Shown piece after piece: positions 1 through 64,000 of a stretch of 64,000 bases of DNA. The notes below the pieces were generated by a model, which saw only the letters and a program-made list of their open reading frames with translations, was not told the DNA's origin and searched no databases. Within the stretch, counting starts at the first letter, position 1. Each line of letters opens with the position of its first letter. The translations under genes and the position numbers were made by a program. This stretch comes from Gammaproteobacteria bacterium (lineage in GTDB: Bacteria; Pseudomonadota; Gammaproteobacteria; SZUA-152): the NCBI GenBank assembly GCA_011321815.1, contig DROS01000045.1, forward strand, positions 1-64,000. Reading direction: 5' to 3'.

Positions 1-141
1 GCCAACCCTTCGGGCGCTCCTGTGGTGTTCCGCTGCGGCGTTGCAGTGCTTGACAAGGGAACAACCATTGCCTGCGCACTGCGCCTTGCCGCGAAACACC
101 ACAGGAACGCTGAATCCCAATTTATCACCTTGAAAGAGTAC
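1..141. repeat. Right part of a MITE-like structured repeat, cut by the window edge
   Basis: Bases 1-40 and 91-141 closely match the right half of the complete element at 19743-20005, including its right terminal inverted repeat ending in AGAGTAC. Between them, 41-90 is an unrelated core with its own short inverted repeat (GCAGTGC against GCACTGC). The complete copy has a different 27-base core at this place. The element therefore belongs to a dispersed family with conserved outer parts and variable inner hairpins. The left half lies outside the window. No coding potential is evident. Confidence 0.8.
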
Positions 142-202
142 TAGCAGTGAGCACTTAAGGCGAGCAGCAGGGCATGAAACCCAAAGAGATTAAATCAGAT
201 AC

Positions 203-232
203 AAAAAAAGCACTCCGATCACTCGTGAGTGC
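203..232 (-). terminator. Intrinsic terminator downstream of tRNA-Val
   Basis: Read on the minus strand, the arms GCACTC (227-232) and GAGTGC (210-215) form a hairpin. It is followed by seven T residues (the A-run at 203-209). It sits just 3' of the tRNA-Val gene and is well placed to end its transcript. Confidence 0.75.
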
Positions 233-254
233 CTAAAAAATCACCAGAATAAAT

Positions 255-331
255 TGGTAGGCGCGAGTGGATTCGAACCACCGACCCCCACCATGTCAAG
301 GTGGTGCTCTAACCAACTGAGCTACGCGCCT
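255..331 (-). tRNA. tRNA-Val (anticodon GAC)
   Basis: The minus strand folds into a complete cloverleaf. The acceptor stem pairs AGGCGCG with CGCGCCT, followed by discriminator A and an encoded CCA. The D-arm reads GCTCAGTTGGTTAGAGC. The anticodon stem CCACC/GGTGG encloses loop TTGACAT with anticodon GAC. The T-loop is TTCGAAT. The gene is 77 nt and lies about 60 nt beyond the 3' end of uvrB on the same strand, with its own terminator. Confidence 0.96.
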
Positions 332-391
332 GCGAAGGTCGCACACTTTACCCGAAAGCAGGTGGCAATGACAAGTGCCGGCCCAACAGAA

Positions 392-2422
392 TCAGGCCGG
401 ATTTACGATTCCCATAGCGTTTTCCTGAACGTGGGCGATTTCATCACGCACCCGGGCGGCCTCTTCGAACTCCAGATCCTGCGCATGCTGGTACATCTTC
501 TTTTCCAGTTGCGCGATGCGCTGCGCCAGTTGTGCGGGCGACATGGCGGCGTATTCAGCGATTTCATCGGCTACCCTGGCAAACTCATCGGGCTTGAGTC
601 GGTCGTAGCCTTTGCCGCTACTTCTGCCACCTTCCATGATGTCAGCAATCTGCTTGCGGATGGTGGTGGGGGTGATACCGTGTTTTTCATTATAAGCTTG
701 TTGCCTGGCGCGGCGGGCCTCGGTAATGTCAATGGCCTTTTGCATCGAATTGGTGATGCGGTCACCGTAAAGGATCGCCTTGCCACTGGCATTACGGGCA
801 GCCCGACCAATGGTCTGGATCAATGAACGCTCGGAACGCAGAAAGCCTTCCTTGTCAGCATCCAGAATAGTCACCAGGGATACCTCGGGCATGTCCAGCC
901 CCTCGCGCAGCAGGTTGATGCCCACCAGCACGTCAAATTCACCCAAGCGCAGATCACGAATGATCTCCATGCGTTCTACAGTTTCAATATCCGAATGCAT
1001 GTAACGCACGCGCACATCATGATCACCCAGATAATCCGTAAGATCCTCGGCCATACGTTTGGTGAGTGTGGTCACCAATACGCGCTCATTCACCGCTGTG
1101 CGTTTGTGGATTTCAGAGAGCAGATCATCCACTTGCGTGGTCGCTGGACGCACTTCGATCACCGGGTCCAGCAGACCGGTGGGCCGCACCACTTGTTCAA
1201 TAACAGCACCGGAATGTTCGGCTTCATAAACGGCGGGCGTGGCTGAAACAAAAATGGTCTGCGGCATCATGCGTTCAAATTCATCGAAGCGCAGTGGCCG
1301 GTTATCCAATGCGGACGGCAGGCGAAAACCGTACTGCACCAGGTTCTCTTTGCGCGCACGATCACCTTTGTACATGCCACCAATCTGCGGCACAGTAACG
1401 TGGGATTCGTCCAGAATCAGTAACGCATCCTTGGGCAGATAATCAATGAGTGTTGGCGGAGGGTCACCGGCTTCCCGTCCTGACAGATAGCGCGAATAGT
1501 TTTCCACCCCCGAACAATACCCCAGCTCCAGCATCATTTCGATGTCGTATTTGATACGCTGCTCCAGCCGTTGCGCCTCCACCAGTTTGTTCTCTGCATA
1601 GAAATAGCCGAGACGATCCGGCAGTTCGAGCTTGATCTGCTCCACTGCATGTAACACTGTGGCGCGTGGCGTGGCGTAGTGGGTCTTGGGGTGAATGGTG
1701 ACCCGTGGCAAGCGTTGCAGCACCTCACCGGTAAGTGGGTCGAAATAGGCGATGTTATCGATTTCATCGTCAAACAGTTCCACACGCACCGCTTCGCGGT
1801 CAGAATCGGCAGGAAAAATATCAATGACGTCGCCACGCACCCGGTAGGTACCACGATGCAGTTCCACGTCATTGCGCTTGTATTGCAACTCGGCCAGACG
1901 ACGCAGGATGTTGCGTTGGTCGATAGTCTCACCACGGGACAGGTGCAACAGCATTTTCATGTACGACTCGGGATCACCCAGGCCATAAATGGCCGACACT
2001 GTCGCGACGATAATCACGTCTTTGCGCTCCAGCAACGCCTTGGTGGCAGAAAGGCGCATTTGCTCAATGTGCTCGTTCACCGAGGCATCTTTTTCGATGA
2101 AGGTGTCCGAGGACGGCACATAGGCTTCGGGCTGGTAATAATCGTAATAGGAAACAAAATACTCCACCGCATTGTGCGGGAAGAATGCTTTCATCTCGCC
2201 ATAAAGTTGCGCCGCCAGGGTTTTGTTGGGCGCCATGACCAATGCCGGGCGCTGCACGGCCTGGATCACATTGGCAATGGTGAAGGTTTTTCCGGAGCCA
2301 GTGACGCCCAGCAAGGTCTGCCCCGCTTCGCCAGCCTCAATACCCTCAATGAGCGATTTAATCGCTGTGGGCTGATCACCGGCGGGTTCAAATTCCGACT
2401 CCAGTTCAAATCTTTTTGTCAT
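392..2422 (-). CDS. uvrB: UvrABC system protein B (excinuclease ABC subunit B)
   Basis: UvrB is the damage-verifying helicase-like subunit of nucleotide excision repair. It accepts lesions from UvrA and recruits UvrC for dual incision. The 676-residue product has Walker A motif [10 protein letters not shown] near residue 40, the beta-hairpin region with [10 protein letters not shown], the DEAD-like box LLILDESHV, helicase motif [11 protein letters not shown], and a C-terminal UVR domain ([12 protein letters not shown]) that contacts UvrC. The ATG at 2422 was chosen because the protein then begins MTKRFELES like other UvrB proteins and has AAAGAG just upstream. An in-frame upstream extension exists but lacks homology. 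It is divergent from the aminotransferase gene across about 75 bases, as seen near uvrB in Pseudomonas. Confidence 0.97.
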
Positions 2423-2497
2423 ACTCTTTCGTGCGCCAAGTCCAATCGAGTATATTACCCCAATAACCACCTGCATGTGTTTAATGAGGAATTTCGT

Positions 2498-3694
2498 TTG
2501 AGCAAACCATTATCTGAGCAACTGTCCCGCCGCGCGCAAAATATCAAACCCTCGCCGACGCTGGCGATTACCGCGCGAGCCAAAGCACTCAAGGCCGCAG
2601 GGGAGGATATCATCGGTCTCGGTGCCGGTGAGCCGGATTTCGACACGCCGGAGCACATCAAGCAAGCCGCCATTGCGGCCATTAATGCCGGAGACACCAA
2701 ATACACCGCAGTGGATGGCACACCGGCATTAAAAGCGGCTGTGGTGCGCAAATTCGCACGCGACAATCAGCTGACCTATTCCATGGAACAGATCCTGGTA
2801 TCCTGCGGAGGCAAGCACAGCTTTTTCAACCTGACTCAGGCACTGCTCAATGCAGGTGATGAAGTCATCATTCCTGCCCCGTACTGGGTTTCGTATCCAG
2901 ACATGGTGACCCTGGCCGAAGGTGTGCCGGTGATTGTTGCAGCGGGCATCAAAGCCGGTTTCAAAATCACCCCGGAACAATTATCCGCCGCCATTACCCC
3001 TAAAACCCGCATGGTGGTCATCAACAGCCCGTCCAATCCCACTGGCGTGAGTTACAGCCAGGACGAGCTCAGGGCTTTGGGTGCGGTACTGGCGCAGCAT
3101 GAAAACATCATTGTCGTCACCGATGATATCTATGAACACATCAGCCTCACTGGCGAACCCTTTGCCAACATTGTCACCCTGTGTCCGGCACTGTTTGAGC
3201 GCTCGGTAGTACTCAACGGCGTTTCCAAAGCCTACTCCATGACAGGCTGGCGCATCGGTTATGCCGGAGGCCCTGCATGGCTTATCAGCGCCATGAAAAA
3301 AATCCAGTCACAAAGCACCTCCAACCCTGCGTCCATTTCACAAGCCGCCGCGTTGGCCGCACTGGATGGTGACCAGACCTGCATCCAGACCATGGTGGCC
3401 GCCTTCCGCAAGCGCCATGATTACGTACTGGGCCGGCTCAACACCATGAAAGGCATCCAGTGCCTGTCTTCGCAAGGTGCGTTTTACAGCTTCCCCAATT
3501 GCCAGGAAGCCATTGACGCCCTGGGCCTGGCTGACGACATAGCCTTCGCCGAACACCTCATCAGTGAGTCCGGCGTGGCGCTGATCCCCGGCTCGGCCTT
3601 TGGGGCACCGGGTTATGTGCGGCTGTCATTTGCCACCAGCATGGAAAATTTGACCCTGGCGATGGACCGTATTGAGTCCGCTGTTAATATTTAA
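2498..3694 (+). CDS. PLP-dependent aspartate aminotransferase (class I, subgroup Ib)
   Basis: This enzyme transfers the amino group between aspartate and 2-oxoglutarate in the cytoplasm, using pyridoxal phosphate. The 398-residue protein has the fold-type I hallmarks: [10 protein letters not shown] near residue 45, the motif NSPSNPTG, and the Schiff-base lysine in [16 protein letters not shown], followed by a conserved C-terminal RLSFA arginine that binds the substrate carboxylate. The predicted start is TTG at 2498 because AGGA lies 7 bases upstream and the N-terminus ([12 protein letters not shown]) matches the family. The much longer open frame extending left is antisense to uvrB and not real. 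It is often called aspC or aatA in related genomes. Related aminotransferases (prephenate-specific types) cannot be excluded by eye. Confidence 0.9.
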
Positions 3695-3775
3695 AGATAA
3701 CATGCTGAAAAAAACGCACTGTCTATTGACCGATATCAAGCCCGCGGTTAACATACGCCCCGCTTGATTTGCTGT

Positions 3776-3851
3776 TCCCCAGTAGCTCAGTTGGTAGAGC
3801 AGCTGACTGTTAATCAGCCTGTCCCTGGTTCGAGTCCGGGCTGGGGAGCCA
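3776..3851 (+). tRNA. tRNA-Asn (anticodon GTT)
   Basis: This is a complete cloverleaf with acceptor stem TCCCCAG/CTGGGGA, discriminator G and an encoded CCA. The D-arm is GCTCAGTTGGTAGAGC. The anticodon stem GCTGA/TCAGC surrounds loop CTGTTAA with anticodon GTT. The T-arm contains GGTTCGAGTCC. The length is 76 nt. It starts about 80 nt after the aminotransferase stop codon. Confidence 0.97.
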
Positions 3852-4068
3852 TCTTTAAATTTCTCGTTCCGTCACCAACACCGTGCTGCCCCGTCACCGG
3901 CTTCTTAACAGCAGGCGGAAAAGTATATTTCGCTCCGGACTCCCTCAAAACGGGCAGGCCACCCGACCCCAGGGCCCTCGCCTTTACTATTTCCCGTTAC
4001 ATTTTCGCATCGCACTGCCGCCGCCAATGACGCAGGTTCTCCGGATTTTCATATGTTGCAGGCATAAA

Positions 4069-4178
4069 CCTAAATTAATCCGTTGAATCTACCGCGAATG
4101 CCTATGGCGCAGAATCTAAAAGACTTTTATCTTCAGTGCCATAGTCGCTCTCGCTACGATCCAACGGATTAATTTAGG
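4069..4178. repeat. Palindromic (MITE-like) element, arms about 50 bp
   Basis: The outer 17 bases, CCTAAATTAATCCGTTG at 4069-4085, recur perfectly inverted at 4162-4178. The inverted similarity continues inward through GCGA, CTATGGC and TAAAAG almost to the centre near 4123, so the whole 110-base segment can fold as one long imperfect hairpin. It carries no open frame and lies between tRNA-Asn and a minus-strand terminator. This resembles a non-autonomous mobile palindrome, but no second copy was found in the window. Confidence 0.7.
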
Positions 4179-4179
4179 G

Positions 4180-4208
4180 TAAAAAAAACCCCGCTATGGG
4201 TACGGGGT
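4180..4208 (-). terminator. Intrinsic terminator at the end of the 15-codon ORF
   Basis: On the minus strand, stem ACCCCG (4203-4208) pairs with CGGGGT (4188-4193) and is followed by a run of eight T (the A-run at 4181-4188). This is a textbook rho-independent terminator, yet no conventional gene lies upstream of it on that strand. The TAG stop codon of the small ORF at 4194-4241 falls inside the hairpin loop. Confidence 0.8.
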
Positions 4209-4241
4209 AGGTATTGGATCACTGGCTCCTTTTATTGTCAT
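4194..4241 (-). CDS. Possible 15-residue small protein or leader peptide
   Basis: An ATG at 4241 opens a 15-codon frame encoding MTIKGASDPIPTPYP. The strong ribosome-binding sequence GGAGGGG lies about 8 bases upstream. The frame ends in the loop of a strong terminator, so a short transcript would carry an RBS, a coding unit and a terminator in compact form. I do not recognise the peptide. Its proline-rich tail and the lack of a downstream gene make a classical attenuation leader unlikely. It could be a small protein, a regulatory RNA with a coincidental frame, or a peptide precursor. A promoter is not obvious. Confidence 0.4.
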   Translation of the reverse strand: MTIKGASDPIPTPYP

Positions 4242-4413
4242 TTTTTATCCCCTCCAGCGAACCAAGCGAACCCAAAACATGGACAAAGGGTATATCAGGC
4301 ATTAATTCACATAACTATAAATGCCACAAGCTATAGTAACAGACACAAGCTACAAAAAATTTTGGTAAACCACGTATTTTTTCCTGTCGTGCTGTTACAG
4401 TTGCCTTTCTGTA

Positions 4414-4546
4414 GCGCCCTGGTACAGAACCCATGTTATTTTGTCGGCTTCAGCGTTACAGTGGTGTTTCGTCATGAGTACTGACAGGCCAACTGAACCC
4501 GGCAAAATAACATGGGCAATGTACTGGCAAATCTGTCATAGGGCGC
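4414..4546. repeat. Second palindromic intergenic element
   Basis: Bases 4430-4447 (CCCATGTTATTTTGTCGG) recur inverted at 4499-4516 with one mismatch. The pairing extends outward through GTAC and inward to TTCAG, giving arms of about 36 bases (4418-4453 with 4493-4527). A short outer GCGCCCT/AGGGCGC pair lies at 4414-4420 and 4540-4546. The loop of about 40 bases has no open frame. Its sequence is unrelated to the palindrome at 4069-4178. The remaining intergenic bases up to 4734 hold a GGGCTGTC/GACAGCCC hairpin (4596-4634) and nothing else that I can support. Confidence 0.6.
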
Positions 4547-4734
4547 CATATTTTCAGTATTTGTGAAAAATTTGCATCCGCTGGTTCACGCCGGGGGGCT
4601 GTCCATAGTAGATTCACCCCAAACCTGACAGCCCTCTGAATTAAAGGCCTGTACGGAAATGCCGTTTCAATGAATGTAGTGCCCCTCAACTCAAAACAAC
4701 CGCTGACCATAACGACAACCCAAATAAACCCGCC

Positions 4735-5763
4735 ATGCTCTCTCACAATACCCCCTGCTGTTCCATCTGGCGTGTGGCCCTTGCCATATTCGGCTTGTTG
4801 TTCAGTCTGATAGCGGTAGCAGAGACAAACACGGCACCCGATGGTGACCTGTTAACAGAAGAATACTCACCTTATGCCGATATTGATTTCTGTGATGACG
4901 AGGAAATGGATGAAAACACGTTACCGGAAAATATCATGGAAACGCTGTACGGTAATGCACGCATGGCCTTTATGTTTGGCCAGTACGAGGTTGCTTTCAA
5001 GGCCTGGGAGCCGCTGGCAAATGAGGGCTACGCCAAAGCCCAGGCGGCTCTGGCCTGGATGTATCACACAGGCAATGGCGTAAAACGTAATACAACAACA
5101 GCTGTTTCATGGTACCGGAAAGCCGCAGACCAGGGTCATGCCATCGCACAAAATAATCTGGCCGTCATGTACGAAAGTGGTCTGGGTACAAATATTAACC
5201 AAAAGGCAGCAGCTTTTTGGTACAGGGAATCTGCTAACTCCGGTTATCCTTTTGCGCAATATAATATCGGGCGAATGTATGCCGAGGGTATTGGCGTCAA
5301 GCAAAACCGCAAAGAAGCCAAATACTGGTGGCGCATCGCATCACGCCAGGGTGTACAGGAAGCCACTGAATCTCTCGCACTATTGGAAAACCGGCCCGTG
5401 GCACAAACAAAAACCACCAAAACCGGCCCAGCCGTTGCCCACGCGCCCTACCATAGCAACCCCGTGGCAAAAGGCTTGGCATGGATAGAAGGGCAGCAGC
5501 GCACCCACTACACTATTCAGCTCGCACGCAGTAAAGATCCCGCCTGGATACTCAAATTAGCGTCCTCCGATCAACTGGACCAAGTCATTGTGCAATTCAA
5601 GTCCAAGGATAAAAAGGGCGAGGAGTGGATTAACCTGATCTACGGTAGTTTCTCCAGCTATCAGGACGCGGAAAGGACACGCAGAACCTTGCCTGCTTCT
5701 TTTCGCAAATGGAAACCCTGGCTGCGCCGGTTTGGCGAAATCAATGCGATTTTATTGAAGTAA
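4735..5763 (+). CDS. Secreted Sel1-repeat protein with C-terminal SPOR-like domain
   Basis: The 342-residue product starts with a signal peptide (hydrophobic stretch at about residues 14-28, ending near AVA-E). It is followed by an acidic linker and three to four Sel1/TPR-like repeats at about 75-215, with motifs such as AQAALAWMYHTGNGV, AQNNLAVMYESGLG and AQYNIGRMYAEGIG. Residues about 255-342 (HYTIQLARSKD through YGSFSSYQDAERT) look like a SPOR domain, which binds denuded septal peptidoglycan. A periplasmic scaffold linked to cell-wall or divisome remodelling is the inference. The gene stands alone. The specific role is unknown. Confidence 0.8.
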   Translation: MLSHNTPCCSIWRVALAIFGLLFSLIAVAETNTAPDGDLLTEEYSPYADIDFCDDEEMDENTLPENIMETLYGNARMAFMFGQYEVAFKAWEPLANEGYAKAQAALAWMYHTGNGVKRNTTTAVSWYRKAADQGHAIAQNNLAVMYESGLGTNINQKAAAFWYRESANSGYPFAQYNIGRMYAEGIGVKQNRKEAKYWWRIASRQGVQEATESLALLENRPVAQTKTTKTGPAVAHAPYHSNPVAKGLAWIEGQQRTHYTIQLARSKDPAWILKLASSDQLDQVIVQFKSKDKKGEEWINLIYGSFSSYQDAERTRRTLPASFRKWKPWLRRFGEINAILLK

Positions 5764-5896
5764 CTTTCTTCCCATTGTTGCCGTTTTTCCTGTGTGCAGT
5801 AGTCCCCCTGAAAATGACGAGCGCTAATGACATTGGCATTTTTTATGCTTAACTGTGTAAGGTCAAATATAAAATGTGTTATCGGAGAACACTACA

Positions 5897-6112
5897 ATGC
5901 CGCAAAATCAAATGGAAAGACGACGGAGGGGTGAACGTCGCAGCGGGAATGATCGTCGTAGCTGGAAGTGCCAACTGGATTTCCCTTATGTAGACAGCCA
6001 CGGCACCCTGGTAAGCGCAGACCGACGTCGCATCGTGGAACGCCGCATTGAATATGCCGAATACATTAATGGTGATCGCCGCAGTGGGATCTTAAACCAG
6101 TTCAGCAATTAA
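5897..6112 (+). CDS. Small Arg-rich protein with ERRxGxDRR-type motifs
   Basis: This 71-residue protein is strikingly rich in arginine pairs: RRRRGERRSGNDRRS near the N-terminus, DRRRIVERRIEY in the middle and GDRRSG near the C-terminus. The ATG at 5897 was preferred over the GTG at 5876 because CGGAGAA precedes it at a suitable distance. Similar ERRsGxDRR stretches occur in many short proteobacterial proteins and at the N-termini of signalling proteins, but I know of no assigned function. The gene is convergent with hsbR. RNA or membrane-surface binding is only a guess from charge. Confidence 0.7.
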   Translation: MPQNQMERRRRGERRSGNDRRSWKCQLDFPYVDSHGTLVSADRRRIVERRIEYAEYINGDRRSGILNQFSN

Positions 6113-6224
6113 TGAGCAAAAATCAAGACAACAGGGTTTTCAAAAAGCCGTAAACAAACACCATACTAACCCATGGTATTTGCATTGAAATAAAACCTTG
6201 TATTTTTCTTGGGCCGTGAAAATA

Positions 6225-7949
6225 TTAACGCCAACGGTAAGTGGCCTCGACAATATTTCCGTTACCCATGTATTCAATTTTTTCACAAATGGTATTCAGC
6301 AGTTGAATTCCCCGGCCAGAGTGTCCCACATTGCTTTCCAGCGAAATCTGGTTTTCCTGGTAGTCAAACCCACTTCCGGTATCCTCGACACGTATCGTCA
6401 ATAACCCACCTTCAGTGCTGGGCTGATGCGCCACATAAATTTTGATGCTGCCATCGGTAAGGTTTGACAAGCGTGCTTCTCGTTCCATGTAATATTTTGC
6501 AAAACCGTCCGCAGTCCCTTTTAAGGTGGAATCAAGATTCAAAATGCCATGATCCAGTGCGTTGGTGAACAATTCTGAAAATACGGTATATAGCTGCTGA
6601 CGTTGCCCACGGAAACCCTGCATATCACAAACAGACTGGATTAATAATGGTAGCGGATCAAAACAACCCAACAGGTCTGCACTAAGCCCCATGGAAAAAT
6701 CCCATTCGGATGACGGTTGCTCCATCCGTTTAGTATGAGCCTCGTCATGAAAAACAGTGTCTTCCAGTTGTTGCTGGTTATACTGCAATTCGATCATCGT
6801 CATATCATCCTGCTGTTCCCCACCCGCCTGAAATTCGATTAATTCATTACGGATTTCGTTAAACAGTTCTGCGGAGTTTGCATTTTTTACAAAAATATTT
6901 TCCAGGCGTTGACGGCCAAACATGAGGCCATCGGGATTTGTTGCCTCGGTTATTCCATCTGAGTGGATGTAAATGCGGTCACCCTGACGTATCTCTATCA
7001 TCTCAACGCGCCGGTTAAAGCTTTCATCACTTGAAATACCTAACGGCAAATGGCGTGGCGGCAGCGAACGTATGATCTCCTGCTCTTTCCCTCCATAAAC
7101 CACCACAGGTGGTATACCACCGTTCCATACCGAAAGAGTATGGCTGCCAGGATTGAGGTCAATAACACAGGCGGCCAAAAACATATCTGTTGGTAAAATC
7201 ATTTTTAATTTTGTATTGATTTCGGTGACGATTTCAGCAATGGAATAGCCTTTTGCAGTCATCCCGTAAAAAACACTGGAAACCGGCAAAACCCCTATCG
7301 CTGCGGCAAGACCATGGCCGGTAAAATCACCCAACAGCACATGTAAACCACCGGATGGTTTGGGTGCAGCCAGTAAAATATCACCTGAAAAAAGTGACAT
7401 GGGCGATAACATGGACTGCACATAAGGCAGGTCCAGCGAACCCGTTTCAATAATATTGGCAAACAGGCGCTTAGCCAGTTGCTTTTCACGATCAAAGCGT
7501 TTTTGATGGTTATCCAGTTCATTACGCTGATACTGCACTGTGTTGTACAGTTCACGAATGCGTAACAAAGCGCCTATACGCGCCTGCAACAAGATCCGGT
7601 TATAAGGTTTTGTAAAAAAATCATCACCACCAGACGCTACACACTTGGCCAGCCCCTCACTGTCTGATGTCGCCGTCAGAAAAATCACCGGCACAAAGGC
7701 ATCCGTGCTCATTGCTTTAATGCGCCGTGCTGCCTCGTAGCCGTCCATGTTGGGCATTTTAATATCCATCAACACCAGATCAGGGTGCTCACGACTGAAC
7801 ACCTCAACGGCCTGCACGCCATCATCGGCCTGCAAAACACGGTAGCCTTGTTTCTCAAGAATGGCCTGCAATACCAAGCGGTTGGGAATATCATCATCCG
7901 CGATGAGCACCGTGGGCATTTTGCCACTCACTGGCATGTTTTCAGACAT
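6225..7949 (-). CDS. hsbR: HsbR-like response regulator with PP2C (SpoIIE) phosphatase and HATPase domains
   Basis: The 574-residue protein has a receiver domain (about residues 12-125; acidic pocket DDD and phosphoacceptor Asp62 in VLMDIKMP; Lys in FFTKPYN), a coiled linker, and a SpoIIE-type PP2C phosphatase (about 165-390; metal Asp in GDFTGHG and HSDGITEAT). A C-terminal anti-sigma-type HATPase/kinase follows (about 430-574; FTNALDHG, EDTGSGFD, GRGIQLL). This matches Pseudomonas HsbR, which phosphorylates or dephosphorylates the anti-anti-sigma factor HsbA and so steers FlgM release and c-di-GMP output. The start at ATG 7949 is a choice, because a GTG start at 8000 is also open. The partner gene hsbA is immediately upstream. 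Confidence 0.85.
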   Translation of the reverse strand: MSENMPVSGKMPTVLIADDDIPNRLVLQAILEKQGYRVLQADDGVQAVEVFSREHPDLVLMDIKMPNMDGYEAARRIKAMSTDAFVPVIFLTATSDSEGLAKCVASGGDDFFTKPYNRILLQARIGALLRIRELYNTVQYQRNELDNHQKRFDREKQLAKRLFANIIETGSLDLPYVQSMLSPMSLFSGDILLAAPKPSGGLHVLLGDFTGHGLAAAIGVLPVSSVFYGMTAKGYSIAEIVTEINTKLKMILPTDMFLAACVIDLNPGSHTLSVWNGGIPPVVVYGGKEQEIIRSLPPRHLPLGISSDESFNRRVEMIEIRQGDRIYIHSDGITEATNPDGLMFGRQRLENIFVKNANSAELFNEIRNELIEFQAGGEQQDDMTMIELQYNQQQLEDTVFHDEAHTKRMEQPSSEWDFSMGLSADLLGCFDPLPLLIQSVCDMQGFRGQRQQLYTVFSELFTNALDHGILNLDSTLKGTADGFAKYYMEREARLSNLTDGSIKIYVAHQPSTEGGLLTIRVEDTGSGFDYQENQISLESNVGHSGRGIQLLNTICEKIEYMGNGNIVEATYRWR

Positions 7950-8011
7950 ATCAATTACATTACCGGAAGGTTCATGGCGCGAATAACATTCGCGGCACAC
8001 AAGCCACAGTT

Positions 8012-8320
8012 TTAATCCATGGTGAACAGGCTTTGGAAATTGGCCACCGTCAGTATATTCTTGATGTCCGGCGAACAGTTGATAATCGAAATATTCGCTG
8101 CATTACCACCCAGATACTCCCGCATCATCAGCAGCATACCCAGTGCCGAACTGTCCATGTAATTCGCACCACTCATATCAACGATAAACTGTGTTTTTTC
8201 GCCAGGGCTGGTCTCATAGTAGCAGTCACGAAATTCATTTTGCTCGGCAAAATCAAAACGGCCACTGATTTTTATGGTAATGGTGTTGTCATCTGTTGAA
8301 ACTTCAGATGTAACTGGCAT
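8012..8320 (-). CDS. hsbA: HsbA-like STAS-domain anti-sigma factor antagonist
   Basis: This 102-residue single-domain STAS protein has the conserved phosphorylatable serine motif MDSSALGML (Ser57/Ser58). The ATG at 8320 has GGAGAA at a good distance, and the in-frame extension upstream adds no homology. It lies directly upstream of the SpoIIE/HATPase protein on the same strand, the HsbA-HsbR pair known from Pseudomonas, in which the unphosphorylated STAS protein binds the flagellar anti-sigma factor FlgM and the phosphorylated form binds a diguanylate cyclase. Here the pair is far from the flagellar cluster, and flgM is not in view. The 245 bases upstream contain a short hairpin near 8382-8412 and no gene. 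Confidence 0.8.
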   Translation of the reverse strand: MPVTSEVSTDDNTITIKISGRFDFAEQNEFRDCYYETSPGEKTQFIVDMSGANYMDSSALGMLLMMREYLGGNAANISIINCSPDIKNILTVANFQSLFTMD

Positions 8321-8570
8321 TCGCGTTCTCCATTTTGTATACCCATGAATATCCCCCGGCATCCACGCCGAACGAGGTTGGTGAGCCTCGAATTATACCC
8401 GAGGCCCACCGTATACTATGCTGACCTGACCGTTCTATCGACTCTTTTTTTTGCAACTTAAACAGGTTTTGTGCTGAAAAATTGAGCAATATCGGCAGTG
8501 TATTCCCTTAACCGGCTTCGCATCATCATGACAGACGCTTCTGCTAACGTATTATCCCCATAAGAAAGGG

Positions 8571-8602
8571 AAATGCCCCCGCCCAGAACAAAGCAGGGGC
8601 GA
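8571..8602 (-). terminator. Probable terminator of yceI
   Basis: Minus-strand arms GCCCC and GGGGC (8575-8579 with 8596-8600), extended by GC pairs, form a hairpin directly after the yceI stop codon. It is followed by a mixed T/C tract rather than a clean T-run, so this is only moderately convincing. Confidence 0.45.
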
Positions 8603-8607
8603 AAGGA

Positions 8608-9165
8608 TTAGTCTTTAGTGGCTTCCACCTCAATTTCCAGACTAACAGTATCCCCCACCGCTGGCAGCGCATATTTGATACCGAAATCCGAACGCTTCAG
8701 CTGGGTGGTGGCATCGAAACCACACACCTGTTTTTTGCTAAACGGGTGCACGCCGCAGTTAATGCTGGCCACTGCGAGAGTCACCGATCTGGTCACACCC
8801 ATAATAGTCAAATCCCCCACTACCGTAGCCCCCTTGCCCTGAAAGGTCACGTTAGTGGACTTAAAGGTAATTTCCGGAAATTCCACCGCATTGAAAAAGT
8901 CTGGTGAGCGCAGGTGATCATCACGCTTTTTAAAGCCCGTGTCGACCGAAGCAACATCAATCACGATATCCACCGAACCCGTGCCTTTGGCCTGATCCAG
9001 GTGGAGCTTGCCAGTAGTTTTGCCAAAACGCCCATGCAGTGTCGAAAATCCCAGATGGTCAATCTTAAAATTTGGGTAAGTATGATTTGGGTCAATGGTA
9101 TACGATGCCGCCATACTGCCCATCGGTAACAACAGTGCACTGACAAGTAATGCTATTTTCTTCAT
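8608..9165 (-). CDS. YceI-family periplasmic lipocalin-like protein
   Basis: The 185-residue protein has a clear signal peptide (MKKIALLVSALLLPMGSMA) followed by a full YceI domain, a beta-barrel that binds polyisoprenoid or ubiquinone-like lipids in characterised homologues. Typical motifs include YTIDPNHTYPNFKIDHLGFS, KSTNVTF and GDLTIMGVTRSVTL near residue 120. Two cysteines (SINCGVHP and QVCGFD) may form a disulfide. A good GGAGAT ribosome-binding site precedes the ATG. The gene appears monocistronic. The physiological role is unknown; some homologues respond to base or osmotic stress. Confidence 0.92.
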   Translation of the reverse strand: MKKIALLVSALLLPMGSMAASYTIDPNHTYPNFKIDHLGFSTLHGRFGKTTGKLHLDQAKGTGSVDIVIDVASVDTGFKKRDDHLRSPDFFNAVEFPEITFKSTNVTFQGKGATVVGDLTIMGVTRSVTLAVASINCGVHPFSKKQVCGFDATTQLKRSDFGIKYALPAVGDTVSLEIEVEATKD

Positions 9166-9274
9166 GCTCGATCTCCTTGGTTGTAAATCTTAGGTGGTAA
9201 TATTGAAAATGCAATTTACAGTTACATCTTATTTTTCCATGACAGCCAATGGCCGGCGCGGTACTTTCCTCGGC

Positions 9275-10156
9275 CTAAAAGCTCACCGGCCCTGCGGCAC
9301 GCCAGGCCAGCCAAATGGCTGGCAATACAGGAATGCTGGTCCACAGGCAGGCGACGATCAATTCCAGCCAGCGCTGCTGTGGTTTGATTCGTTTGACGGG
9401 TTTGATTAACAACAACCAGGCAAACAACGGCACCAACACCAGACATAACAACACCAGCACCGGCAACTGTGCGTATACCGTCGCGGCTGCGGCAAGCAGG
9501 GTCACGGGCACTGCTGCTGCGTATACCGCGAGCATGCCCAACCTGGCCAATTTTTCCGCTGTCCCCAGTAATCCCACAACAATCACAGCACCGGTCGCGG
9601 CTGAAACAGCAAACGCCAACTGACTGTACAGTGCCGATGCAGCGATCAGCGTCGTTGCCCCTGTGCCCATTGCCAGCACCAGTGCACTGGCAGCCTGGGC
9701 ACTGAAGGCCTGTTTTTGCACCCGCCCCAGTGCGCCTGCGCCGTAAATGCTGACCGCGGCATATAACATTACCGGTGCCGCCATCAGCCAGACAGCCATA
9801 CCCTCCTGACGCTGCACCACAGGCCAGATAATCCACAAGGCCGCCACCGCCAGCAGTAACGCGGGTAACGCCTGAAGCATGCGTTTTAACCATACCGCTT
9901 GTGGCATTACCGCAATGCACTCCAGCAACACCGCCACAAAGGGCAATGCCAGACTACAGACAATTATCTTGCGTGTGGCCGTCAGTGGCTGCAAAGTCAG
10001 CCCCGTGGTCAACAGCACCGCAACCAAAAAACCACCAATAACCGCCAGGCCAACCCCGCCGGGTAAAAAACGATGCAGCGCCAGCGCTACCACCAGCGCC
10101 ACCACAAAGGGGGCGCCAGCGGCCTGGATCGCAGGATTTGTCAACAGCTCTTGCAT
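9275..10156 (-). CDS. Hypothetical polytopic membrane protein
   Basis: The 293-residue product is almost entirely hydrophobic, with roughly eight or nine predicted transmembrane segments rich in Ala, Leu and Val, short loops and no recognisable catalytic motif. The ATG at 10156 (MQELLTNPAI) was chosen because it follows the CDGSH gene stop by 13 bases and everything further upstream in this frame overlaps that gene. The pair probably forms an operon. I do not recognise the family. The 109 bases beyond its stop contain only the yceI upstream region. Confidence 0.65.
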   Translation of the reverse strand: MQELLTNPAIQAAGAPFVVALVVALALHRFLPGGVGLAVIGGFLVAVLLTTGLTLQPLTATRKIIVCSLALPFVAVLLECIAVMPQAVWLKRMLQALPALLLAVAALWIIWPVVQRQEGMAVWLMAAPVMLYAAVSIYGAGALGRVQKQAFSAQAASALVLAMGTGATTLIAASALYSQLAFAVSAATGAVIVVGLLGTAEKLARLGMLAVYAAAVPVTLLAAAATVYAQLPVLVLLCLVLVPLFAWLLLIKPVKRIKPQQRWLELIVACLWTSIPVLPAIWLAWRAAGPVSF

Positions 10157-10169
10157 TGTTGAAGGTTGC

Positions 10170-10406
10170 TCAGGGTGCCGTGTGGCTGCCGTCACACCAA
10201 GGCTTGTTACCGGTTTTGCCGCATCCACAAATGTATACGGTTTCATCTTTTTCAGCGGTATATGCCAGCGGTGCCGTGCCGGGATGTTGCGTGTGGCTGC
10301 CATCACAGAAGGGGGGTGTATTGCTGTGGCCACACTGACAGATGTAGGCCGTTTCACCACTTTTTAATGTATGCTCGTAAGGTTCACCGTGGGTATACAT
10401 ACTCAT
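10170..10406 (-). CDS. CDGSH iron-sulfur domain protein (two motifs)
   Basis: This 78-residue protein has two CDGSH zinc-finger-like motifs, [16 protein letters not shown] and [16 protein letters not shown], each giving the 3Cys-1His ligand set of mitoNEET-type [2Fe-2S] clusters. The tandem arrangement is common in short bacterial CDGSH proteins, which are thought to take part in redox or iron-sulfur handling in the cytoplasm. ATG at 10406 is preceded by GGAGG at 8 bases. A second ATG lies two codons further. It is followed closely by the polytopic membrane protein gene. Confidence 0.9.
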
Positions 10407-10652
10407 GTTTGCATCCTCCAATTGGGTCTTGTGTGACGCCGCCCTGCACAAAAAAGCACGTAAAAATGCGCAAAACTTTCGTCTGGTTTATCATCTGAAA
10501 ATTGAGCATAATCAAATACCTGCCAAATAAAAAGCAGAAACATTTGAGCAAATCATTCAACTTTATTGAATACCTGTAGCAGACGCCTCAATTCTCTCCG
10601 GAAAATGGCCGCTAAAGGTTTTGTAAATGGCACATTCAGCAGCGAGTAACAT

Positions 10653-12692
10653 GTGACTCCATATTTCTATCCCGTTTTATACGCCATCACACGGCGTAAG
10701 CCCGATGCCAAATGGCTGTGCACCGGCCTCGCTGTTGTCGTTCTGTGCCCCGCACTGGTGTGGGCCTTGCCGCACAACACCACACAAGATAGCTTTGTGC
10801 AGCGCGTGGTCAACTTCAATGGTGCTGCACTTGCCGAGCAACGCACCCGGTTTTTGGCCGCAGAAAAGGCGTTGCGCCTACGGCGCGTATCTGAATTTCA
10901 CCGATTATCATCCACACTCACGGATTATCCGCTCTACCCTTACTTGCAATATCAAGACATCAAACGCCGCTTGCACAAAATCCCGGTAAAAAAAGTTTCG
11001 GCGTTTCTTGAGCAATACCAAAGCCTGCCGGTATCGCGTTCACTGCGTCATAAACTATTGCGGCAACTGGCGCGCCAGGGGCGCTGGCAACAGTACCTGG
11101 ATTTTTACACACCCACAAAAAATATCCGTTTACAGTGTCATTATCTTTACGCGCTGATCCGCACGGGACAGGCTGAAGCCGCATACCCGGACATCAAAAA
11201 GCTGTGGCTCACCGGCCGCTCGCAACCACGCACTTGCGACCGCACATTCAAGCACTGGAAGGCCGCTGGCAAGCTCACCACCGAACTGGTATGGCAGCGC
11301 ATGGCGCTGGCGCTGGACAAGGGCCGCCGTACACTGGCGAGGTACCTGCTGCGGTACCTGCCCGCCAAAGATCAAAAACTGGCGCGTCTGTGGATCAAGC
11401 TACACCGCAAACCACACCTGTTACCCCGGTACCAGCAGCAAATTGCCCGCAGCACACACCACATGGCATCCCGCCTGTTCGTCAATGTGGTAAAACGTTT
11501 GGCGCGACGCACGCCCCGGGAAGCAGAAAAAATCTGGTTTGATCCCAAAACCCGACACATTGCCACAGAAACCGAGCAGTATGAAATACTGCAACAAATA
11601 GCCATTGCCCTGGCGCGTAAACAACTGCCAGGGTCAGAAGCCTGGTTTTCCATTATCCCTGATGAATACCTGAGTGATACCGCACGCCAGTGGCGGGTGC
11701 GCACCGCTTTACTCCAGGCCCAGTGGTCACGTGTACTCACCGCGCTGGACGCACTTACACCCAGGCAGCAAGCCAGTGACCGCTGGCAATATTGGCGGGC
11801 ACGCGCGCACGAGGAACTGGGCGAAACCGCCGCTGCCATGACGCAGTTCACTGCCCTCGCCCGGCAACGCAGTTATTACGGGTTTTTATCCGCAGATCGC
11901 CTGAACCTGCCCTATACCATTGCTGATCGCCCGCACAAAACCAGTGCAGGCACCCTGTTTACAATAGGCCAGCGGCCGGCTGTGCAACGCGCCCATGAGT
12001 TTGTTCGCCTGGGGCGCATGGTGGAGGCACGCCGCGAATGGCACTCGGCAACACAGCACATGACGAACAACGAGCGCGTCGATGCCGCCAAACTGGCACA
12101 GCACTGGGGCTGGGCTGAGCAGTCCATTCTCACCATGGCCAGCACCGATCAACGTGACGACCTCACCTTGCGTTTCCCGCTGCTGTTCCAGGAACAGATT
12201 CTCAATTATTCCGAACGGGAGGATATCAACCCGGCCTGGACTTATGGTGTCATCCGCCGGGAAAGCGCCTTTGTGCAGGATGCGCGCTCACCCAAGGGTG
12301 CGTTGGGACTCATGCAGCTCATGCCCGCTACAGCGAAGCATATTTCCCGCTCCTTGCCGAAAAAATACCGTGGTAAATCCAAGCTCACCCAAGCGGACAT
12401 CAACCTGTCCCTGGGTACCCGTTATCTGCGCAAAATGCTCAAACGCTTTGGTGGGCAGACCGTGCTTGCCACCGCTGCATACAACGCCGGAGAAAATCGC
12501 ATCATGCGCTGGCTGCCCGCAGAAACCACATTGGATGCTGAACGCTGGATTGAAAATATCCCCTTCCGGGAAACGCGCGAATACGTCACCAGCGTATTGG
12601 CCTTCACGATTATTTATGCAGACCGGCTGGGTTTTGAACAAAAACGCCTGAGCCAGCACATGTCTGCTGTCCCCACCCGCGAAACCCTGTAA
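10653..12692 (+). CDS. slt: Soluble lytic murein transglycosylase (Slt70 type)
   Basis: The enzyme cleaves peptidoglycan glycan strands with formation of 1,6-anhydroMurNAc ends in the periplasm. The 679-residue protein has an N-terminal signal segment (about residues 20-38), a long alpha-helical superhelical U/L region, and a C-terminal lysozyme-like domain. In that domain the catalytic Glu sits in VIRRESAF near residue 534, followed by GALGLMQLMPATAK and AAYNAGENR. The GTG at 10653 is the only suitable start found, with a weak ribosome-binding site. Its length is in the usual range (about 640-680). It is transcribed away from the CDGSH gene across a 246-base AT-rich spacer with no gene. Confidence 0.93.
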   Translation: MTPYFYPVLYAITRRKPDAKWLCTGLAVVVLCPALVWALPHNTTQDSFVQRVVNFNGAALAEQRTRFLAAEKALRLRRVSEFHRLSSTLTDYPLYPYLQYQDIKRRLHKIPVKKVSAFLEQYQSLPVSRSLRHKLLRQLARQGRWQQYLDFYTPTKNIRLQCHYLYALIRTGQAEAAYPDIKKLWLTGRSQPRTCDRTFKHWKAAGKLTTELVWQRMALALDKGRRTLARYLLRYLPAKDQKLARLWIKLHRKPHLLPRYQQQIARSTHHMASRLFVNVVKRLARRTPREAEKIWFDPKTRHIATETEQYEILQQIAIALARKQLPGSEAWFSIIPDEYLSDTARQWRVRTALLQAQWSRVLTALDALTPRQQASDRWQYWRARAHEELGETAAAMTQFTALARQRSYYGFLSADRLNLPYTIADRPHKTSAGTLFTIGQRPAVQRAHEFVRLGRMVEARREWHSATQHMTNNERVDAAKLAQHWGWAEQSILTMASTDQRDDLTLRFPLLFQEQILNYSEREDINPAWTYGVIRRESAFVQDARSPKGALGLMQLMPATAKHISRSLPKKYRGKSKLTQADINLSLGTRYLRKMLKRFGGQTVLATAAYNAGENRIMRWLPAETTLDAERWIENIPFRETREYVTSVLAFTIIYADRLGFEQKRLSQHMSAVPTRETL

Positions 12693-12702
12693 AAAAACGC
12701 CC

Positions 12703-12732
12703 CAAAAAAAATGCCCCTTGTAAAAACAAGGG
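12703..12732. terminator. Hairpin terminator after slt
   Basis: CCCTTG (12715-12720) pairs with CAAGGG (12727-12732). On the minus strand the hairpin is followed by GCA and a run of eight T; on the plus strand the following bases are only weakly T-rich. It could end hrpA read-through on the minus strand and possibly slt. Bases 12733-13264 (about 530 nt, AT-rich) contain no gene I can support on either strand. Confidence 0.5.
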
Positions 12733-13264
12733 ACATCTTTCCAAGGCTTGGCGGTGCGATATCGCCCTCTGCCGTGAACCATCCAGACGAAGTGGAAGCC
12801 GGTGCGACGCATCAGGATTTCTGGACAAAGCAGAAATACACAACAGCGTCACATGCCCAGGTTCCAGGTTATGCAAGTTGGGTCAAACAGCATATCGAGG
12901 GCGACTCTCGTTATTAATACTAGTGATTATTTCCAGCTTAACAAGCACAAAAACAGCTTAAAACGCTAAGTCACCAATTCATAAAGGAATTTAGTTTAAA
13001 ACAATTTCAGACTTGTTTTTCCGAGGTTTTTCCCTGGTTTTTACGGTACTGTCATATCTTTTTCCATGCCAGGCTTGTCCAGAATAATGATAAATTAATA
13101 TAGCATTTCAGCATTTATTAATGTTGCAAAACCCTGACGACTCGGCTTGCTTTTTTAGCACAAACCAATAGTTGATCTTGCAAACATCACACGCCTTGCG
13201 CCCTTTGCGGTTACAACACTTGACTTGGCGGTATTACATGCTTCCAAAAACCAAGGAAACGATA

Positions 13265-16200
13265 TCACAAGCATAATGCCACTTGTTTCTCAAGACGCTT
13301 TGGTGAAACCGGGATTGCCGTTTTCATCGGTTGTGCAAACAACGACACCCGATACTCTTCCAGCATCCAGCGCAGACGGGTGATTTCAGCAGTGCCTTTC
13401 GCCGTTTCTTGCAGGCGAGCATATTCCTGTAAAAATGGCTTCAGTAGTTGCAGTTTTTTTTCATCCCCGGCCGGTGAATCTGTCAGCTTATCCAAACGTA
13501 TCGTTAAAGCACGAAAATAGCGTGGCATTTCCTGTAACCATAAATACGGTGTGTGCGTTAGAAACCCTGCATAGAGCAAAGCATTCATTTGTGTTTGAAT
13601 ATCCATTCCGCTCTCCTGACCACAATGATTCTGAATTGTTTGAAATTGCTGACGGGCAGATTGATAAGCAGTAAGGATCTGCGCGACCAGTTTACACACA
13701 AGGTTAGCTGTCGGTATCAATGCTGTTACCTGCTGCATGCAATCAGCAAACACTTCCTCCTGGCGAATTATACGGTTTTTCGCAAAAAAACATTGATCCA
13801 GAATCAATTCAAGCAAATCGTTTTGTAAATCATCCACCGATGCAAATACCGAATAGATAAGACTCATCTCATTTATGCCTGGCAATTGCCGTAACAAATA
13901 TTTCACCGCTTTTGCATTTTCAAGCACAGCCAGGCGTCGCAGTCCTTTTGTGTGTGCCTGCATGGCCGTTGTCGATGCATCGAACAATTCCACTCCCACC
14001 GAAGTGCCTTTGTCCACAATGGCGGGATAAGCCCGATACTGTTGCTCGCCTCGTGTCACCAGAATGAATTCGGGCAGGTCACCAAATTGCCAGGCGGTAA
14101 TACCTTCATTCGGCCATGAAACATCACTTTTTACCTGTGCCATTTCCTTTGCAGCATGCTCACCAAAACGTGATTGCAATTCAGTGAGAGAGCGACTCAC
14201 ACCCAGGCTTTTCTGTTGATGATCAACCACATCAAAGCGCATTAACAAATGCATTGAAAGCTGCTCCGGCCGCCAGTCTTTGGCAGTAACCACAAGCGCT
14301 TTTTCTTTCTTTAAAAACCCTGTCAAACGCTCTAACAGGCTTTGACCATCATCCACAGCGTTTTTCTGTTCGGCAAGATAAACAAGGGCGGATTTTACCG
14401 TTTCCGGAACAGGCACCAGTTGCTTGCGAAGACCTTTTGGCAACCCCTTAAATAACGCCGCTATTTTTTCAGGTAAAAAACCCGGCACCAGATAGTCAAA
14501 CTGGGCCTGCCTGAACTGGTTTATGGATGCCAGAGGAATGATGACCGTTACACCATCATCGTCACTGCCAGGACTGAAACAGTACTTGAGTTGCAATGGC
14601 ACATCATTGCATACCATCTCTCCCGGATATTCGGCATCCGCCGACGTTGACACGGAACGAAAAACATCCTCTCGCGTCAACCGCAACAGATCAGGTTTTT
14701 TAACTTCGGCCTGTTTTCGCCATTGTTCAAATGTGACATGGTCACGAACGGAGGCAGGAAGCTTTTCATCAAAAAAGCGACACAATGCGGTATCATCCAC
14801 CAACACATCCTGACGCCGTGTTTTGGACTCTAGCAAACAGGCTTCTTCAATCAGCTGCCGGTTATGCCGGAAAAATGCGGCCTGTGTGCGATAGTTCCCC
14901 TCCACCAATGCCTCACGGATAAAAATACTGCGCGCCACTGCGGCATCAACCGGCCCATAATTAATACGACGCGCACCATGGACAACCAACCCGTACAGCG
15001 TGACCGTTTCATCGGCCATGACAATTCCACGCTTGGGATTCCAGTGGGGTTCACTGTATGTCCGCTTTACCAGGTGTTGTGCGGCAGCCTCAACCCACTC
15101 CGGTTCGATGCGTGCGTTTTGTCGCGCAAACAAACGGCTGGTTTCCACCAGCTCTGCGCTCATCAACCAATGTGGTGGTTTTTTTATCAGCCCGGAACCC
15201 GGAAATATATGGAATGTTGATTGTCGTACGCCCAGGTATGCAAGTGTCTTTTTTCTTTTTTTCGATATTTGTTTTTCATTTTTGTCATCGAAATCACCAT
15301 CCGTATTTTTAACACCAATATTACCCAGCAAACCGGTAATCAGTGATTGATGAATGGCGGCATACGCTGCCGGGGTCGAATTGGTTTTCAAACCCATACC
15401 TTTGCTTAAGGTGCGCAGTTGTTGAAAAGTTTCCAGCCATTCTCGCATGCGCATGTAAGCCAAAAATTCCTGCTTGCAATATTGGCGTAATTTGTTTTGT
15501 GTAAGATGCTTTTTACGGTCGTTATATTCGTTCCATAAATTCAGTATAGACATGAAATCAGACTGCTCATCACGCAAGCGTTTATGCTTTTCATCAGCCT
15601 GTTGTTGTTTATCAACAGGCCGTTCGCGTGGATCTTGTACACTTAATGCGCTGACAATAATCAACACCTCAGTCAGACAGTTATTTTTCTCCGCCGCCAG
15701 GATCATACGTCCAAAACGTGGATCAATGGGCAGCTTTGCCAGACGCCGGCCAATGGGTGTCAGTTTACGTTTTTCGTCAATGGCATTCAGCTCCAGCAAC
15801 AAACGAAAACCATCATTGATAAAACGCTGGTCAGGCGGATCAATAAAAGGAAAATCACCTGGATCACCCAAACCCAGCTGACGCATTTGCAAAATAACCG
15901 CTGCAAGATTTGTGCGTTGAATTTCCGGCTGGGTAAACAAAGGGCGATTGCGAAAATCCTCTTCGGAATAAAGCCGGATACAGATGCCATCACTCAACCG
16001 GCCACAGCGCCCTGCCCGCTGATTGGCGCTGGATTGTGCGATTTTTTCAATGGGCAGCCGTTGCACTTTGCTGCGGTAACTATAGCGGCTGATACGTGCC
16101 GTGCCCGGATCAATCACATAGCGAATACCCGGCACGGTAATTGACGTTTCCGCCACGTTGGTGGCCAAAACGATACGACGTTTGTTGCCTGGCCTGAACA

Positions 16201-17188
16201 CCCGGTTTTGCTCACTGGCGCTTAACCGGGAATACAGCGGCAATACTTCGGTATTGTGTGGGTGATGTTTTCTCAAGGCCTCGGCAAGCTCACGAATTTC
16301 ACGTTCACCACTGAGAAAAATCAGAATATCCCCCTGTTTCTGCCCATCAATCTGCGCCAGCTCATCCACTGCTGCAAGAATTGCATCGGTGGGCTCTGCT
16401 GCTTCGTCGGCCTGTTGATAACGGATCTCCACAGGGTAACTGCGCCCGGAAACCTCAATGACCGGCGCATTATCAAAGTGCTGCGAAAAACGTTGAGTAT
16501 CAATAGTGGCAGAGGTGATAATCACCTTCAGGTCTTTGCGTCTGGGCAGCAGTTGCTTCAGGTATCCCAGCAGAAAATCAATATTCAGACTGCGCTCGTG
16601 TGCCTCGTCAATAATCAGCGTATCGTACTGATCCAGAAAACGGTCGCCTTGTAATTCAGCCAACAATATGCCGTCGGTCATTAACTTGATGTAGGAGGAT
16701 GTTTTTGTGTGATCGGAAAAACGGACTTTATAACCCACCGCTTCACCCAGCGGCGTACCCAGTTCTTCCGCGATACGAGTCGCCACACTGCGCGCGGCAA
16801 GGCGTCGTGGTTGAGTGTGGCCAATCAATCCGGCAACGCCCCGCCCCAGCCCCAGGCAGATTTTGGGTAACTGGGTGGTTTTTCCTGAACCGGTTTCACC
16901 GGCCACGATCACCACCTGATGATCACGGATGGCCGCCGCAATATCGTCACGCCGTTGTGAAACAGGCAACTCATCCGGATAATCCTGCGCAGGCAGGTTT
17001 TCCAGCCGGGTTTGCCGGTGCTGTATCGAAGCCGCGATTTTTGCGGCTAATGCATCAACCCCAGTTGCATCACGTTGCAGGTTTTTTACCGCCTGTCGAA
17101 ACCGGTGTTGATCCCGACGCATACATTGGGAAATGCGGGCCATGAGTTGTGCGATGTGTGTTTTAATGTGCGTTGTACTGCTCGGCAT
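13265..17188 (-). CDS. hrpA: ATP-dependent RNA helicase HrpA (DEAH family)
   Basis: This is a 1307-residue DEAH/RHA helicase, the same size as E. coli HrpA (1300), which acts on ribosome-associated mRNA and rescues collided ribosomes. Visible motifs are Walker A GETGSGKTTQ near residue 97, DEAH in IIDEAHERSL, SAT in ITSATIDTQRFS, and motif VI QRAGRCGR. They are followed by helicase-associated, OB-like and the long C-terminal DUF3418-type region. The gene starts 3 bases after the mazG stop codon, indicating co-transcription. The ATG at 17188 leaves the ribosome-binding site inside the end of mazG. Confidence 0.95.
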   Translation of the reverse strand: MPSSTTHIKTHIAQLMARISQCMRRDQHRFRQAVKNLQRDATGVDALAAKIAASIQHRQTRLENLPAQDYPDELPVSQRRDDIAAAIRDHQVVIVAGETGSGKTTQLPKICLGLGRGVAGLIGHTQPRRLAARSVATRIAEELGTPLGEAVGYKVRFSDHTKTSSYIKLMTDGILLAELQGDRFLDQYDTLIIDEAHERSLNIDFLLGYLKQLLPRRKDLKVIITSATIDTQRFSQHFDNAPVIEVSGRSYPVEIRYQQADEAAEPTDAILAAVDELAQIDGQKQGDILIFLSGEREIRELAEALRKHHPHNTEVLPLYSRLSASEQNRVFRPGNKRRIVLATNVAETSITVPGIRYVIDPGTARISRYSYRSKVQRLPIEKIAQSSANQRAGRCGRLSDGICIRLYSEEDFRNRPLFTQPEIQRTNLAAVILQMRQLGLGDPGDFPFIDPPDQRFINDGFRLLLELNAIDEKRKLTPIGRRLAKLPIDPRFGRMILAAEKNNCLTEVLIIVSALSVQDPRERPVDKQQQADEKHKRLRDEQSDFMSILNLWNEYNDRKKHLTQNKLRQYCKQEFLAYMRMREWLETFQQLRTLSKGMGLKTNSTPAAYAAIHQSLITGLLGNIGVKNTDGDFDDKNEKQISKKRKKTLAYLGVRQSTFHIFPGSGLIKKPPHWLMSAELVETSRLFARQNARIEPEWVEAAAQHLVKRTYSEPHWNPKRGIVMADETVTLYGLVVHGARRINYGPVDAAVARSIFIREALVEGNYRTQAAFFRHNRQLIEEACLLESKTRRQDVLVDDTALCRFFDEKLPASVRDHVTFEQWRKQAEVKKPDLLRLTREDVFRSVSTSADAEYPGEMVCNDVPLQLKYCFSPGSDDDGVTVIIPLASINQFRQAQFDYLVPGFLPEKIAALFKGLPKGLRKQLVPVPETVKSALVYLAEQKNAVDDGQSLLERLTGFLKKEKALVVTAKDWRPEQLSMHLLMRFDVVDHQQKSLGVSRSLTELQSRFGEHAAKEMAQVKSDVSWPNEGITAWQFGDLPEFILVTRGEQQYRAYPAIVDKGTSVGVELFDASTTAMQAHTKGLRRLAVLENAKAVKYLLRQLPGINEMSLIYSVFASVDDLQNDLLELILDQCFFAKNRIIRQEEVFADCMQQVTALIPTANLVCKLVAQILTAYQSARQQFQTIQNHCGQESGMDIQTQMNALLYAGFLTHTPYLWLQEMPRYFRALTIRLDKLTDSPAGDEKKLQLLKPFLQEYARLQETAKGTAEITRLRWMLEEYRVSLFAQPMKTAIPVSPKRLEKQVALCL

Positions 17189-17191
17189 AAG

Positions 17192-17992
17192 TTATTCAGA
17201 CTCTCCCGCCTTCACGCTTTCCCACAGCAGCTCCCACGCATCGAGACCCAGTTCCGATACATCCCGGCCCTGCGCTTTTGCCATTACTTCCATTTGCGCA
17301 AAACGCCGTTCAAATTTCCGATTGGCATGCCGTAAGGCCGTCTCTGGTTCCACATGGGCATGACGTGCCAGATTGGCGCAGGCAAACAGCAAATCCCCCA
17401 TTTCCTCTTCAATACGGGCCGTGTTATGCGCCACAGCGGCTTCTGCCCGCAACTCCTCCAGCTCTTCCTGCACCTTGGCAAATACCGGCGCAATATCGGG
17501 CCAGTCAAAACCCACCCGCGCCGCACGCTTTTGCAGTTTCACCGCCCGGGTCATGGCAGGCAGGGCTGTTGCGACACCGGTCAACGCACCGCCACCCTCC
17601 GCCTTTTCCGCCCGCTCACGGGCTTTGCTGGCCTCCCAGGCTCGGGTTTGCGCCTCCGTCGTACTGATCGTAGCACCGGCAAAAACATGTGGGTGGCGGC
17701 GGATAAGTTTCTCGACAATACCGGCGGCCACCTGTTCGAAATCAAACAGCCCCTGTTCCTCGGCGAGCCGGGCGTAAAATATAACCTGAAACAGCAAATC
17801 CCCCAGCTCATCACATAGCTCGTCCATCGCCCCTGCTTCGATAGCCTCAGCCACTTCGTAGGCTTCCTCCAGGGTATGCGGCACAATACTGGCGAAATCC
17901 TGGGCCTGATCCCATGGGCAACCGGTATCCGGGTCACGCAAGGTGGCCATAATTTCGCGTAACTTATCGATGTTATTCCTGGTAATACTCAA
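17192..17992 (-). CDS. mazG: Nucleoside triphosphate pyrophosphohydrolase MazG
   Basis: MazG hydrolyses (d)NTPs to NMP and pyrophosphate, cleansing the nucleotide pool and modulating ppGpp-related stress. The sequence contains the two MazG domains, with DPDTGCPWDQAQDF, HTLEEAYEVAEAIE and DELGDLLFQVIFYA in the first and EEEMGDLLFACANLARH in the second. A TTG at 17992 is proposed as start (266 residues, close to the 263 of E. coli) because homology begins there and AGGGT precedes it. An open extension to 18082 lacks family similarity. The gene is upstream of and nearly joined to hrpA. The start is uncertain by several codons. Confidence 0.92.
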   Translation of the reverse strand: MSITRNNIDKLREIMATLRDPDTGCPWDQAQDFASIVPHTLEEAYEVAEAIEAGAMDELCDELGDLLFQVIFYARLAEEQGLFDFEQVAAGIVEKLIRRHPHVFAGATISTTEAQTRAWEASKARERAEKAEGGGALTGVATALPAMTRAVKLQKRAARVGFDWPDIAPVFAKVQEELEELRAEAAVAHNTARIEEEMGDLLFACANLARHAHVEPETALRHANRKFERRFAQMEVMAKAQGRDVSELGLDAWELLWESVKAGESE

Positions 17993-18138
17993 GCTGCTTA
18001 CCCTTACTTGCTGATATCCGGTACAATTTATTTCGGGCCGTTTTAGTGATGCCGCAAAGCCATAAACTGTGAGAAAAATCACGCTTTAGCGAGCCCGGTT
18101 GATGGACGATAATAACCCAGGATGGGAGTGCTTCACGA

Positions 18139-18687
18139 ATGATTCAGGCGGTAAGCATTATGAAAAAAACAGGCTGCACAGCATTACCGGCATGGTTACT
18201 GGCATGCCTGTTGGTGGCAGCGGGCAACGCATCGGCGGAAAAGCTGGGCACATTGGCAGACGGTCAGGCAGCATTTAACGCCGGTAATTACAGTCTGTCA
18301 TTTTCACTCTGGTCTGCTTTAGCCACACAAGGCGACGCTGACGCCCAGGTATTTGTCGGGCTTTCCTACGACAATGGCTGGGGCACACAACGCAGTGCGC
18401 AACTGGCGCGAGAGTGGTATCAAAAAGCGGCTAAAAAAGACAATACTTCCGGCCAGTATCTGCTGGGCCTGCACTTTATTCAGGGCACCAGTGAGGAACG
18501 GGCCAAAGGACTCATGTGGCTGCAACGCGCGGCCGACAACGGCGACAGTGCCGCACAGGAATTCATCAAAAAAGGGAAAAAACGCGGCTGGTTTAAAAAT
18601 ATCAAACCAGTTACCCCTTCTGTCCAGAAAAAACCAGCCCCCAAAGCCGTGGCGCTGGCACAACAGTCAAGCGTAACCGATCAGTAA
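18139..18687 (+). CDS. Secreted Sel1-repeat protein
   Basis: The 182-residue protein has a signal peptide (LPAWLLACLLVAAGNASA) and two to three Sel1 repeats (about residues 40-135: AFNAGNYSLSFSLWSALATQ, AQVFVGLSYDNGWG, GQYLLGLHFIQG). The tail is rich in Lys, Pro and Ala. A second in-frame ATG at 18160 (MKKTGC) would give a more classical signal peptide; 18139 was kept because GGGAG lies 10 bases upstream. Sel1 proteins are usually scaffolds for protein-protein interaction. It is convergent with the next gene, overlapping by 7 bases. No specific function can be assigned. Confidence 0.75.
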   Translation: MIQAVSIMKKTGCTALPAWLLACLLVAAGNASAEKLGTLADGQAAFNAGNYSLSFSLWSALATQGDADAQVFVGLSYDNGWGTQRSAQLAREWYQKAAKKDNTSGQYLLGLHFIQGTSEERAKGLMWLQRAADNGDSAAQEFIKKGKKRGWFKNIKPVTPSVQKKPAPKAVALAQQSSVTDQ

Positions 18688-18992
18688 CGAACGGTACGAC
18701 GGGGCAGACTTAACGGCTGCTGAACCTTGGCAAGAGCGGGAAATTCAGTCATGCCGCCCTGCGCCCGCAGGTAATTTTCGGCGCGGCGATCACCATCCCG
18801 ACTCGCCATACGCATCAACGCCAGCCCCCGTACCGTATTCCCGTTTTCCAAAGCCATCATTGCTTCCCCATAAGCACAGGAACCGGCGTATACGGGGCTG
18901 ATACCCGGCAAACCGCCCACCAATACAAGCAATGCCAGCATCGTCATTTTTACGGATGATTTCATCGGCCGTTTTCGAGAAAAACCGGACAT
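18681..18992 (-). CDS. Small exported Sel1-like protein
   Basis: This is a 103-residue product. After a basic N-terminus comes a hydrophobic signal-like segment (MTMLALLVLVGGLPGISPVYA), then a mature part of about 65 residues resembling a single Sel1/TPR unit (ALENGNTVRGLALMRMASRDGDRRAEN is the core region). GGAG sits 6 bases before the ATG at 18992. It overlaps the convergent Sel1 gene and is divergent from maf. Function unknown; the neighbouring Sel1 gene suggests related periplasmic scaffolds. Confidence 0.6.
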   Translation of the reverse strand: MSGFSRKRPMKSSVKMTMLALLVLVGGLPGISPVYAGSCAYGEAMMALENGNTVRGLALMRMASRDGDRRAENYLRAQGGMTEFPALAKVQQPLSLPRRTVRY

Positions 18993-19119
18993 CACACTCA
19001 CTCCAAATAAATAGACCAACACTGCCCAATTTATGGCAGCCACGCAGATAACTGTCAACCCTGTAAAAAAACGGTAAACTCCTCTGCCTTGAAAACACTG
19101 CACTGGCAGAATTACCATA

Positions 19120-19701
19120 ATGCAACTTGTACTCGCTTCCACTTCCCCCTATCGGCGCGCCCTGCTGGAACGCCTGGGACTACCGTTTGTAACGGCTACA
19201 CCGGATACCGATGAAAATCCTCTGGAAAATGAAACGCCGGATGCCTTGGTGGCCCGGTTATCCGAAGCCAAGGCCCGCGCTGTTGCAACGCAGTTTTCTG
19301 ATGCGCTGATTATCGGTTCAGATCAGGTGGCCGTGCTGGGTAACCAGGCTTTGGGCAAACCAGGCAATCACGAAAAAGCCATACAGCAATTGCAGGCTGC
19401 CAGCGGCCGCCGGGTCACTTTTCTGACCGGCCTGTGCCTGTTAAATAGTAAAACCGGAAGTTGCCATGTCACCGTGGTGCCATTTTCAGTGGTATTTCGC
19501 CCGCTCAGCAACACACAAATCGAGCAGTATTTATTACGCGAAAAACCTTACCACTGTGCTGGCAGCTTCAAATCCGAAGGACTGGGTATCAGTCTGTTTG
19601 AAAAAATGGAAGGAGATGACCCCAATGCGCTCATTGGCTTGCCGCTCATTCAACTCACAACGTTATTGGCCACAGAAGGCATGGACGTATTGGCATCATA
19701 A
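19120..19701 (+). CDS. yceF: Maf-family nucleotide pyrophosphatase (YceF type)
   Basis: YceF-type Maf proteins hydrolyse 7-methyl-GTP and related modified nucleotides, a housekeeping function. The 193-residue sequence has LASTSPYRRALLERL at the N-terminus, GSDQVAV with the catalytic Asp near residue 70, GKPG, and CAGSFKSEGLGISLFE with Lys and Glu of the active site, all typical of the YceF rather than YhdE subgroup. In related genomes maf lies beside sppA. Here a phosphoribulokinase gene and a repeat element separate them. The start overlaps the 5' leader of the divergent small gene. Confidence 0.93.
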   Translation: MQLVLASTSPYRRALLERLGLPFVTATPDTDENPLENETPDALVARLSEAKARAVATQFSDALIIGSDQVAVLGNQALGKPGNHEKAIQQLQAASGRRVTFLTGLCLLNSKTGSCHVTVVPFSVVFRPLSNTQIEQYLLREKPYHCAGSFKSEGLGISLFEKMEGDDPNALIGLPLIQLTTLLATEGMDVLAS

Positions 19702-19742
19702 ACCCCCGGCACAAAATCAACCGGGCAAGGCGCGCGCACTCC

Positions 19743-20005
19743 GTACTTTTTCAAGGTAATAAATTGGGATTCAGTTGGTCTGTCAGCGTTCAGGGCACCA
19801 ACAGTAGGCGCTTTAGGCGAGGCGCTCCTCGCAGCAAATGGCTGTCGTCCTTTGCAAGAGGAGCAACGCCGCCATGGACGCTGACAGGCCAACCCTTCGG
19901 GCGTTCCTGTGGTGTTCCGCTGCGGCGTCGCCTAAAGCGCCTACTGTTGGTGCCGCGAAACACCACAGGAACGCTGAATCACAATTTATTACCTTGAAAG
20001 AGTAC
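19743..20005. repeat. Complete MITE-like element with 32-bp terminal inverted repeats
   Basis: The left terminus 19743-19774 and right terminus 19974-20005 are inverted copies matching at 30 of 32 bases (both begin GTACT from the outside). Nested inside is a perfect 27-base inverted repeat (19794-19820 with 19928-19954). A further apical hairpin (GGCG-CTCCTC against GAGGAG-CAACGCC) and additional paired segments (TGTCAGCG/CGCTGACA; TTCCTGTGGTGTT against AACACCACAGGAA with few mismatches) make the 263-base element able to form a branched structure. No coding frame is evident. The right end lies 5 bases from the phosphoribulokinase stop codon. A related copy is at 1-141. Confidence 0.85.
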
Positions 20006-20010
20006 TAGGG

Positions 20011-20955
20011 TTACAGGTTAGTCCGTGAATCTGTTAACTCATGAATCAGCGGTGTGCAAATAACATCCAGTGCTTGCTGCATCTGGCTGCCGGAAATCAC
20101 CATGGTATTCGGACGCGACATAAACGCACCATCAATCAGTCCCTGCAACTTTGGAAAATCATAACGCGAAGGATCACGAAACCGAATCACCACTATACAT
20201 TCGTGGTTTCCGGGAACTTCTGTAGCAATAAAGGGATTGGAGGTATCCACTACCGGCACACGTTGAAAGTTGATATCCGTCACTGAAAACTGCGGCACAA
20301 TAAAGTGGATGTATTCCTGCATGCGTTCAACAATACGTGCGGACGTTGCTTCGTGAGTGTATCCCTTGGTGCGCATATCACGAGTGATTTTCTGCATCCA
20401 CTCCAGATTGACCACAGGCACAACACCAATTAACAGGTCCACATATTGCGCCACATCAACACCGGTATTTTTTTGTGTATTGCGACGCTCACTGATGACT
20501 TTCGGATTATGCGAAACGCTCATTTTTCGCCGCGTCCAGCGCTTGGCCACTACGCCGCCATGCAGCCCTTCAAAAAACAATAAATCAGATTGTGGCGATA
20601 TCTGCTGCCAGTCAGTAAATGTGCCGCTGGGCGTATCTGCATCGCCTGCCACCTCTTCACTGATGTAACGTCGAAACTTCCCGGTACCACATTCCCCGTA
20701 GGACCGGAAAAGGGATTCCAGCAGATCAAAACGATTCACCTCCGGCCCGTAAGGGGTCACGATATCACCATTGGCTTCGGCTTTAGCCAGTACCGCTTGC
20801 ATTTCGTTGCGGTCATAACGGCGAAAACATTCACCATCCACAAAGGCTGCATGAATATTTTCGCGCCGGAAAATTCGCGCAAAGGCCTTTTTTACCACTG
20901 TCGTGCCTGCGCCGGAAGCACCAGTAACGGCAACAATAGGATGCTTTTGTGACAT
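20011..20955 (-). CDS. Phosphoribulokinase (class I, CbbP/PrkB family)
   Basis: Phosphoribulokinase makes ribulose 1,5-bisphosphate from ribulose 5-phosphate and ATP, the Calvin-cycle step before RuBisCO. The 313-residue protein has P-loop GASGAGTT, LLFFEGLHGG, GVVPVVNLEWMQKI, and VPQFSVTDINFQRVPVVDTS. The last matches proteobacterial CbbP more closely than E. coli PrkB. A stretch at about residues 137-166 (Lys/Arg-rich) is about 26 residues longer than the same loop in those proteins. ATG at 20955 (MSQKHPIVAV) fits homology. No other cbb genes are in the window, so autotrophy is not shown. It sits between sppA and maf, unlike the usual order. Confidence 0.88.
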   Translation of the reverse strand: MSQKHPIVAVTGASGAGTTVVKKAFARIFRRENIHAAFVDGECFRRYDRNEMQAVLAKAEANGDIVTPYGPEVNRFDLLESLFRSYGECGTGKFRRYISEEVAGDADTPSGTFTDWQQISPQSDLLFFEGLHGGVVAKRWTRRKMSVSHNPKVISERRNTQKNTGVDVAQYVDLLIGVVPVVNLEWMQKITRDMRTKGYTHEATSARIVERMQEYIHFIVPQFSVTDINFQRVPVVDTSNPFIATEVPGNHECIVVIRFRDPSRYDFPKLQGLIDGAFMSRPNTMVISGSQMQQALDVICTPLIHELTDSRTNL

Positions 20956-21020
20956 ATGTATGTGCCCGTTGTTATATGAGTCCGCCCACAAGCTGACAGT
21001 TATGTATTTTTTATTTATTG

Positions 21021-22106
21021 TTAGCGCATCGGCGACTGTTGTGTGGCATCTGACAAACCAAGACTGTTGGCCATTACATTGGCAAGCGTCACGCCGATAC
21101 GGTCGGCAAAACGATCCAGATAATCGGGCCGGGGTGTAAAATCAACAATATTTTCTACACCGATAATCTCCCGGGCAACATAACTGGCGCTACCCAACCC
21201 GTCCACCAAGCCTAACTTAACACTCTCTTCACCATTCCAGAACAGCCCGGTAAATAAATCCGGATTATCTGACAACCTGTCCCCACGCCCGGCTTTTACC
21301 TGATCAATAAATTGACGATGCACCGTGTCCAGCAGGTTTTGTACATGTTGCACCTCCGGTTTTTTCAGCGGTGAAAATGGATCAAGCACACCTTTGTATT
21401 TGCCTGCTGTCATCAAACGGCGTTCCACACCGATTTTTTCCAGTGTATCCACAAAACCAAAACCGTCCATCAATACACCAATGGAGCCGACAATACTGGC
21501 TTTGTCAGCATAAATCTCATCTGCGGCAGCGGCGATATAATAACCACCAGAGGCACAGATATCCGCGACAACGGCGTATAATTTAATATCCGGGTATTTT
21601 TTACGCAAGCGTTTGATTTCATCATAAACATAGCCTGCCTGTACCGGGCTGCCACCCGGGCTGTTGATACGCATGATAATCGCTGCGGTTTTTTTATCTT
21701 TAAAGGCCGCACGCAAACCACCCACAAGATTGTCGGCACTGGCCTGGGTGTTGGCGGCAATCACCCCCTCCAGGTCTATCAACGCTGTGTGTTCATCGTG
21801 TGAAATACCTCCTTCACCCCATTCGGTGGGAATGTAAAAAATAATCACAAACAAATAAATGAAAAACAGGGATTTGAAAAATATGCCCCAGCGGCGGGAA
21901 CGCCGCTGTTCATTAATGGCTGCAAATGCCAGCCGGTTAAGCGTGTCTTTTTCCCACTCGCTGCTGGTTGTTTTTTGACCCTTTTTGTCTTCGTTCACTG
22001 GATCACTCACTGCCTCGCCACGGGTCCAGACATCAACGTCATTCGTTGCATTGGATTCGGACGACCCTGATATTTCTTGTGCATCCGTCTTGTCGTGATC
22101 GCTCAT
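21021..22106 (-). CDS. sppA: S49-family signal peptide peptidase SppA (short form)
   Basis: This 361-residue inner-membrane serine peptidase has an N-terminal cytoplasmic region, one transmembrane segment (about residues 76-94) and a single S49 protease domain. The nucleophile Ser lies in ADICASGGYYIAAAAD and the general-base Lys in LMTAGKYKGVLDPF, as in the Bacillus-type SppA36 rather than the 618-residue E. coli form. SppA degrades cleaved signal peptides left in the membrane. It lies downstream of the HAD phosphatase and rluC on the same strand, an order familiar from Pseudomonas. Confidence 0.93.
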   Translation of the reverse strand: MSDHDKTDAQEISGSSESNATNDVDVWTRGEAVSDPVNEDKKGQKTTSSEWEKDTLNRLAFAAINEQRRSRRWGIFFKSLFFIYLFVIIFYIPTEWGEGGISHDEHTALIDLEGVIAANTQASADNLVGGLRAAFKDKKTAAIIMRINSPGGSPVQAGYVYDEIKRLRKKYPDIKLYAVVADICASGGYYIAAAADEIYADKASIVGSIGVLMDGFGFVDTLEKIGVERRLMTAGKYKGVLDPFSPLKKPEVQHVQNLLDTVHRQFIDQVKAGRGDRLSDNPDLFTGLFWNGEESVKLGLVDGLGSASYVAREIIGVENIVDFTPRPDYLDRFADRIGVTLANVMANSLGLSDATQQSPMR

Positions 22107-22189
22107 GAAATGTACCTTTTATGTTGCATTACTTTTGGGTTTACAACTGATTTCTGTTGGTTATTACGCAGTATAGATTTTATTGATTA

Positions 22190-22852
22190 TTATGCGGCAT
22201 TGATGTCGTTAGCCAACCACTCTGGCAATTCCGTAATAGACGACAGGCATGCCAGCGGCGAGCATGCCATTAAGCGCTCCCGGGAATGCACTCCGTAGTC
22301 TACGCCCACTGCGGCAGCTTTGGCGGCATTGGCCATTTCCAGGTCATATTCGGTATCCCCCACCATCAGCGTACGTTTTGCATCAACATCCAGAATATCC
22401 ATGATGTCCAGCAACATTTGCGGATGGGGCTTTGAGTGGGCTTCATCCGCACAGCGTGTTTCCACAAAGTACGGCGAAAACCCGGTGCTTTGCAAAACCC
22501 TGTCCAGCCCCCGCCTCCCTTTACCGGTGGCCACTGCCAGCAAATATCCGGCTTCATGCAGATGTTGCAATACCTGCTCTGCACCTGCAAACGGCTTACA
22601 GGAGTCATCGGTAAAAAAGTGGTAACGATAGCGGTCGGTGATCGCCAACAGCACGTCATCATCACAATCAGGCAACAGTCGCATAATCGCTTCACGCAGC
22701 CCCAATCCGATAATGTCGCGGATTTTTTCCCGGGGCAACACAGGCAAGTCCAGGTCTTTCAGAGCACGCTGCATGCTGATCACAATATGGGCCTCGGAAT
22801 CCATCAGCGTTCCATCCCAGTCAAACACTACCAGTTCGTACGTTTTTTGCAT
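22190..22852 (-). CDS. HAD-IA family hydrolase (phosphoglycolate-phosphatase-like)
   Basis: This 220-residue HAD superfamily phosphatase has motif I FDWDGTLMDS (nucleophile and acid Asp), motif II VATGKGRRG, motif III Lys in SKPHPQML, and motif IV VGDTEYDLEMA. A small helical cap lies between motifs I and II. The substrate cannot be read from sequence; the family includes phosphoglycolate and nucleotide phosphatases. The ATG at 22852 was chosen over a GTG at 22864. It begins 22 bases after rluC and probably shares its transcript. Confidence 0.88.
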   Translation of the reverse strand: MQKTYELVVFDWDGTLMDSEAHIVISMQRALKDLDLPVLPREKIRDIIGLGLREAIMRLLPDCDDDVLLAITDRYRYHFFTDDSCKPFAGAEQVLQHLHEAGYLLAVATGKGRRGLDRVLQSTGFSPYFVETRCADEAHSKPHPQMLLDIMDILDVDAKRTLMVGDTEYDLEMANAAKAAAVGVDYGVHSRERLMACSPLACLSSITELPEWLANDINAA

Positions 22853-22874
22853 TTTTTGTTTCACCAGGATTTTT

Positions 22875-23882
22875 TTAATGTTCGGGTGACAGACTGCTCA
22901 GCACAGCCTCCAGTTCATCACCCAATGGTGCCCTAAATTGATATGTTGGCGCCTGCTCATCCAGTCCACGCAACGAAAAACCCAGTGAACGTGCGTGCAA
23001 AAAGAGCCTGCGCACACCGTATTTTTTCATTTCGCGATCAAATTCCGCATCACCGTATTTTTCATCCCCCGCAATGGGGTGACCAATGGAGGCAGCATGC
23101 ACCCGTATCTGATGGGTGCGCCCGGTGAGCAGGCTGACCTCGACCAGGCTTGCCTGCGCAAAAACCGTCACCGGGCGAAAAATGCTCACAGCAGATTTTC
23201 CTTCGTTGCTGACAGTCACTACCCGCTCCCCGGAGCGCAGCGTGTTTTTCAGCAACGGTGCATCCACACGGCGTTCGCCACCCCGCCACTGCCCCTTCAC
23301 CAAAGCCAGATAACGCTTGTCCACCCCACCTTCACGCAATAGGCGGTGCAGTTCACGCAATACGCTGCGACGTTTGGCAATCAGCAGGCAACCCGAAGTG
23401 TCCCGGTCCAGACGATGCACCAGCTCCAGGTACGGCGCCTCTGGCCGTAGTATGCGTAACGCCTCGATGACTCCGTAATTCAGCCCGCTGCCGCCGTGCA
23501 CGGCAATGCCTGACGGTTTGTTCAGCAGTAAAAAGCCCTTTTCTTCCGCGACAATCCCCGCTTCGATACGCTTCAGCACCCGCTGTCCCGGGCTTACCGG
23601 CGCAGCGGTCTCAGCAACCCGTACCGGTGGAATACGCACCGCATCACCACTTTGCAGTCGGTAACTGGCCTTGATTCGTCCTTTGTTGACACGCACTTCG
23701 CCTTTGCGCAGCATGCGGTAAACCCGGCTTTTGGGCACCCCTTTAAGGCTGGCCAGCAGGAAATTGTCAATTCTTTGCCCCGCCCGCTCATCGTCCACTT
23801 TAACAATGCGAGCCTTTGTGGAGGCCGTCAGGACGGGCTGGGGGGAGGTTTGCGGGGGTGGGTGCGCCATGGGGTGCATCAT
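22875..23882 (-). CDS. rluC: 23S rRNA pseudouridine synthase RluC
   Basis: RluC isomerises uridines 955, 2504 and 2580 of 23S rRNA in E. coli. The protein has an N-terminal S4 RNA-binding domain (about residues 30-85: RIDNFLLASLKGVPKSRVYRM) and a RluA-family catalytic domain with the signature HRLDRDTSGCLL carrying the catalytic Asp. GRTHQIRVH and GDEKYGD follow. The 335-residue length depends on which of several N-terminal Met codons is used (23882 or 23870). It is divergent from rne across about 405 bases, the arrangement found in E. coli and Pseudomonas. Confidence 0.93.
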   Translation of the reverse strand: MMHPMAHPPPQTSPQPVLTASTKARIVKVDDERAGQRIDNFLLASLKGVPKSRVYRMLRKGEVRVNKGRIKASYRLQSGDAVRIPPVRVAETAAPVSPGQRVLKRIEAGIVAEEKGFLLLNKPSGIAVHGGSGLNYGVIEALRILRPEAPYLELVHRLDRDTSGCLLIAKRRSVLRELHRLLREGGVDKRYLALVKGQWRGGERRVDAPLLKNTLRSGERVVTVSNEGKSAVSIFRPVTVFAQASLVEVSLLTGRTHQIRVHAASIGHPIAGDEKYGDAEFDREMKKYGVRRLFLHARSLGFSLRGLDEQAPTYQFRAPLGDELEAVLSSLSPEH

Positions 23883-23899
23883 AACAAATCGCGCCCAGT

Positions 23900-23928
23900 T
23901 TGCTGCTATGGCGTAAGACTGCTATATT
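23900..23928 (+). promoter_or_regulatory. Putative sigma-70 promoter of rne, with long leader
   Basis: TTGCTG (23900-23905) and TATATT (23923-23928) are separated by 17 bases. This would give rne a leader of roughly 350 bases, close to the 361-base leader of E. coli rne that mediates autoregulation. The leader 23935-24287 contains several short inverted repeats, for example CTGTTTT/AAAACAG near 24150-24178, and no gene. Confidence 0.4.
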
Positions 23929-24287
23929 TGCGTAGCTTATTGCGGGATAGTATTGATTCTCCGTCCATTTACCCCAGGCAGGAAGCCCGCGCCAAAGCGC
24001 GACGGGATGTGGCGCAGAACAGAATGATTTTCTTAACATCCGTGTCATGACGGGTGTGTTTACCAATATTTAGTGCGCTCCCATGTCCATCTTGTGTTCA
24101 TGACGAGCTGACCAATAGCAGCGAAACCAGACTCGCGACACTGGCCCCTGTTTTGTTTTTTTAACAATAAAACAGAAATGAAAATGGCCAGACCTGTCGG
24201 CGAGCGGTGAGACTGCCTATTGTTTGTGATGCCATTTGTGCCCGCAACCACAAGCGGACATCGGTTGAGCGCATGGACTGAAAAAAA

Positions 24288-27140
24288 ATGAAAAGAATGC
24301 TGTTTAACGCAACTCAACCAGAAGAGTTGCGCGTTGCCATGGTTGATGGTCAACGACTTTATGATCTGGATATCGAAACCGCTGGCCGCGAACAGAAAAA
24401 GGCCAATATCTACAAAGCCCGCATTACCCGCGTTGAGCCCAGCCTTGAAGCCGCATTTGTTGACTATGGCGCTGACCGCCACGGTTTCCTGCCCTTAAAA
24501 GAGATCTCCCGCGCCTACTTTGACCCCGATGCCGAAAAAACCGGTGGCCGTGTCAATATCAAACAGGTGCTGAAAGAAGGCCAGGAAATCATTGTTCAAG
24601 TAGAAAAAGAAGAACGTGGCAACAAGGGTGCGGCACTGACCACCTTCATCAGTCTTGCCGGACGCTACCTTGTTTTAATGCCGAATAACCCGCGTGCCGG
24701 TGGTGTATCACGCCGTATCGTCGGTGAAGAACGCAATGAAATCCGTGATGCCCTGGCCGCGCTGGATATTCCTGAAGATATGGGGTTGATTGTGCGCACC
24801 GCAGGTGTCGGTAAAAACCCCGAAGAATTGCAATGGGATCTCAATTACTTGTTGCAGTTATGGGAAGCCATCGACAAAGCCTCCAAAGAAGGCTCTGCGC
24901 CCTTTCTTGTTTACCAGGAAAGCGATGTCATTATCCGCGCAATACGTGACAACCTGCGCAAAGACATCAGCGAAATCCTCATTGATGACAAGGTGATCTT
25001 TGACAAGGCCACCGAATTCATGCAGATGGTGATGCCACACAACCTGAATAAACTCAAACATTACGATGACAGCGTACCACTGTTCACGCGCTACCAGATT
25101 GAATCACAAATCGAAACCGCCTTTAAACGCGAAGTACGCCTGCCTTCCGGTGGCGCCATTGTCATTGACCACACCGAAGCACTGATTTCCATCGACATCA
25201 ACTCCGCACGCGCCACCAAAGGCAGCGATATCGAAGAAACTGCGCTTAACACCAACCGGGAAGCTGCGGAAGAAGTGGCCCGTCAATTGCGCCTGCGTGA
25301 TCTCGGCGGACTGGTGGTCATCGACTTCATCGACATGTCCGCATCGCGCAACCAGCGCGAAGTGGAGAATACCTTGCGTGAAGCACTGAAGATGGACCGT
25401 GCCCGCGTGCAGATCGGCCGTATTTCGCGTTTCGGCCTGCTGGAAATGTCGCGGCAACGCCTGCGCCCGTCACTGGGCGAATCCGTACAAATCGTCTGTC
25501 CGCGCTGTGAAGGTCACGGCACCATTCGTGGCACCGAATCGCTGGCCCTGTCCATTCTGCGTATCATCGAAGAAGACGCCATGAAGGAACAGACTGCACG
25601 TATCGTCGTACAGGTACCCATCAACGTAGCCACCTTCCTGCTCAACGAAAAACGCCAGGCCATCACGGACATTGAGCAACGTCAGGGTATCAAAGTGGTG
25701 CTGATTCCCAACCCCACTTTTGACACACCGCATTATGAGGTTCAGCGTGAACGCGCCAGTGACCTCGCACACGACGCAGATTCACAAGCCAGTTACTCTC
25801 TGGCAGTGGAACGCGAAGAAGCTTCAGAATCGCTGGATGACAAACCCAAAATGGCATCCGAAACCCCTGCGGTAAGAGGTGTAGTACCTCCGTCCCCTCC
25901 AGCCCCTATGCCACAAGCCACGGCAGAAAACGGAGGCTCGCAACAAGGTGGTTTCATCAAACGCATTTGGAGCAGCCTGCTCGGCAGCAGTGAAAATTCT
26001 GAAGCCGTGCCCGCCAAACCGGCCGAAAAAACCGACAGCGCAAAACCAGCACAAAACCGGGGGCGTCACCGCAGCTCCTCAGGTAATCGCAGCAATGCAA
26101 ACCGCCGCCCTGCCCGACGCAATCAGAATCGTGACAGGCAGGATGGCGCACAGAGCCGGGACGAGCAGAAAAAAAATACCCAGAACCGTGGCGCGCATAC
26201 AAAAACATCCGCCGACAAAAACGAAAAACCAAAAACCGGCGACAAACAAACCGCACGTGCGCAAAACCGCAACCAAGCGCAAAACCGGGATACAAACACT
26301 GACGAGGCCAGCAACAACGAGCAGTCAAACACCGAACAAAATACACAAAATGATGGCCAGCAAAAAACAGGGGCGCGTCGTGGACGTCGCGGTGGACGGC
26401 GGCGGCGGCGCGATAGCGGTAATCGCAACCAAAATGCGGAAGCCACTGGTAATGAAAACAGTAGCACTGAAAGCAGCGCAACTGAACATAAAAGCAATGG
26501 CAATGCAGTCACGGCCAAACAACCAACGGAACCGGCAAAATCAGGTACCGCAACAGCGCCCGGTGAAACACCCGTCCAGCAGTCTGCCGAGCGTAAAAAT
26601 AAGCCGCCGAAACCTGTAGCCAGCAAGCCAACGGAAAAACCGGAAGCAAAGCAGGCTACAACGGCAACCCCGGAAACAAAACAAAAACCGCAGGAAAAAG
26701 CGGATATTCCTGTGAAAAACACGCCAAAGCCGGAAACAAAACAAGTTGCAACGGCAATACCGGCAGTAAAACAAAAACCGGTGGCAAAAGCGGATGCTTC
26801 TGTGGAAAAAACACCACCGGCTCTTGTGGCTCCAGCCGTTCCGGCAAAAACAGAAAAAAAACCGGCGGCACTGGTGCAGGTTGAAACAAAACCCACATTG
26901 GCAAAAACAGCAAACAGCGCGCATCCAACAAGCCCGGTGAAGCAACAACCCGCCTCCGCACCAAAACAGGCGGAACATAAAAAACCAGCCGGCAGCACAA
27001 TGCCGGCAAAGCCTGTGCTTGTTGAAACAAAACCGGCCAGCGCACCGCCACAGCCATCTGCTGTGGACACACAAGCTGCGCCGCGTGCCACAAAACCTGT
27101 GGAAAAGCCCACCACCAGCAAACCGGAACATAACGACTGA
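24288..27140 (+). CDS. rne: Ribonuclease E
   Basis: RNase E is the endoribonuclease that initiates mRNA decay and processes rRNA and tRNA, and scaffolds the degradosome at the inner membrane. Residues 1-500 form the catalytic half: [18 protein letters not shown]1 domain with [13 protein letters not shown], DNase-I-like motif INSARATKG with metal Asp, and the zinc-link CPRCEGHG near 404. From about residue 545 the protein is disordered: a possible membrane helix [13 protein letters not shown], Arg/Asn-rich RNA-binding stretches ([17 protein letters not shown]), then Lys/Pro/Thr/Ala repeats up to the end. Length (950) fits gammaproteobacterial RNase E. A terminator follows directly. Confidence 0.97.
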
Positions 27141-27160
27141 CACGCCGTAGTGCTGATGCA

Positions 27161-27197
27161 AAAAGCCCTGACCATATTGCATGGTCAGGGCTTTTTT
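27161..27197 (+). terminator. Strong bidirectional intrinsic terminator after rne
   Basis: A perfect 12-bp stem AGCCCTGACCAT/ATGGTCAGGGCT (27164-27175 and 27181-27192) with a five-base loop is followed by six T on the plus strand and preceded by five A, giving a T-run on the minus strand. It probably serves both rne and the convergent phosphatase gene. Confidence 0.92.
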
Positions 27198-27258
27198 GTA
27201 CTTGCCACATCAGGTGCATTCAGGAACGTGCGCGTTCCTTACATCACATCGTCCATCG

Positions 27259-27744
27259 TCAATTCTGCAAATAACGTAATTGTATATCCTGGAGCAACCC
27301 TGCCGAAGCCTCTTCAATCATATCCAATACCCGCTCAAACCCCAGCGGGCCACCGTAATACGGGTCTGGTACTTCATCATGCTCAAGATTGGGCGCATAA
27401 CTTAGAAATAAATTTAATTTATATTCCGCGCCCACCGGACAAATGGCCTGCAAACTCCGCTGGTTGTCTCTGTCCATGGCCAAAATATAATCAAAAATAT
27501 CAAAATCCCCGGCCACTGCCCGCCGCGCCCGCTGCGACGATAAATCAAAACCGCGTTTCAACGCCGTCTTCTGCGAGCGGGGATCAGGCGCTTCGCCCAC
27601 ATGATAGGCATGAGTGCCCGCTGAATCGACATGAATAACATCCGCAAGATTTGCATCCTGCACGTGCCGGGTAAAAACACCCTCAGCAGTTGGCGAGCGA
27701 CATATGTTGCCCATACAAACAAATAGAACCTTGATTTTTTCCAT
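27259..27744 (-). CDS. Low-molecular-weight protein-tyrosine phosphatase
   Basis: This 161-residue enzyme dephosphorylates phosphotyrosine proteins. The P-loop CMGNICRSP begins with the nucleophile Cys10 and ends with the substrate-binding Arg and Ser. The general-acid Asp is in VPDPYYGG near residue 125, as in the family. This stand-alone copy is not next to a tyrosine kinase or exopolysaccharide operon, so it is more like the housekeeping YfkJ/LMWP type. It is convergent with rne. The 362 bases between its start and pycA hold no supported gene. A 12-base match to the MITE terminus (GGTAATAAATTG) at 27772-27783 may be coincidence. Confidence 0.93.
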   Translation of the reverse strand: MEKIKVLFVCMGNICRSPTAEGVFTRHVQDANLADVIHVDSAGTHAYHVGEAPDPRSQKTALKRGFDLSSQRARRAVAGDFDIFDYILAMDRDNQRSLQAICPVGAEYKLNLFLSYAPNLEHDEVPDPYYGGPLGFERVLDMIEEASAGLLQDIQLRYLQN

Positions 27745-28106
27745 AAATAGCAGCCAGCCAGTGTTTATTCAGGTAATAAATTGTACCATCAAAAAAACCA
27801 AGTATCAGAGCTTTGGGACCCCAGAAAAAACTGACTGCGGGATAACTGTCAGTTCCTCCGGTTACCACTTTGTTTACTAATAAAGTCAGACAGTTGAACG
27901 CCATTATCGCAGAGCAGAATAGCGGCCATTGGGCAGTTACACCACGAAACAGCGTTAAAATCCGCGCCACGCTTGACAGCGTTGCCGGTGATGCGCATAT
28001 TCCGGTGAGTGGTTGCCCGTCAGGTTTTTATCGCCGCTGCCACTATCATAAAAACAAGTAACAGAATAAGCGGTTCGTAAAAACATATTCATCGAACAGG
28101 TTTGCC

Positions 28107-29525
28107 ATGATAAAAAAAGTGCTCATCGCCAATCGCGGTGAAATTGCAGTACGCATTGCCCGCGCCTGCACCGAGCTGGGCATCCAGTCTGTCGCCATTT
28201 ACACCGATGCCGATCGTTATTCCCTGCATGTAAAAAAAGCGGATGAGGCCTATAATCTCGGCCCTGATTCTGTTTCCGGTTATCTGAATGTGCATCGTAT
28301 CGTCAACCTGGCTACGGCCACGGGCTGTGATGCCTTGCATCCCGGCTATGGCTTCCTGTCGGAAAACCCTTTGCTCGCCGAGGCCTGCGAGAAACGCGGT
28401 ATCCGTTTTATCGGTCCCGACGCCGCCGTAATCCGCCAGTTGGGTGACAAACTGCAAGCCCGTGCTGCAATGATCAAAGCCGGCATACCTGTGACTCCCG
28501 GCAGTGAAGAGAATGTGGAATCAGTACAGGAGGCATTGGCTGTTGCTGAAAAAATCGGCTATCCCGTCATGTTGAAGGCTACCAATGGTGGAGGTGGCCG
28601 GGGTATCCGCCGCTGTGGCGATGCCGAAGAACTGAATCGCAGTTATGACAGGGTGGTGTCTGAAGTCAGCAAAACCTTCGGCAATGCCGAGGTGTTTCTG
28701 GAAAAGTGTATCGACAACCCACGCCATATCGAGGTTCAGATCCTCGCCGACCAGCATAAAAAAGTGATCCACCTGTTTGAGCGTGACTGTTCCATCCAGC
28801 GCCGCCACCAAAAGCTCATCGAAATCGCCCCTTCGCCGCAACTCAGTGAAGAACAACGCAAATATATCGGCAAGCTGGCAGTTACTGCCGCCAAATCTGT
28901 CGGCTATACCAATGCGGGCACAGTGGAGTTTCTGTTGGCCCAGGATGATTCATTTTACTTCATGGAGGTCAATACCCGCCTGCAAGTGGAACACACCATT
29001 ACCGAGCAAATCACCGGCATCGACATCGTACAGGAGCAGATTCGCATCGCCGCTGGCCTGAAATTGCGCTACAACCAGCGCGATGTAAAACGCCGGGGTT
29101 ATGCCATGGAATTTCGCATTAATGCCGAAGATCCAAAAAATGATTTTCTGCCCAGCTTCGGTCGCGTGACCCGGTATTATGCTCCCGGCGGTCCTGGCGT
29201 GCGCACCGACGCAGCCATTTACACCGGTTACGATATTCCGCCCTACTATGATTCCATGTGCGCCAAACTCATCGTCTGGGCACTGGACTGGGATTCGTTG
29301 ATTGATCGTGCTAATCGCGCACTGAAAGACATCGGGGTTTACGGCGTCAAAACCACCATTCCGTACCAACTGGAAATTTTGAAGTCGCCCCATTTTCAGT
29401 CCGGCAAATTCGACACTTCATTTGTCGAATCCCACCCGGAACTCATCAATTATTCTGTACACCGCTCAACACGCCGCCTGGCCGCAGCGCTGGGAGCAGC
29501 GGTGGCAGCACACATGGGGTTGTAG
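28107..29525 (+). CDS. pycA: Pyruvate carboxylase subunit A (biotin carboxylase)
   Basis: This subunit carboxylates the biotin prosthetic group using ATP and bicarbonate. The 472-residue protein shows the biotin-carboxylase N-terminus KKVLIANRGEIAVRIARAC, CDALHPGYGFLSEN, the ATP-grasp glycine loop LKATNGGGGRGI, and catalytic EVNTRLQVEHTITE. Because it is followed 62 bases downstream by a carboxyltransferase fused to a biotin carrier domain (PycB), it is assigned to the two-subunit pyruvate carboxylase of Pseudomonas type rather than to acetyl-CoA carboxylase. The reaction replenishes oxaloacetate. AGGT precedes the ATG at a short distance. Confidence 0.9.
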   Translation: MIKKVLIANRGEIAVRIARACTELGIQSVAIYTDADRYSLHVKKADEAYNLGPDSVSGYLNVHRIVNLATATGCDALHPGYGFLSENPLLAEACEKRGIRFIGPDAAVIRQLGDKLQARAAMIKAGIPVTPGSEENVESVQEALAVAEKIGYPVMLKATNGGGGRGIRRCGDAEELNRSYDRVVSEVSKTFGNAEVFLEKCIDNPRHIEVQILADQHKKVIHLFERDCSIQRRHQKLIEIAPSPQLSEEQRKYIGKLAVTAAKSVGYTNAGTVEFLLAQDDSFYFMEVNTRLQVEHTITEQITGIDIVQEQIRIAAGLKLRYNQRDVKRRGYAMEFRINAEDPKNDFLPSFGRVTRYYAPGGPGVRTDAAIYTGYDIPPYYDSMCAKLIVWALDWDSLIDRANRALKDIGVYGVKTTIPYQLEILKSPHFQSGKFDTSFVESHPELINYSVHRSTRRLAAALGAAVAAHMGL

Positions 29526-29587
29526 ATTTTCACTGTTTTTGTCAAATCAATAAACACAATTCAACACAAGCAAACCAGGAAACCCAT

Positions 29588-31420
29588 ATGTCAAAAGTCC
29601 ACATCACCGAAACCGTCCTGCGTGATGCGCACCAGTCTTTACTCGCCACGCGCATGCGTACCGAAGACATGCTGCCCATTTGCGACAGGCTGGATGCTAT
29701 TGGTTACTGGTCACTGGAAATGTGGGGCGGCGCCACTTTCGATGCCTGCATTCGTTTTCTGAAAGAAGATCCGTGGGAACGTCTGCGCCAATTGCGCGAA
29801 GCTCTGCCCAACACGCGCCTGCAAATGCTGTTACGCGGACAAAACCTGTTGGGGTATCGCCATTATTCTGATGACGTAGTGCGCGCCTTTGTGGAGCGTG
29901 CCGCCAATAATGGCATCGACGTATTCCGTATTTTTGATGCGCTGAACGACGTGCGTAACCTGCAAACCTCCGTTGAAGCAGTAAAAAAGGCCGGCAAACA
30001 TGCCCAGGGGGCTATCAGTTATACCATCAGCCCGGCCCATTCCATCGCACAATATGTCGACATGGCCAAAACCCTGCAAAAAATGGGTTGCGACAGCATC
30101 GCCATTAAAGACATGGCAGGCCTGCTGACCCCCACTGCCACCGCTGAACTGGTAAAAGCGCTGGTGGCCGCACTGGATGTGCCCGTACATCTGCACTCCC
30201 ATGCCACAGCGGGGCTGGCCAGCATGTGCCAGTTGAAAGCCGTCGAAAATGGTTGCCGTCACATTGACACCGCCATTTCTTCACTTTCTGGCGGCACCAG
30301 CCACCCTCCCACCGAAAGCATGGTCGCAGCACTGCGTGATACCGAATACGACAGTGAACTCGATTTAACCGCCTTGCAGGAAATCGGTTTTTATTTTTAC
30401 GAAGAACGAAAAAAATATCACCAGTTTGAAAGCGAATTCACCGGACTTGATACCCGTGTGCAAAACAACCAGGTGCCCGGCGGAATGATTTCCAACCTCT
30501 CCAACCAACTCAAGGATCAGGGTGCGCTGGAACACATGAACGCTGTGCTGGAAGAAATCCCTCGCGTGCGCGCAGATCTGGGTTACCCGCCGCTGGTCAC
30601 ACCCACCTCGCAAATTGTCGGCACCCAGGCATTACTCAACGTACTTTCTGCATCCCGTTACCAAACCATCACCAATGAAGTAAAGCTCTATCTGCAAGGC
30701 AAATACGGCAAACCTCCAGCGGAAGTCAATGCAAATGTGCGTCGACAGGCCATCGGCAATGAAAGCGTCATCACCTGCCGCCCCGCTGATTTGCTGGAGC
30801 CGGAAATGAGCCGCTTGCGCAGTGATATCGGCGAAATTGCCGAGACTGATGAAGACGTGCTGATCTATGCGATGTTTCCCGACATTGGTCGTGAATTTTT
30901 GGAGCAGCGCCGTGACGGCGCACTGGAACCAGAAATGCTTGAACCACTGCCGGGTGATCCACAAAGCTATTGTGTGGCAGCCACAGAATTCAATGTCGGT
31001 TTACACGGTGAAACCTACCACATCAAAGTCACCGGCACCGGGCATAAAATGCAGGAAAAACGTGCCTTTTATATCAACGTGGATGGCACACCGGAAGAAG
31101 TGATTGTCGAATCCCTTGATGCCGTATTCACCAATGGTGGTGGCGGCGCCGACATACCGCAAGCCAGTAGCAGCAAAGGCAGCAGCAGCCGCCTGAAGGC
31201 CACAGCGCCTGGCCATGTCACCACATCAATGCCAGGCATCATCGTTGAAGTACTGGTAACTGAAGGTGACCAGGTTTCTGCGGGTGACCCCATTCTGGTT
31301 ACCGAAGCCATGAAAATGGAAACCGAAGTCCAGGCCCCTGTGGCCGGTACAATCAAAGCCGTGCATGTGCAAAAGGGTGATAGCGTCAATCCGGACGAAG
31401 CACTGGTGGAAATTGAATAA
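29588..31420 (+). CDS. pycB: Pyruvate carboxylase subunit B (carboxyltransferase plus biotin carrier)
   Basis: The 610-residue protein begins with an HMGL-like TIM barrel (TETVLRDAHQSLLATRMRT; metal-binding Asp and HSHATAG His residues; IKDMAGLLTPT), continues with the conserved carboxylase domain, and ends in a biotinyl domain with biotinylated Lys in TEAMKMETEV. An Ala/Ser/Lys-rich hinge precedes the biotinyl domain. The same architecture occurs in the alpha subunit of Na+-pumping oxaloacetate decarboxylase. The adjacent biotin carboxylase and the absence of beta and gamma subunits favour pyruvate carboxylase. AGGAAA precedes the ATG. Confidence 0.9.
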   Translation: MSKVHITETVLRDAHQSLLATRMRTEDMLPICDRLDAIGYWSLEMWGGATFDACIRFLKEDPWERLRQLREALPNTRLQMLLRGQNLLGYRHYSDDVVRAFVERAANNGIDVFRIFDALNDVRNLQTSVEAVKKAGKHAQGAISYTISPAHSIAQYVDMAKTLQKMGCDSIAIKDMAGLLTPTATAELVKALVAALDVPVHLHSHATAGLASMCQLKAVENGCRHIDTAISSLSGGTSHPPTESMVAALRDTEYDSELDLTALQEIGFYFYEERKKYHQFESEFTGLDTRVQNNQVPGGMISNLSNQLKDQGALEHMNAVLEEIPRVRADLGYPPLVTPTSQIVGTQALLNVLSASRYQTITNEVKLYLQGKYGKPPAEVNANVRRQAIGNESVITCRPADLLEPEMSRLRSDIGEIAETDEDVLIYAMFPDIGREFLEQRRDGALEPEMLEPLPGDPQSYCVAATEFNVGLHGETYHIKVTGTGHKMQEKRAFYINVDGTPEEVIVESLDAVFTNGGGGADIPQASSSKGSSSRLKATAPGHVTTSMPGIIVEVLVTEGDQVSAGDPILVTEAMKMETEVQAPVAGTIKAVHVQKGDSVNPDEALVEIE

Positions 31421-31448
31421 AAGACGTGTTTGACACAAAATTTATAAC

Positions 31449-31495
31449 GACGCAGAGAACGCAAAGCGTTTTATTTTCTTTGCGGCCTCTGCGTC
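31449..31495. repeat. Inverted repeat after pycB
   Basis: GACGCAGAGAACGCAAAG (31449-31466) and its inverted partner at 31478-31495 match at 16 of 18 positions around an 11-base T-rich loop. Similar GACGCAGAG palindromes are widespread intergenic repeats in proteobacteria and may also act as a transcript end for pycB. Nothing coding lies between it and the next repeat. Confidence 0.6.
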
Positions 31496-31580
31496 TCGGC
31501 GACCGCTGCGTTAACAACACTGGGTTCGCCAATACCGCCCAACCTGCTCTTATACAGTCACCAGGGAGTTAACCTGTAGC

Positions 31581-31652
31581 GTTTGGGATTCAGGCCTAAT
31601 TGCACGCCCTGTTTTCCTCCATGGCCACATCCCAAACGCCACGGGCAGTGCC
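31581..31652. repeat. Dispersed repeat, copy A (short form)
   Basis: This segment contains GCGTTTGGGAT (31579-31589) and its perfect inverted copy (31629-31639). The sequence between and just beyond them (CTAATTGCACGCCCTGTTT, CCATGGCCAC, CGCCACGGG) reappears with substitutions in copy B at 32411-32560, on the other side of the histone-like gene. Copy B has about 80 extra bases inserted after CCATGGCCAC. No coding function is supported. Confidence 0.55.
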
Positions 31653-31657
31653 ACAAA

Positions 31658-32161
31658 TCATTGTGCGCGTTTAACCCGGCGTTTTTTTCTGCCCTTTTTT
31701 TTGCTTGCCACTTTACGATCATAGGCTTTTTGCCATTTCGATAGAAAAGCAGCAACGGCTTTTTCTTTTGCTTCTTCCAGTTTGCGTTCAACTTCAGCCA
31801 GTTTCACCGACTCTTTTAATGCCTTTTCTGCTTCACGCGCCTTGGCTTTGCTTGCCGTTAATGTTGCTCTTGCCTTTTTCGCTGCATTTTTAGCCGTTAC
31901 AACTGCACGTTTGGCCGCAGCAGTTTTTTTGCGTGTGGCTGCGCGCGTGGCTTTTTCAATTTTACCTGTGGCAACTTCCAATGCTTCTTCAGCAGCAATC
32001 ACTTTTTCCCTCAGTTTTTCTGCTTTATCTAAAGCGGCACTAACCACTTTTAAGGTTTTTTCATGGGCTTTGCTCAACGGTTTTGAAGCAGCTACCCGTT
32101 TCGGGCTGCGTTTTGCAACACGGCGTTTTGCTTTTACTTTTGTTTTTTTCTTTTTGACCAT
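31658..32161 (-). CDS. Histone-H1-like, Lys/Ala-rich basic protein
   Basis: The 167-residue product is dominated by Lys, Ala, Arg and Glu. It begins MVKKKKTKVKAKRRVAKRS, has a central predicted coiled coil (about residues 35-140, heptad-like AEKLREKVIAAEEALEVA), and ends in a basic patch KKKGRKKRRVKRAQ. This resembles the C-terminal tail of histone H1 and the AlgP-type or other H1-like bacterial DNA-binding proteins. Nucleoid binding is inferred from composition alone. ATG at 32161 has GGAG in place. The gene is flanked by two related intergenic repeats. Confidence 0.75.
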   Translation of the reverse strand: MVKKKKTKVKAKRRVAKRSPKRVAASKPLSKAHEKTLKVVSAALDKAEKLREKVIAAEEALEVATGKIEKATRAATRKKTAAAKRAVVTAKNAAKKARATLTASKAKAREAEKALKESVKLAEVERKLEEAKEKAVAAFLSKWQKAYDRKVASKKKGRKKRRVKRAQ

Positions 32162-32410
32162 GTTTTTCTCCTCAGAGGGAATCAATCAACTATCAAATAG
32201 AGTACAAACTGTTTTGTGCAAAATTCATACACATGACCAAGTGTATCTTTTTTTTATTGAATAACAAGTTTTTATTGAATGACAGGCAAAACATGACTTA
32301 AGCGTTAAAACCCGTAACGGCAGCGGATTTTATTTTTAGCGTTAAACTCAAACAATAAAATCAGTATGCTAACGCAGCATTATTGACAAACATAGATCCG
32401 TGACGATTGA

Positions 32411-32560
32411 GATTTAGGTCTGATTGCACACCCTGTTTCCGCCATGGCCACGTTGAAACTCCTTGCCATAGAATAACGATTACGTGTCATTTCGCCTCGC
32501 CATGAAGAAAATATGACGCACACGTAAACCGAAATTCCAAATGCCACGGGTATAGACATC
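32411..32560. repeat. Dispersed repeat, copy B (long form)
   Basis: Bases 32411-32452 resemble the first part of copy A (GATTGCACACCCTGTTTCC, CCATGGCCAC), and 32533-32560 resemble its end (TTCCAAATGCCACGGG). The approximately 80 intervening bases are absent from copy A. On the minus strand both copies can be read as related peptides (PVAFG ... AIRPKSQ), so they might be relics of a short gene or a structured element. The rest of 32162-32796 is AT-rich and holds no supported gene. Confidence 0.5.
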
Positions 32561-32796
32561 ACAAGATGTAACCAGTTGATTTCAATAATATTTGAATGTG
32601 CAATATTTTACTCGCATTTAAAATTCAACGCAGGGGCGAAAAAATGCAGGGGATGAAAAATTTTCGTAAAGCCAAACCCCAATGCGAAAACCACTCACCA
32701 TAAGAGTCTGTTTAACTGATTTTTCTTTACATCCACTGCATCTTTACGTTGGTTTTTTTCCGGTTTTTCATCAACTGAAAATATTTTAGACGCTTT

Positions 32797-34269
32797 TTAT
32801 TGATGCATGAGCATTTGTGAATACTCATCGAGTTTATCCAGTATGGCCAATTGTGCGGTATTCAATTGGCCACTATTCCGCAGTTCTGCAACACATTCGT
32901 TGTACTCATCAAAACCAATACCGGCACCAGGACTGGTCCCCGTCAGTCGTGCCATGCGAAATTCTTCCCAACGGTTTTTTTCAGCATCATTCAGTGTATC
33001 CGGGTAGTTTCTTGCGCGATAGCGAAACAACATTTCCTCAAGGCGCGGGTCTTTAAACGGAAGATCCAGGTCCGCCAAATTTTCAGGCGGTGTATTCCGG
33101 ATGTCTTCCATGCGAGCCCGGTCGTCATTGGAAAAAAAGCCGCCGCTGTAAAGCATGAAATCCGGGTCGGTGATGGTTTCAAATGTTGCCGTGCGGTAAA
33201 TTTCCTGTAATTTTTTGATAAATGGGATCTGTGTCAATAATTGCTCAAGATGTTGCTGTGCCCGTTGCGGGTCAAGTTGCCAGCGTGCGGCAGCATCCGG
33301 TGTGAGTGTATTTGCAGGAACCACTACCGGACTCCTGTTGATGTGGATGGTTTTAACCGGCAAGCGGTTGTAACCTTCGGGAAGCTCATTCTGACGGGTA
33401 AACAAACGATCCTTCAGTTCGGTTTCATTCAGTGTGAAAAATTGTGTGGGATCAATCCGCAGATCATAAACAATAATTTCATTTTTATTTGTCGGGTGCT
33501 GTGCCAGTGGCGCCACAAGACTGATGCAACCTCGTTCGGCCGGATACATGGATGAGACATGCAACACAGGTGTGGGTTTGATCACGTTCAGTCGTTGCGC
33601 CACAGTTTGTTTTGAACGGTGTGTAAAAACATAGTGGTACAGTTTGGGCTGTTTTTCACGAATCAGGCGCGCCATGGCAATCGTCGCCAATACGTCCGAT
33701 ACGGCATCATGCGCAGCATCATGCGCGATGCCGTTGGCGGCGGTCAGTTGTTCCAGCCGGAAGCTGGTTTTTCCATTTTCATGTGTTGGCCAGACGATGC
33801 CCTCCGGCCGCAAGGCATGGGTCAATCGTACAACGTCAATAATATCCCAACGTGAATTTCCATTCTGCCATTCGCGCGCATAGGCATCATAAAAATTACG
33901 GTACAGGGTGAAACGTGTCACTTCATCGTCAAAACGCAGATTGTTGTAACCGACAACACAGGTGTTGGGTTGGGAAAATTCATCGTGGATCTGCCGGATA
34001 AATTCTGCTTCAGGCACGCCTTCCGCCAGTGCCTGTTGCGGAGTAATACCAGTAACCAGACAGGCTTTTGGATGCGGCAGAAAATCATTGGCGGGCTTGC
34101 AAAAAATATTCAGGGGTTCACCGATGACATTCAGTTCAAGATCGGTACGAATACCTGCAAACTGTACGGGGCGGTCACGACGCGGATCAACACCAAAGGT
34201 TTCGTAGTCGTGCCAGTACAGGCTGGGAATGTTATCGTTCTGATGTGGGTCTGGACGGGTTGTTGCCAT
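32797..34269 (-). CDS. sbcB: Exodeoxyribonuclease I
   Basis: Exonuclease I degrades single-stranded DNA 3' to 5' in recombination and mismatch repair. The 490-residue protein has the DnaQ-like fold with ExoI WHDYETFG (catalytic Asp and Glu), ExoII VVGYNNLRFDDEVTRF, and ExoIII HDAAHDAVSDVLAT. They are followed by the SH3-like and C-terminal helical domains typical of ExoI (E. coli 475 residues). ATG at 34269 was chosen; a GTG five codons upstream is possible. The gene stands alone between AT-rich spacers. Confidence 0.94.
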   Translation of the reverse strand: MATTRPDPHQNDNIPSLYWHDYETFGVDPRRDRPVQFAGIRTDLELNVIGEPLNIFCKPANDFLPHPKACLVTGITPQQALAEGVPEAEFIRQIHDEFSQPNTCVVGYNNLRFDDEVTRFTLYRNFYDAYAREWQNGNSRWDIIDVVRLTHALRPEGIVWPTHENGKTSFRLEQLTAANGIAHDAAHDAVSDVLATIAMARLIREKQPKLYHYVFTHRSKQTVAQRLNVIKPTPVLHVSSMYPAERGCISLVAPLAQHPTNKNEIIVYDLRIDPTQFFTLNETELKDRLFTRQNELPEGYNRLPVKTIHINRSPVVVPANTLTPDAAARWQLDPQRAQQHLEQLLTQIPFIKKLQEIYRTATFETITDPDFMLYSGGFFSNDDRARMEDIRNTPPENLADLDLPFKDPRLEEMLFRYRARNYPDTLNDAEKNRWEEFRMARLTGTSPGAGIGFDEYNECVAELRNSGQLNTAQLAILDKLDEYSQMLMHQ

Positions 34270-34375
34270 CTTATTCTTTTTCACACCTGTTTATATGTTG
34301 TGAAAAAGAATATATCGGAAATTGTTTTTGCAGGGAACACAAAGTGGTAGGGATCCGGCAGGTCAATATACGCAA

Positions 34376-35095
34376 TTAATCATCCGTAACAACAGCCGTC
34401 ACTAACAATGCCGTCACATTGTCGGCACCACCGTTATCCAGTGATTTCTGAATCATCAGATCCACTTTTTGACTTTCATTCAGATCCAGTTCGAGAATGT
34501 CAGTCATTTCTGCGGCCGATACTTCACCGGATAATCCATCACTGCACAACAATAACTGTTGACCATGTTGCAGGCGACCCTGTACACGCCCCACTTCCAT
34601 TTTATATAAATCCGACATGCCGATTGCCTGGGTGATGTAATTACGCTGCGGGTGCACCAGGGCTTCTGCGGGGGTAATGCGGCCTTCATCCACCATATGC
34701 TGCACCAGTGAATGATCTTTGGTGATTTGCGTGAGTTGTTTTCCATCCCATACATAGGCGCGACTGTCACCAACCCACACTACATCAAAATGACCGTTAT
34801 CCAGTTTTAGCGCCACGGCGGTGGAACCCATGCCGGGTTTGCCATCACCATTGTCGATGGCCTTGCGTACAGCATAATGTGCCTGAACCAGTGCTTCTGG
34901 CATGGGTGTACCGTTACGGATTTCATGGCTGACACAGTCCACCACAATACGGCTGGCAATCTCCCCTCCTTCGTGGCCGCCCATGCCATCGGCCAGCACA
35001 CAAAAGTTGGCCTCGGCATCCACTATGTAACAATCTTCGTTATGTGCGCGCACATTACCCACATGGGTAACATGTCCACAGGTGCTAAATGCCAT
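34376..35095 (-). CDS. PP2C-family Ser/Thr protein phosphatase (Stp/PppA-like)
   Basis: This 239-residue soluble phosphatase removes phosphate from Ser/Thr of proteins with two metal ions. It shows the PP2C motifs: Arg and Asp in GNVRAHNEDCY, VLADGMGGHEGGE, VVWVGDSRAYVW, LLLCSDGLSG and GGADNVTALLV with its Asp. There is no membrane segment. It starts 54 bases after the FHA/HD-GYP gene on the same strand, and the divergent transcript encodes a Ser/Thr kinase, so it is the likely counter-enzyme of that kinase. Confidence 0.92.
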   Translation of the reverse strand: MAFSTCGHVTHVGNVRAHNEDCYIVDAEANFCVLADGMGGHEGGEIASRIVVDCVSHEIRNGTPMPEALVQAHYAVRKAIDNGDGKPGMGSTAVALKLDNGHFDVVWVGDSRAYVWDGKQLTQITKDHSLVQHMVDEGRITPAEALVHPQRNYITQAIGMSDLYKMEVGRVQGRLQHGQQLLLCSDGLSGEVSAAEMTDILELDLNESQKVDLMIQKSLDNGGADNVTALLVTAVVTDD

Positions 35096-35149
35096 AAATC
35101 AGTTTCTCGTTGTTGCTGACGATCAAAATTGCTGATAGCCAAAAAGTTG

Positions 35150-37210
35150 TTATTGACCAAACAATTGATAGGCCTGGCTGTCGATAAATACATCCACTAA
35201 AATCGGGTCCACTTTACCGGTATTGGCTTCGTGGTGCAGGATGTCCAACGCCTGATCCACACCCAGACTGCATTTGTAGGGCCGGTCTCCCGCTGTCAGC
35301 GCGTCAAAAATGTCCGCCACGGCCATAATGCGCGATTGAACGGGAATCTCGTCCCCGGACAGGCCCTGTGGGTAACCCGTGCCATCCAGTTTTTCGTGGT
35401 GGGCATGGGCAATGTCGGCCACAGCAGATAATGACGCGGTCCACGGAATGTGGCTCAAAAAGGCAAAGGTGTGGCTTACATGTGACTGGATTTCCAAACG
35501 CTCTTCCGGTGTTAAACTGCCACGCGCCAGGGTCAGTGCATCCAATTCCGACGTGGTCAGCAATTGCACATGCTCGCCATCGTTGCCGGGGAAAATAAAA
35601 TCTGCCACCGCGCATAAGTCATCTGTCACTTCATCATCCAGCACCGAGGGTTCATTGGCATGCTGGATCATTGTCATAAATCGTTGCAATTGAGCCATTT
35701 CGCGGGACAGACGTTTATCCATGGCCGCGCGGCGCAGTTTGAATTCCTCGGGTGATAATTCTCCATGCTGGTCGATGAGTTCGCGGTAGGCTCGCCGCTC
35801 CAGACTGGCGCGCGCATAACGGAATCGCTCCTCCAGCACATCCATTTCTGAGTGATACAGTTTTCGCGCCTTGATCAGTACATGTTCGCGCACGCCTACC
35901 TTGCCAAAATCATGCAGTAACGCGGCATAACGCAGTTCCTGCATCTGGTCCCGGCTAAAATTGATGTCACGTAAAATCTGTTGTCCGGATTGATCCACCG
36001 CGGTGGCGAGACGTTGTGAATATTCAGCGACACGAAATGAATGACCGGCAGTAGTAGGGTCGCGTGCTTCAATGGCATGCACAGAGGCCGTCACGAAGCT
36101 TTCAAACAAATGACCGATATCTTCGTATAGTACAAAGTTTTTCAGCGCAATGGCCACCTGCGCACCAATACCGGTGAGGATTTGCAAATCCTCTTCGCAG
36201 AAAGAATGCGTCTCGCTATGGGTATCAATTTGAATCAGGCCCATGACCTCGTTGTCCACCAACAATGGCACGCACATCATGCTGCGTATTCCCAGACTCA
36301 GGATAGACTGGTGATCATCAAACCGGTGGTCATCCGCCGCATCATTCGACAGGATGCTGCGGCGCTGGCTCACCACCTCATCCACAATAGCTTCTGACAG
36401 GGCCATCACTTCCCCTTCTCCGGATGACTCACGTGTGGAAGCCGCGGCAGGCTTGAATTCCTGGGTCTCTTTGTCTCGCAGCACCACGAAGGCCCGTTCG
36501 GCAGTGGGAAAGATCACAAAAATAAAATCCATGATCTTGGCAAACAGTGACTCCCGGTCATGCTCCCCGCCAAGGCCGATGCTGACCTGTGCCATGGCCC
36601 GCAAACGGCGCAGATCATCACTTTCCAGGGTTTTTTCATCATCCGTTATGGCCTCACGCAAGGCATCCACCACTGCGGGGGCATCCAGCACCACGCTGAT
36701 TTCCGGCTCCGGCAGATCAACGGGGCAAAACAACATGGAGATATCGGCCTGTGATGCGCCCGCTTCCGGGTTGGCGGTGAGTGACAGATCAAACACTTCT
36801 TCGTTCAGGCCTATTTCGGACGCCCAAGGCGCGGTGGCATTACTGGTATCGGGGCTTTCTGCCGGGGTCAACGCCGGCCGAAAGCGCATGTGCACCCCTC
36901 CCACCTGTACGTTACTCCCTTCGCGCAATACGCAGGGCGCGCCTGGCTGTATGCGAAAAGTATTGAGAAACGTGCCATTGGTGGATTGACAGTCTTCCAG
37001 GTAATACCGGCCACGCTGAACATAAATACGCGCATGCCTGCGGCTCACCCGGGTGTCCGCCAGGTCAATCCCCCCTTCCTGTAACGGCATATCTTCATCA
37101 TCACGACCAATGATGGTCTCCGCCCCCAGCAGGAAACGGGTGCCGGCCAAAGGTCCGTTAAGCACTTCCAGATAAGCTGTTGCCGGTTGTTGGGCTTGCT
37201 TGTCGCTCAT
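35150..37210 (-). CDS. FHA-GAF-HD-GYP signalling protein
   Basis: The 686-residue protein starts with an FHA phosphothreonine-binding domain (about residues 15-105: IIGRDDED, VSRRHARI, STNGTFLN). A GAF-like sensor domain follows (about 225-390), and a C-terminal HD-GYP phosphodiesterase domain (about 400-686) has LLHDFGKVG and HHEKLDGTGYP. The stretch between HD and HHE is about 175 residues, roughly 110 longer than in ordinary HD-GYP domains, and charged and helical. HD-GYP enzymes hydrolyse cyclic-di-GMP. ATG at 37210 was chosen over an upstream start because GAG precedes it and homology starts there. Divergent from the kinase operon, it links Ser/Thr phosphorylation to c-di-GMP. Confidence 0.87.
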   Translation of the reverse strand: MSDKQAQQPATAYLEVLNGPLAGTRFLLGAETIIGRDDEDMPLQEGGIDLADTRVSRRHARIYVQRGRYYLEDCQSTNGTFLNTFRIQPGAPCVLREGSNVQVGGVHMRFRPALTPAESPDTSNATAPWASEIGLNEEVFDLSLTANPEAGASQADISMLFCPVDLPEPEISVVLDAPAVVDALREAITDDEKTLESDDLRRLRAMAQVSIGLGGEHDRESLFAKIMDFIFVIFPTAERAFVVLRDKETQEFKPAAASTRESSGEGEVMALSEAIVDEVVSQRRSILSNDAADDHRFDDHQSILSLGIRSMMCVPLLVDNEVMGLIQIDTHSETHSFCEEDLQILTGIGAQVAIALKNFVLYEDIGHLFESFVTASVHAIEARDPTTAGHSFRVAEYSQRLATAVDQSGQQILRDINFSRDQMQELRYAALLHDFGKVGVREHVLIKARKLYHSEMDVLEERFRYARASLERRAYRELIDQHGELSPEEFKLRRAAMDKRLSREMAQLQRFMTMIQHANEPSVLDDEVTDDLCAVADFIFPGNDGEHVQLLTTSELDALTLARGSLTPEERLEIQSHVSHTFAFLSHIPWTASLSAVADIAHAHHEKLDGTGYPQGLSGDEIPVQSRIMAVADIFDALTAGDRPYKCSLGVDQALDILHHEANTGKVDPILVDVFIDSQAYQLFGQ

Positions 37211-37437
37211 GTTAACTCGTATTTGGGTAATATATTGTCTGAAGGTAACCAGCCTGTTCCACAGACGCAATAGCTGCTATATGTTTCATGTATTTCGGTC
37301 ATAATTCCGTTCAGGAAAGAAAAACTGGCAGTAAACCTGTGTTTTTTACACAAACACTCCGAAGTAACTTACGTATAATGGGGTTAGCGGATTTAAACCC
37401 GTATAATGTAGACCTGTGTTAATATGAAGGACAGGCT

Positions 37438-37953
37438 GTGAATAACGATATTCTGAAAGTGCCCAAAAAACTCCATCGCGTTACCCTGTGGGTACACCCG
37501 GAGGGTCGTGTCATCGGTTCCATTTATCTGCGCACACAAAGTCCAAACCATGCCGGCGGTGAACAACCACTGGAAGCATTAAATGCCTGCAAAAATTTTC
37601 TGGTATTTAACCGCAACGAACCCGAGGAACTGCGCTTTTATAACATCAAATCAGTGATTCGTATCGAATACGACGCAACAGAAGACGATGAAACTGCTGA
37701 CAACCATACCATAAATAACCCCATGCACTGCCACTTGCAATTAATGGATGGCTCATGCATTGATGGCAGTATCCACGAATCACTGCCGCCTAATCATGCC
37801 CGTCTGCTGGACTACCTGAACCGCAGCGACGAGACTTTCATAAAGATATACATGGAAGACGGGCTGATTTATCTTATTAACAAGTCATACATCAACCACG
37901 TTCGCGTCGATGACATCGGCACCGCTCACGTTGAAACCCAAGGAGCTGACTGA
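37438..37953 (+). CDS. Hypothetical protein at the head of the kinase/PilT operon
   Basis: This 171-residue soluble protein has no signal peptide or transmembrane segment. The GTG start at 37438 has AAGGA 7 bases upstream. The sequence is beta-rich with two similar-looking halves (VTLWVHPEGRVIGSIYLR and CHLQLMDGSCIDGSIHES), each followed by a stretch ending in an aspartate-containing strand, suggesting an internal duplication of a small barrel-like fold. I do not recognise a family. It begins 66 bases before the HEAT-kinase gene and is probably co-transcribed. Two TATAAT-like boxes (37374-37379, 37402-37407) lie upstream without clear -35 elements. Confidence 0.7.
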   Translation: MNNDILKVPKKLHRVTLWVHPEGRVIGSIYLRTQSPNHAGGEQPLEALNACKNFLVFNRNEPEELRFYNIKSVIRIEYDATEDDETADNHTINNPMHCHLQLMDGSCIDGSIHESLPPNHARLLDYLNRSDETFIKIYMEDGLIYLINKSYINHVRVDDIGTAHVETQGAD

Positions 37954-38019
37954 GGTCTTCCCCGTGGTTTTGATCCTGTCCCCTACTGTCTTACTCACCG
38001 GCAGCACACGGAGCAACTC

Positions 38020-40536
38020 ATGAGCCTGCTGTCCGGCTTCAAGACCAGCCGCGCCATTGCCACCATTCTTACCGAAGATGCAGGAGCCACGGCAGAAGGT
38101 AAGCGCGCCCTGTACAAACTCAAGCAGATTGGTGAACCTGCCATCCCCAAACTCATTGAGGCATTGGAGAATGCCCAACACACCGCCACGCTGGAACAAT
38201 TGTTAGTGGGCTTTGTACGCAACAGCAACCTGCCGCTGTTTCTGGCCGGCCTGGCCCATGGCGACCAGCGCATTGTCGATGGCGTGACCCGCGTGCTCAA
38301 ACGCGCCCAGGATTTTAATCCCAACGAACTGTTCGCTTACTTCAGTCAACCTGTGAATGGCGAGGAAGCCTCCAAAACCGCCCTGGGGGAAATTCTCACC
38401 ACTCACGCCAAACGCATCAATGCCAACATGCTGTTAGGGCTACTGGACCAGGTCGACAGCAAGGTGCGCCCCATCCTGTATCGTCTGCTGGACGGTATCG
38501 CTACCGAAGCGCTGGTGCCGAGTATCAGCCAACGGCTCGACAGCAATCAACCATTGGTACGCGCACACCTTCTTCAGCTGTTGTCCCGCTTTGATACGGC
38601 GCCCAGCCGCGAGGGACTGGTCAAGGCCCTGCACGACCCTAACAAAGCAGTGCGTCAGGCGGCGCTTAACGGTCTGGCCAAACTCCACGCCACAGAAAAT
38701 GTCGGTGATATCTGCACCCTGCTGAGTGATAGTGACCTCACCGTGCAATCGGCCGCCATCGAAACCCTGGCCAGGATCCGCTCACCCCACACCGTCAAAC
38801 ATCTGATTCCCGTATTGCAGGACGAATCCGAATACGTACGCCGTGCCGCCGTGGAAGTGCTCAACGAAGTGGGAGACCAAAACGCGGTAAAAGACCTGCT
38901 TAATGCTCTGCGCGATGTGGACTGGTGGGTGAAGGTACGTGCTGCCGATGCGCTGGGCGCCATCGGTGGCCCCAAAGTGTTTGATGCCGTGCTGGCACTG
39001 ATCAAGGACGAGGACGAGTTTCTGCGCCGCACCGCAGTGGAAATCCTTAACACCAGCAAAGACCCGCGTGCGGTAGACCGGCTCATCGAGGCCCTCCGTG
39101 ATGAAGACTGGTGGGTGCGGGAGCGCGCCGTGGATGCGTTGGCAGCCATCGGCGATAACCGCGCTGTGCCACACCTGGTCGCCATGATGGAAGAAAACCC
39201 TGAAGCCGGCCAGGTGGTGATTCGCGCCTTGGCCACCCTGGGTGACAAACAGGCCGTCACCCCCCTGCTTAAACAGCTCGACAATACCAATAATGCCCTG
39301 CGCAAAGAGGCGCTACGGGCGCTGGAAATCCTTACCGATGACAGTAATGTGCAGAAAGTACAGGAAGCGACCACCCAACTTATCAACTCCCGCACCAGTG
39401 ACGTACGCACTGTAGCCAACGAAACCATGCAAAGCCTGATTATGCGGTTTGGAGATCGCACCAATGGCTCTGCCGCTCACGGCGCCACCGTGGTCGACGA
39501 TCCTGTTTCATCAGCCCCCATGGAAATGGATGTCCAGGACCAGCCAACGCTGAACCTCAACGCCCCCCCGCCTGCCGATACTTCGGGGCAGACACAGGCC
39601 ATGCACACAAGTGGCTCGTTCACTTCATCCGGCAGCATGACAAGCCATGGTGATGACGGACAACACTTCACTCACGTCTTTGATCCCTCGCGACTGGCGC
39701 CCAACACCGTGCTTGTAGACCGTTATCACGTGATCCGCAAAATCGGCGAAGGTGCCTTTGGTGTGGTGTGGCTGGTGGAGGATGTCATGGTGGGCGACCA
39801 GTTTATCCTCAAATTCCTCAGCCCCCATGTGGCGGCCGACCAGAGCATGATTGAGCGCTTTATGCACGAGCTGCGCTATGCCCGCAAGATCACCCACGAA
39901 AACATCATTCGCATTTATGATCTGGTGACCATTGATCAGTCCTACGCTATTTCAATGGAATACTTTCCCAGCCACTCTCTGGCTGATGAACTGGGCAAGC
40001 GCAAAAGACAAAAACAGACCTGTGACGTGCGCCGTGGCATACAACTGATGTCCAGCATTTGTCGTGGCATGGCCCAGGCGCAAGCCATGGGTGTGGTACA
40101 TCGCGACCTCAAGCCCGCAAATATCCTGATTAACGACGATGACCTGGTGAAAATCGTTGACTTCGGCCTTGCCGCCGCCGCACGTAAAGCAGATTCACGG
40201 CTTACCAAAAGTGGCATTCTGGTCGGCACCCCTACCTACATGGCTCCTGAACAGGTGCGTGGCCGCACCATTGATTCGCGCACTGACATTTACACCCTGG
40301 GCGTCATCCTCTACGAGATGTTCGTGGGTGCGGCGCCCTACACGGGTGACGAATCCATGGCCATTCTGTTCCAGCATGTGGAAGGCGCAGCTACCCCTCC
40401 GCGAAAAATCAACCCGGAACTGCCCGAAGCACTGGAAGCGACTATCATCAAGGCCATGGCCGTCAATCCTGAACAACGCTTTCAGACCTTTGACGAATTG
40501 CGCAAAAAACTGGAAGCCGTGACGGAGGCCCTCTAA
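38020..40536 (+). CDS. HEAT-repeat Ser/Thr protein kinase
   Basis: The first about 480 residues of this 838-residue protein are HEAT or PBS-lyase-type repeats, with repeated Val-Arg-x-x-Ala-Val-x-x-L units such as VRRAAVEVLNEVGD, VRAADALGAIG and VRERAVDALAAIGD. A Ser/Thr/Gly-rich linker follows, then a Hanks-type kinase domain (about 565-838). Its glycine loop is GEGAFGVVW near 573; it also has the VAIK-like Lys in ILKFL, HRDLKPAN, DFGLA and MAPEQ. All catalytic residues are present and no transmembrane helix is visible, unlike PASTA-type kinases. HEAT repeats suggest docking to a large partner. It is directly joined to the PilT gene (stop and next ATG adjacent). Confidence 0.9.
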   Translation: MSLLSGFKTSRAIATILTEDAGATAEGKRALYKLKQIGEPAIPKLIEALENAQHTATLEQLLVGFVRNSNLPLFLAGLAHGDQRIVDGVTRVLKRAQDFNPNELFAYFSQPVNGEEASKTALGEILTTHAKRINANMLLGLLDQVDSKVRPILYRLLDGIATEALVPSISQRLDSNQPLVRAHLLQLLSRFDTAPSREGLVKALHDPNKAVRQAALNGLAKLHATENVGDICTLLSDSDLTVQSAAIETLARIRSPHTVKHLIPVLQDESEYVRRAAVEVLNEVGDQNAVKDLLNALRDVDWWVKVRAADALGAIGGPKVFDAVLALIKDEDEFLRRTAVEILNTSKDPRAVDRLIEALRDEDWWVRERAVDALAAIGDNRAVPHLVAMMEENPEAGQVVIRALATLGDKQAVTPLLKQLDNTNNALRKEALRALEILTDDSNVQKVQEATTQLINSRTSDVRTVANETMQSLIMRFGDRTNGSAAHGATVVDDPVSSAPMEMDVQDQPTLNLNAPPPADTSGQTQAMHTSGSFTSSGSMTSHGDDGQHFTHVFDPSRLAPNTVLVDRYHVIRKIGEGAFGVVWLVEDVMVGDQFILKFLSPHVAADQSMIERFMHELRYARKITHENIIRIYDLVTIDQSYAISMEYFPSHSLADELGKRKRQKQTCDVRRGIQLMSSICRGMAQAQAMGVVHRDLKPANILINDDDLVKIVDFGLAAAARKADSRLTKSGILVGTPTYMAPEQVRGRTIDSRTDIYTLGVILYEMFVGAAPYTGDESMAILFQHVEGAATPPRKINPELPEALEATIIKAMAVNPEQRFQTFDELRKKLEAVTEAL

Positions 40537-41631
40537 ATGGCCAGAATCGACGCTTTCCTGAAACTCGGCCGCGAGCAAGGCTGTACCGACATTCATTTTG
40601 CCGTCGGCATGCCGCCCTTGTTGCGCAGTCTGGGCGATCTCATTCCCATCAAATACCGGGATCTCACCGATCAGGAACTGGAAAGCCTGATCTTCGAAAT
40701 ACTGGACAGCCAGCAGAAAACCGACTTCGACAATGGCCAGGACATCGACTTTGCCTACCAAAGTGACAACGCGGGACGGTTTCGTGTCAGCCTGTTTCGC
40801 AAAGTAACCGGCATGGGCGCCACCTTCCGGTTAGTGAATACCGATATCCCCTCCCTGCACGAGCTGGGCATGCCACCTGTCGTCGAAAGATTTATTGATG
40901 CCCATCAAGGACTGGTCCTGGTTACCGGCGCGACGGGCACCGGCAAATCCACCACCCTGGCCTCCATGCTGGACCTGCTCAACCGCAACCGCCGACTGAA
41001 TATCATTACCCTTGAAGACCCCATTGAATACATTCACCACAGCCAGAAGTCCCTGGTGGTACAGCGCGAAGTCGGCACCCACGTCGACACCTTTGCCAAT
41101 GGCCTGCGCGCGGCCTTGCGCGAGGACCCGGATGTAATCCTGGTGGGCGAGCTACGTGACCCGGAAACCATCATAATGGCCATGACCGCCGCCGAGACCG
41201 GCCATCTGGTGCTGGGTACCCTGCACACCACCTCCGCCACCAAAACCCTGGATCGCATTATCGACGCCACCCCCACCGAGCAGAAACCCCAAACCACCAA
41301 CTTTCTTGCGCAACATTTGCAGGGGGTCATTAGCCAAAAACTGGTGAAAACCGTCAATGGGCGTAGCCGCAAAGCCATTGTGGAAGTATTCGTCAACACC
41401 CCGGCCATCGCCAACCTCATCAGCACCGGCAAGATTTTCCAGATTCCCTCCATTTTGCAAACCGGACGTGACAAAGGTATGCAGACCATGGACCAGGCAC
41501 TGCTGGAGGCGTTACAGAACAAGGAAATCGACCCCGATGACGCCTACCTGCACGCCACCAACAAGCAACAGTTCCAACGCTTTGTGACAGACCCGGATCT
41601 GCTGCCACAAATTGACCTGGCCGTCAGCTGA
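40537..41631 (+). CDS. PilT-family retraction-type ATPase (first paralogue)
   Basis: This 364-residue member of the secretion-superfamily hexameric ATPases has Walker A GATGTGKSTT, acidic Asp box LEDPIEYIH, Walker B VILVGELRD and His box LGTLHTTSATKT. The N-terminal PAS-like region (TDIHFAVGMPPLLRS) is typical of PilT/PilU. PilT motors power pilus retraction at the inner membrane. Its ATG follows the kinase stop codon without a gap, indicating strong translational coupling. Canonical pilT/pilU usually sit near yggS, so this is probably an extra, signalling-linked copy. Confidence 0.87.
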   Translation: MARIDAFLKLGREQGCTDIHFAVGMPPLLRSLGDLIPIKYRDLTDQELESLIFEILDSQQKTDFDNGQDIDFAYQSDNAGRFRVSLFRKVTGMGATFRLVNTDIPSLHELGMPPVVERFIDAHQGLVLVTGATGTGKSTTLASMLDLLNRNRRLNIITLEDPIEYIHHSQKSLVVQREVGTHVDTFANGLRAALREDPDVILVGELRDPETIIMAMTAAETGHLVLGTLHTTSATKTLDRIIDATPTEQKPQTTNFLAQHLQGVISQKLVKTVNGRSRKAIVEVFVNTPAIANLISTGKIFQIPSILQTGRDKGMQTMDQALLEALQNKEIDPDDAYLHATNKQQFQRFVTDPDLLPQIDLAVS

Positions 41632-41648
41632 ATGGTAAGCGCTACGCC

Positions 41649-42746
41649 ATGAGCCGCGTCAACGCCTTTCTTGAACTGCTGATCAAACAAGCCGGATCAG
41701 ACCTGCACCTGGTTTCAGGCAACCCACCGCGTATCCGTCTTTACGGCGAAATCCATCCGGTTAAATACCGCGAGCTCACTGAAAACGAAACCCGGAGCTT
41801 ATTGTTTGAAATCATGCCTGAGCGAGTCAAACAAACCTTTGAAAGCCTGGGTGGTGCCGATTTTGGCTACGAAATACCCGGAATATCGCGTTTTCGGGTC
41901 AACGTCTTTCGCCACCTTGGCGGCATTGGCGCCGTGTTTCGCGCCATTCCCAGCGCCGTCACCAACCTGGATGACTTGAGCATGCCGCCGGTACTCAAAA
42001 CACTGGCCCGGCAACGCAAAGGACTGATTCTGGTGTCAGGCCCCACTGGTTCAGGCAAATCCACCACACTTGCAGCAATGATTGATTTCATCAATAGTGA
42101 ACGCAAAGGGCATATCATCACCATCGAAGATCCGGTGGAACATGTACATATGCACAAAGGCTGCCTGATCAGCCAACGTGAAGTGGGCGACCATACCGAC
42201 AGTTTTGCCTCCGCCCTGCGTTCTGCCCTGCGCGAAGACCCGGACGTTATCCTCGTTGGCGAAATGCGGGACCTGGACACCATCAGTCTGGCGGTCACCG
42301 CCGCAGAAATGGGCATCCTGATTCTGGCCACCCTGCACACCAATGGCGCCGCCGCCGCCATTGACCGGATAATTAATGTATTCCCTCCTGGCGAAGAACC
42401 CTACATTCGTGCCATGCTATCGACTTCGCTGTGTGGCGTCATCTCGCAACAGCTGGTAAAAACAGCAGACAATCGCGGCCGACTTGCAGCCGTGGAAACT
42501 CTGATTAATAATTCAGCTGCTTCCAACATTATCCGCGAAGGTAAAACTGAGCAACTGGAAAGCGTGATACAAGGTGGTGCTCTACAGGGCATGCAGAATA
42601 TCGATACCGCACTACGCCGTTTACTCGATGAAAAACTGATCACCGGTGAAGAGGCCTATCGAAAGGCCCGTCTGAAATCGAACTTCGAACAATATAGGGA
42701 ACAAGATGAGTCAACCAACCCAACATCAGGCAGCAAACTCCAATAA
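41649..42746 (+). CDS. PilT/PilU-family ATPase (second paralogue)
   Basis: This 365-residue ATPase is of the same family as its upstream neighbour: SDLHLVSGNPPRIRL, Walker A GPTGSGKSTT, Asp box IEDPVEHVH, Walker B VILVGEMRD and His box LATLHTNGAAAAIDRI. It starts 18 bases after the first paralogue. The two differ throughout, so this is not a recent duplication, and the pair could work as a PilT/PilU-like retraction complex. The last 41 bases overlap the start of the first FHA gene, again indicating tight coupling. Confidence 0.87.
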   Translation: MSRVNAFLELLIKQAGSDLHLVSGNPPRIRLYGEIHPVKYRELTENETRSLLFEIMPERVKQTFESLGGADFGYEIPGISRFRVNVFRHLGGIGAVFRAIPSAVTNLDDLSMPPVLKTLARQRKGLILVSGPTGSGKSTTLAAMIDFINSERKGHIITIEDPVEHVHMHKGCLISQREVGDHTDSFASALRSALREDPDVILVGEMRDLDTISLAVTAAEMGILILATLHTNGAAAAIDRIINVFPPGEEPYIRAMLSTSLCGVISQQLVKTADNRGRLAAVETLINNSAASNIIREGKTEQLESVIQGGALQGMQNIDTALRRLLDEKLITGEEAYRKARLKSNFEQYREQDESTNPTSGSKLQ

Positions 42747-43509
42747 CGTCACCACCCTGCCCGGGTTGGATGAAACACATCTCGTATCGCCAGAGCACGA
42801 GCAACTGACACAAACGCCCTCTGCCGGTATTGTCGAGTCGGAGCGCAAGCTGGTTCTCACCCTGAAAGGTAAAATCCTTCGTGAATTTTCCATTAATGAT
42901 CAGGACCTGAGCATCGGTCGCCAACACAGCAACGACATCCAGTTAAACGACCTGACCCTGAGCGGACGCCACGCACTGATTTCCAGCATCCCCGATTATG
43001 TCTTTATCGAAGACCTGGGCAGCACCAATGGCACCATGGTCAATGGCAATCACGTGAAAAAAACGGCACTTGAGCATGGCGATGTTATCCAGATCGGCCA
43101 TCATCAACTTACCTACGTATGCGCACCGGAACCCCGCCACGAACCCACCATGTTCATCAAAGCAGAACAGGATGAAACACAATTCATTTACAGCGATGAA
43201 ATCGATCAGGAACTGATCACGGGTCTCGCTCTGGGCGGCCTGCGCACCGTGGCAAAACTGACTTCAAAAGAGGTCATGGAACTGCGAAAAACCTACAACA
43301 CCATCGGTTTTCAGGGCAAACGCATGGCGTTGATCACACGTGGCTCTGAGGGTTACAGCATCACTTCAGTGACTGGCAGCCGCAGCCGCCGGGCCAATGA
43401 CGTCCCCTACATCAACGGAAAAGAGCTGGGCACCGAACAGCTTTTATTGAATGAAGGGGACGTTATTAACATCGCCGGATTTAAAGTACAATTTTATTAT
43501 CTTAGTTAA
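42706..43509 (+). CDS. FHA-domain protein with degenerate second FHA-like module (paralogue 1)
   Basis: This 267-residue protein has a low-complexity N-terminus, then a canonical FHA domain (about residues 48-138) with Gly71/Arg72, Ser87-Gly-Arg-His89 and TNGT, the set that binds phosphothreonine. After a linker containing EPTMFIKAE comes a second module (about 195-266: TIGFQGKRMALITR, YINGKELG, GDVINIAGFKVQFY) with FHA-like strand order but lacking the Arg and Ser-x-x-His residues. It overlaps the second PilT gene and probably reads out phosphorylation by the HEAT kinase. Confidence 0.85.
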   Translation: MSQPTQHQAANSNNVTTLPGLDETHLVSPEHEQLTQTPSAGIVESERKLVLTLKGKILREFSINDQDLSIGRQHSNDIQLNDLTLSGRHALISSIPDYVFIEDLGSTNGTMVNGNHVKKTALEHGDVIQIGHHQLTYVCAPEPRHEPTMFIKAEQDETQFIYSDEIDQELITGLALGGLRTVAKLTSKEVMELRKTYNTIGFQGKRMALITRGSEGYSITSVTGSRSRRANDVPYINGKELGTEQLLLNEGDVINIAGFKVQFYYLS

Positions 43510-43654
43510 AGCAATGCTGAAAACTGAACAAGGAACGTGCATGGAATAATCTGTACCGTTATTCCATACACGTTCTTAAAGTAAACCCGGCACAAGTCCC
43601 ACCTGCCGACAGATCCTGCCCCACCAAAATTCACATCGCGAGGAATTTGCCTGC

Positions 43655-44335
43655 ATGAACAGTAAACTCATCCTCACACTTGACGGTGAAATCATCAACG
43701 AACATCTGTTGAAAACTGAAACACTCAGCATTGGTCGTAAATACGTCAACGACGTCCAGCTAAATGACCTGACAGTGAGCGGCCGCCACGCCATGTTCTG
43801 CCGGGTACAACCAGACCAAGTCTTTGTTGAAGATCTTGGCAGTACCAACGGTACCCTGGTTAACGGTAACCACATTAAAAAAACAGCATTGAGACACGGT
43901 GACATTATCCAGATAGGCCACCATCAATTCACTTTCCTCAACGAAGGCAGTGAAGCCCAATATGAACCGACCATGTTCATCAAAGCAGAACTGGATGAAA
44001 CCCAAATGGTACTGCCCGACTGGGAGTCACGCGAAGAAAGTATCAAAGGACAACCACTGGCCGGCCTGCGAACACTCAATGGCCCACTGGCACGCACCGT
44101 AATGGAACTGCGCAAACCATTCAGCACCATTGGTTTTCAGGGCCACAAAATGGCGCTGATCAGCCGCGGGCTGGATAGCTACACCATCAGCCCCGTAGCC
44201 ACCACAAAAAACCGTCGTTCATCAGATCACGTTCTGCTCAATGGCGAAGAACTCGGCCCGGCAGCCGTTGCCCTCAAACCGGAAGACGTCATCAGCATTT
44301 CCGGTTTTGAAGTTGAGTTTTATTTTATCCATTAG
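43655..44335 (+). CDS. FHA-domain protein with degenerate second FHA-like module (paralogue 2)
   Basis: This 226-residue paralogue of the preceding protein lacks its N-terminal extension. A canonical FHA domain occupies about residues 5-95 (SIGRKYVNDVQLNDLTVSG, RHAMF, STNGTLVNGNH), followed by the same EPTMFIKAE linker and the FHA-like second module (about 157-224: STIGFQGHKMALISR, DVISISGFEVEFYF). AGGAA precedes the ATG. A 145-base spacer separates the paralogues. The gene is convergent with fliI, with only 27 bases between the stops, and closes the signalling cluster. Confidence 0.85.
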   Translation: MNSKLILTLDGEIINEHLLKTETLSIGRKYVNDVQLNDLTVSGRHAMFCRVQPDQVFVEDLGSTNGTLVNGNHIKKTALRHGDIIQIGHHQFTFLNEGSEAQYEPTMFIKAELDETQMVLPDWESREESIKGQPLAGLRTLNGPLARTVMELRKPFSTIGFQGHKMALISRGLDSYTISPVATTKNRRSSDHVLLNGEELGPAAVALKPEDVISISGFEVEFYFIH

Positions 44336-44362
44336 GTGGCCTTTTCAGTTAAAAAATGGTGC

Positions 44363-45820
44363 TCACTGCACAACCGGCATTTGTAAATTTGCAGCCTGGG
44401 CCGGCGAAATCACCTCGACGCTTTGCAGTGCCTCCAGCTCATTGATACTGTCCGCAAGTGACATCGGTTGCGTGATGTCCTGCTGCAAAAATTTTGTCAA
44501 TTGAGGGTACATCATCACCGCTTCATCAACTTTTGTATCCGCACCCCGCTGATAGGCTCCCACACTGATCAAGTCCCTGTGCTGGCGATATAACGAATAC
44601 CACTGCTTAAACTGGCGAATGGCAGCTTGATGCTCCGTACTGGTAATTTCCGTCATTGCGCGGCTAATGGAAGCCTCCACATCAATCGCTGGATAATGCC
44701 CGGCCTCCGCCAGTTCACGCGACAATACGATATGCCCATCAAGAATCGCCCGCGCTGCATCGGCAATGGGATCTTGCTGATCATCACCCTCGGTCAATAC
44801 CGTATAAAACGCAGTAATAGAGCCGCCGCCGATATCACCATTTCCGGCACGTTCGACCAGTTGCGGGATTTTTGCAAACACTGAAGGAGGATAACCTTTT
44901 GTTGCAGGAGGCTCCCCCACAGCCAGTGCAACTTCACGTTGCGCCTGGGCATAACGGGTTAATGAATCCATCAACAACAGCACATTCAATCCCTGATCAC
45001 GGAAATATTCAGCAATACGGGTCGCCAATGATGCGCCGTGTAAACGCATGACCGGTACATCATCAGCGGGCGATGCAACCACAACAGCGCGCGCCATACC
45101 CTCTTCACCCAGTATGTTGTCAATAAATTCCTTGACTTCACGACCACGCTCACCGATAAGTCCAACCACAATCACATCGGCATCCGTGTATTTTGTCATC
45201 ATGCCCAGCAAAACGCTTTTGCCCACCCCGCTGCCCGCAAATAAGCCCATGCGTTGACCACGACCTACGCTCAACAACGCATTGATGGCACGAATACCGA
45301 CATCCAGTTTTTCACTGATGGGATGCCGTGCCATAGGATTAATAACCCGGCTGGTAATGGATACACGTTCCGATGTTTGCAGCGGGCCTTTACCATCCAG
45401 AGAATTGCCCGCACCATCCAGCACTCTACCCAGCAATTCATTACCCACGGCAACATCGTAAACTTTTTTGGTCGGTACCACCCGGGCATTGGGAACAATA
45501 CCGTGCATGCGTTCCATTGGCATTAAAAACAGTTTTTCACCGGAAAAGCCCACCACTTCAGCTTCAATATTTCTGCCATCCGGCCCCTCCAGCAGACACC
45601 GTGAACCCACTGGCGCATGACAGCCAACAGCCTCCAGTGTTAACCCCACCATACGGGTAAGGTGCCCCTCGATAATCAACTGCGGTGCTGCGATACGTTT
45701 TTGCGCATCAACAAGGGATTGCCGCCACCGACGACCGGCACGAAGTTTTTCTACCCGTGACTGAAAAGATAAGCCATTCTGCATATTGTTTTCTGTTGCA
45801 TTGGTCATTGTATTGCTCAT
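44363..45820 (-). CDS. fliI: Flagellum-specific ATPase FliI
   Basis: FliI is the hexameric export ATPase of the flagellar type III secretion apparatus. The 485-residue protein has Walker [12 protein letters not shown], Walker [12 protein letters not shown] with [31 protein letters not shown] as the conserved catalytic and family segment (pieces of it are diagnostic), and the arginine finger region further on. It overlaps fliH by four bases (ATGA). In Pseudomonas-type clusters fliJ follows immediately; here a convergent FHA gene follows instead. Confidence 0.96.
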
Positions 45821-46485
45821 TCGCCTGATGAACTTTTATCAGCCTCACGCTCACCACCCAAAAGTTGGGATGCGATGGCCGTCAAACGTTTTTCCAGTGT
45901 CGCATCAATGCGTGATGTTTCGGTAAGAATCCGGCAATCACCCCTGGACAAACTGGAATCGCTTACCAACGCCCAACTATTTTCAGTTTTTGCTTTGGTC
46001 ATCACATCACGCATCACCCGCACATCATCCGGGTGCAAACAAACATTAACCTCACGTGAACCTACCGGTAACACAGCAATGGCCTCTTGTACTACACCCA
46101 CAATTTGCGCCACATCCGTTTTAAATTCACGACGAATCAGTTGGCGGGAAATAGCCACTGACAAACTCACCAATTGTTGCGTAATATCGTCATCCAGCTT
46201 TTCAAATGGCCGTGATAATGATTGCAGCAAATCATCAAGTAACCGGGCATTGTGTGCAATTTCATCTTGCCCCGACATCATTCCCTCTTCACGACCTTTT
46301 GCAAAACCGGCCTCATAAGCCTCCTTGTATGCCTGATTCTGAATCCTTTCGATTTGCTCTGCCGTCATCAAGCCGGGTGCTTTGTCATCTTTTGCATTTG
46401 CCACAGCCCCGGATACATCTTCTACCATGGGTAAATCCCAGCGCTGATACTGATCCGTTGATTTTTTGGAAATGAGTTTAACCAT
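45817..46485 (-). CDS. fliH: Flagellar assembly protein FliH
   Basis: FliH is the negative regulator and peripheral stalk of the FliI ATPase. The 222-residue protein begins with a conserved aromatic segment (YQRWDLP), continues with a glycine-rich coiled coil ([18 protein letters not shown], the GxxxG-type repeat region), and ends in the FliH/HrpE C-terminal domain ([19 protein letters not shown], with the glutamate/arginine pattern common to this family). It starts 2 bases downstream of fliG and overlaps fliI by four bases. Confidence 0.94.
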
Positions 46486-46487
46486 GG

Positions 46488-47495
46488 TTATACGTATTCC
46501 TCACCACCGGAGCCGCCCAGGGAAATATCACCGGCATCGGCCAGCCTGCGGGCCACCGAAAGGATTTCTTTTTGCGCACCCTCCACTTCACTAAGGCGCA
46601 CAGGCCCTTTCGCCTCAAGATCATCACGCAGCATTTCAGCAGCACGCTTGGACATGTTTTTCAGGATTTTTTCTTTCAGCTCATCGTCCGCGCCCTTCAA
46701 TGCCAGCACCAGTGACTCGGAAGAGATTTCCCGGAGAATCGTTTGAATATCACGATCATCAACCGCTTTCAGGTTATCAAAAACAAACATAAGATCCTGA
46801 ATACTCTGCCCAAGATCAGCATCAATTTCCTTGACGCTGTCCATGATCTCACCTTCCATTGAACTGTCGATAAAATTAAGAATATTCGCAGCCGCTTTCA
46901 AACCACCCACACTGGAGGATTTCACATTATTTTTACCCGTAAACTGTTTTTCCATGATGTCATTAAGCTCATTTAATGCAGCAGGCTGAATGCCATCCAA
47001 TGTGGAAATACGCATCAATACATCAACACGCACACGATCAGGGAACACCGCCAGTACTTCAGCCGACTGATCCGGGTCCAGATACGACAAAACAATGGCA
47101 ATAATTTGTGGATGTTCGAGGCGAATAATTTCAGCCACTGCACGTGAATCCATCCACTTGAGTGTTTCAAGCCCCTTGGTATTTCCACCTTGTAAAATAC
47201 GATCAATCAGACCTTCGGCTTTATCATCACCCAGCGCCTTTTTCAGCACACTGCGTACATAATCATCAGTCCCCAAACCCAATCCTGTTTCTTCCTGTAC
47301 CGTGGCACAAAAGTCTTTTAACACCGTGGTAACCTGGCCACGTGAAACATTATTCAACTGCGCCATAGCTGCGCCCACCGCCTGTACTTCTTTGGGGTCC
47401 ATGTGCTTCAGCACTTCCGAAGCCGCCGCTTCACCAAGGCTCATTAAAAAAATCGCAGCACGATCAATACCCTTCACATCACTGTTTTCAGCCAT
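46488..47495 (-). CDS. fliG: Flagellar motor switch protein FliG
   Basis: FliG is the torque-generating C-ring protein that contacts MotA and FliF. The 335-residue sequence contains the N-terminal domain, the middle EHPQ motif (RLEHPQIIAIVLSYL) and the C-terminal motor domain with the charged helix (VLALKGADDELKEKILKNMS and SKRAAEMLRDDLEA) whose Lys/Asp/Arg residues interact with the stator. The start overlaps the fliF stop by eight bases, giving tight coupling. Length matches the family. Confidence 0.96.
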   Translation of the reverse strand: MAENSDVKGIDRAAIFLMSLGEAAASEVLKHMDPKEVQAVGAAMAQLNNVSRGQVTTVLKDFCATVQEETGLGLGTDDYVRSVLKKALGDDKAEGLIDRILQGGNTKGLETLKWMDSRAVAEIIRLEHPQIIAIVLSYLDPDQSAEVLAVFPDRVRVDVLMRISTLDGIQPAALNELNDIMEKQFTGKNNVKSSSVGGLKAAANILNFIDSSMEGEIMDSVKEIDADLGQSIQDLMFVFDNLKAVDDRDIQTILREISSESLVLALKGADDELKEKILKNMSKRAAEMLRDDLEAKGPVRLSEVEGAQKEILSVARRLADAGDISLGGSGGEEYV

Positions 47496-49131
47496 CAGCA
47501 GCCACCCAATTCTTTACCACTTGTGCGACCAGTTTTGGGTCCTGTTCAACGGCTTTGTTTGCCGTCATGATGTTTTGCTCATAACTTCCAGGGGCAGGAA
47601 TAGCTGGGGTATCCTGCGCAGCCCCCAGGGTCACGGTATCTTCTGCCATACCCTCAGCACCATCGGTTGCTGCGGATTTTGTTGTTGTATTAACCGGAAC
47701 CATTTCCCGGGATTGTGTTGCCAATGAACGCATAATTGGCTTCAAGATTCCGAACAAAACCATAATCACCAACAACCCACCCAAAATCTTTTTACCAATA
47801 TCCAGCGCCCACCCCTGCTCCCAAATAGGCACTTCGGGTAAAGGCTCCGGTGCCGCAGGCACCATGAATGATGAATTCATCACATTCACTCTATCACCCC
47901 GCTGCATATCAAACCCCACTGCCTCCTTGATCAGGTTGCTCAAACGGGTCAGCTCTTCCGGAGTACGTGGCAAACGTGTGGTATTGCCATCCACTACCGT
48001 CAATTTATCATCCACCACTACAGCCACCGACAGTCTTTTCAGGCGTCCCATAGAGAAGCGTGTATGGCTGATGGTTTTATCCAGCTCATAATTACGTATC
48101 GCTTTGCGCTGGCTGCTGCTGGGTACCGCACTGGCAGGTTCGATACCGGCATCCACATTTTCCTGCACGGTCGCTGCACCAGGAGGCTGATTTGTCAATG
48201 CGCCAGGCACGCCACCATTAATGGCGCCGGAAGATTCATTAACCATAGTTTGGTCACTGCGCAAGGCCGGTGCATCAGGATTAAAACTTTCCTGCGTTTG
48301 CTCGCTCACCGTAAAATCAATGTCCGCAGTCACCTGCGCACGCACAGATTCCGGCCCCAGAATAGGCTCCAGCAAGCGTTCAATGCGATCAATATAGGCC
48401 TGCTCAAATTTATTGATGTACTCAAACTGGGCGCCCGTTCGTGCAATTTGTAAATTGGCGCTACTGGAAGTTAACAGTTTTCCTTTTTGATCCACCACTG
48501 TAACACTGCTGACATCCAGGTTGGGAATGCTGGATGACACCATATGTGTAATTGCAGACACTTGCCCATTTTCAAGACTTCGACCAGGAAACAAATCCAC
48601 CACCACCGAGGCACTGGTTTTTTTTCGATTACGCACGAAAACCGATTGCCGCGGCACAGCCAGATGCACACGTGCATTTTTAACGCTGCGCAAACTGGAA
48701 ATCGTTCGCGCCAATTCAATTTCCAATGCACGCTGGTACCGCGCCTTTTCCATAAATTGTGAAACACCAAAATTACTTTTGTTTTCCAGTGCATCAAAAC
48801 CGGCACTCACGCCTTTTGGCAATCCCATGGAAGCCAGCTTAATACGGGCATTATGTATTTTATTTTTGGGAACCAGTACAGCACCTGTGGCTTCATCAAG
48901 TTTTGCCTCAATACCGCTCTGCCGCAATGCATCCAGTACTGTGCTGACATCCTGCTCTTCCAAGGCACCGTATAACACACCATAATTTGGCGTCCATGAC
49001 CACAACACTACGGTGACACCGATAGCCACACTGGCTGCCAGACCCAACATCAAGCCGATTTGACGAAAGGCATTCAAACCGCTCATGCCTGCAAGTCCGG
49101 CAGAAACCTCTTCGGTATTTACTAATGCCAT
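47488..49131 (-). CDS. fliF: Flagellar MS-ring protein FliF
   Basis: FliF forms the MS-ring platform in the inner membrane. The 547-residue protein has an N-terminal transmembrane helix (about residues 28-46), the YscJ/FliF ring-building motifs (GMSGLNAFRQIG, VLYGALEEQDVSTVLDAL, ASMGLPKG), a periplasmic variable loop, a second transmembrane helix (about 445-465) and a C-terminal FliG-binding tail. The gene lies 73 bases downstream of fliE. No sigma-54 site was found in that gap. Confidence 0.95.
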   Translation of the reverse strand: MALVNTEEVSAGLAGMSGLNAFRQIGLMLGLAASVAIGVTVVLWSWTPNYGVLYGALEEQDVSTVLDALRQSGIEAKLDEATGAVLVPKNKIHNARIKLASMGLPKGVSAGFDALENKSNFGVSQFMEKARYQRALEIELARTISSLRSVKNARVHLAVPRQSVFVRNRKKTSASVVVDLFPGRSLENGQVSAITHMVSSSIPNLDVSSVTVVDQKGKLLTSSSANLQIARTGAQFEYINKFEQAYIDRIERLLEPILGPESVRAQVTADIDFTVSEQTQESFNPDAPALRSDQTMVNESSGAINGGVPGALTNQPPGAATVQENVDAGIEPASAVPSSSQRKAIRNYELDKTISHTRFSMGRLKRLSVAVVVDDKLTVVDGNTTRLPRTPEELTRLSNLIKEAVGFDMQRGDRVNVMNSSFMVPAAPEPLPEVPIWEQGWALDIGKKILGGLLVIMVLFGILKPIMRSLATQSREMVPVNTTTKSAATDGAEGMAEDTVTLGAAQDTPAIPAPGSYEQNIMTANKAVEQDPKLVAQVVKNWVAADG

Positions 49132-49204
49132 GAGAAACCTTCTTTGTTGTTGCCGTTTTTATGACTGATATTAAATAAACAATTTTTATATGCGTGATTC
49201 TCCA

Positions 49205-49525
49205 TCAAACCTGCATTGACATTATTTCCTTATAGGCGCTCACCAGTTTTTTTCGTACTTGTAGTGCTGCTTCAAAAGCAATGCTGGATTTTTGTTTGGC
49301 AATCATCACTTCAGCAAGACTTATACTGGAATCCCCTGAAATAAAGGAATTCGTCAGTTTACCGGAGGCTTTTTGTACCTCATTGACCTTGTTGATACTG
49401 TTACTCAACAGGTCTCCAAAATTACTGCCGGTTATGCTATGTTGTGGCGTAGCTGTATTTCCCTGTGCCGCAGCGGCCATAGCACGCATTTGGGTAATCA
49501 ATTGACTGGTATCAATGTCATTCAT
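49205..49525 (-). CDS. fliE: Flagellar hook-basal body protein FliE
   Basis: FliE links the MS-ring to the rod and is exported early. The 106-residue protein shows the family pattern: NFGDLLSNSINKVNEVQKASGKL and the C-terminal SLAEVMIAKQKSSIAFEAALQVRKKLVSAYKEIMSMQV region, of which IAKQKSSIAFEAALQVR is the most diagnostic. AGGAG lies before the ATG. It lies 42 bases after fleR on the same strand; that gap has no obvious sigma-54 promoter, so fliE may be read from fleSR or from a site within fleR. Confidence 0.93.
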   Translation of the reverse strand: MNDIDTSQLITQMRAMAAAAQGNTATPQHSITGSNFGDLLSNSINKVNEVQKASGKLTNSFISGDSSISLAEVMIAKQKSSIAFEAALQVRKKLVSAYKEIMSMQV

Positions 49526-49567
49526 GGTGATTCTCCTGTTCCTTTCATGTCGATCAACAAACCAGGG

Positions 49568-50929
49568 CTACACTGTTTCCATACCATAACGGCCAGGAAC
49601 AGACATACCCATTTCACGCATTTTTGCTAACTTGTAACGAAGAGTACGTTGGCTTATACCCAGTTTTTCAGCAACGCGCTGGCGGTTGCCATTATCGGCA
49701 CGTAACGCCGCAATAATTTTATTGTATTCGTGGTCCCGCATTTCACTATCCAATGTTCGAGACTCATCGTCATTGTCATCCGGAATGTTATCAGCACCCG
49801 CCCCAAGATTTTCGAATTGAATATCCTCTGCTTCAATCACATCGCCCTGTTTCAAAATCAATGAACGTTGGATCACATTATCCAGCTCACGTACATTACC
49901 CGGCCATTGATGATTTAATAATTTTTCCCGTGCGGGCTTGCTTAATGCCACTGGCTTGGCAGCATTTGACTTTAAGTGTTTACTGATCAACATAGTGCAC
50001 AGTGGCAAAATATCATCGGCCCTGTCACGCAATGCGGGTATCTGAATAGGAAAAACATTCAAGCGGTAAAACAGGTCTTCACGAAAACGACCTTCTTTGA
50101 CTTCCAGGCGCATATTCCGGTTGGAAGTTGCCAGCACACGTACATCCAGCGCCATGGTTTTTTGCCCACCCAATCGCTCGACTTCGCATTCTTGCAACAC
50201 ACGCAATAACTTGGCCTGGAGCCCGGCATCCATTTCGGAAATTTCATCCAGCAACAAAGTCCCGCCCTGGGCCAATTCAAATTTTCCAGGGCATGCCTTG
50301 TAGGCACCGGTAAAGGCGCCCTTTTCATAACCAAACAAAGTTGCTTCCAGCATGTTTTCTGGAATAGCGGCACAATTAATTGCAACAAAGGGTTTTCCTG
50401 CCCGCCCTGAGTGGTTGTGAATATAATGTGCCAACACCTCTTTTCCGACACCGCTTTCCCCCATTAACATAATGGTTGCGTCACTACCCGCTACCCGTTT
50501 TGCCAATACGGCAAGCTCCCGGCTGCGCGAGTCTTCGGCAATCATATTGCCGCTGTCTGTACTACGCTCACCGACATATTGACTTACCATGGCCACCAGC
50601 ACTTCGGCCTCAAAGGGTTTGCTAAGATAATCCACAGCGCCGTCACGCATGGCTTCCACCGCCATTTGTATCGAGCCATACGCCGTCATTAGCATTACGG
50701 GGATCTCCTGCCATTGTGATTTGATTTTTTTAAGCAGTGCATGGCCGTCCATACCCGGCATCTGAATATCCGTAATCACCATATCAATTGATTGGCATTG
50801 AAGAATGTCCATTGCGGCAAGCCCATCACTGGCGGTTTGTATTTTGTACCCGGCCAAGGCCAGAGTGCCGCAAAGTGCTGTCCGTAAATCGGCATCATCC
50901 TCAACAACCAGAATAACAGTCTGGCTCAT
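49568..50929 (-). CDS. fleR: Sigma-54-dependent response regulator FleR
   Basis: FleR activates mid-class flagellar genes after phosphorylation by FleS. The 453-residue protein has a receiver domain (Asp in MVITDIQMPG; Lys in YLSKPF), an AAA+ sigma-54 interaction domain (Walker A GESGVGKE, GAFTGA loop, Walker B GGTLLLDEI, arginine fingers in GRFREDLFYRLNVFP) and a C-terminal Fis-type helix-turn-helix (NRQRVAEKLGISQRTLRYKL). It overlaps fleS by four bases (ATGA). Confidence 0.93.
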   Translation of the reverse strand: MSQTVILVVEDDADLRTALCGTLALAGYKIQTASDGLAAMDILQCQSIDMVITDIQMPGMDGHALLKKIKSQWQEIPVMLMTAYGSIQMAVEAMRDGAVDYLSKPFEAEVLVAMVSQYVGERSTDSGNMIAEDSRSRELAVLAKRVAGSDATIMLMGESGVGKEVLAHYIHNHSGRAGKPFVAINCAAIPENMLEATLFGYEKGAFTGAYKACPGKFELAQGGTLLLDEISEMDAGLQAKLLRVLQECEVERLGGQKTMALDVRVLATSNRNMRLEVKEGRFREDLFYRLNVFPIQIPALRDRADDILPLCTMLISKHLKSNAAKPVALSKPAREKLLNHQWPGNVRELDNVIQRSLILKQGDVIEAEDIQFENLGAGADNIPDDNDDESRTLDSEMRDHEYNKIIAALRADNGNRQRVAEKLGISQRTLRYKLAKMREMGMSVPGRYGMETV

Positions 50930-52140
50930 ATTTCCTCCCGACCATTTGGTGTATTGTTTTTCGTGGTGACATTTTTTTCTGTGTCAGCAACCGGCAATTG
51001 CATAATAAATTCACTGCCTCGTGTCGGGGCCGGTTCCATTCGCACATTGCCACCATGCGCACGTGCAACGGCCTTCACTACAGCCAGCCCCAAACCGGTA
51101 CCATCATTTCGTGTAGTGAAAAAAGGTTTAAAAAGTTCGTGCCGAATATCTTCAGGAATACCAGGGCCATTGTCGATGACACAAAGCTCAACGGTATTGC
51201 AAACACCTTTACGCGCCTGCAAGGTCAATCGGGCCGATGGGTTATCCTCTTTGCCCATGGCCTGAATCGCATTGTTGGCAAGATTAAGCAACGCACTACT
51301 GAGAATGCGGGGATTGCCCTGAATTTCCTGCGTGGGCGTATCACAGATAACCATTAACTGAATACCACGTTGCTGGCATACGTTGGCAATATGGTTTTCC
51401 AACTCTGCAAATAATGTAACCACAGCAACGCGCTCCTGCCCACTGTAACCGGTACGGGAAAAAATCAGCATGTCAGAAATCAACGATTCCAATTGGCGTA
51501 ATCGCTCGGTGACTTTGTCAGCCAGTTGATTACGCGCATCATTATCCAGTTGGGTGTTTTTGAGCTGTGCTGCGAACAACAGGCTGGACGCCAAAGGTGT
51601 ACGGATCTGGTGGGCAAGCCCTGCGGCCATTTCACCCATAGCGATCAACCGTTGATGTTGGCTCAGGTTATCTTGTAGTTCGCGCGTTTCTGTCACGTCA
51701 GTAATCAGCAACACCTGACCGGGCTGACTTCCCAATGGACAAGTGGAAATACTGACACGTCGCCCGTCACGCAATGAAATCTCATGACCGTCATCAGAGC
51801 GTGGCGCAAATACGCGCGCGATCACATTTGCCCACACTTCACCGTGCCGGAGTTCACCCAGTACGGCTGTGGCACTGGGATTAAATTCACTGATCTGGCC
51901 CGAGCCATCCACCACAACCACACCTGCTGGCAACGCTGTCAAAATGGCGCGTAACAACGATGCGTCGGTTGTTACCGTATGTGCATGGGAATTTTGTGCC
52001 GCGCTACGACCTGTCAACTCACCGTGCAGTTGGGTCACACGGTCTTCAAGCTGATGGTATGAGGCCTCCAGTTGGGAGGAGACGCGATTAAAGACCTTGA
52101 AGCTTTTTTCCAGGTCCTGAATTTGTTGCGATACTGCCAT
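50926..52140 (-). CDS. fleS: Sensor histidine kinase FleS
   Basis: FleS is the cytoplasmic partner kinase of FleR. The 404-residue protein has an N-terminal coiled coil, a PAS domain (about residues 65-165: LTALPAGVVVVDGSGQISEFNPSA), a HisKA domain with the phosphorylated His in GEMAAGLAHQIRTPL, and a HATPase with N box NLANNAIQAM, DNGPGIP and GTGLGLAV. No transmembrane segment is visible. A sigma-54-type promoter sequence lies about 85 bases upstream, consistent with control by FleQ. Confidence 0.93.
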   Translation of the reverse strand: MAVSQQIQDLEKSFKVFNRVSSQLEASYHQLEDRVTQLHGELTGRSAAQNSHAHTVTTDASLLRAILTALPAGVVVVDGSGQISEFNPSATAVLGELRHGEVWANVIARVFAPRSDDGHEISLRDGRRVSISTCPLGSQPGQVLLITDVTETRELQDNLSQHQRLIAMGEMAAGLAHQIRTPLASSLLFAAQLKNTQLDNDARNQLADKVTERLRQLESLISDMLIFSRTGYSGQERVAVVTLFAELENHIANVCQQRGIQLMVICDTPTQEIQGNPRILSSALLNLANNAIQAMGKEDNPSARLTLQARKGVCNTVELCVIDNGPGIPEDIRHELFKPFFTTRNDGTGLGLAVVKAVARAHGGNVRMEPAPTRGSEFIMQLPVADTEKNVTTKNNTPNGREEI

Positions 52141-52223
52141 GGCACGCCTTGCCTTTCTGTTTCAAACAGTCTGTGTGGTACAGCCGGGCCAAAACCCTTT
52201 ATTTGCCGTTTTGCCACAGAATT

Positions 52224-52239
52224 AGCAAGTAGTGTGCCT
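52224..52239 (-). promoter_or_regulatory. Sigma-54 promoter upstream of fleS
   Basis: On the minus strand AGGCACACTACTTGCT matches the -24/-12 consensus (GGCAC, five bases, TTGC). It is placed in the 153-base spacer between fleQ and fleS, where FleQ-dependent fleSR promoters lie in Pseudomonas and Vibrio. Confidence 0.8.
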
Positions 52240-52293
52240 AAACTACAACATTCTTTGTTATCAACAAGTTATAAATAGCAGTCATTTACCGAG

Positions 52294-53727
52294 TCAAATT
52301 TCCGTCATGGTTTCATTGCGTTGCAAACCATATTTACGCAATTTTTCCACTAACGTGGTACGGCGCATTTTCAGTCGTTTTGCCGCATGAGCCACCACCC
52401 CCCCCGCATCATCCAATGCCTGCTTGATCAATGAGCATTCCATGGAGCTGATATGCTCTTTTAAATCGATGCCTTCCCGTGGCAGACGGGATGTCTGAAA
52501 ATCGGCACTGGGCATCAGATGTTGTTCAAAATTAATTGTGGGCGCATCTTCGCTCACGGTACCGGTCGGCCGGAATTTTGCGGGTAAGTCGGCAACATCA
52601 ACAATGCCATAGGGATACATAATAACCATGCGTTCCAACAGATTGGACAGTTCACGCACATTGCCCGGCCAGCGGTACTGGCACAACGCCATCATCGCAG
52701 CAGGGGTAAAACGCACCGAGCCTCGTTTTTCGTTTTCCATGCGGGCGATCAATTCGTTTACCAGCAAAGGCACATCGTCCATACGATCACGCAACGGCGG
52801 CATATCAATGGGAAAAACGTTGAGACGGTAATACAAGTCTTCACGGAAACTGCCGTCCTTGATCAACTCTTCCAGGTTTTGATGTGTGGCGGCAATAACC
52901 CGTACGTCAGCTTTCAGCTCCTTGTTACCGCCGACACGTTCAAAAGTGCGCTCCTGCAACACTCGCAACAGTTTGACTTGCATGTTCATCGGCATGTCAC
53001 CGATTTCATCCAGAAACAGGGTGCCACCCTCTGCCATTTCAAAACGCCCCCGGCGGGCACTGATCGCTCCGGTGAAAGCACCTTTTTCATGGCCAAACAA
53101 TTCACTCTCCAGTAACTCACTGGGAATGGCGCCACAGTTAATCGGCACAAAAGGCTTGTCACGCCGTGCAGAATGATAATGCAGGTTGCGCGCAACCACT
53201 TCTTTACCAGTGCCAGACTCACCCAAAATAAGCACTGTGGCTTCAGAGTTGGCCACTTGTTCAATCAACTTGCGCACCTCGATTACTCCGCGGCTGTTGC
53301 CCACCAGACTACGGAACAAATCCAGATTCACACCGCCACTGCTGCCACGCTTGCGGCCAAGATTAAACACCTCGACACGTTGCAGCAGATCAGACAATTC
53401 GGAATAACGTAAAGGAAGATTCAATATAGCGAAGGCAGACTGCACCGTATTTTTGTCCAGTGAGCGGTCATTGTCTTCTGACAACAGAAGTACGATCGGA
53501 ATGTGTTCAGATTTTTTCTTTATTTCAGCGAACAATTCGGTGAGGCAGTCAGCAGAACCGCAATCCCCCAGTAAAACTGCTTCCGTTCGGTCATCCAGAA
53601 AATCCAGCACCGCACTGCTGGTGGTAACATTTACTGCTCCCTGTGCAACAAATTCCAGAATGGCAGTGAATTTCTGACGCTGTTGGTCATTGTCTTCGAC
53701 CAGCAACAGTGTCATTGAATCAGGCAT
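52294..53727 (-). CDS. fleQ: Sigma-54-dependent flagellar master regulator FleQ
   Basis: FleQ activates class II flagellar genes with RpoN and binds c-di-GMP. The 477-residue protein has an atypical REC-like N-terminal domain (LLVEDNDQQRQKF; only a weak phosphoacceptor region LLGDCGS), a central AAA+ domain (Walker A GESGTGKE, GAFTGA, GGTLFLDEIGDMP, FREDLYYRLNVFPIDMPPL arginine fingers) and a C-terminal helix-turn-helix (VVAHAAKRLKMRRTTLVEKLRKYG region). The ATG at 53727 with GGAGGAG upstream was chosen over an extension of ten residues. Confidence 0.93.
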   Translation of the reverse strand: MPDSMTLLLVEDNDQQRQKFTAILEFVAQGAVNVTTSSAVLDFLDDRTEAVLLGDCGSADCLTELFAEIKKKSEHIPIVLLLSEDNDRSLDKNTVQSAFAILNLPLRYSELSDLLQRVEVFNLGRKRGSSGGVNLDLFRSLVGNSRGVIEVRKLIEQVANSEATVLILGESGTGKEVVARNLHYHSARRDKPFVPINCGAIPSELLESELFGHEKGAFTGAISARRGRFEMAEGGTLFLDEIGDMPMNMQVKLLRVLQERTFERVGGNKELKADVRVIAATHQNLEELIKDGSFREDLYYRLNVFPIDMPPLRDRMDDVPLLVNELIARMENEKRGSVRFTPAAMMALCQYRWPGNVRELSNLLERMVIMYPYGIVDVADLPAKFRPTGTVSEDAPTINFEQHLMPSADFQTSRLPREGIDLKEHISSMECSLIKQALDDAGGVVAHAAKRLKMRRTTLVEKLRKYGLQRNETMTEI

Positions 53728-53793
53728 TGTCTCCTCCCGGGATAAGGCCATGTGCACCGGTTAAGTGCGTTTGTTTTCCCTATATCGCACTAA

Positions 53794-53821
53794 GTTATAC
53801 ACCATATTTCCGGGATGTCAA
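53794..53821 (-). promoter_or_regulatory. Sigma-70-type promoter of fleQ
   Basis: On the minus strand TTGACA (53816-53821) and TATAAC (53794-53799) are separated by 16 bases and lie about 65 bases before the fleQ start. This is one of the strongest housekeeping-like promoter sequences in the window and fits the sigma-70-controlled top of the flagellar hierarchy. Confidence 0.75.
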
Positions 53822-53923
53822 AATATTGTCACAGATAAGCTAATAAAAATTGCTTTATAAAACGGTATGCTAGGTGATTTACTTCAATACACCTGTAAAA
53901 CTTAGGGGCTAACACTCAGTAAA

Positions 53924-54499
53924 TTATGAATTTCCACTTCTGCGCGCCAAAGCAATGGCGCGACGATGCTGGCGAAAAATATACTTGTCCAGCTGGTCTT
54001 GCAGGCGTTCCTCCAATGGATAAAAGCTCACGGTAAAGCTTTGCGCCTGTACGTCAACAAGCCGCGTATAAAGTGCTAACGGACGGGGAAAATGTGGATC
54101 AAGGTAAAGCTGAACCTTCAATAACATCTCTTTTTTAAAGCAGGTAATGACCTCACCCCCGGTTTGTACACAAAGGCCGCGTGTACCTAAGGTAACAGCA
54201 TACCGCATTGGCAGGCTCACATTGCTGGCCATCATTTCTGTAACCAGACTCAACAGCAAATCCAAGCGCGTTTCAAGGCGTTTAAATTGTTCATGCCCAC
54301 TGGTCACGTCAACTTCGTCGCCTTCTTGTGCTGATGCCTCATCCTTCAGCAACAAATTTTGCAGTAATTCTTCGTTAGCACGGTGATGCCGATATTGCTC
54401 ACCTTCACTGGGGAACCCAGGCAACACTTCCCAGTCCATGGGCAAGTAGTCATTAAAGGTAATGCCTTCCAATAGAGAGTTTGCTGATTCGGTGTGCAT
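53924..54499 (-). CDS. PilZ-like domain protein of the flagellar cluster
   Basis: This 191-residue protein has an N-terminal helical part (about residues 1-95) and a C-terminal PilZ-like beta domain (about 96-185) ending in LQDQLDKYIFRQHRRAIA, typical of PilZ proteins. The RxxxR and (D/N)xSxxG motifs used to bind c-di-GMP are not evident: the equivalent segment is MRYAVTLGTRGLCVQTGGE. It probably cannot bind the nucleotide in the canonical manner. Position between fliT and fleQ corresponds to a conserved hypothetical in Pseudomonas fliDST operons. Confidence 0.65.
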   Translation of the reverse strand: MHTESANSLLEGITFNDYLPMDWEVLPGFPSEGEQYRHHRANEELLQNLLLKDEASAQEGDEVDVTSGHEQFKRLETRLDLLLSLVTEMMASNVSLPMRYAVTLGTRGLCVQTGGEVITCFKKEMLLKVQLYLDPHFPRPLALYTRLVDVQAQSFTVSFYPLEERLQDQLDKYIFRQHRRAIALARRSGNS

Positions 54500-54552
54500 A
54501 ACCCGCAGAGTAATCGAAGCAATCGGGTTTATGCAATGCTGACGAGCGGTAT

Positions 54553-54876
54553 TTATTTGTTGTTGGAGGTGAAACCCTGAATAGTCTGATAAGCCATGCT
54601 GGCCTTGCCTGAGTTTTTTATTTTGCGTAGTTCATCCTGAATAGCCGGCATTTCCGCTTTTGCCAGGCTTTTGGTCTTTTCATCAATCGAAAGCACCTCC
54701 CGGGCAAGTTCAACGTTATCGGTAATACCGTGGGCAAAGACTTGATCAAATAATGGCAGACGGGCCTTTTCCAGCTTGGTTAACTTTTCCCAGTCACCAG
54801 CCTGTGCAGACAGTAACATTTCCCGGGTCAGTGTGAGCAATTGCCCGGTGGGTAATAATTTTTCTGCGGTATCCAC
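54553..54876 (-). CDS. fliT: FliT-like flagellar chaperone
   Basis: This 107-residue helical protein sits in the position of FliT, directly after fliS; FliT homologues are export chaperones for FliD. The GTG start at 54876 has no convincing ribosome-binding site. Sequence features such as LLTLTREMLLSAQAGDWEKLTKLEKARLPLFDQVF match the FliT-type segment with the conserved Trp. Sequence conservation in this family is low, so the name rests on position, size and this motif. Confidence 0.75.
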   Translation of the reverse strand: MDTAEKLLPTGQLLTLTREMLLSAQAGDWEKLTKLEKARLPLFDQVFAHGITDNVELAREVLSIDEKTKSLAKAEMPAIQDELRKIKNSGKASMAYQTIQGFTSNNK

Positions 54877-54906
54877 TATATTATTTTAATGCCGGTCAGA
54901 TCACGC

Positions 54907-55305
54907 TCAAGGCTTGATACCATCCCAGCCGGATTTTATCTCTTGTAAAAGTGTGACAATTTCATCCAGAATGGCCGTGTTATTTTCAGCATGCGCCTTC
55001 ATCAGCTGTCGCAGCATATAATCGTACAAACCATCCAGGTTTGCAGCAATCTCACCCCCGGCCTCCATATTCAAACTGCTACGCAGGCCATCCGAAATAA
55101 TGGAGGTGGCTATTTTGATGTTTTGTGATTTCCCGGAAATATCTTTGGTTTGTATCTGCTCTTTCGCTTCCGCAATTGCTTCCATCGCCCTGGCAAGCAA
55201 TTTCCCAATCAATTCATGAGGACTGGCACCCAGGACTGCCGCATCAATCTGTACAGTTTGATAAGCACTGACTGCCGTTTTCATGCCTTCCATTCTTGGC
55301 TCCAT
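54907..55305 (-). CDS. fliS: Flagellar export chaperone FliS
   Basis: FliS binds the C-terminus of flagellin in the cytoplasm and prevents premature polymerisation. The 132-residue protein has the conserved features SAYQTVQIDAAVLGASPHEL (pieces such as ASPHELIGKLL are diagnostic), ISDGLRSSLNMEAGGEIAANL and LYDYMLRQLMKA. Three Met codons near the start (55305, 55293, 55284) leave the exact N-terminus open. Family members usually begin a few residues before AYQTV, which favours 55284. Confidence 0.92.
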   Translation of the reverse strand: MEPRMEGMKTAVSAYQTVQIDAAVLGASPHELIGKLLARAMEAIAEAKEQIQTKDISGKSQNIKIATSIISDGLRSSLNMEAGGEIAANLDGLYDYMLRQLMKAHAENNTAILDEIVTLLQEIKSGWDGIKP

Positions 55306-55341
55306 ACGCTAAATTGCTAGCCTGTTAAATAATTAATTCTG

Positions 55342-56817
55342 TCACCCGGAAGTTTGGGCATTAAGAATATCGAGTTGTTGCGTCAAAAAACTGCTTGTTG
55401 CGGACATACGTGAAACCAATACATCAAGGGCAGTAAACCGTGCACGCATGCGTGCCTCTATCCGGTCAAGCCGCCCCTCCAGGGTCACCTGCCTGTCTTC
55501 CAGGCTGCTGATTCTGTCTTTATACCCATTCGTGCGTGTGTCGATAGTTCCGTTGAATACCAGCATCTCCGACACGACACCATCAAGTCTTGTTGCATAT
55601 CCATCGGCAGAAGAAAACAATTCTTCAACATTTTTACTGTCCGTCTGGATGGCCGCGCTCAGTTTTGCCTCATCCAGGGCAAGCGTACCATCACTTTGAA
55701 ATGCAACGCCAATACTGGAAAGGCTGTTATATGGCCCGGTGATGCCTGTCGGCGTTGTATTCAACTCGGTACGGATAAATGTCTCCATTTGCCGGGTGGC
55801 ATAATCACTGGCCAACGCCCCGGCTACCCCCCCACCAGTGCCGGAGGCGGTTTGTTCATCAATCTGTTTTCGGAAATCATTATATGCCGTGACAAAAGCC
55901 TCGACAGCAACTTTAGCGCTGTCGGTATTTTGTGATGCTGACACGGTTACCGGGGCGCCACTCGTCAACCCGCTCAGGCCCAGCGTTACACCCTGAATCA
56001 CATCCGTTACAGTGTTAGAGGATTTGGTGACAGAAATACCATCTACGGTAAAAAGGGCGTCCTGTGCTGCAACAGTTTGAGAAAGGTTTTGCGTTCCAGC
56101 CGGGTCCTGACTCAACAAAGTTGACAAGCTTGCTTCACCCGCAACCGCAATACGAATACTTTCAGCAGAGCCACTGTCTGTCGAACTCAGGACAAGGCGG
56201 TAAGGGTTTGTGGCATCACCATCATTAACGATTGTTGCCGTAACGCCCCCATTAGCGGTATTGATTGCATCCCGGATACCTTCCAGCGTGTTATTGGTAC
56301 TATCAATAACGACATCAAATGAAGGGTCAGCACCTGCGGTAAAAGTCGCTCCGGTATAGGTTCCAGTGCCTGAATCAAATGTGCCACCGGAGATGGTGCC
56401 CAGATCAATAGTCAGCGTGGTCGATGTACCACCACCAATAGCCGCCGTCGAATCGGCCTGACCGGCCGCCACAATTTTCTGCGACTGGGCAAGCTGACTC
56501 ACCTCAATGGCATAATTACCCGCGACGGCACCACTTGTTCCGGTTGCGCTGACAATGGCGGAGTTGGAAGAAGTTGCGTTACTGGCCTGAAAGCTCGACC
56601 CCGTCGATAATCCTGCCAATGCAGATTGAAATGTCGAAAGAGATCCCTTAATCATCCCAAGCGCGGATATTTTGGCATCAAAGTTGTTTTTTTGTGCGAT
56701 CAACCGGTCAAGCGGCAGTCTCTCTATTTGCATTAAACTGCTGACAATACCGGGAATATCAATATTCGAACCAACACCCTGTGAGGTAATCGTGCCAAAA
56801 CCAAAATCTGAAGACAT
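55342..56817 (-). CDS. fliD: Flagellar hook-associated protein 2 (filament cap) FliD
   Basis: FliD caps the growing filament and promotes flagellin insertion. The 491-residue protein contains the conserved N-terminal domain (GSNIDIPGIVSSLMQIERLP), Ala/Ser/Thr/Gly-rich central domains and the C-terminal FliD domain (VEAFVTAYNDFRKQID, LSSIGVAFQSDGTL, MRARFTALDVLVSRM). Length is usual for polar-flagellated gammaproteobacteria. It follows flaG by 88 bases and precedes fliS by 36. Confidence 0.94.
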   Translation of the reverse strand: MSSDFGFGTITSQGVGSNIDIPGIVSSLMQIERLPLDRLIAQKNNFDAKISALGMIKGSLSTFQSALAGLSTGSSFQASNATSSNSAIVSATGTSGAVAGNYAIEVSQLAQSQKIVAAGQADSTAAIGGGTSTTLTIDLGTISGGTFDSGTGTYTGATFTAGADPSFDVVIDSTNNTLEGIRDAINTANGGVTATIVNDGDATNPYRLVLSSTDSGSAESIRIAVAGEASLSTLLSQDPAGTQNLSQTVAAQDALFTVDGISVTKSSNTVTDVIQGVTLGLSGLTSGAPVTVSASQNTDSAKVAVEAFVTAYNDFRKQIDEQTASGTGGGVAGALASDYATRQMETFIRTELNTTPTGITGPYNSLSSIGVAFQSDGTLALDEAKLSAAIQTDSKNVEELFSSADGYATRLDGVVSEMLVFNGTIDTRTNGYKDRISSLEDRQVTLEGRLDRIEARMRARFTALDVLVSRMSATSSFLTQQLDILNAQTSG

Positions 56818-56905
56818 GTTATTTACCTCTTACCTCAACTCAGAACAAAATTTGTGTAACATCGTGCACCATACATAACACAGGCATGATACATGCCATT
56901 ATTGA

Positions 56906-57298
56906 TTAAACTCTTTCTTCAATTATCGCCCCTTGCGTAATTTCATCAAATGCACGAGCAATAGCCAGCATCGCTTCAGAAGGAATCTGTCGGATCAACT
57001 CTCCTGTTTCCGAATCTTCAATCCGTACGACATTGATATTGGTTCCATCAGCAATGGTAAATTTCAAATTGCTGGAATTCAGCGATAAAGCCTTGTTGGC
57101 CTGATCAACAAGGTTGCGCAGTTGTTCCATATCCGGTGGCGCGTCCGTATTTTGTGAATTTTCCAATCCCACACGCGCTTGCCGGTTTTCCGGCAAAGAA
57201 TTGCCTTGAGCGACAAACTCAGCCGTCCTGGCAACCCCTTTTGTTTTTGCATCAAAGGGAGCTACCGAACCCGTCATTTTAAAATCAAAGACGTCCAC
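56906..57298 (-). CDS. flaG: FlaG-family flagellar protein
   Basis: FlaG proteins influence filament length in polar-flagellated bacteria. The 130-residue product ends with the family core (about residues 60-128): QANKALSLNSSNLKFTIADG, VVRIEDSETGELIRQIPSEA and AIARAFDEI. A GTG at 57298 is the likely start because AAGGAGG lies 5 bases upstream; a longer frame starts at 57334 without support. It lies between the hairpin after fliC and fliD. Confidence 0.87.
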   Translation of the reverse strand: MDVFDFKMTGSVAPFDAKTKGVARTAEFVAQGNSLPENRQARVGLENSQNTDAPPDMEQLRNLVDQANKALSLNSSNLKFTIADGTNINVVRIEDSETGELIRQIPSEAMLAIARAFDEITQGAIIEERV

Positions 57299-57319
57299 AT
57301 GTACCTCCTTACCGCCATA

Positions 57320-57348
57320 ACCCGGCCATAACACAATTATGGCCGGGT
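57320..57348 (-). terminator. Strong hairpin between fliC and flaG
   Basis: A perfect 12-bp stem ACCCGGCCATAA/TTATGGCCGGGT (57320-57331 with 57337-57348) with a five-base loop lies just after the first flagellin gene. No T-run follows on the minus strand, so it may partially terminate or protect the abundant fliC mRNA rather than end it completely, reducing transcription into flaG. Confidence 0.55.
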
Positions 57349-57378
57349 ATGTTATTGCTGGACTTTATTTACTGCCAA

Positions 57379-58062
57379 CTACCTCAAAAGAGAAAGTACG
57401 TTATTGGGTATCTGATTGGCCTGAGCCACCATCGCCGTACCCGCTTGCACCAAAATCTGACCACGCGTCAGATTTGCGGTTTCCATTGCAAAATCAGCAT
57501 CCATGATCCGGCTGAGTGCAGCCGATTGATTCACGCGCTCTGTTTCAAACCGCTGAACCTGAAATTCAGCCGCAGCAATAGTGGAACCAAAACCCGCTCG
57601 CAGAGTAGCGACACTACCCAGCTCAAGAGCAACAGCCGATATGGCTGAAGCTTCCGATACGCTGGCAGCAACAGAAGCTGCTCCAAGCGAGGCAAGCTGT
57701 GCATTTAGTGCAGAAAATTCCACCTGAATCTTTGAGGACTCAGCAGTACCGTTTGTGCCGGTTGCCTGCACCGCCAACTCGTTCATGCGTTGCAAAATAT
57801 CCGTCGCCACGGCCAAATTGCCGTCACTGATTTGTGCAGCAGAAATATCATCTGCGGCATTACGGATCTGCACGCCGAGAGAACGCACTGTTGATTGCAG
57901 GCTCATCGCCACGGCCAGACCAGCGGCATCGTCACGTGCGCTATTGACACGTAAACCGGAAGATAAACGTTCGACTGAAGTTGCCAGACTCAAAGAGTTT
58001 TTATTCAAATTCTTTTGAGCATTCAACGACATTACATTGGTATTAATAATACTGGCAGCCAT
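57379..58062 (-). CDS. fliC: Flagellin, short form (distal tandem copy)
   Basis: This 227-residue flagellin has the full conserved N-terminal D0/D1 helix (ASIINTNVMSLNAQKNLNKN, RLSSGLRVNSARDDAAGLAV) and C-terminal helix (ADFAMETANLTRGQILVQAG, AQANQIPNNVLSLLR). The centre is reduced to about 40 residues, with no D2/D3 and without the usual FNG-containing D1 hairpin. The ATG at 58062 was chosen because AGGAG lies 8 bases upstream. It is almost identical to the upstream copy except for the central segment. A sigma-28-like promoter is conserved upstream. Confidence 0.93.
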   Translation of the reverse strand: MAASIINTNVMSLNAQKNLNKNSLSLATSVERLSSGLRVNSARDDAAGLAVAMSLQSTVRSLGVQIRNAADDISAAQISDGNLAVATDILQRMNELAVQATGTNGTAESSKIQVEFSALNAQLASLGAASVAASVSEASAISAVALELGSVATLRAGFGSTIAAAEFQVQRFETERVNQSAALSRIMDADFAMETANLTRGQILVQAGTAMVAQANQIPNNVLSLLR

Positions 58063-58147
58063 TACCATAACTCCTGTTCATACCCCTGCTGACACAACTC
58101 ATGGGGTTAATACGGGTCAGCTTTTGGGGTAGATTGTATCCAGCGGA

Positions 58148-58174
58148 TATATCACCTGTAGTTGGAAATATTTA
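58148..58174 (-). promoter_or_regulatory. Sigma-28-like promoter of the distal flagellin gene
   Basis: On the minus strand TAAA (58171-58174) is followed after 15 bases by GTGATATA (58148-58155), close to the FliA consensus TAAA-N15-GCCGATAA. The identical arrangement precedes the other flagellin gene, so the promoter was duplicated with the gene. Confidence 0.7.
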
Positions 58175-58204
58175 CCGCTCCATTTGCCACTTGTTTCTCA
58201 AGGA

Positions 58205-58891
58205 TTATCTCAAGAGGGACAACACGTTATTAGGAATCTGGTTGGCCTGGGCCACCATCGCCGTACCCGCCTGCACCAGAATCTGACCACGAGTCAGATT
58301 TGCAGTTTCCATTGCAAAATCAGCATCCATGATCCGGCTAAGTGCAGCCGATTGATTCACACGTTCTGTTTCAAACCGCTGAACCTGGAATTCAGCCGCA
58401 GCAATAGTGGAACCAAAGCCCGCCCGCAAGGTAGCAACAGAACCCAAAACACCTGCAACACTCGCAATAGCAGCAGCATCAGCCACACTTACAGTGACAG
58501 AAGCGGCGACTCCAAGACTTACAAGCTGAGTGTTCAAAGCATCAAATTCGACACCGATTTTGGATGATTCGGCCGCACCATTTGTACCGGTTGCCTGCAC
58601 TGCCAACTCATTCATACGTTGCAAAATATCTGTCGCCACGGCCAAATTGCCGTCACTGATTTGTGCAGCAGAAATATCATCTGCGGCATTACGGATCTGC
58701 ACACCGAGAGAACGTACCGTAGATTGCAAGCTCATTGCCACAGCCAGACCAGCGGCATCGTCACGTGCACTATTGACACGCAAACCGGAAGATAAACGTT
58801 CGACTGAAGTTGCCAGGCTCAAAGAGTTTTTATTCAAATTCTTTTGAGCATTCAACGACATTACATTGGTATTGATAATACTAGCAGCCAT
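58205..58891 (-). CDS. fliC: Flagellin, short form (proximal tandem copy)
   Basis: This 228-residue paralogue of the neighbouring flagellin has matching N-terminal (about residues 1-105) and C-terminal (about 155-228) regions. The central stretch differs (VEFDALNTQLVSLGVAAS with VSVADAAAIASVAGVLG against ASVAASVSEASAISAVALELG). The deduced protein lacks the outer domains. AGGAG precedes the ATG at a good distance. The tandem pair shares promoter and leader sequences and likely arose by duplication followed by gene conversion of the conserved ends. Both are probably exported with FliS and glycosylated by the adjacent genes. Confidence 0.93.
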   Translation of the reverse strand: MAASIINTNVMSLNAQKNLNKNSLSLATSVERLSSGLRVNSARDDAAGLAVAMSLQSTVRSLGVQIRNAADDISAAQISDGNLAVATDILQRMNELAVQATGTNGAAESSKIGVEFDALNTQLVSLGVAASVTVSVADAAAIASVAGVLGSVATLRAGFGSTIAAAEFQVQRFETERVNQSAALSRIMDADFAMETANLTRGQILVQAGTAMVAQANQIPNNVLSLLR

Positions 58892-58973
58892 TGCAAAACT
58901 CCTATTTCACACCCCTGCTGGCACAACTACTGAATAGTGTGGCCAACTTTTGAGGCAGATTGTATTTAGCGGA

Positions 58974-59000
58974 TATATCACCTGTGTTCGGAAATATTTA
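58974..59000 (-). promoter_or_regulatory. Sigma-28-like promoter of the proximal flagellin gene
   Basis: TAAA (58997-59000), 15 bases, then GTGATATA (58974-58981) on the minus strand fit the FliA consensus and lie about 85 bases before the start. The remaining 59001-59245 region is AT-rich and holds the divergent start of the motility-associated factor gene, with no further gene. Confidence 0.7.
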
Positions 59001-59245
59001 CCGCTCCCACGCATTATGTCGGCCCGACTAAAGAGAAGCTTTAATAATATTCGCACACCACTCTTACCACATATTGCTTGTTTTTATAAGAACATTGACT
59101 GCAAGAATTAATATAAATAAAACAACGTATTGCATAAGCTTTCGCACATTCCGGCCGACAATCACGACCATTAAGTGGCGTACAATTTGCATATGTTACA
59201 AACAACAACTGCTATACGTCATGATATCGACATGGAGACCGGCTT

Positions 59246-61759
59246 TTGACCGACACCAATATTACACAACAGCCTGACATAGGTGGCGTCGCCAGCAATG
59301 CATTCGGCGAACATTACCTGTTTAACATCAACCGTGATGTATTCCAGGGGACCGATGCCAGTACGGTGTTTCGTTCTTACTTTGGCGAATCCCTGTTTGA
59401 TGAAGATGCATTTTATATCATTGTCGGTACAGATAGCGGCCTGCTCTACCAATACATCAAGGCGCAAGGTGTTCCAAAAGGCAGTCGCTACCTGTTCCTG
59501 GAGCTACCCAACGTACTATCGTTATTAGAGAGTATGGATGACCCTAAAAAAGAACTGGTCGTCACTACGGGGGAAAACTGGCTAGTGCAGGCCGATGAAA
59601 TGGAAATAGAAAAATATGCACTCATGGGTCGCCTGACCCTACTCCGCTCCCTCGGAGTGGTCCACGGGCATTACAGTCTCTACCCACCATTCTGGCGTAA
59701 AATCAAAGGAGAGTATGATGCTTACGTAGAAAACATGAAGATCGTAATCAATCTTCGTCCTTTTATCATTTGTCAGCTCACAAATTTGGCAGAAAACCAA
59801 ATCCCAGCCACCTGCCTGAAAGATGCATTCAAGGGCAAAACCGCAGTGGTGCTTGCGGGTGGTCCATCACTGGATAAACTGCTGCCCTGGGTACGACAGC
59901 ATCGCAAGGATCTGTTGGTGATTGCCGTATCCCGCATCAGCCGCTCCCTGCTTGATGCAGATATTCAGCCCGATATCAGCGTATCTGTCGATCCCCAGGC
60001 ATTTAACCTGAGTGTATGCAAAGACATGCTTGAGTTTCAGGATGGCACATTGTTGGTAAACAGCTACCATTTAAGCCCCAATTTACTGGCAAGCTGGGGG
60101 GGACAAAAAGTATTCATGGGCTCCCGCTATCCATGGCCAACACCGAACCAACCAGAATATATGCCGTCAGGTGGGGGAACAACCGTAACCAACAGCGCCC
60201 TGCAAATTGCCGTAATAACTGGCGTAACACAAATAATCCTTGGTGGAGCAGACTTCTGTTTCAGTCAGGAGGGTTTTACCCATGCCAGCGGTACCGCAGA
60301 GCATGCAATCGGTCCCATGCCACAGCTATGCGACCAGCAAGTGGAAACCAATAACGGCATGATGGCCGATACGGAAAACGGATATATGGAATCAGCCAGA
60401 CACATTGATGAGCTGGCTCAAAATGTTGCAAAACAAGGTTGCATAATCATTAACCCTGCCCCAGGGGCCATGCGTTTGCCACATATACAACATCTATCCG
60501 TGAACCTCATTCAAATCACCCCACAAGAAAAAACTGCCCGTGAAATTATCTCTGGTTGCGTCCCCCCCAATGAAAAACACACACGAATCCGGTTATACAA
60601 GGAAGAATTGGAAGAAGTTGACCGGATAATGAAAGAATTAATAAATATTAAAGAACTAGCAAGGAAAGGTCTGATTTATAATAGCAAAATACGCTCAAAA
60701 ACAAAAAACAAGGGACGTTCTTTCAACCAGGAAATAAACTCAAGCAAGGCAAACAAAGTAAATCGAATAGAAGAGCAACTTCGTACAAAATACAACGACA
60801 CCGTAAACTTTATAAAACAGTATGATATAATCCGCTTGAGCGCCATACTGCGCCTCAAGCTTGGCGAAGTTGACGACAATATTAAAAATAATAAAATCTA
60901 TTTTCAGGCACTGATAGATACCAGCGACGAACTCTTAGGAATTTTACGTGTGGCAAGAACCCGCATTCTAAGCCGCCTGGAAGAAGAGAAGCCACAACCA
61001 ACATTACAAATTCTATTCGATCAATGGACTCGTGATGAACAACCAGGAAGAGCTGTTCTTTGGTTAAACAATCACAAAGACCAAGTCAGCCAACTGCCTG
61101 AGGAACAACAACAAACCCTGCGTGAATTTCAAAATAAATTTCACAGCACCATAAAAAAACTCGGTCATCAATATATAGAATCTATTGAAAAAGATACAGA
61201 TCTGGATGGCATTTCAGGAAGAGCCCGTGAATATTTTCTGTGTCAGGATAAAAATGGAGTATTACGGATATTGGCTGCCTTAGAAAAACACAAGGATCAG
61301 GCACAGGCCAAAAAATTTATTCCACTTTTACAAGGCTACCATGCCGAATTATGTAACAACCCGGAAAAAGCCATTGACAAATATCAGAACATTAACGAAG
61401 GCCCGGTTCACCTGGATGCACTTATGCGACTATTCGCACTTTATACCAATAGCCAAGACTGGGAACACGCATTGGAAGTACTAAAAAACCTGTCAAACAT
61501 CAGCACAACGTACAGCGCAATGTATGCTGATTTTCTTTATGCCAATGGTGATATAGATACCGCTGTGGAAATTTATACGGAATATCTTCTTAATAATCCC
61601 GATGACTTGGGAACAATGATGAAACTCGGCAAGGTATTTCAGCAATGCGGTTCAATTGAAGGGGTTGAGTGGACCATGCGCTACATCCTCGGTAAAGATC
61701 CTGATAATCATACCGCACAGAAAATGCTAAATGAAACGAGACTTAATACATCCTTATAA
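59246..61759 (+). CDS. Motility-associated factor (Maf) flagellin glycosyltransferase, DUF115 type
   Basis: Maf proteins transfer pseudaminic or legionaminic acid to Ser/Thr of flagellin. The 837-residue protein has the MAF_flag10/DUF115 core (about residues 195-430: AVVLAGGPSLDKLLPWV, SVDPQ, GGGTTVTNSALQIA, GADFCFS) and a C-terminal part with TPR-like helices (about 670-830). Start is TTG at 59246 with GGAGA upstream. It lies divergently beside the flagellin genes. From about 60550 onward the gene becomes AT-rich, suggesting a composite origin. Its end overlaps the convergent amidase by six bases. Confidence 0.88.
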   Translation: MTDTNITQQPDIGGVASNAFGEHYLFNINRDVFQGTDASTVFRSYFGESLFDEDAFYIIVGTDSGLLYQYIKAQGVPKGSRYLFLELPNVLSLLESMDDPKKELVVTTGENWLVQADEMEIEKYALMGRLTLLRSLGVVHGHYSLYPPFWRKIKGEYDAYVENMKIVINLRPFIICQLTNLAENQIPATCLKDAFKGKTAVVLAGGPSLDKLLPWVRQHRKDLLVIAVSRISRSLLDADIQPDISVSVDPQAFNLSVCKDMLEFQDGTLLVNSYHLSPNLLASWGGQKVFMGSRYPWPTPNQPEYMPSGGGTTVTNSALQIAVITGVTQIILGGADFCFSQEGFTHASGTAEHAIGPMPQLCDQQVETNNGMMADTENGYMESARHIDELAQNVAKQGCIIINPAPGAMRLPHIQHLSVNLIQITPQEKTAREIISGCVPPNEKHTRIRLYKEELEEVDRIMKELINIKELARKGLIYNSKIRSKTKNKGRSFNQEINSSKANKVNRIEEQLRTKYNDTVNFIKQYDIIRLSAILRLKLGEVDDNIKNNKIYFQALIDTSDELLGILRVARTRILSRLEEEKPQPTLQILFDQWTRDEQPGRAVLWLNNHKDQVSQLPEEQQQTLREFQNKFHSTIKKLGHQYIESIEKDTDLDGISGRAREYFLCQDKNGVLRILAALEKHKDQAQAKKFIPLLQGYHAELCNNPEKAIDKYQNINEGPVHLDALMRLFALYTNSQDWEHALEVLKNLSNISTTYSAMYADFLYANGDIDTAVEIYTEYLLNNPDDLGTMMKLGKVFQQCGSIEGVEWTMRYILGKDPDNHTAQKMLNETRLNTSL

Positions 61760-63106
61760 ATCTAAATTCGGGTAACAAGACTCCGGAAGAAAATCAACTG
61801 ATTGCAGATAATCAATAAAATTAAACAATAAAAGGTCATTGTACTTTCTCGCTACTATTTGGAGCCCAAACGGCCGTTGATCTGGTGAGATAAAAACAGG
61901 GGCACTGACAACAGGCAAGTGCGTCAATGTCCACATAAGTGCAGAATCAGGCAATTCTTCATTATCACGTAAAGGCGCCTCACCAAGCGTACTCAGTGAA
62001 ATCACGACATCAAAACCCTTTAGAAAATCATCCATTAAAGCAATTAATTCATTTTGACTTGCGAGGGCAGCATGATAATTTTCGACCGAAACACCTAAAC
62101 CGGCCTCAATTAAATTCTTCATTACCGGTGAAACAAGATCGTAGCTCTCGTATTCATTACTAAAATAGTATGACAGGGATTTATTATAAATCACTTCATG
62201 AATAGAATGGCTAATCTTCATTTCAACAGGTAAATCAACATCAAATATTTCTATATTTGAATCACTATCCAGGTTTTCAGCGAAATTGTTCAGTGCCTGT
62301 TTTGCATATTCAGGTGCATTCTCCCAGGTATGGGTTTTAATCACTGCAACTTTCCACGGCCTGTCTCCAGGCTTATTTTGCCGGTTCATATCTTTCAGTG
62401 CCGCATAACTTATTGGATAATTCGGGCCATGTACACGGCAAACATCAAAAACAGTTTTAAGATCATCAGGACGCGCAGTAAAAAAACCGATCGTATCAAG
62501 ACTGTCGGTGGTTTTTAATGACCCGGTTCTGGGAATAAGTCCAAAGGATGGTTTGCATCCATATACACCACAAAAACTTGCAGGACGAACAATTGACCCT
62601 GCCGTCTGTGTACCGATGGAAACCGGAACCATGCCAAGCGCAACAGCCACAGCAGACCCACTGGATGATGTTCCCGGTGTCAAATCAGGATCATGTGGGT
62701 TTTTGGTTTCATTGAGTGCATGAACTGCAAATTCGGCAGTGACCGTTTTTCCCGCAATTATACCGCCCGCATCCCTGAGGTTATAAACAACACGGGCATC
62801 ATTCCCCGGTGTAAACCCTTTCCACAATGGACTACCCATTTGCGTGGGAAAGTTTGCGCTATTAAATATATCTTTAATACCAATGGGTATTCCTTCAAGA
62901 AAACGAAGAGGCTTACCATCCATTATCCTTTTATAGCTATTATTCGCCTCGGTTAAAATAATATCTTCATTAAAACAAACCCATGGCTTATATATAGAAT
63001 TAGATTTTTTATATTGAAATATGCATTCATTAGCCAGGTCCACAGGATTCAGTTCTTTATTCTTGAACTTTTCTTTAATATTACTAATAGATAATTCTTT
63101 AAACAT
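61754..63106 (-). CDS. Amidase (amidase-signature family)
   Basis: This 450-residue amidase-signature enzyme has the Ser-cisSer-Lys triad visible as Lys in GIKDIFNS, cis-Ser in TPGTSSSGSAVAVA and nucleophile Ser in GTQTAGSIVRPASFCG. Such enzymes hydrolyse amides; some GatA-like copies act with other partners, and none of the other GatCAB subunits is nearby. It is AT-rich relative to the flagellar genes. It lies four bases after the N-acetyl sugar amidotransferase on the same strand, so it may act on a sugar amide in nonulosonic-acid synthesis; this is inference. Confidence 0.85.
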   Translation of the reverse strand: MFKELSISNIKEKFKNKELNPVDLANECIFQYKKSNSIYKPWVCFNEDIILTEANNSYKRIMDGKPLRFLEGIPIGIKDIFNSANFPTQMGSPLWKGFTPGNDARVVYNLRDAGGIIAGKTVTAEFAVHALNETKNPHDPDLTPGTSSSGSAVAVALGMVPVSIGTQTAGSIVRPASFCGVYGCKPSFGLIPRTGSLKTTDSLDTIGFFTARPDDLKTVFDVCRVHGPNYPISYAALKDMNRQNKPGDRPWKVAVIKTHTWENAPEYAKQALNNFAENLDSDSNIEIFDVDLPVEMKISHSIHEVIYNKSLSYYFSNEYESYDLVSPVMKNLIEAGLGVSVENYHAALASQNELIALMDDFLKGFDVVISLSTLGEAPLRDNEELPDSALMWTLTHLPVVSAPVFISPDQRPFGLQIVARKYNDLLLFNFIDYLQSVDFLPESCYPNLDL

Positions 63107-63109
63107 GAC

Positions 63110-64000
63110 TCAATCCTTTTTCCGAGGATCTTCTCTATTTCGGTGTTTTTCAATTAACTGCTCAAAAAATGGAATTGTTTTTTCACGATTTGGGGCTTTC
63201 CTTGGATTAACAGGTATATCAATATCCAAAAGTTTTTGGTGCCTGAGATATTTCATTGTTTCAAAAAATCTTTCTTCACTTAATTGGGTTATTTTCAGGT
63301 AATAATCCAATGCCCCTGGTCTTTCGGAATCAATTTTACGCGCCAACTCCAGCCCTTCCTCCCTTGTCATCAGCCCAGTACGCACATCCACACAGGCCTG
63401 AAAAGTGGCACGCCCATAACCTCTTTTTAAATAACAGGTAAAATCATGTACGCCAGCCATAATGCATTCGGCGCTTTTATAGCCCTTGAATGCGCCTTCC
63501 ATTTCAGTTTCCTTCCATCCGTAATATTCCCTTATAAACTCTGTTTGACGCTCTTCATCCCAGAAAATATAATCTCCCAAGTGTATACCGTACACGCCAA
63601 CACGCTCAATTTCCTCCACAGAAGGGACATTAAACGGGTAAAGATCGCGTTCTGTAAGATAACTACAAACCATCTCAGAGGGTGTCTTTTTTGCAGACAC
63701 TTTTGTAAAATATTCTCTGTCAAATTTATGAACAGGATCTTTGTAAGAGGCACGACCAGAAGATTCCGCAATAGATTCACCCCATATAAGCAAGGGAATA
63801 TTGAATCTGACTGCCGCCTGCAAAGGAAATGCGCCCACACCAGAATGGCAATGCCAACAGGCATCACCAATGGTTTCTAAAGACCTTCGCGCAATACGGT
63901 TAACCAGCCCTCTATTTGGCGTAAACAAGATATGATCCACATTAAATTCTTTTAATGCATTTTGTAAATTATATTCACCTGTTTCACTATACCAGTTATG
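63110..64000 (-). CDS. N-acetyl sugar amidotransferase (WbpG/PseA-like), 5' end missing
   Basis: The open frame continues to the window edge without a start, so only the C-terminal about 296 residues are seen. The segment contains CWHCHSGVGAFPLQAAVRF and LLIWGESIAESSGRASYKDP, features of the ATP-pyrophosphatase-type WbpG family that adds an amidino or acetamidino group to nonulosonic acids or mannuronic acid derivatives. WHCHSGV and the Cys pair suggest a metal or substrate site. Placed next to the Maf glycosyltransferase, it likely makes a legionaminic- or pseudaminic-type sugar. The GTG at 63940 is internal. Confidence 0.8.
   Translation of the reverse strand, partial: HNWYSETGEYNLQNALKEFNVDHILFTPNRGLVNRIARRSLETIGDACWHCHSGVGAFPLQAAVRFNIPLLIWGESIAESSGRASYKDPVHKFDREYFTKVSAKKTPSEMVCSYLTERDLYPFNVPSVEEIERVGVYGIHLGDYIFWDEERQTEFIREYYGWKETEMEGAFKGYKSAECIMAGVHDFTCYLKRGYGRATFQACVDVRTGLMTREEGLELARKIDSERPGALDYYLKITQLSEERFFETMKYLRHQKLLDIDIPVNPRKAPNREKTIPFFEQLIEKHRNREDPRKKD

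Follow-up and report, generated by a model that had tools for sequence, protein, structure and literature searches.

A two-armed hairpin element of MITE type in a gammaproteobacterial genome with a conserved hairpin core and apparently exchanged ends

The gammaproteobacterial genome analysed here carries a repeat family which is probably best explained as a MITE with two hairpin arms, whose outer shells have been exchanged, whose hairpin core has been swapped in some copies through a short module named X, and whose arms would have a role at the RNA level. The window is a stretch of 64,000 nucleotides which comprises bases 1-64000 of contig C45, in a draft genome of 3.58 Mb and 109 contigs. As judged by sequence comparison, the hairpin core is the conserved part of the element and the outer shell is the exchanged part, which is the opposite of the picture given in an earlier note on this DNA.

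At the left edge of the window (1-144) an element copy is truncated by the contig start, so that its right half alone is present. Since the window begins at base 1 of C45, the left neighbour of this copy is absent from the assembled contig. The linker mini-hairpin CCCTTCGGG (6-14), found also in relatives, forms the boundary between the two arms, named arm L and arm R. It is followed by arm R (17-107, minus strand), a bulged hairpin with core B, and by the right terminal inverted repeat (TIR) CTGAATCCCAATTTATCACCTTGAAAGAGTAC (110-141), which is 94% complementary to 19743-19774. The window TIR begins GTACTCTTTCAAGG; its last base is 141 and CTAG occupies 141-144. Arm R was matched by the structural model R1 with 98 bits (E 5e-22), this arm being one of the 59 sequences used to build the model. 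In the genome search, sequences with 100% identity to 1-144 were found at the starts of C74 and C43 and at C18:14796-14939. Positions 145-197 (plus strand) hold the remnant of a family-2 repeat split by the element, as the flanks, once joined, can be aligned through the junction with family-2 copies; the other side of this remnant would be the end of contig C106.

A complete X-type copy lies at 19743-20005 between a maf-like and a phosphoribulokinase-like gene (names read from sequence). Its left TIR (19743-19774) is flanked by TCCG, not CTAG, and its right TIR (19974-20005), located from sequence and inverted-repeat comparison, is followed by CTAG at 20005-20008. Arm L (19799-19890, plus strand; R1, 63 bits) has a TCCTC/GAGGA core and an exact match to X at GCA^A (19798-19819, plus strand), and the register of the outer stem in the R1 match is disturbed by X. 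After the linker CCCTTCGGG (19893-19901), arm R (19904-19971, minus strand; R1, 29 bits with an internal deletion) carries X in place of core B, again as an exact match (19929-19950, minus strand). The earlier note had described two copies with common outer parts and different middles, and alignment agrees with it: 1-44 matches 19888-19931 at 95% and 87-144 matches 19951-20008 at 97%, around about 42 unrelated bases in the left-edge copy and 19 in the copy at 19743-20005. It had also rightly seen that the right-half core of the complete copy (19929-19950) pairs with its left half, being the exact reverse complement of 19798-19819. With X in both arms and one core replaced, it is the copy at 19743-20005 which comparison of the sequences marks as the odd one of the two.

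Complete copies show the order TIR, arm L, CCCTTCGGG, arm R and TIR. Towards the linker, each arm runs through an outer stem, GGCAAGGCGC, a 5-bp stem, GCAG, a short stem and a TGG...CC loop; on the return side the stems run back, followed by GCAACGCC and the outer stem, and the layout is the same in both arms. The stem bases are TCCTC/GAGGA in arm L and AGTGC/GCACT in arm R. The arm can be modelled as outer stem, GCAAGGCGC, variable stem, GCAG..AATGG loop, variable stem, GCAACGCC and outer stem. A complete copy which has the window's core is predicted to fold (-152.9 kcal/mol, RNA parameters) into two separate arms on a TIR stem, so the core at 41-90 singled out in the earlier note, which is the upper part of the window's arm R, is predicted to pair within itself. 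Two complete copies possess this same core, at C69:127506-127769 (L017) and C65:4543-4806 (L009). In both, the core self-pairs by GCAGTGC/GCACTGC plus an inner stem, and the left half is an inverted paralogous arm with TCCTC/GAGGA which is also self-pairing. Between the two halves of a copy, reverse complementarity is about 73%; this reflects the inverted paralogy of the arms and not a pairing of one core with the other.

These copies bear directly on the expectation that the missing left half would hold the reverse complement of its own core. Contig C106 terminates in an element preceded by ...ACTACCCCGCAGCACTAG, and the window resumes after its element with CTAGCAGTGAGCACTTAAGGCGAGC...; when the C106 and C45 flanks are joined at one CTAG, they align to family 2 across the junction (81% over 52 nt, E 6e-9). 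C106 likely holds the left half of the window copy, the join between the two contigs being inferred, and its end carries the usual arm L with TCCTC/GAGGA. A conserved shell with compensating cores, in which the right-half core pairs with the left half as copy-specific matched pairs, does describe the pairing in the copy at 19743-20005, where X is present in both arms. As a general account it is very improbable, since complete copies with the window's core pair within their arms and C106 agrees with them in having a standard arm L; the expected complement was therefore not borne out. Still less credible is that the differing cores arose through misassembly of the draft genome at repeat ends. 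Many contigs do begin or terminate within these elements, but complete copies of both core types are situated inside contigs with unique flanks (L001, L002, L009, L013, L017), and the same core types are found in other species.

Two whole-genome searches, the first with the complete copy as query, returned 107 and 64 aligned pieces with best E values of 6e-139 and 3e-70, numbers and values which place the repeat relationship far beyond chance. The element-end pattern matched 65 times in the genome and once for the reversed control. After removal of duplicates 63 distinct ends remained, 58 of them with a CTAG flank, and 60 ran on into an element (32 into arm L and 28 into arm R), which gives about 30 copies in the genome. 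The eight complete copies are non-coding, 239-306 bp long and bounded by 32-nt TIRs, with CTAG on both sides in six. By these sequence features the element is classed as a short non-coding MITE with transposon-type ends. Genes beside the elements showed a mild 3'-end bias (30 vs 21).

Insertion at TA within CTAG is the habit of IS630 elements. The target here may likewise be TA within CTAG rather than a 4-bp CTAG duplication, the flanks alone fitting both. An IS630-family IS of the same genome, in C40, has TIRs flanked by CTAG, and these match the TIRs of sister subfamilies of the MITE at 22-27 of 32 positions, the shuffle maximum being 21. The match of the main-subfamily TIR to the local IS630-family IS is weak (17/32, P about 0.03). 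An IS630-family transposase is a candidate for mobilisation in trans. A degenerate short relative with arm remnants and 32-nt TIRs beginning GTACAGAACCCATG was recognised at 4422-4525 from sequence and as inverted repeat I3; with 21/32 identical positions, its TIRs are nearer to the IS630-family IS of the genome than those of the main family. Solitary 22-nt TIR pieces (TACTCTTTCAAGGTAATAAATT) with no element behind them were also seen at C17:21045 (L118), C75:6101 (L114) and C24:13868 (L119). All three end at the same base, preceded by CTAG in two cases and CTAAG in one, and one of them is positioned directly before an ATG, with AAGG as possible ribosome-binding site.

Module X (CCAACAGTAGGCGCTTTAGGCG) is 22 nt long and occurs 43 times in the genome at up to 3 mismatches. 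Among 42 sites with both flanks readable in this and related genomes, 35 sit precisely at GCA^A and 7 deviate from it by one base. X adjoins the core of arm L or of arm R, either 5' or 3' of it; one further site is a third GCAA close to the apex (L204), and another falls within the unrelated family-2 repeat (L106). Copies in C58, C56, C2, C107, C25 and C35 carry X on both sides of core B, and a single X stands in place of the core in the window copy at 19743-20005 and in copies of C21, C42 and C69. In the proposed course of events X would enter at the GCA^A on each flank of the arm R core, and deletion between the two direct copies would then produce the core difference between the window copies. 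Core swap through flanking X copies with loss of the segment between them is the most likely route on the present sequences. Chimeric elements were noticed at the ends of contigs C54 (L015) and C55 (L036), where the 5' half of one arm and the 3' half of its counterpart meet at X and the outer stem is broken; they could result from X-mediated recombination between the X of arm L and that of arm R, or from an assembly join. Family 2 (L106-L110, L229) carries X-like sequence, arranged in L229 as tandem units of about 19 nt (AAGTAGGCGCYYTGAGGCGA), and X may come from a short tandem-repeat family.

Other repeats and composition of the window were also noted. A direct repeat of about 800 bp occupies 57380-59007 with a spacing of 826-829 and 84-87% identity, and a 54-nt direct repeat with 85% identity is present at 43129-43182 and 43952-44005, 823 bp apart. 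Strong local AT skew (+0.249) was observed in 24001-28000, compared to about 0 in most of the window.

Conservation of the fold was analysed with an exact pattern scan in which the stems were left free and the other letters fixed. At least 110 stretches matched, in Stutzerimonas, Pseudomonas, Marinobacter, Wenzhouxiangella, Thioalkalivibrio, Microbulbifer, Azoarcus, Nitrosomonadales, a zetaproteobacterium and others. Among 73 distinct arms, most stem positions outside the pattern were paired in 77-99% and the two pairs next to the core in 59-67%, each above the shuffled maximum. For 59 arms and 33 pairs, 93.5% of the cells were paired, compared to 65.4% in shuffled and 33-43% in slid alignments, and the covariation score was 0.715, shuffled alignments giving 0.179 and slid ones no more than 0.117. 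As the pattern had itself supplied the fixed letters, the conservation of the bulges was rechecked in covariance-model matches from other genera, found without the pattern. There the mean identity was 67% at unpaired and 52% at paired positions, and CAAGGCG and CAACG were mostly conserved at 80-90% or above; this check is softer than the pairing test, the matches having been chosen by a model which favours those letters. Constant bulges along with drifting but matched helices argue for selection on the fold, and preservation of structure rather than sequence is strongly supported by the alignments. The suggestion of the earlier note that structure is kept and not sequence thus stands in the helices, which vary across genera yet stay paired around unchanged bulges and loop, while its pairing of a conserved shell with a swapped core has to be reversed. 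In Rfam 15 no element passed any gathering threshold, and a permissive search gave only below-threshold microRNA matches in the arms. The group II intron family of Rfam gave a weak match (30.1 bits, against a gathering value of 40) at L017 2395-2464 (minus strand), about 630 bp from an element copy.

The element is distributed far beyond this genome. Matches to the sequence of the complete element were found in 21 of 57 genomes, this one included, and in these relatives the TIRs and stems are altered and the stems are still complementary. With model R1 an arm was detected in 68 of 399 Pseudomonadota genomes, from 46 of the 213 genera sampled, usually as one of an opposed pair. The related elements are mostly 240-290 bp long and the single-arm forms about 157-170 bp. 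The ends are unrelated between types in elements which mostly measure 266-290 bp. Besides GTACTC and TATACCC types, ends of the types GGGTCTGTTGACG, GAGCGTGTTATG, GAACGTGTTTACG and GAGCCTGTC were found, and two of these latter four are IS5-family ends. One IS5-family transposase gene (DDE_Tnp_1/DUF4096) of Burkholderia glumae and another of Aeromonas lie between matching TIRs. With IS630-like ends here and IS5-family ends elsewhere, the hairpin resides in MITEs which belong to two or more transposon families, and the shells would have been exchanged around a conserved hairpin core. IS630-type (DDE_3) genes were not commoner in hairpin-positive genomes (9/68 vs 90/331), so the current mover is uncertain in most hosts. 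Plasmids are almost without the element, with one partial match of the window type and four of the Stutzerimonas type, the one copy inspected being unannotated; the TIR query GAGCCTGTCTCATAAAATCC matched nothing on plasmids, viral contigs gave no exact match, and phages gave no match to the only query used there, the Correia one.

Two other accounts of the hairpin have to be weighed against selection on a folded RNA. REP/REPIN sequences are thought to be nicked as single-stranded DNA hairpins during replication, and here a HUH/Y1 (RAYT-like) or other enzyme may similarly nick the GCA^A bulge, with X marking the cleavage. The position of X at GCA^A or one base off and the two opposed hairpins, as in REPINs, fit this account, and Y1_Tnp genes are commoner in hairpin-positive genomes (42/68 vs 114/331, P 4e-5). 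That association is confounded by phylogeny, however, and 26 of the 68 positive genomes are without Y1_Tnp at the cut-off. RAYT genes are usually located among their REPs, yet no R1 arm was found in 12 loci around Y1_Tnp genes, two of them in this genome, and the element ends and CTAG flanks fit DDE transposition; we therefore regard single-strand processing as unlikely. Absence of any function is rated lower still. The repair of imperfect palindromes by template switching is a known process which would keep drifting helices matched in plain selfish DNA. Such repair should erase the bulges, but in other genera CAAGGCG and CAACG remain near 90% and unpaired positions exceed paired ones in identity.

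The nearest known elements are the Correia elements (CREE/NEMIS) of Neisseria. Model R1 was built without Neisseria sequence, and in one N. gonorrhoeae chromosome (catalogued as plasmid) it gave 26 matches with a best E of 3.3e-6. All ten matches inspected were bounded by Correia repeats at 104-106 or 154 bp. CREE/NEMIS resemble the window arms in a hairpin core which aligns over CAAGGCG, CCGCAG, CAAGG and GCAACGCC, and resemble the element in being mobile and non-coding with TA-type ends. They differ in having one arm and 104-156 bp, compared to two opposed arms, about 262 bp and a CTAG target in the window elements, and in their TIRs, which are 26-bp Correia repeats beginning TATAGTGGATTAA and not GTACTCTTTCAAGG. 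With the core shared and the Correia repeats absent, the window element has a related core and is no Correia element as defined. Common descent of the two cores is the simplest reading of the alignment, the alternative being convergence. Within the literature searched, CREE are reported from Neisseria only. RNase III binding or cleavage in mRNA, IHF binding of longer forms, promoters and mobility are described for Correia elements, and publications on the RNase III and IHF effects concern CREE alone and not the window elements (PMC2649163).

Among other systems, compared by description, RUP of Streptococcus pneumoniae is an IS630-Spn1 MITE with TIRs matching an IS630-family IS and TA insertion, but it is 107 bp long, belongs to Firmicutes and has no such core described (PMC2229807). 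R0 and R2 of P. fluorescens are also MITE-like, with inverted repeats identical to a resident IS and hairpin folds, and differ in their length of 89-110 bp (PMC2718517). REP/REPIN sequences (BIME) share opposed hairpins, intergenic location and high copy number, whereas REPs, besides being short, have no DDE-type TIRs and are linked to RAYT genes. The ends of enterobacterial ERIC resemble the TATACCC-type shells of some relatives, and the interior of an E. coli ERIC (L395 101-260) contains AAGGCGGC...GCGAACGC. ERIC is possibly distant kin of the hairpin elements by sequence, while the model score on one E. coli copy (5.7 bits, E 0.4 on 442 bases) is not supportive. From their descriptions, betaproteobacterial BRE (PMC3110155) and R200/R26 of P. 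fluorescens (PMC2718517) may be relatives. MITEs and Correia elements are already known; new would be the superfamily joining them, which had been unconnected, and the open-access literature gave no account of it or of the Correia link, most subscription journals lying outside the search.

For the arms we infer a role at the RNA level. In read-through transcripts an arm would fold as RNA and RNase III would process or protect it, as reported for Correia elements, and the opposed arms would provide one functional arm whichever strand is transcribed. One arm in the same sense would be present in any transcript or single strand, and the effect would therefore be independent of the orientation of insertion. 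We further propose tentatively, as a possibility short of an even chance, that one hairpin module has been passed between MITEs of two or more DDE families, IS630 and IS5, in Gamma-, Beta- and Zetaproteobacteria, with Correia as one branch and X at GCA^A reflecting strand cleavage at the bulge. If true, the module itself would be what is selfish or useful to the host, and the transposon ends would serve it as interchangeable vehicles. The usual definition of a MITE rests on its ends, the interior being regarded as dispensable and the element as a transposon remnant; here the interior is conserved via compensatory changes while the ends switch transposon families. Research on how Correia elements act through RNase III, promoters and IHF spans decades. 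The Correia link would make this Neisseria curiosity one branch of a widespread class, and would allow its function to be tested in tractable strains, for instance of Stutzerimonas stutzeri.
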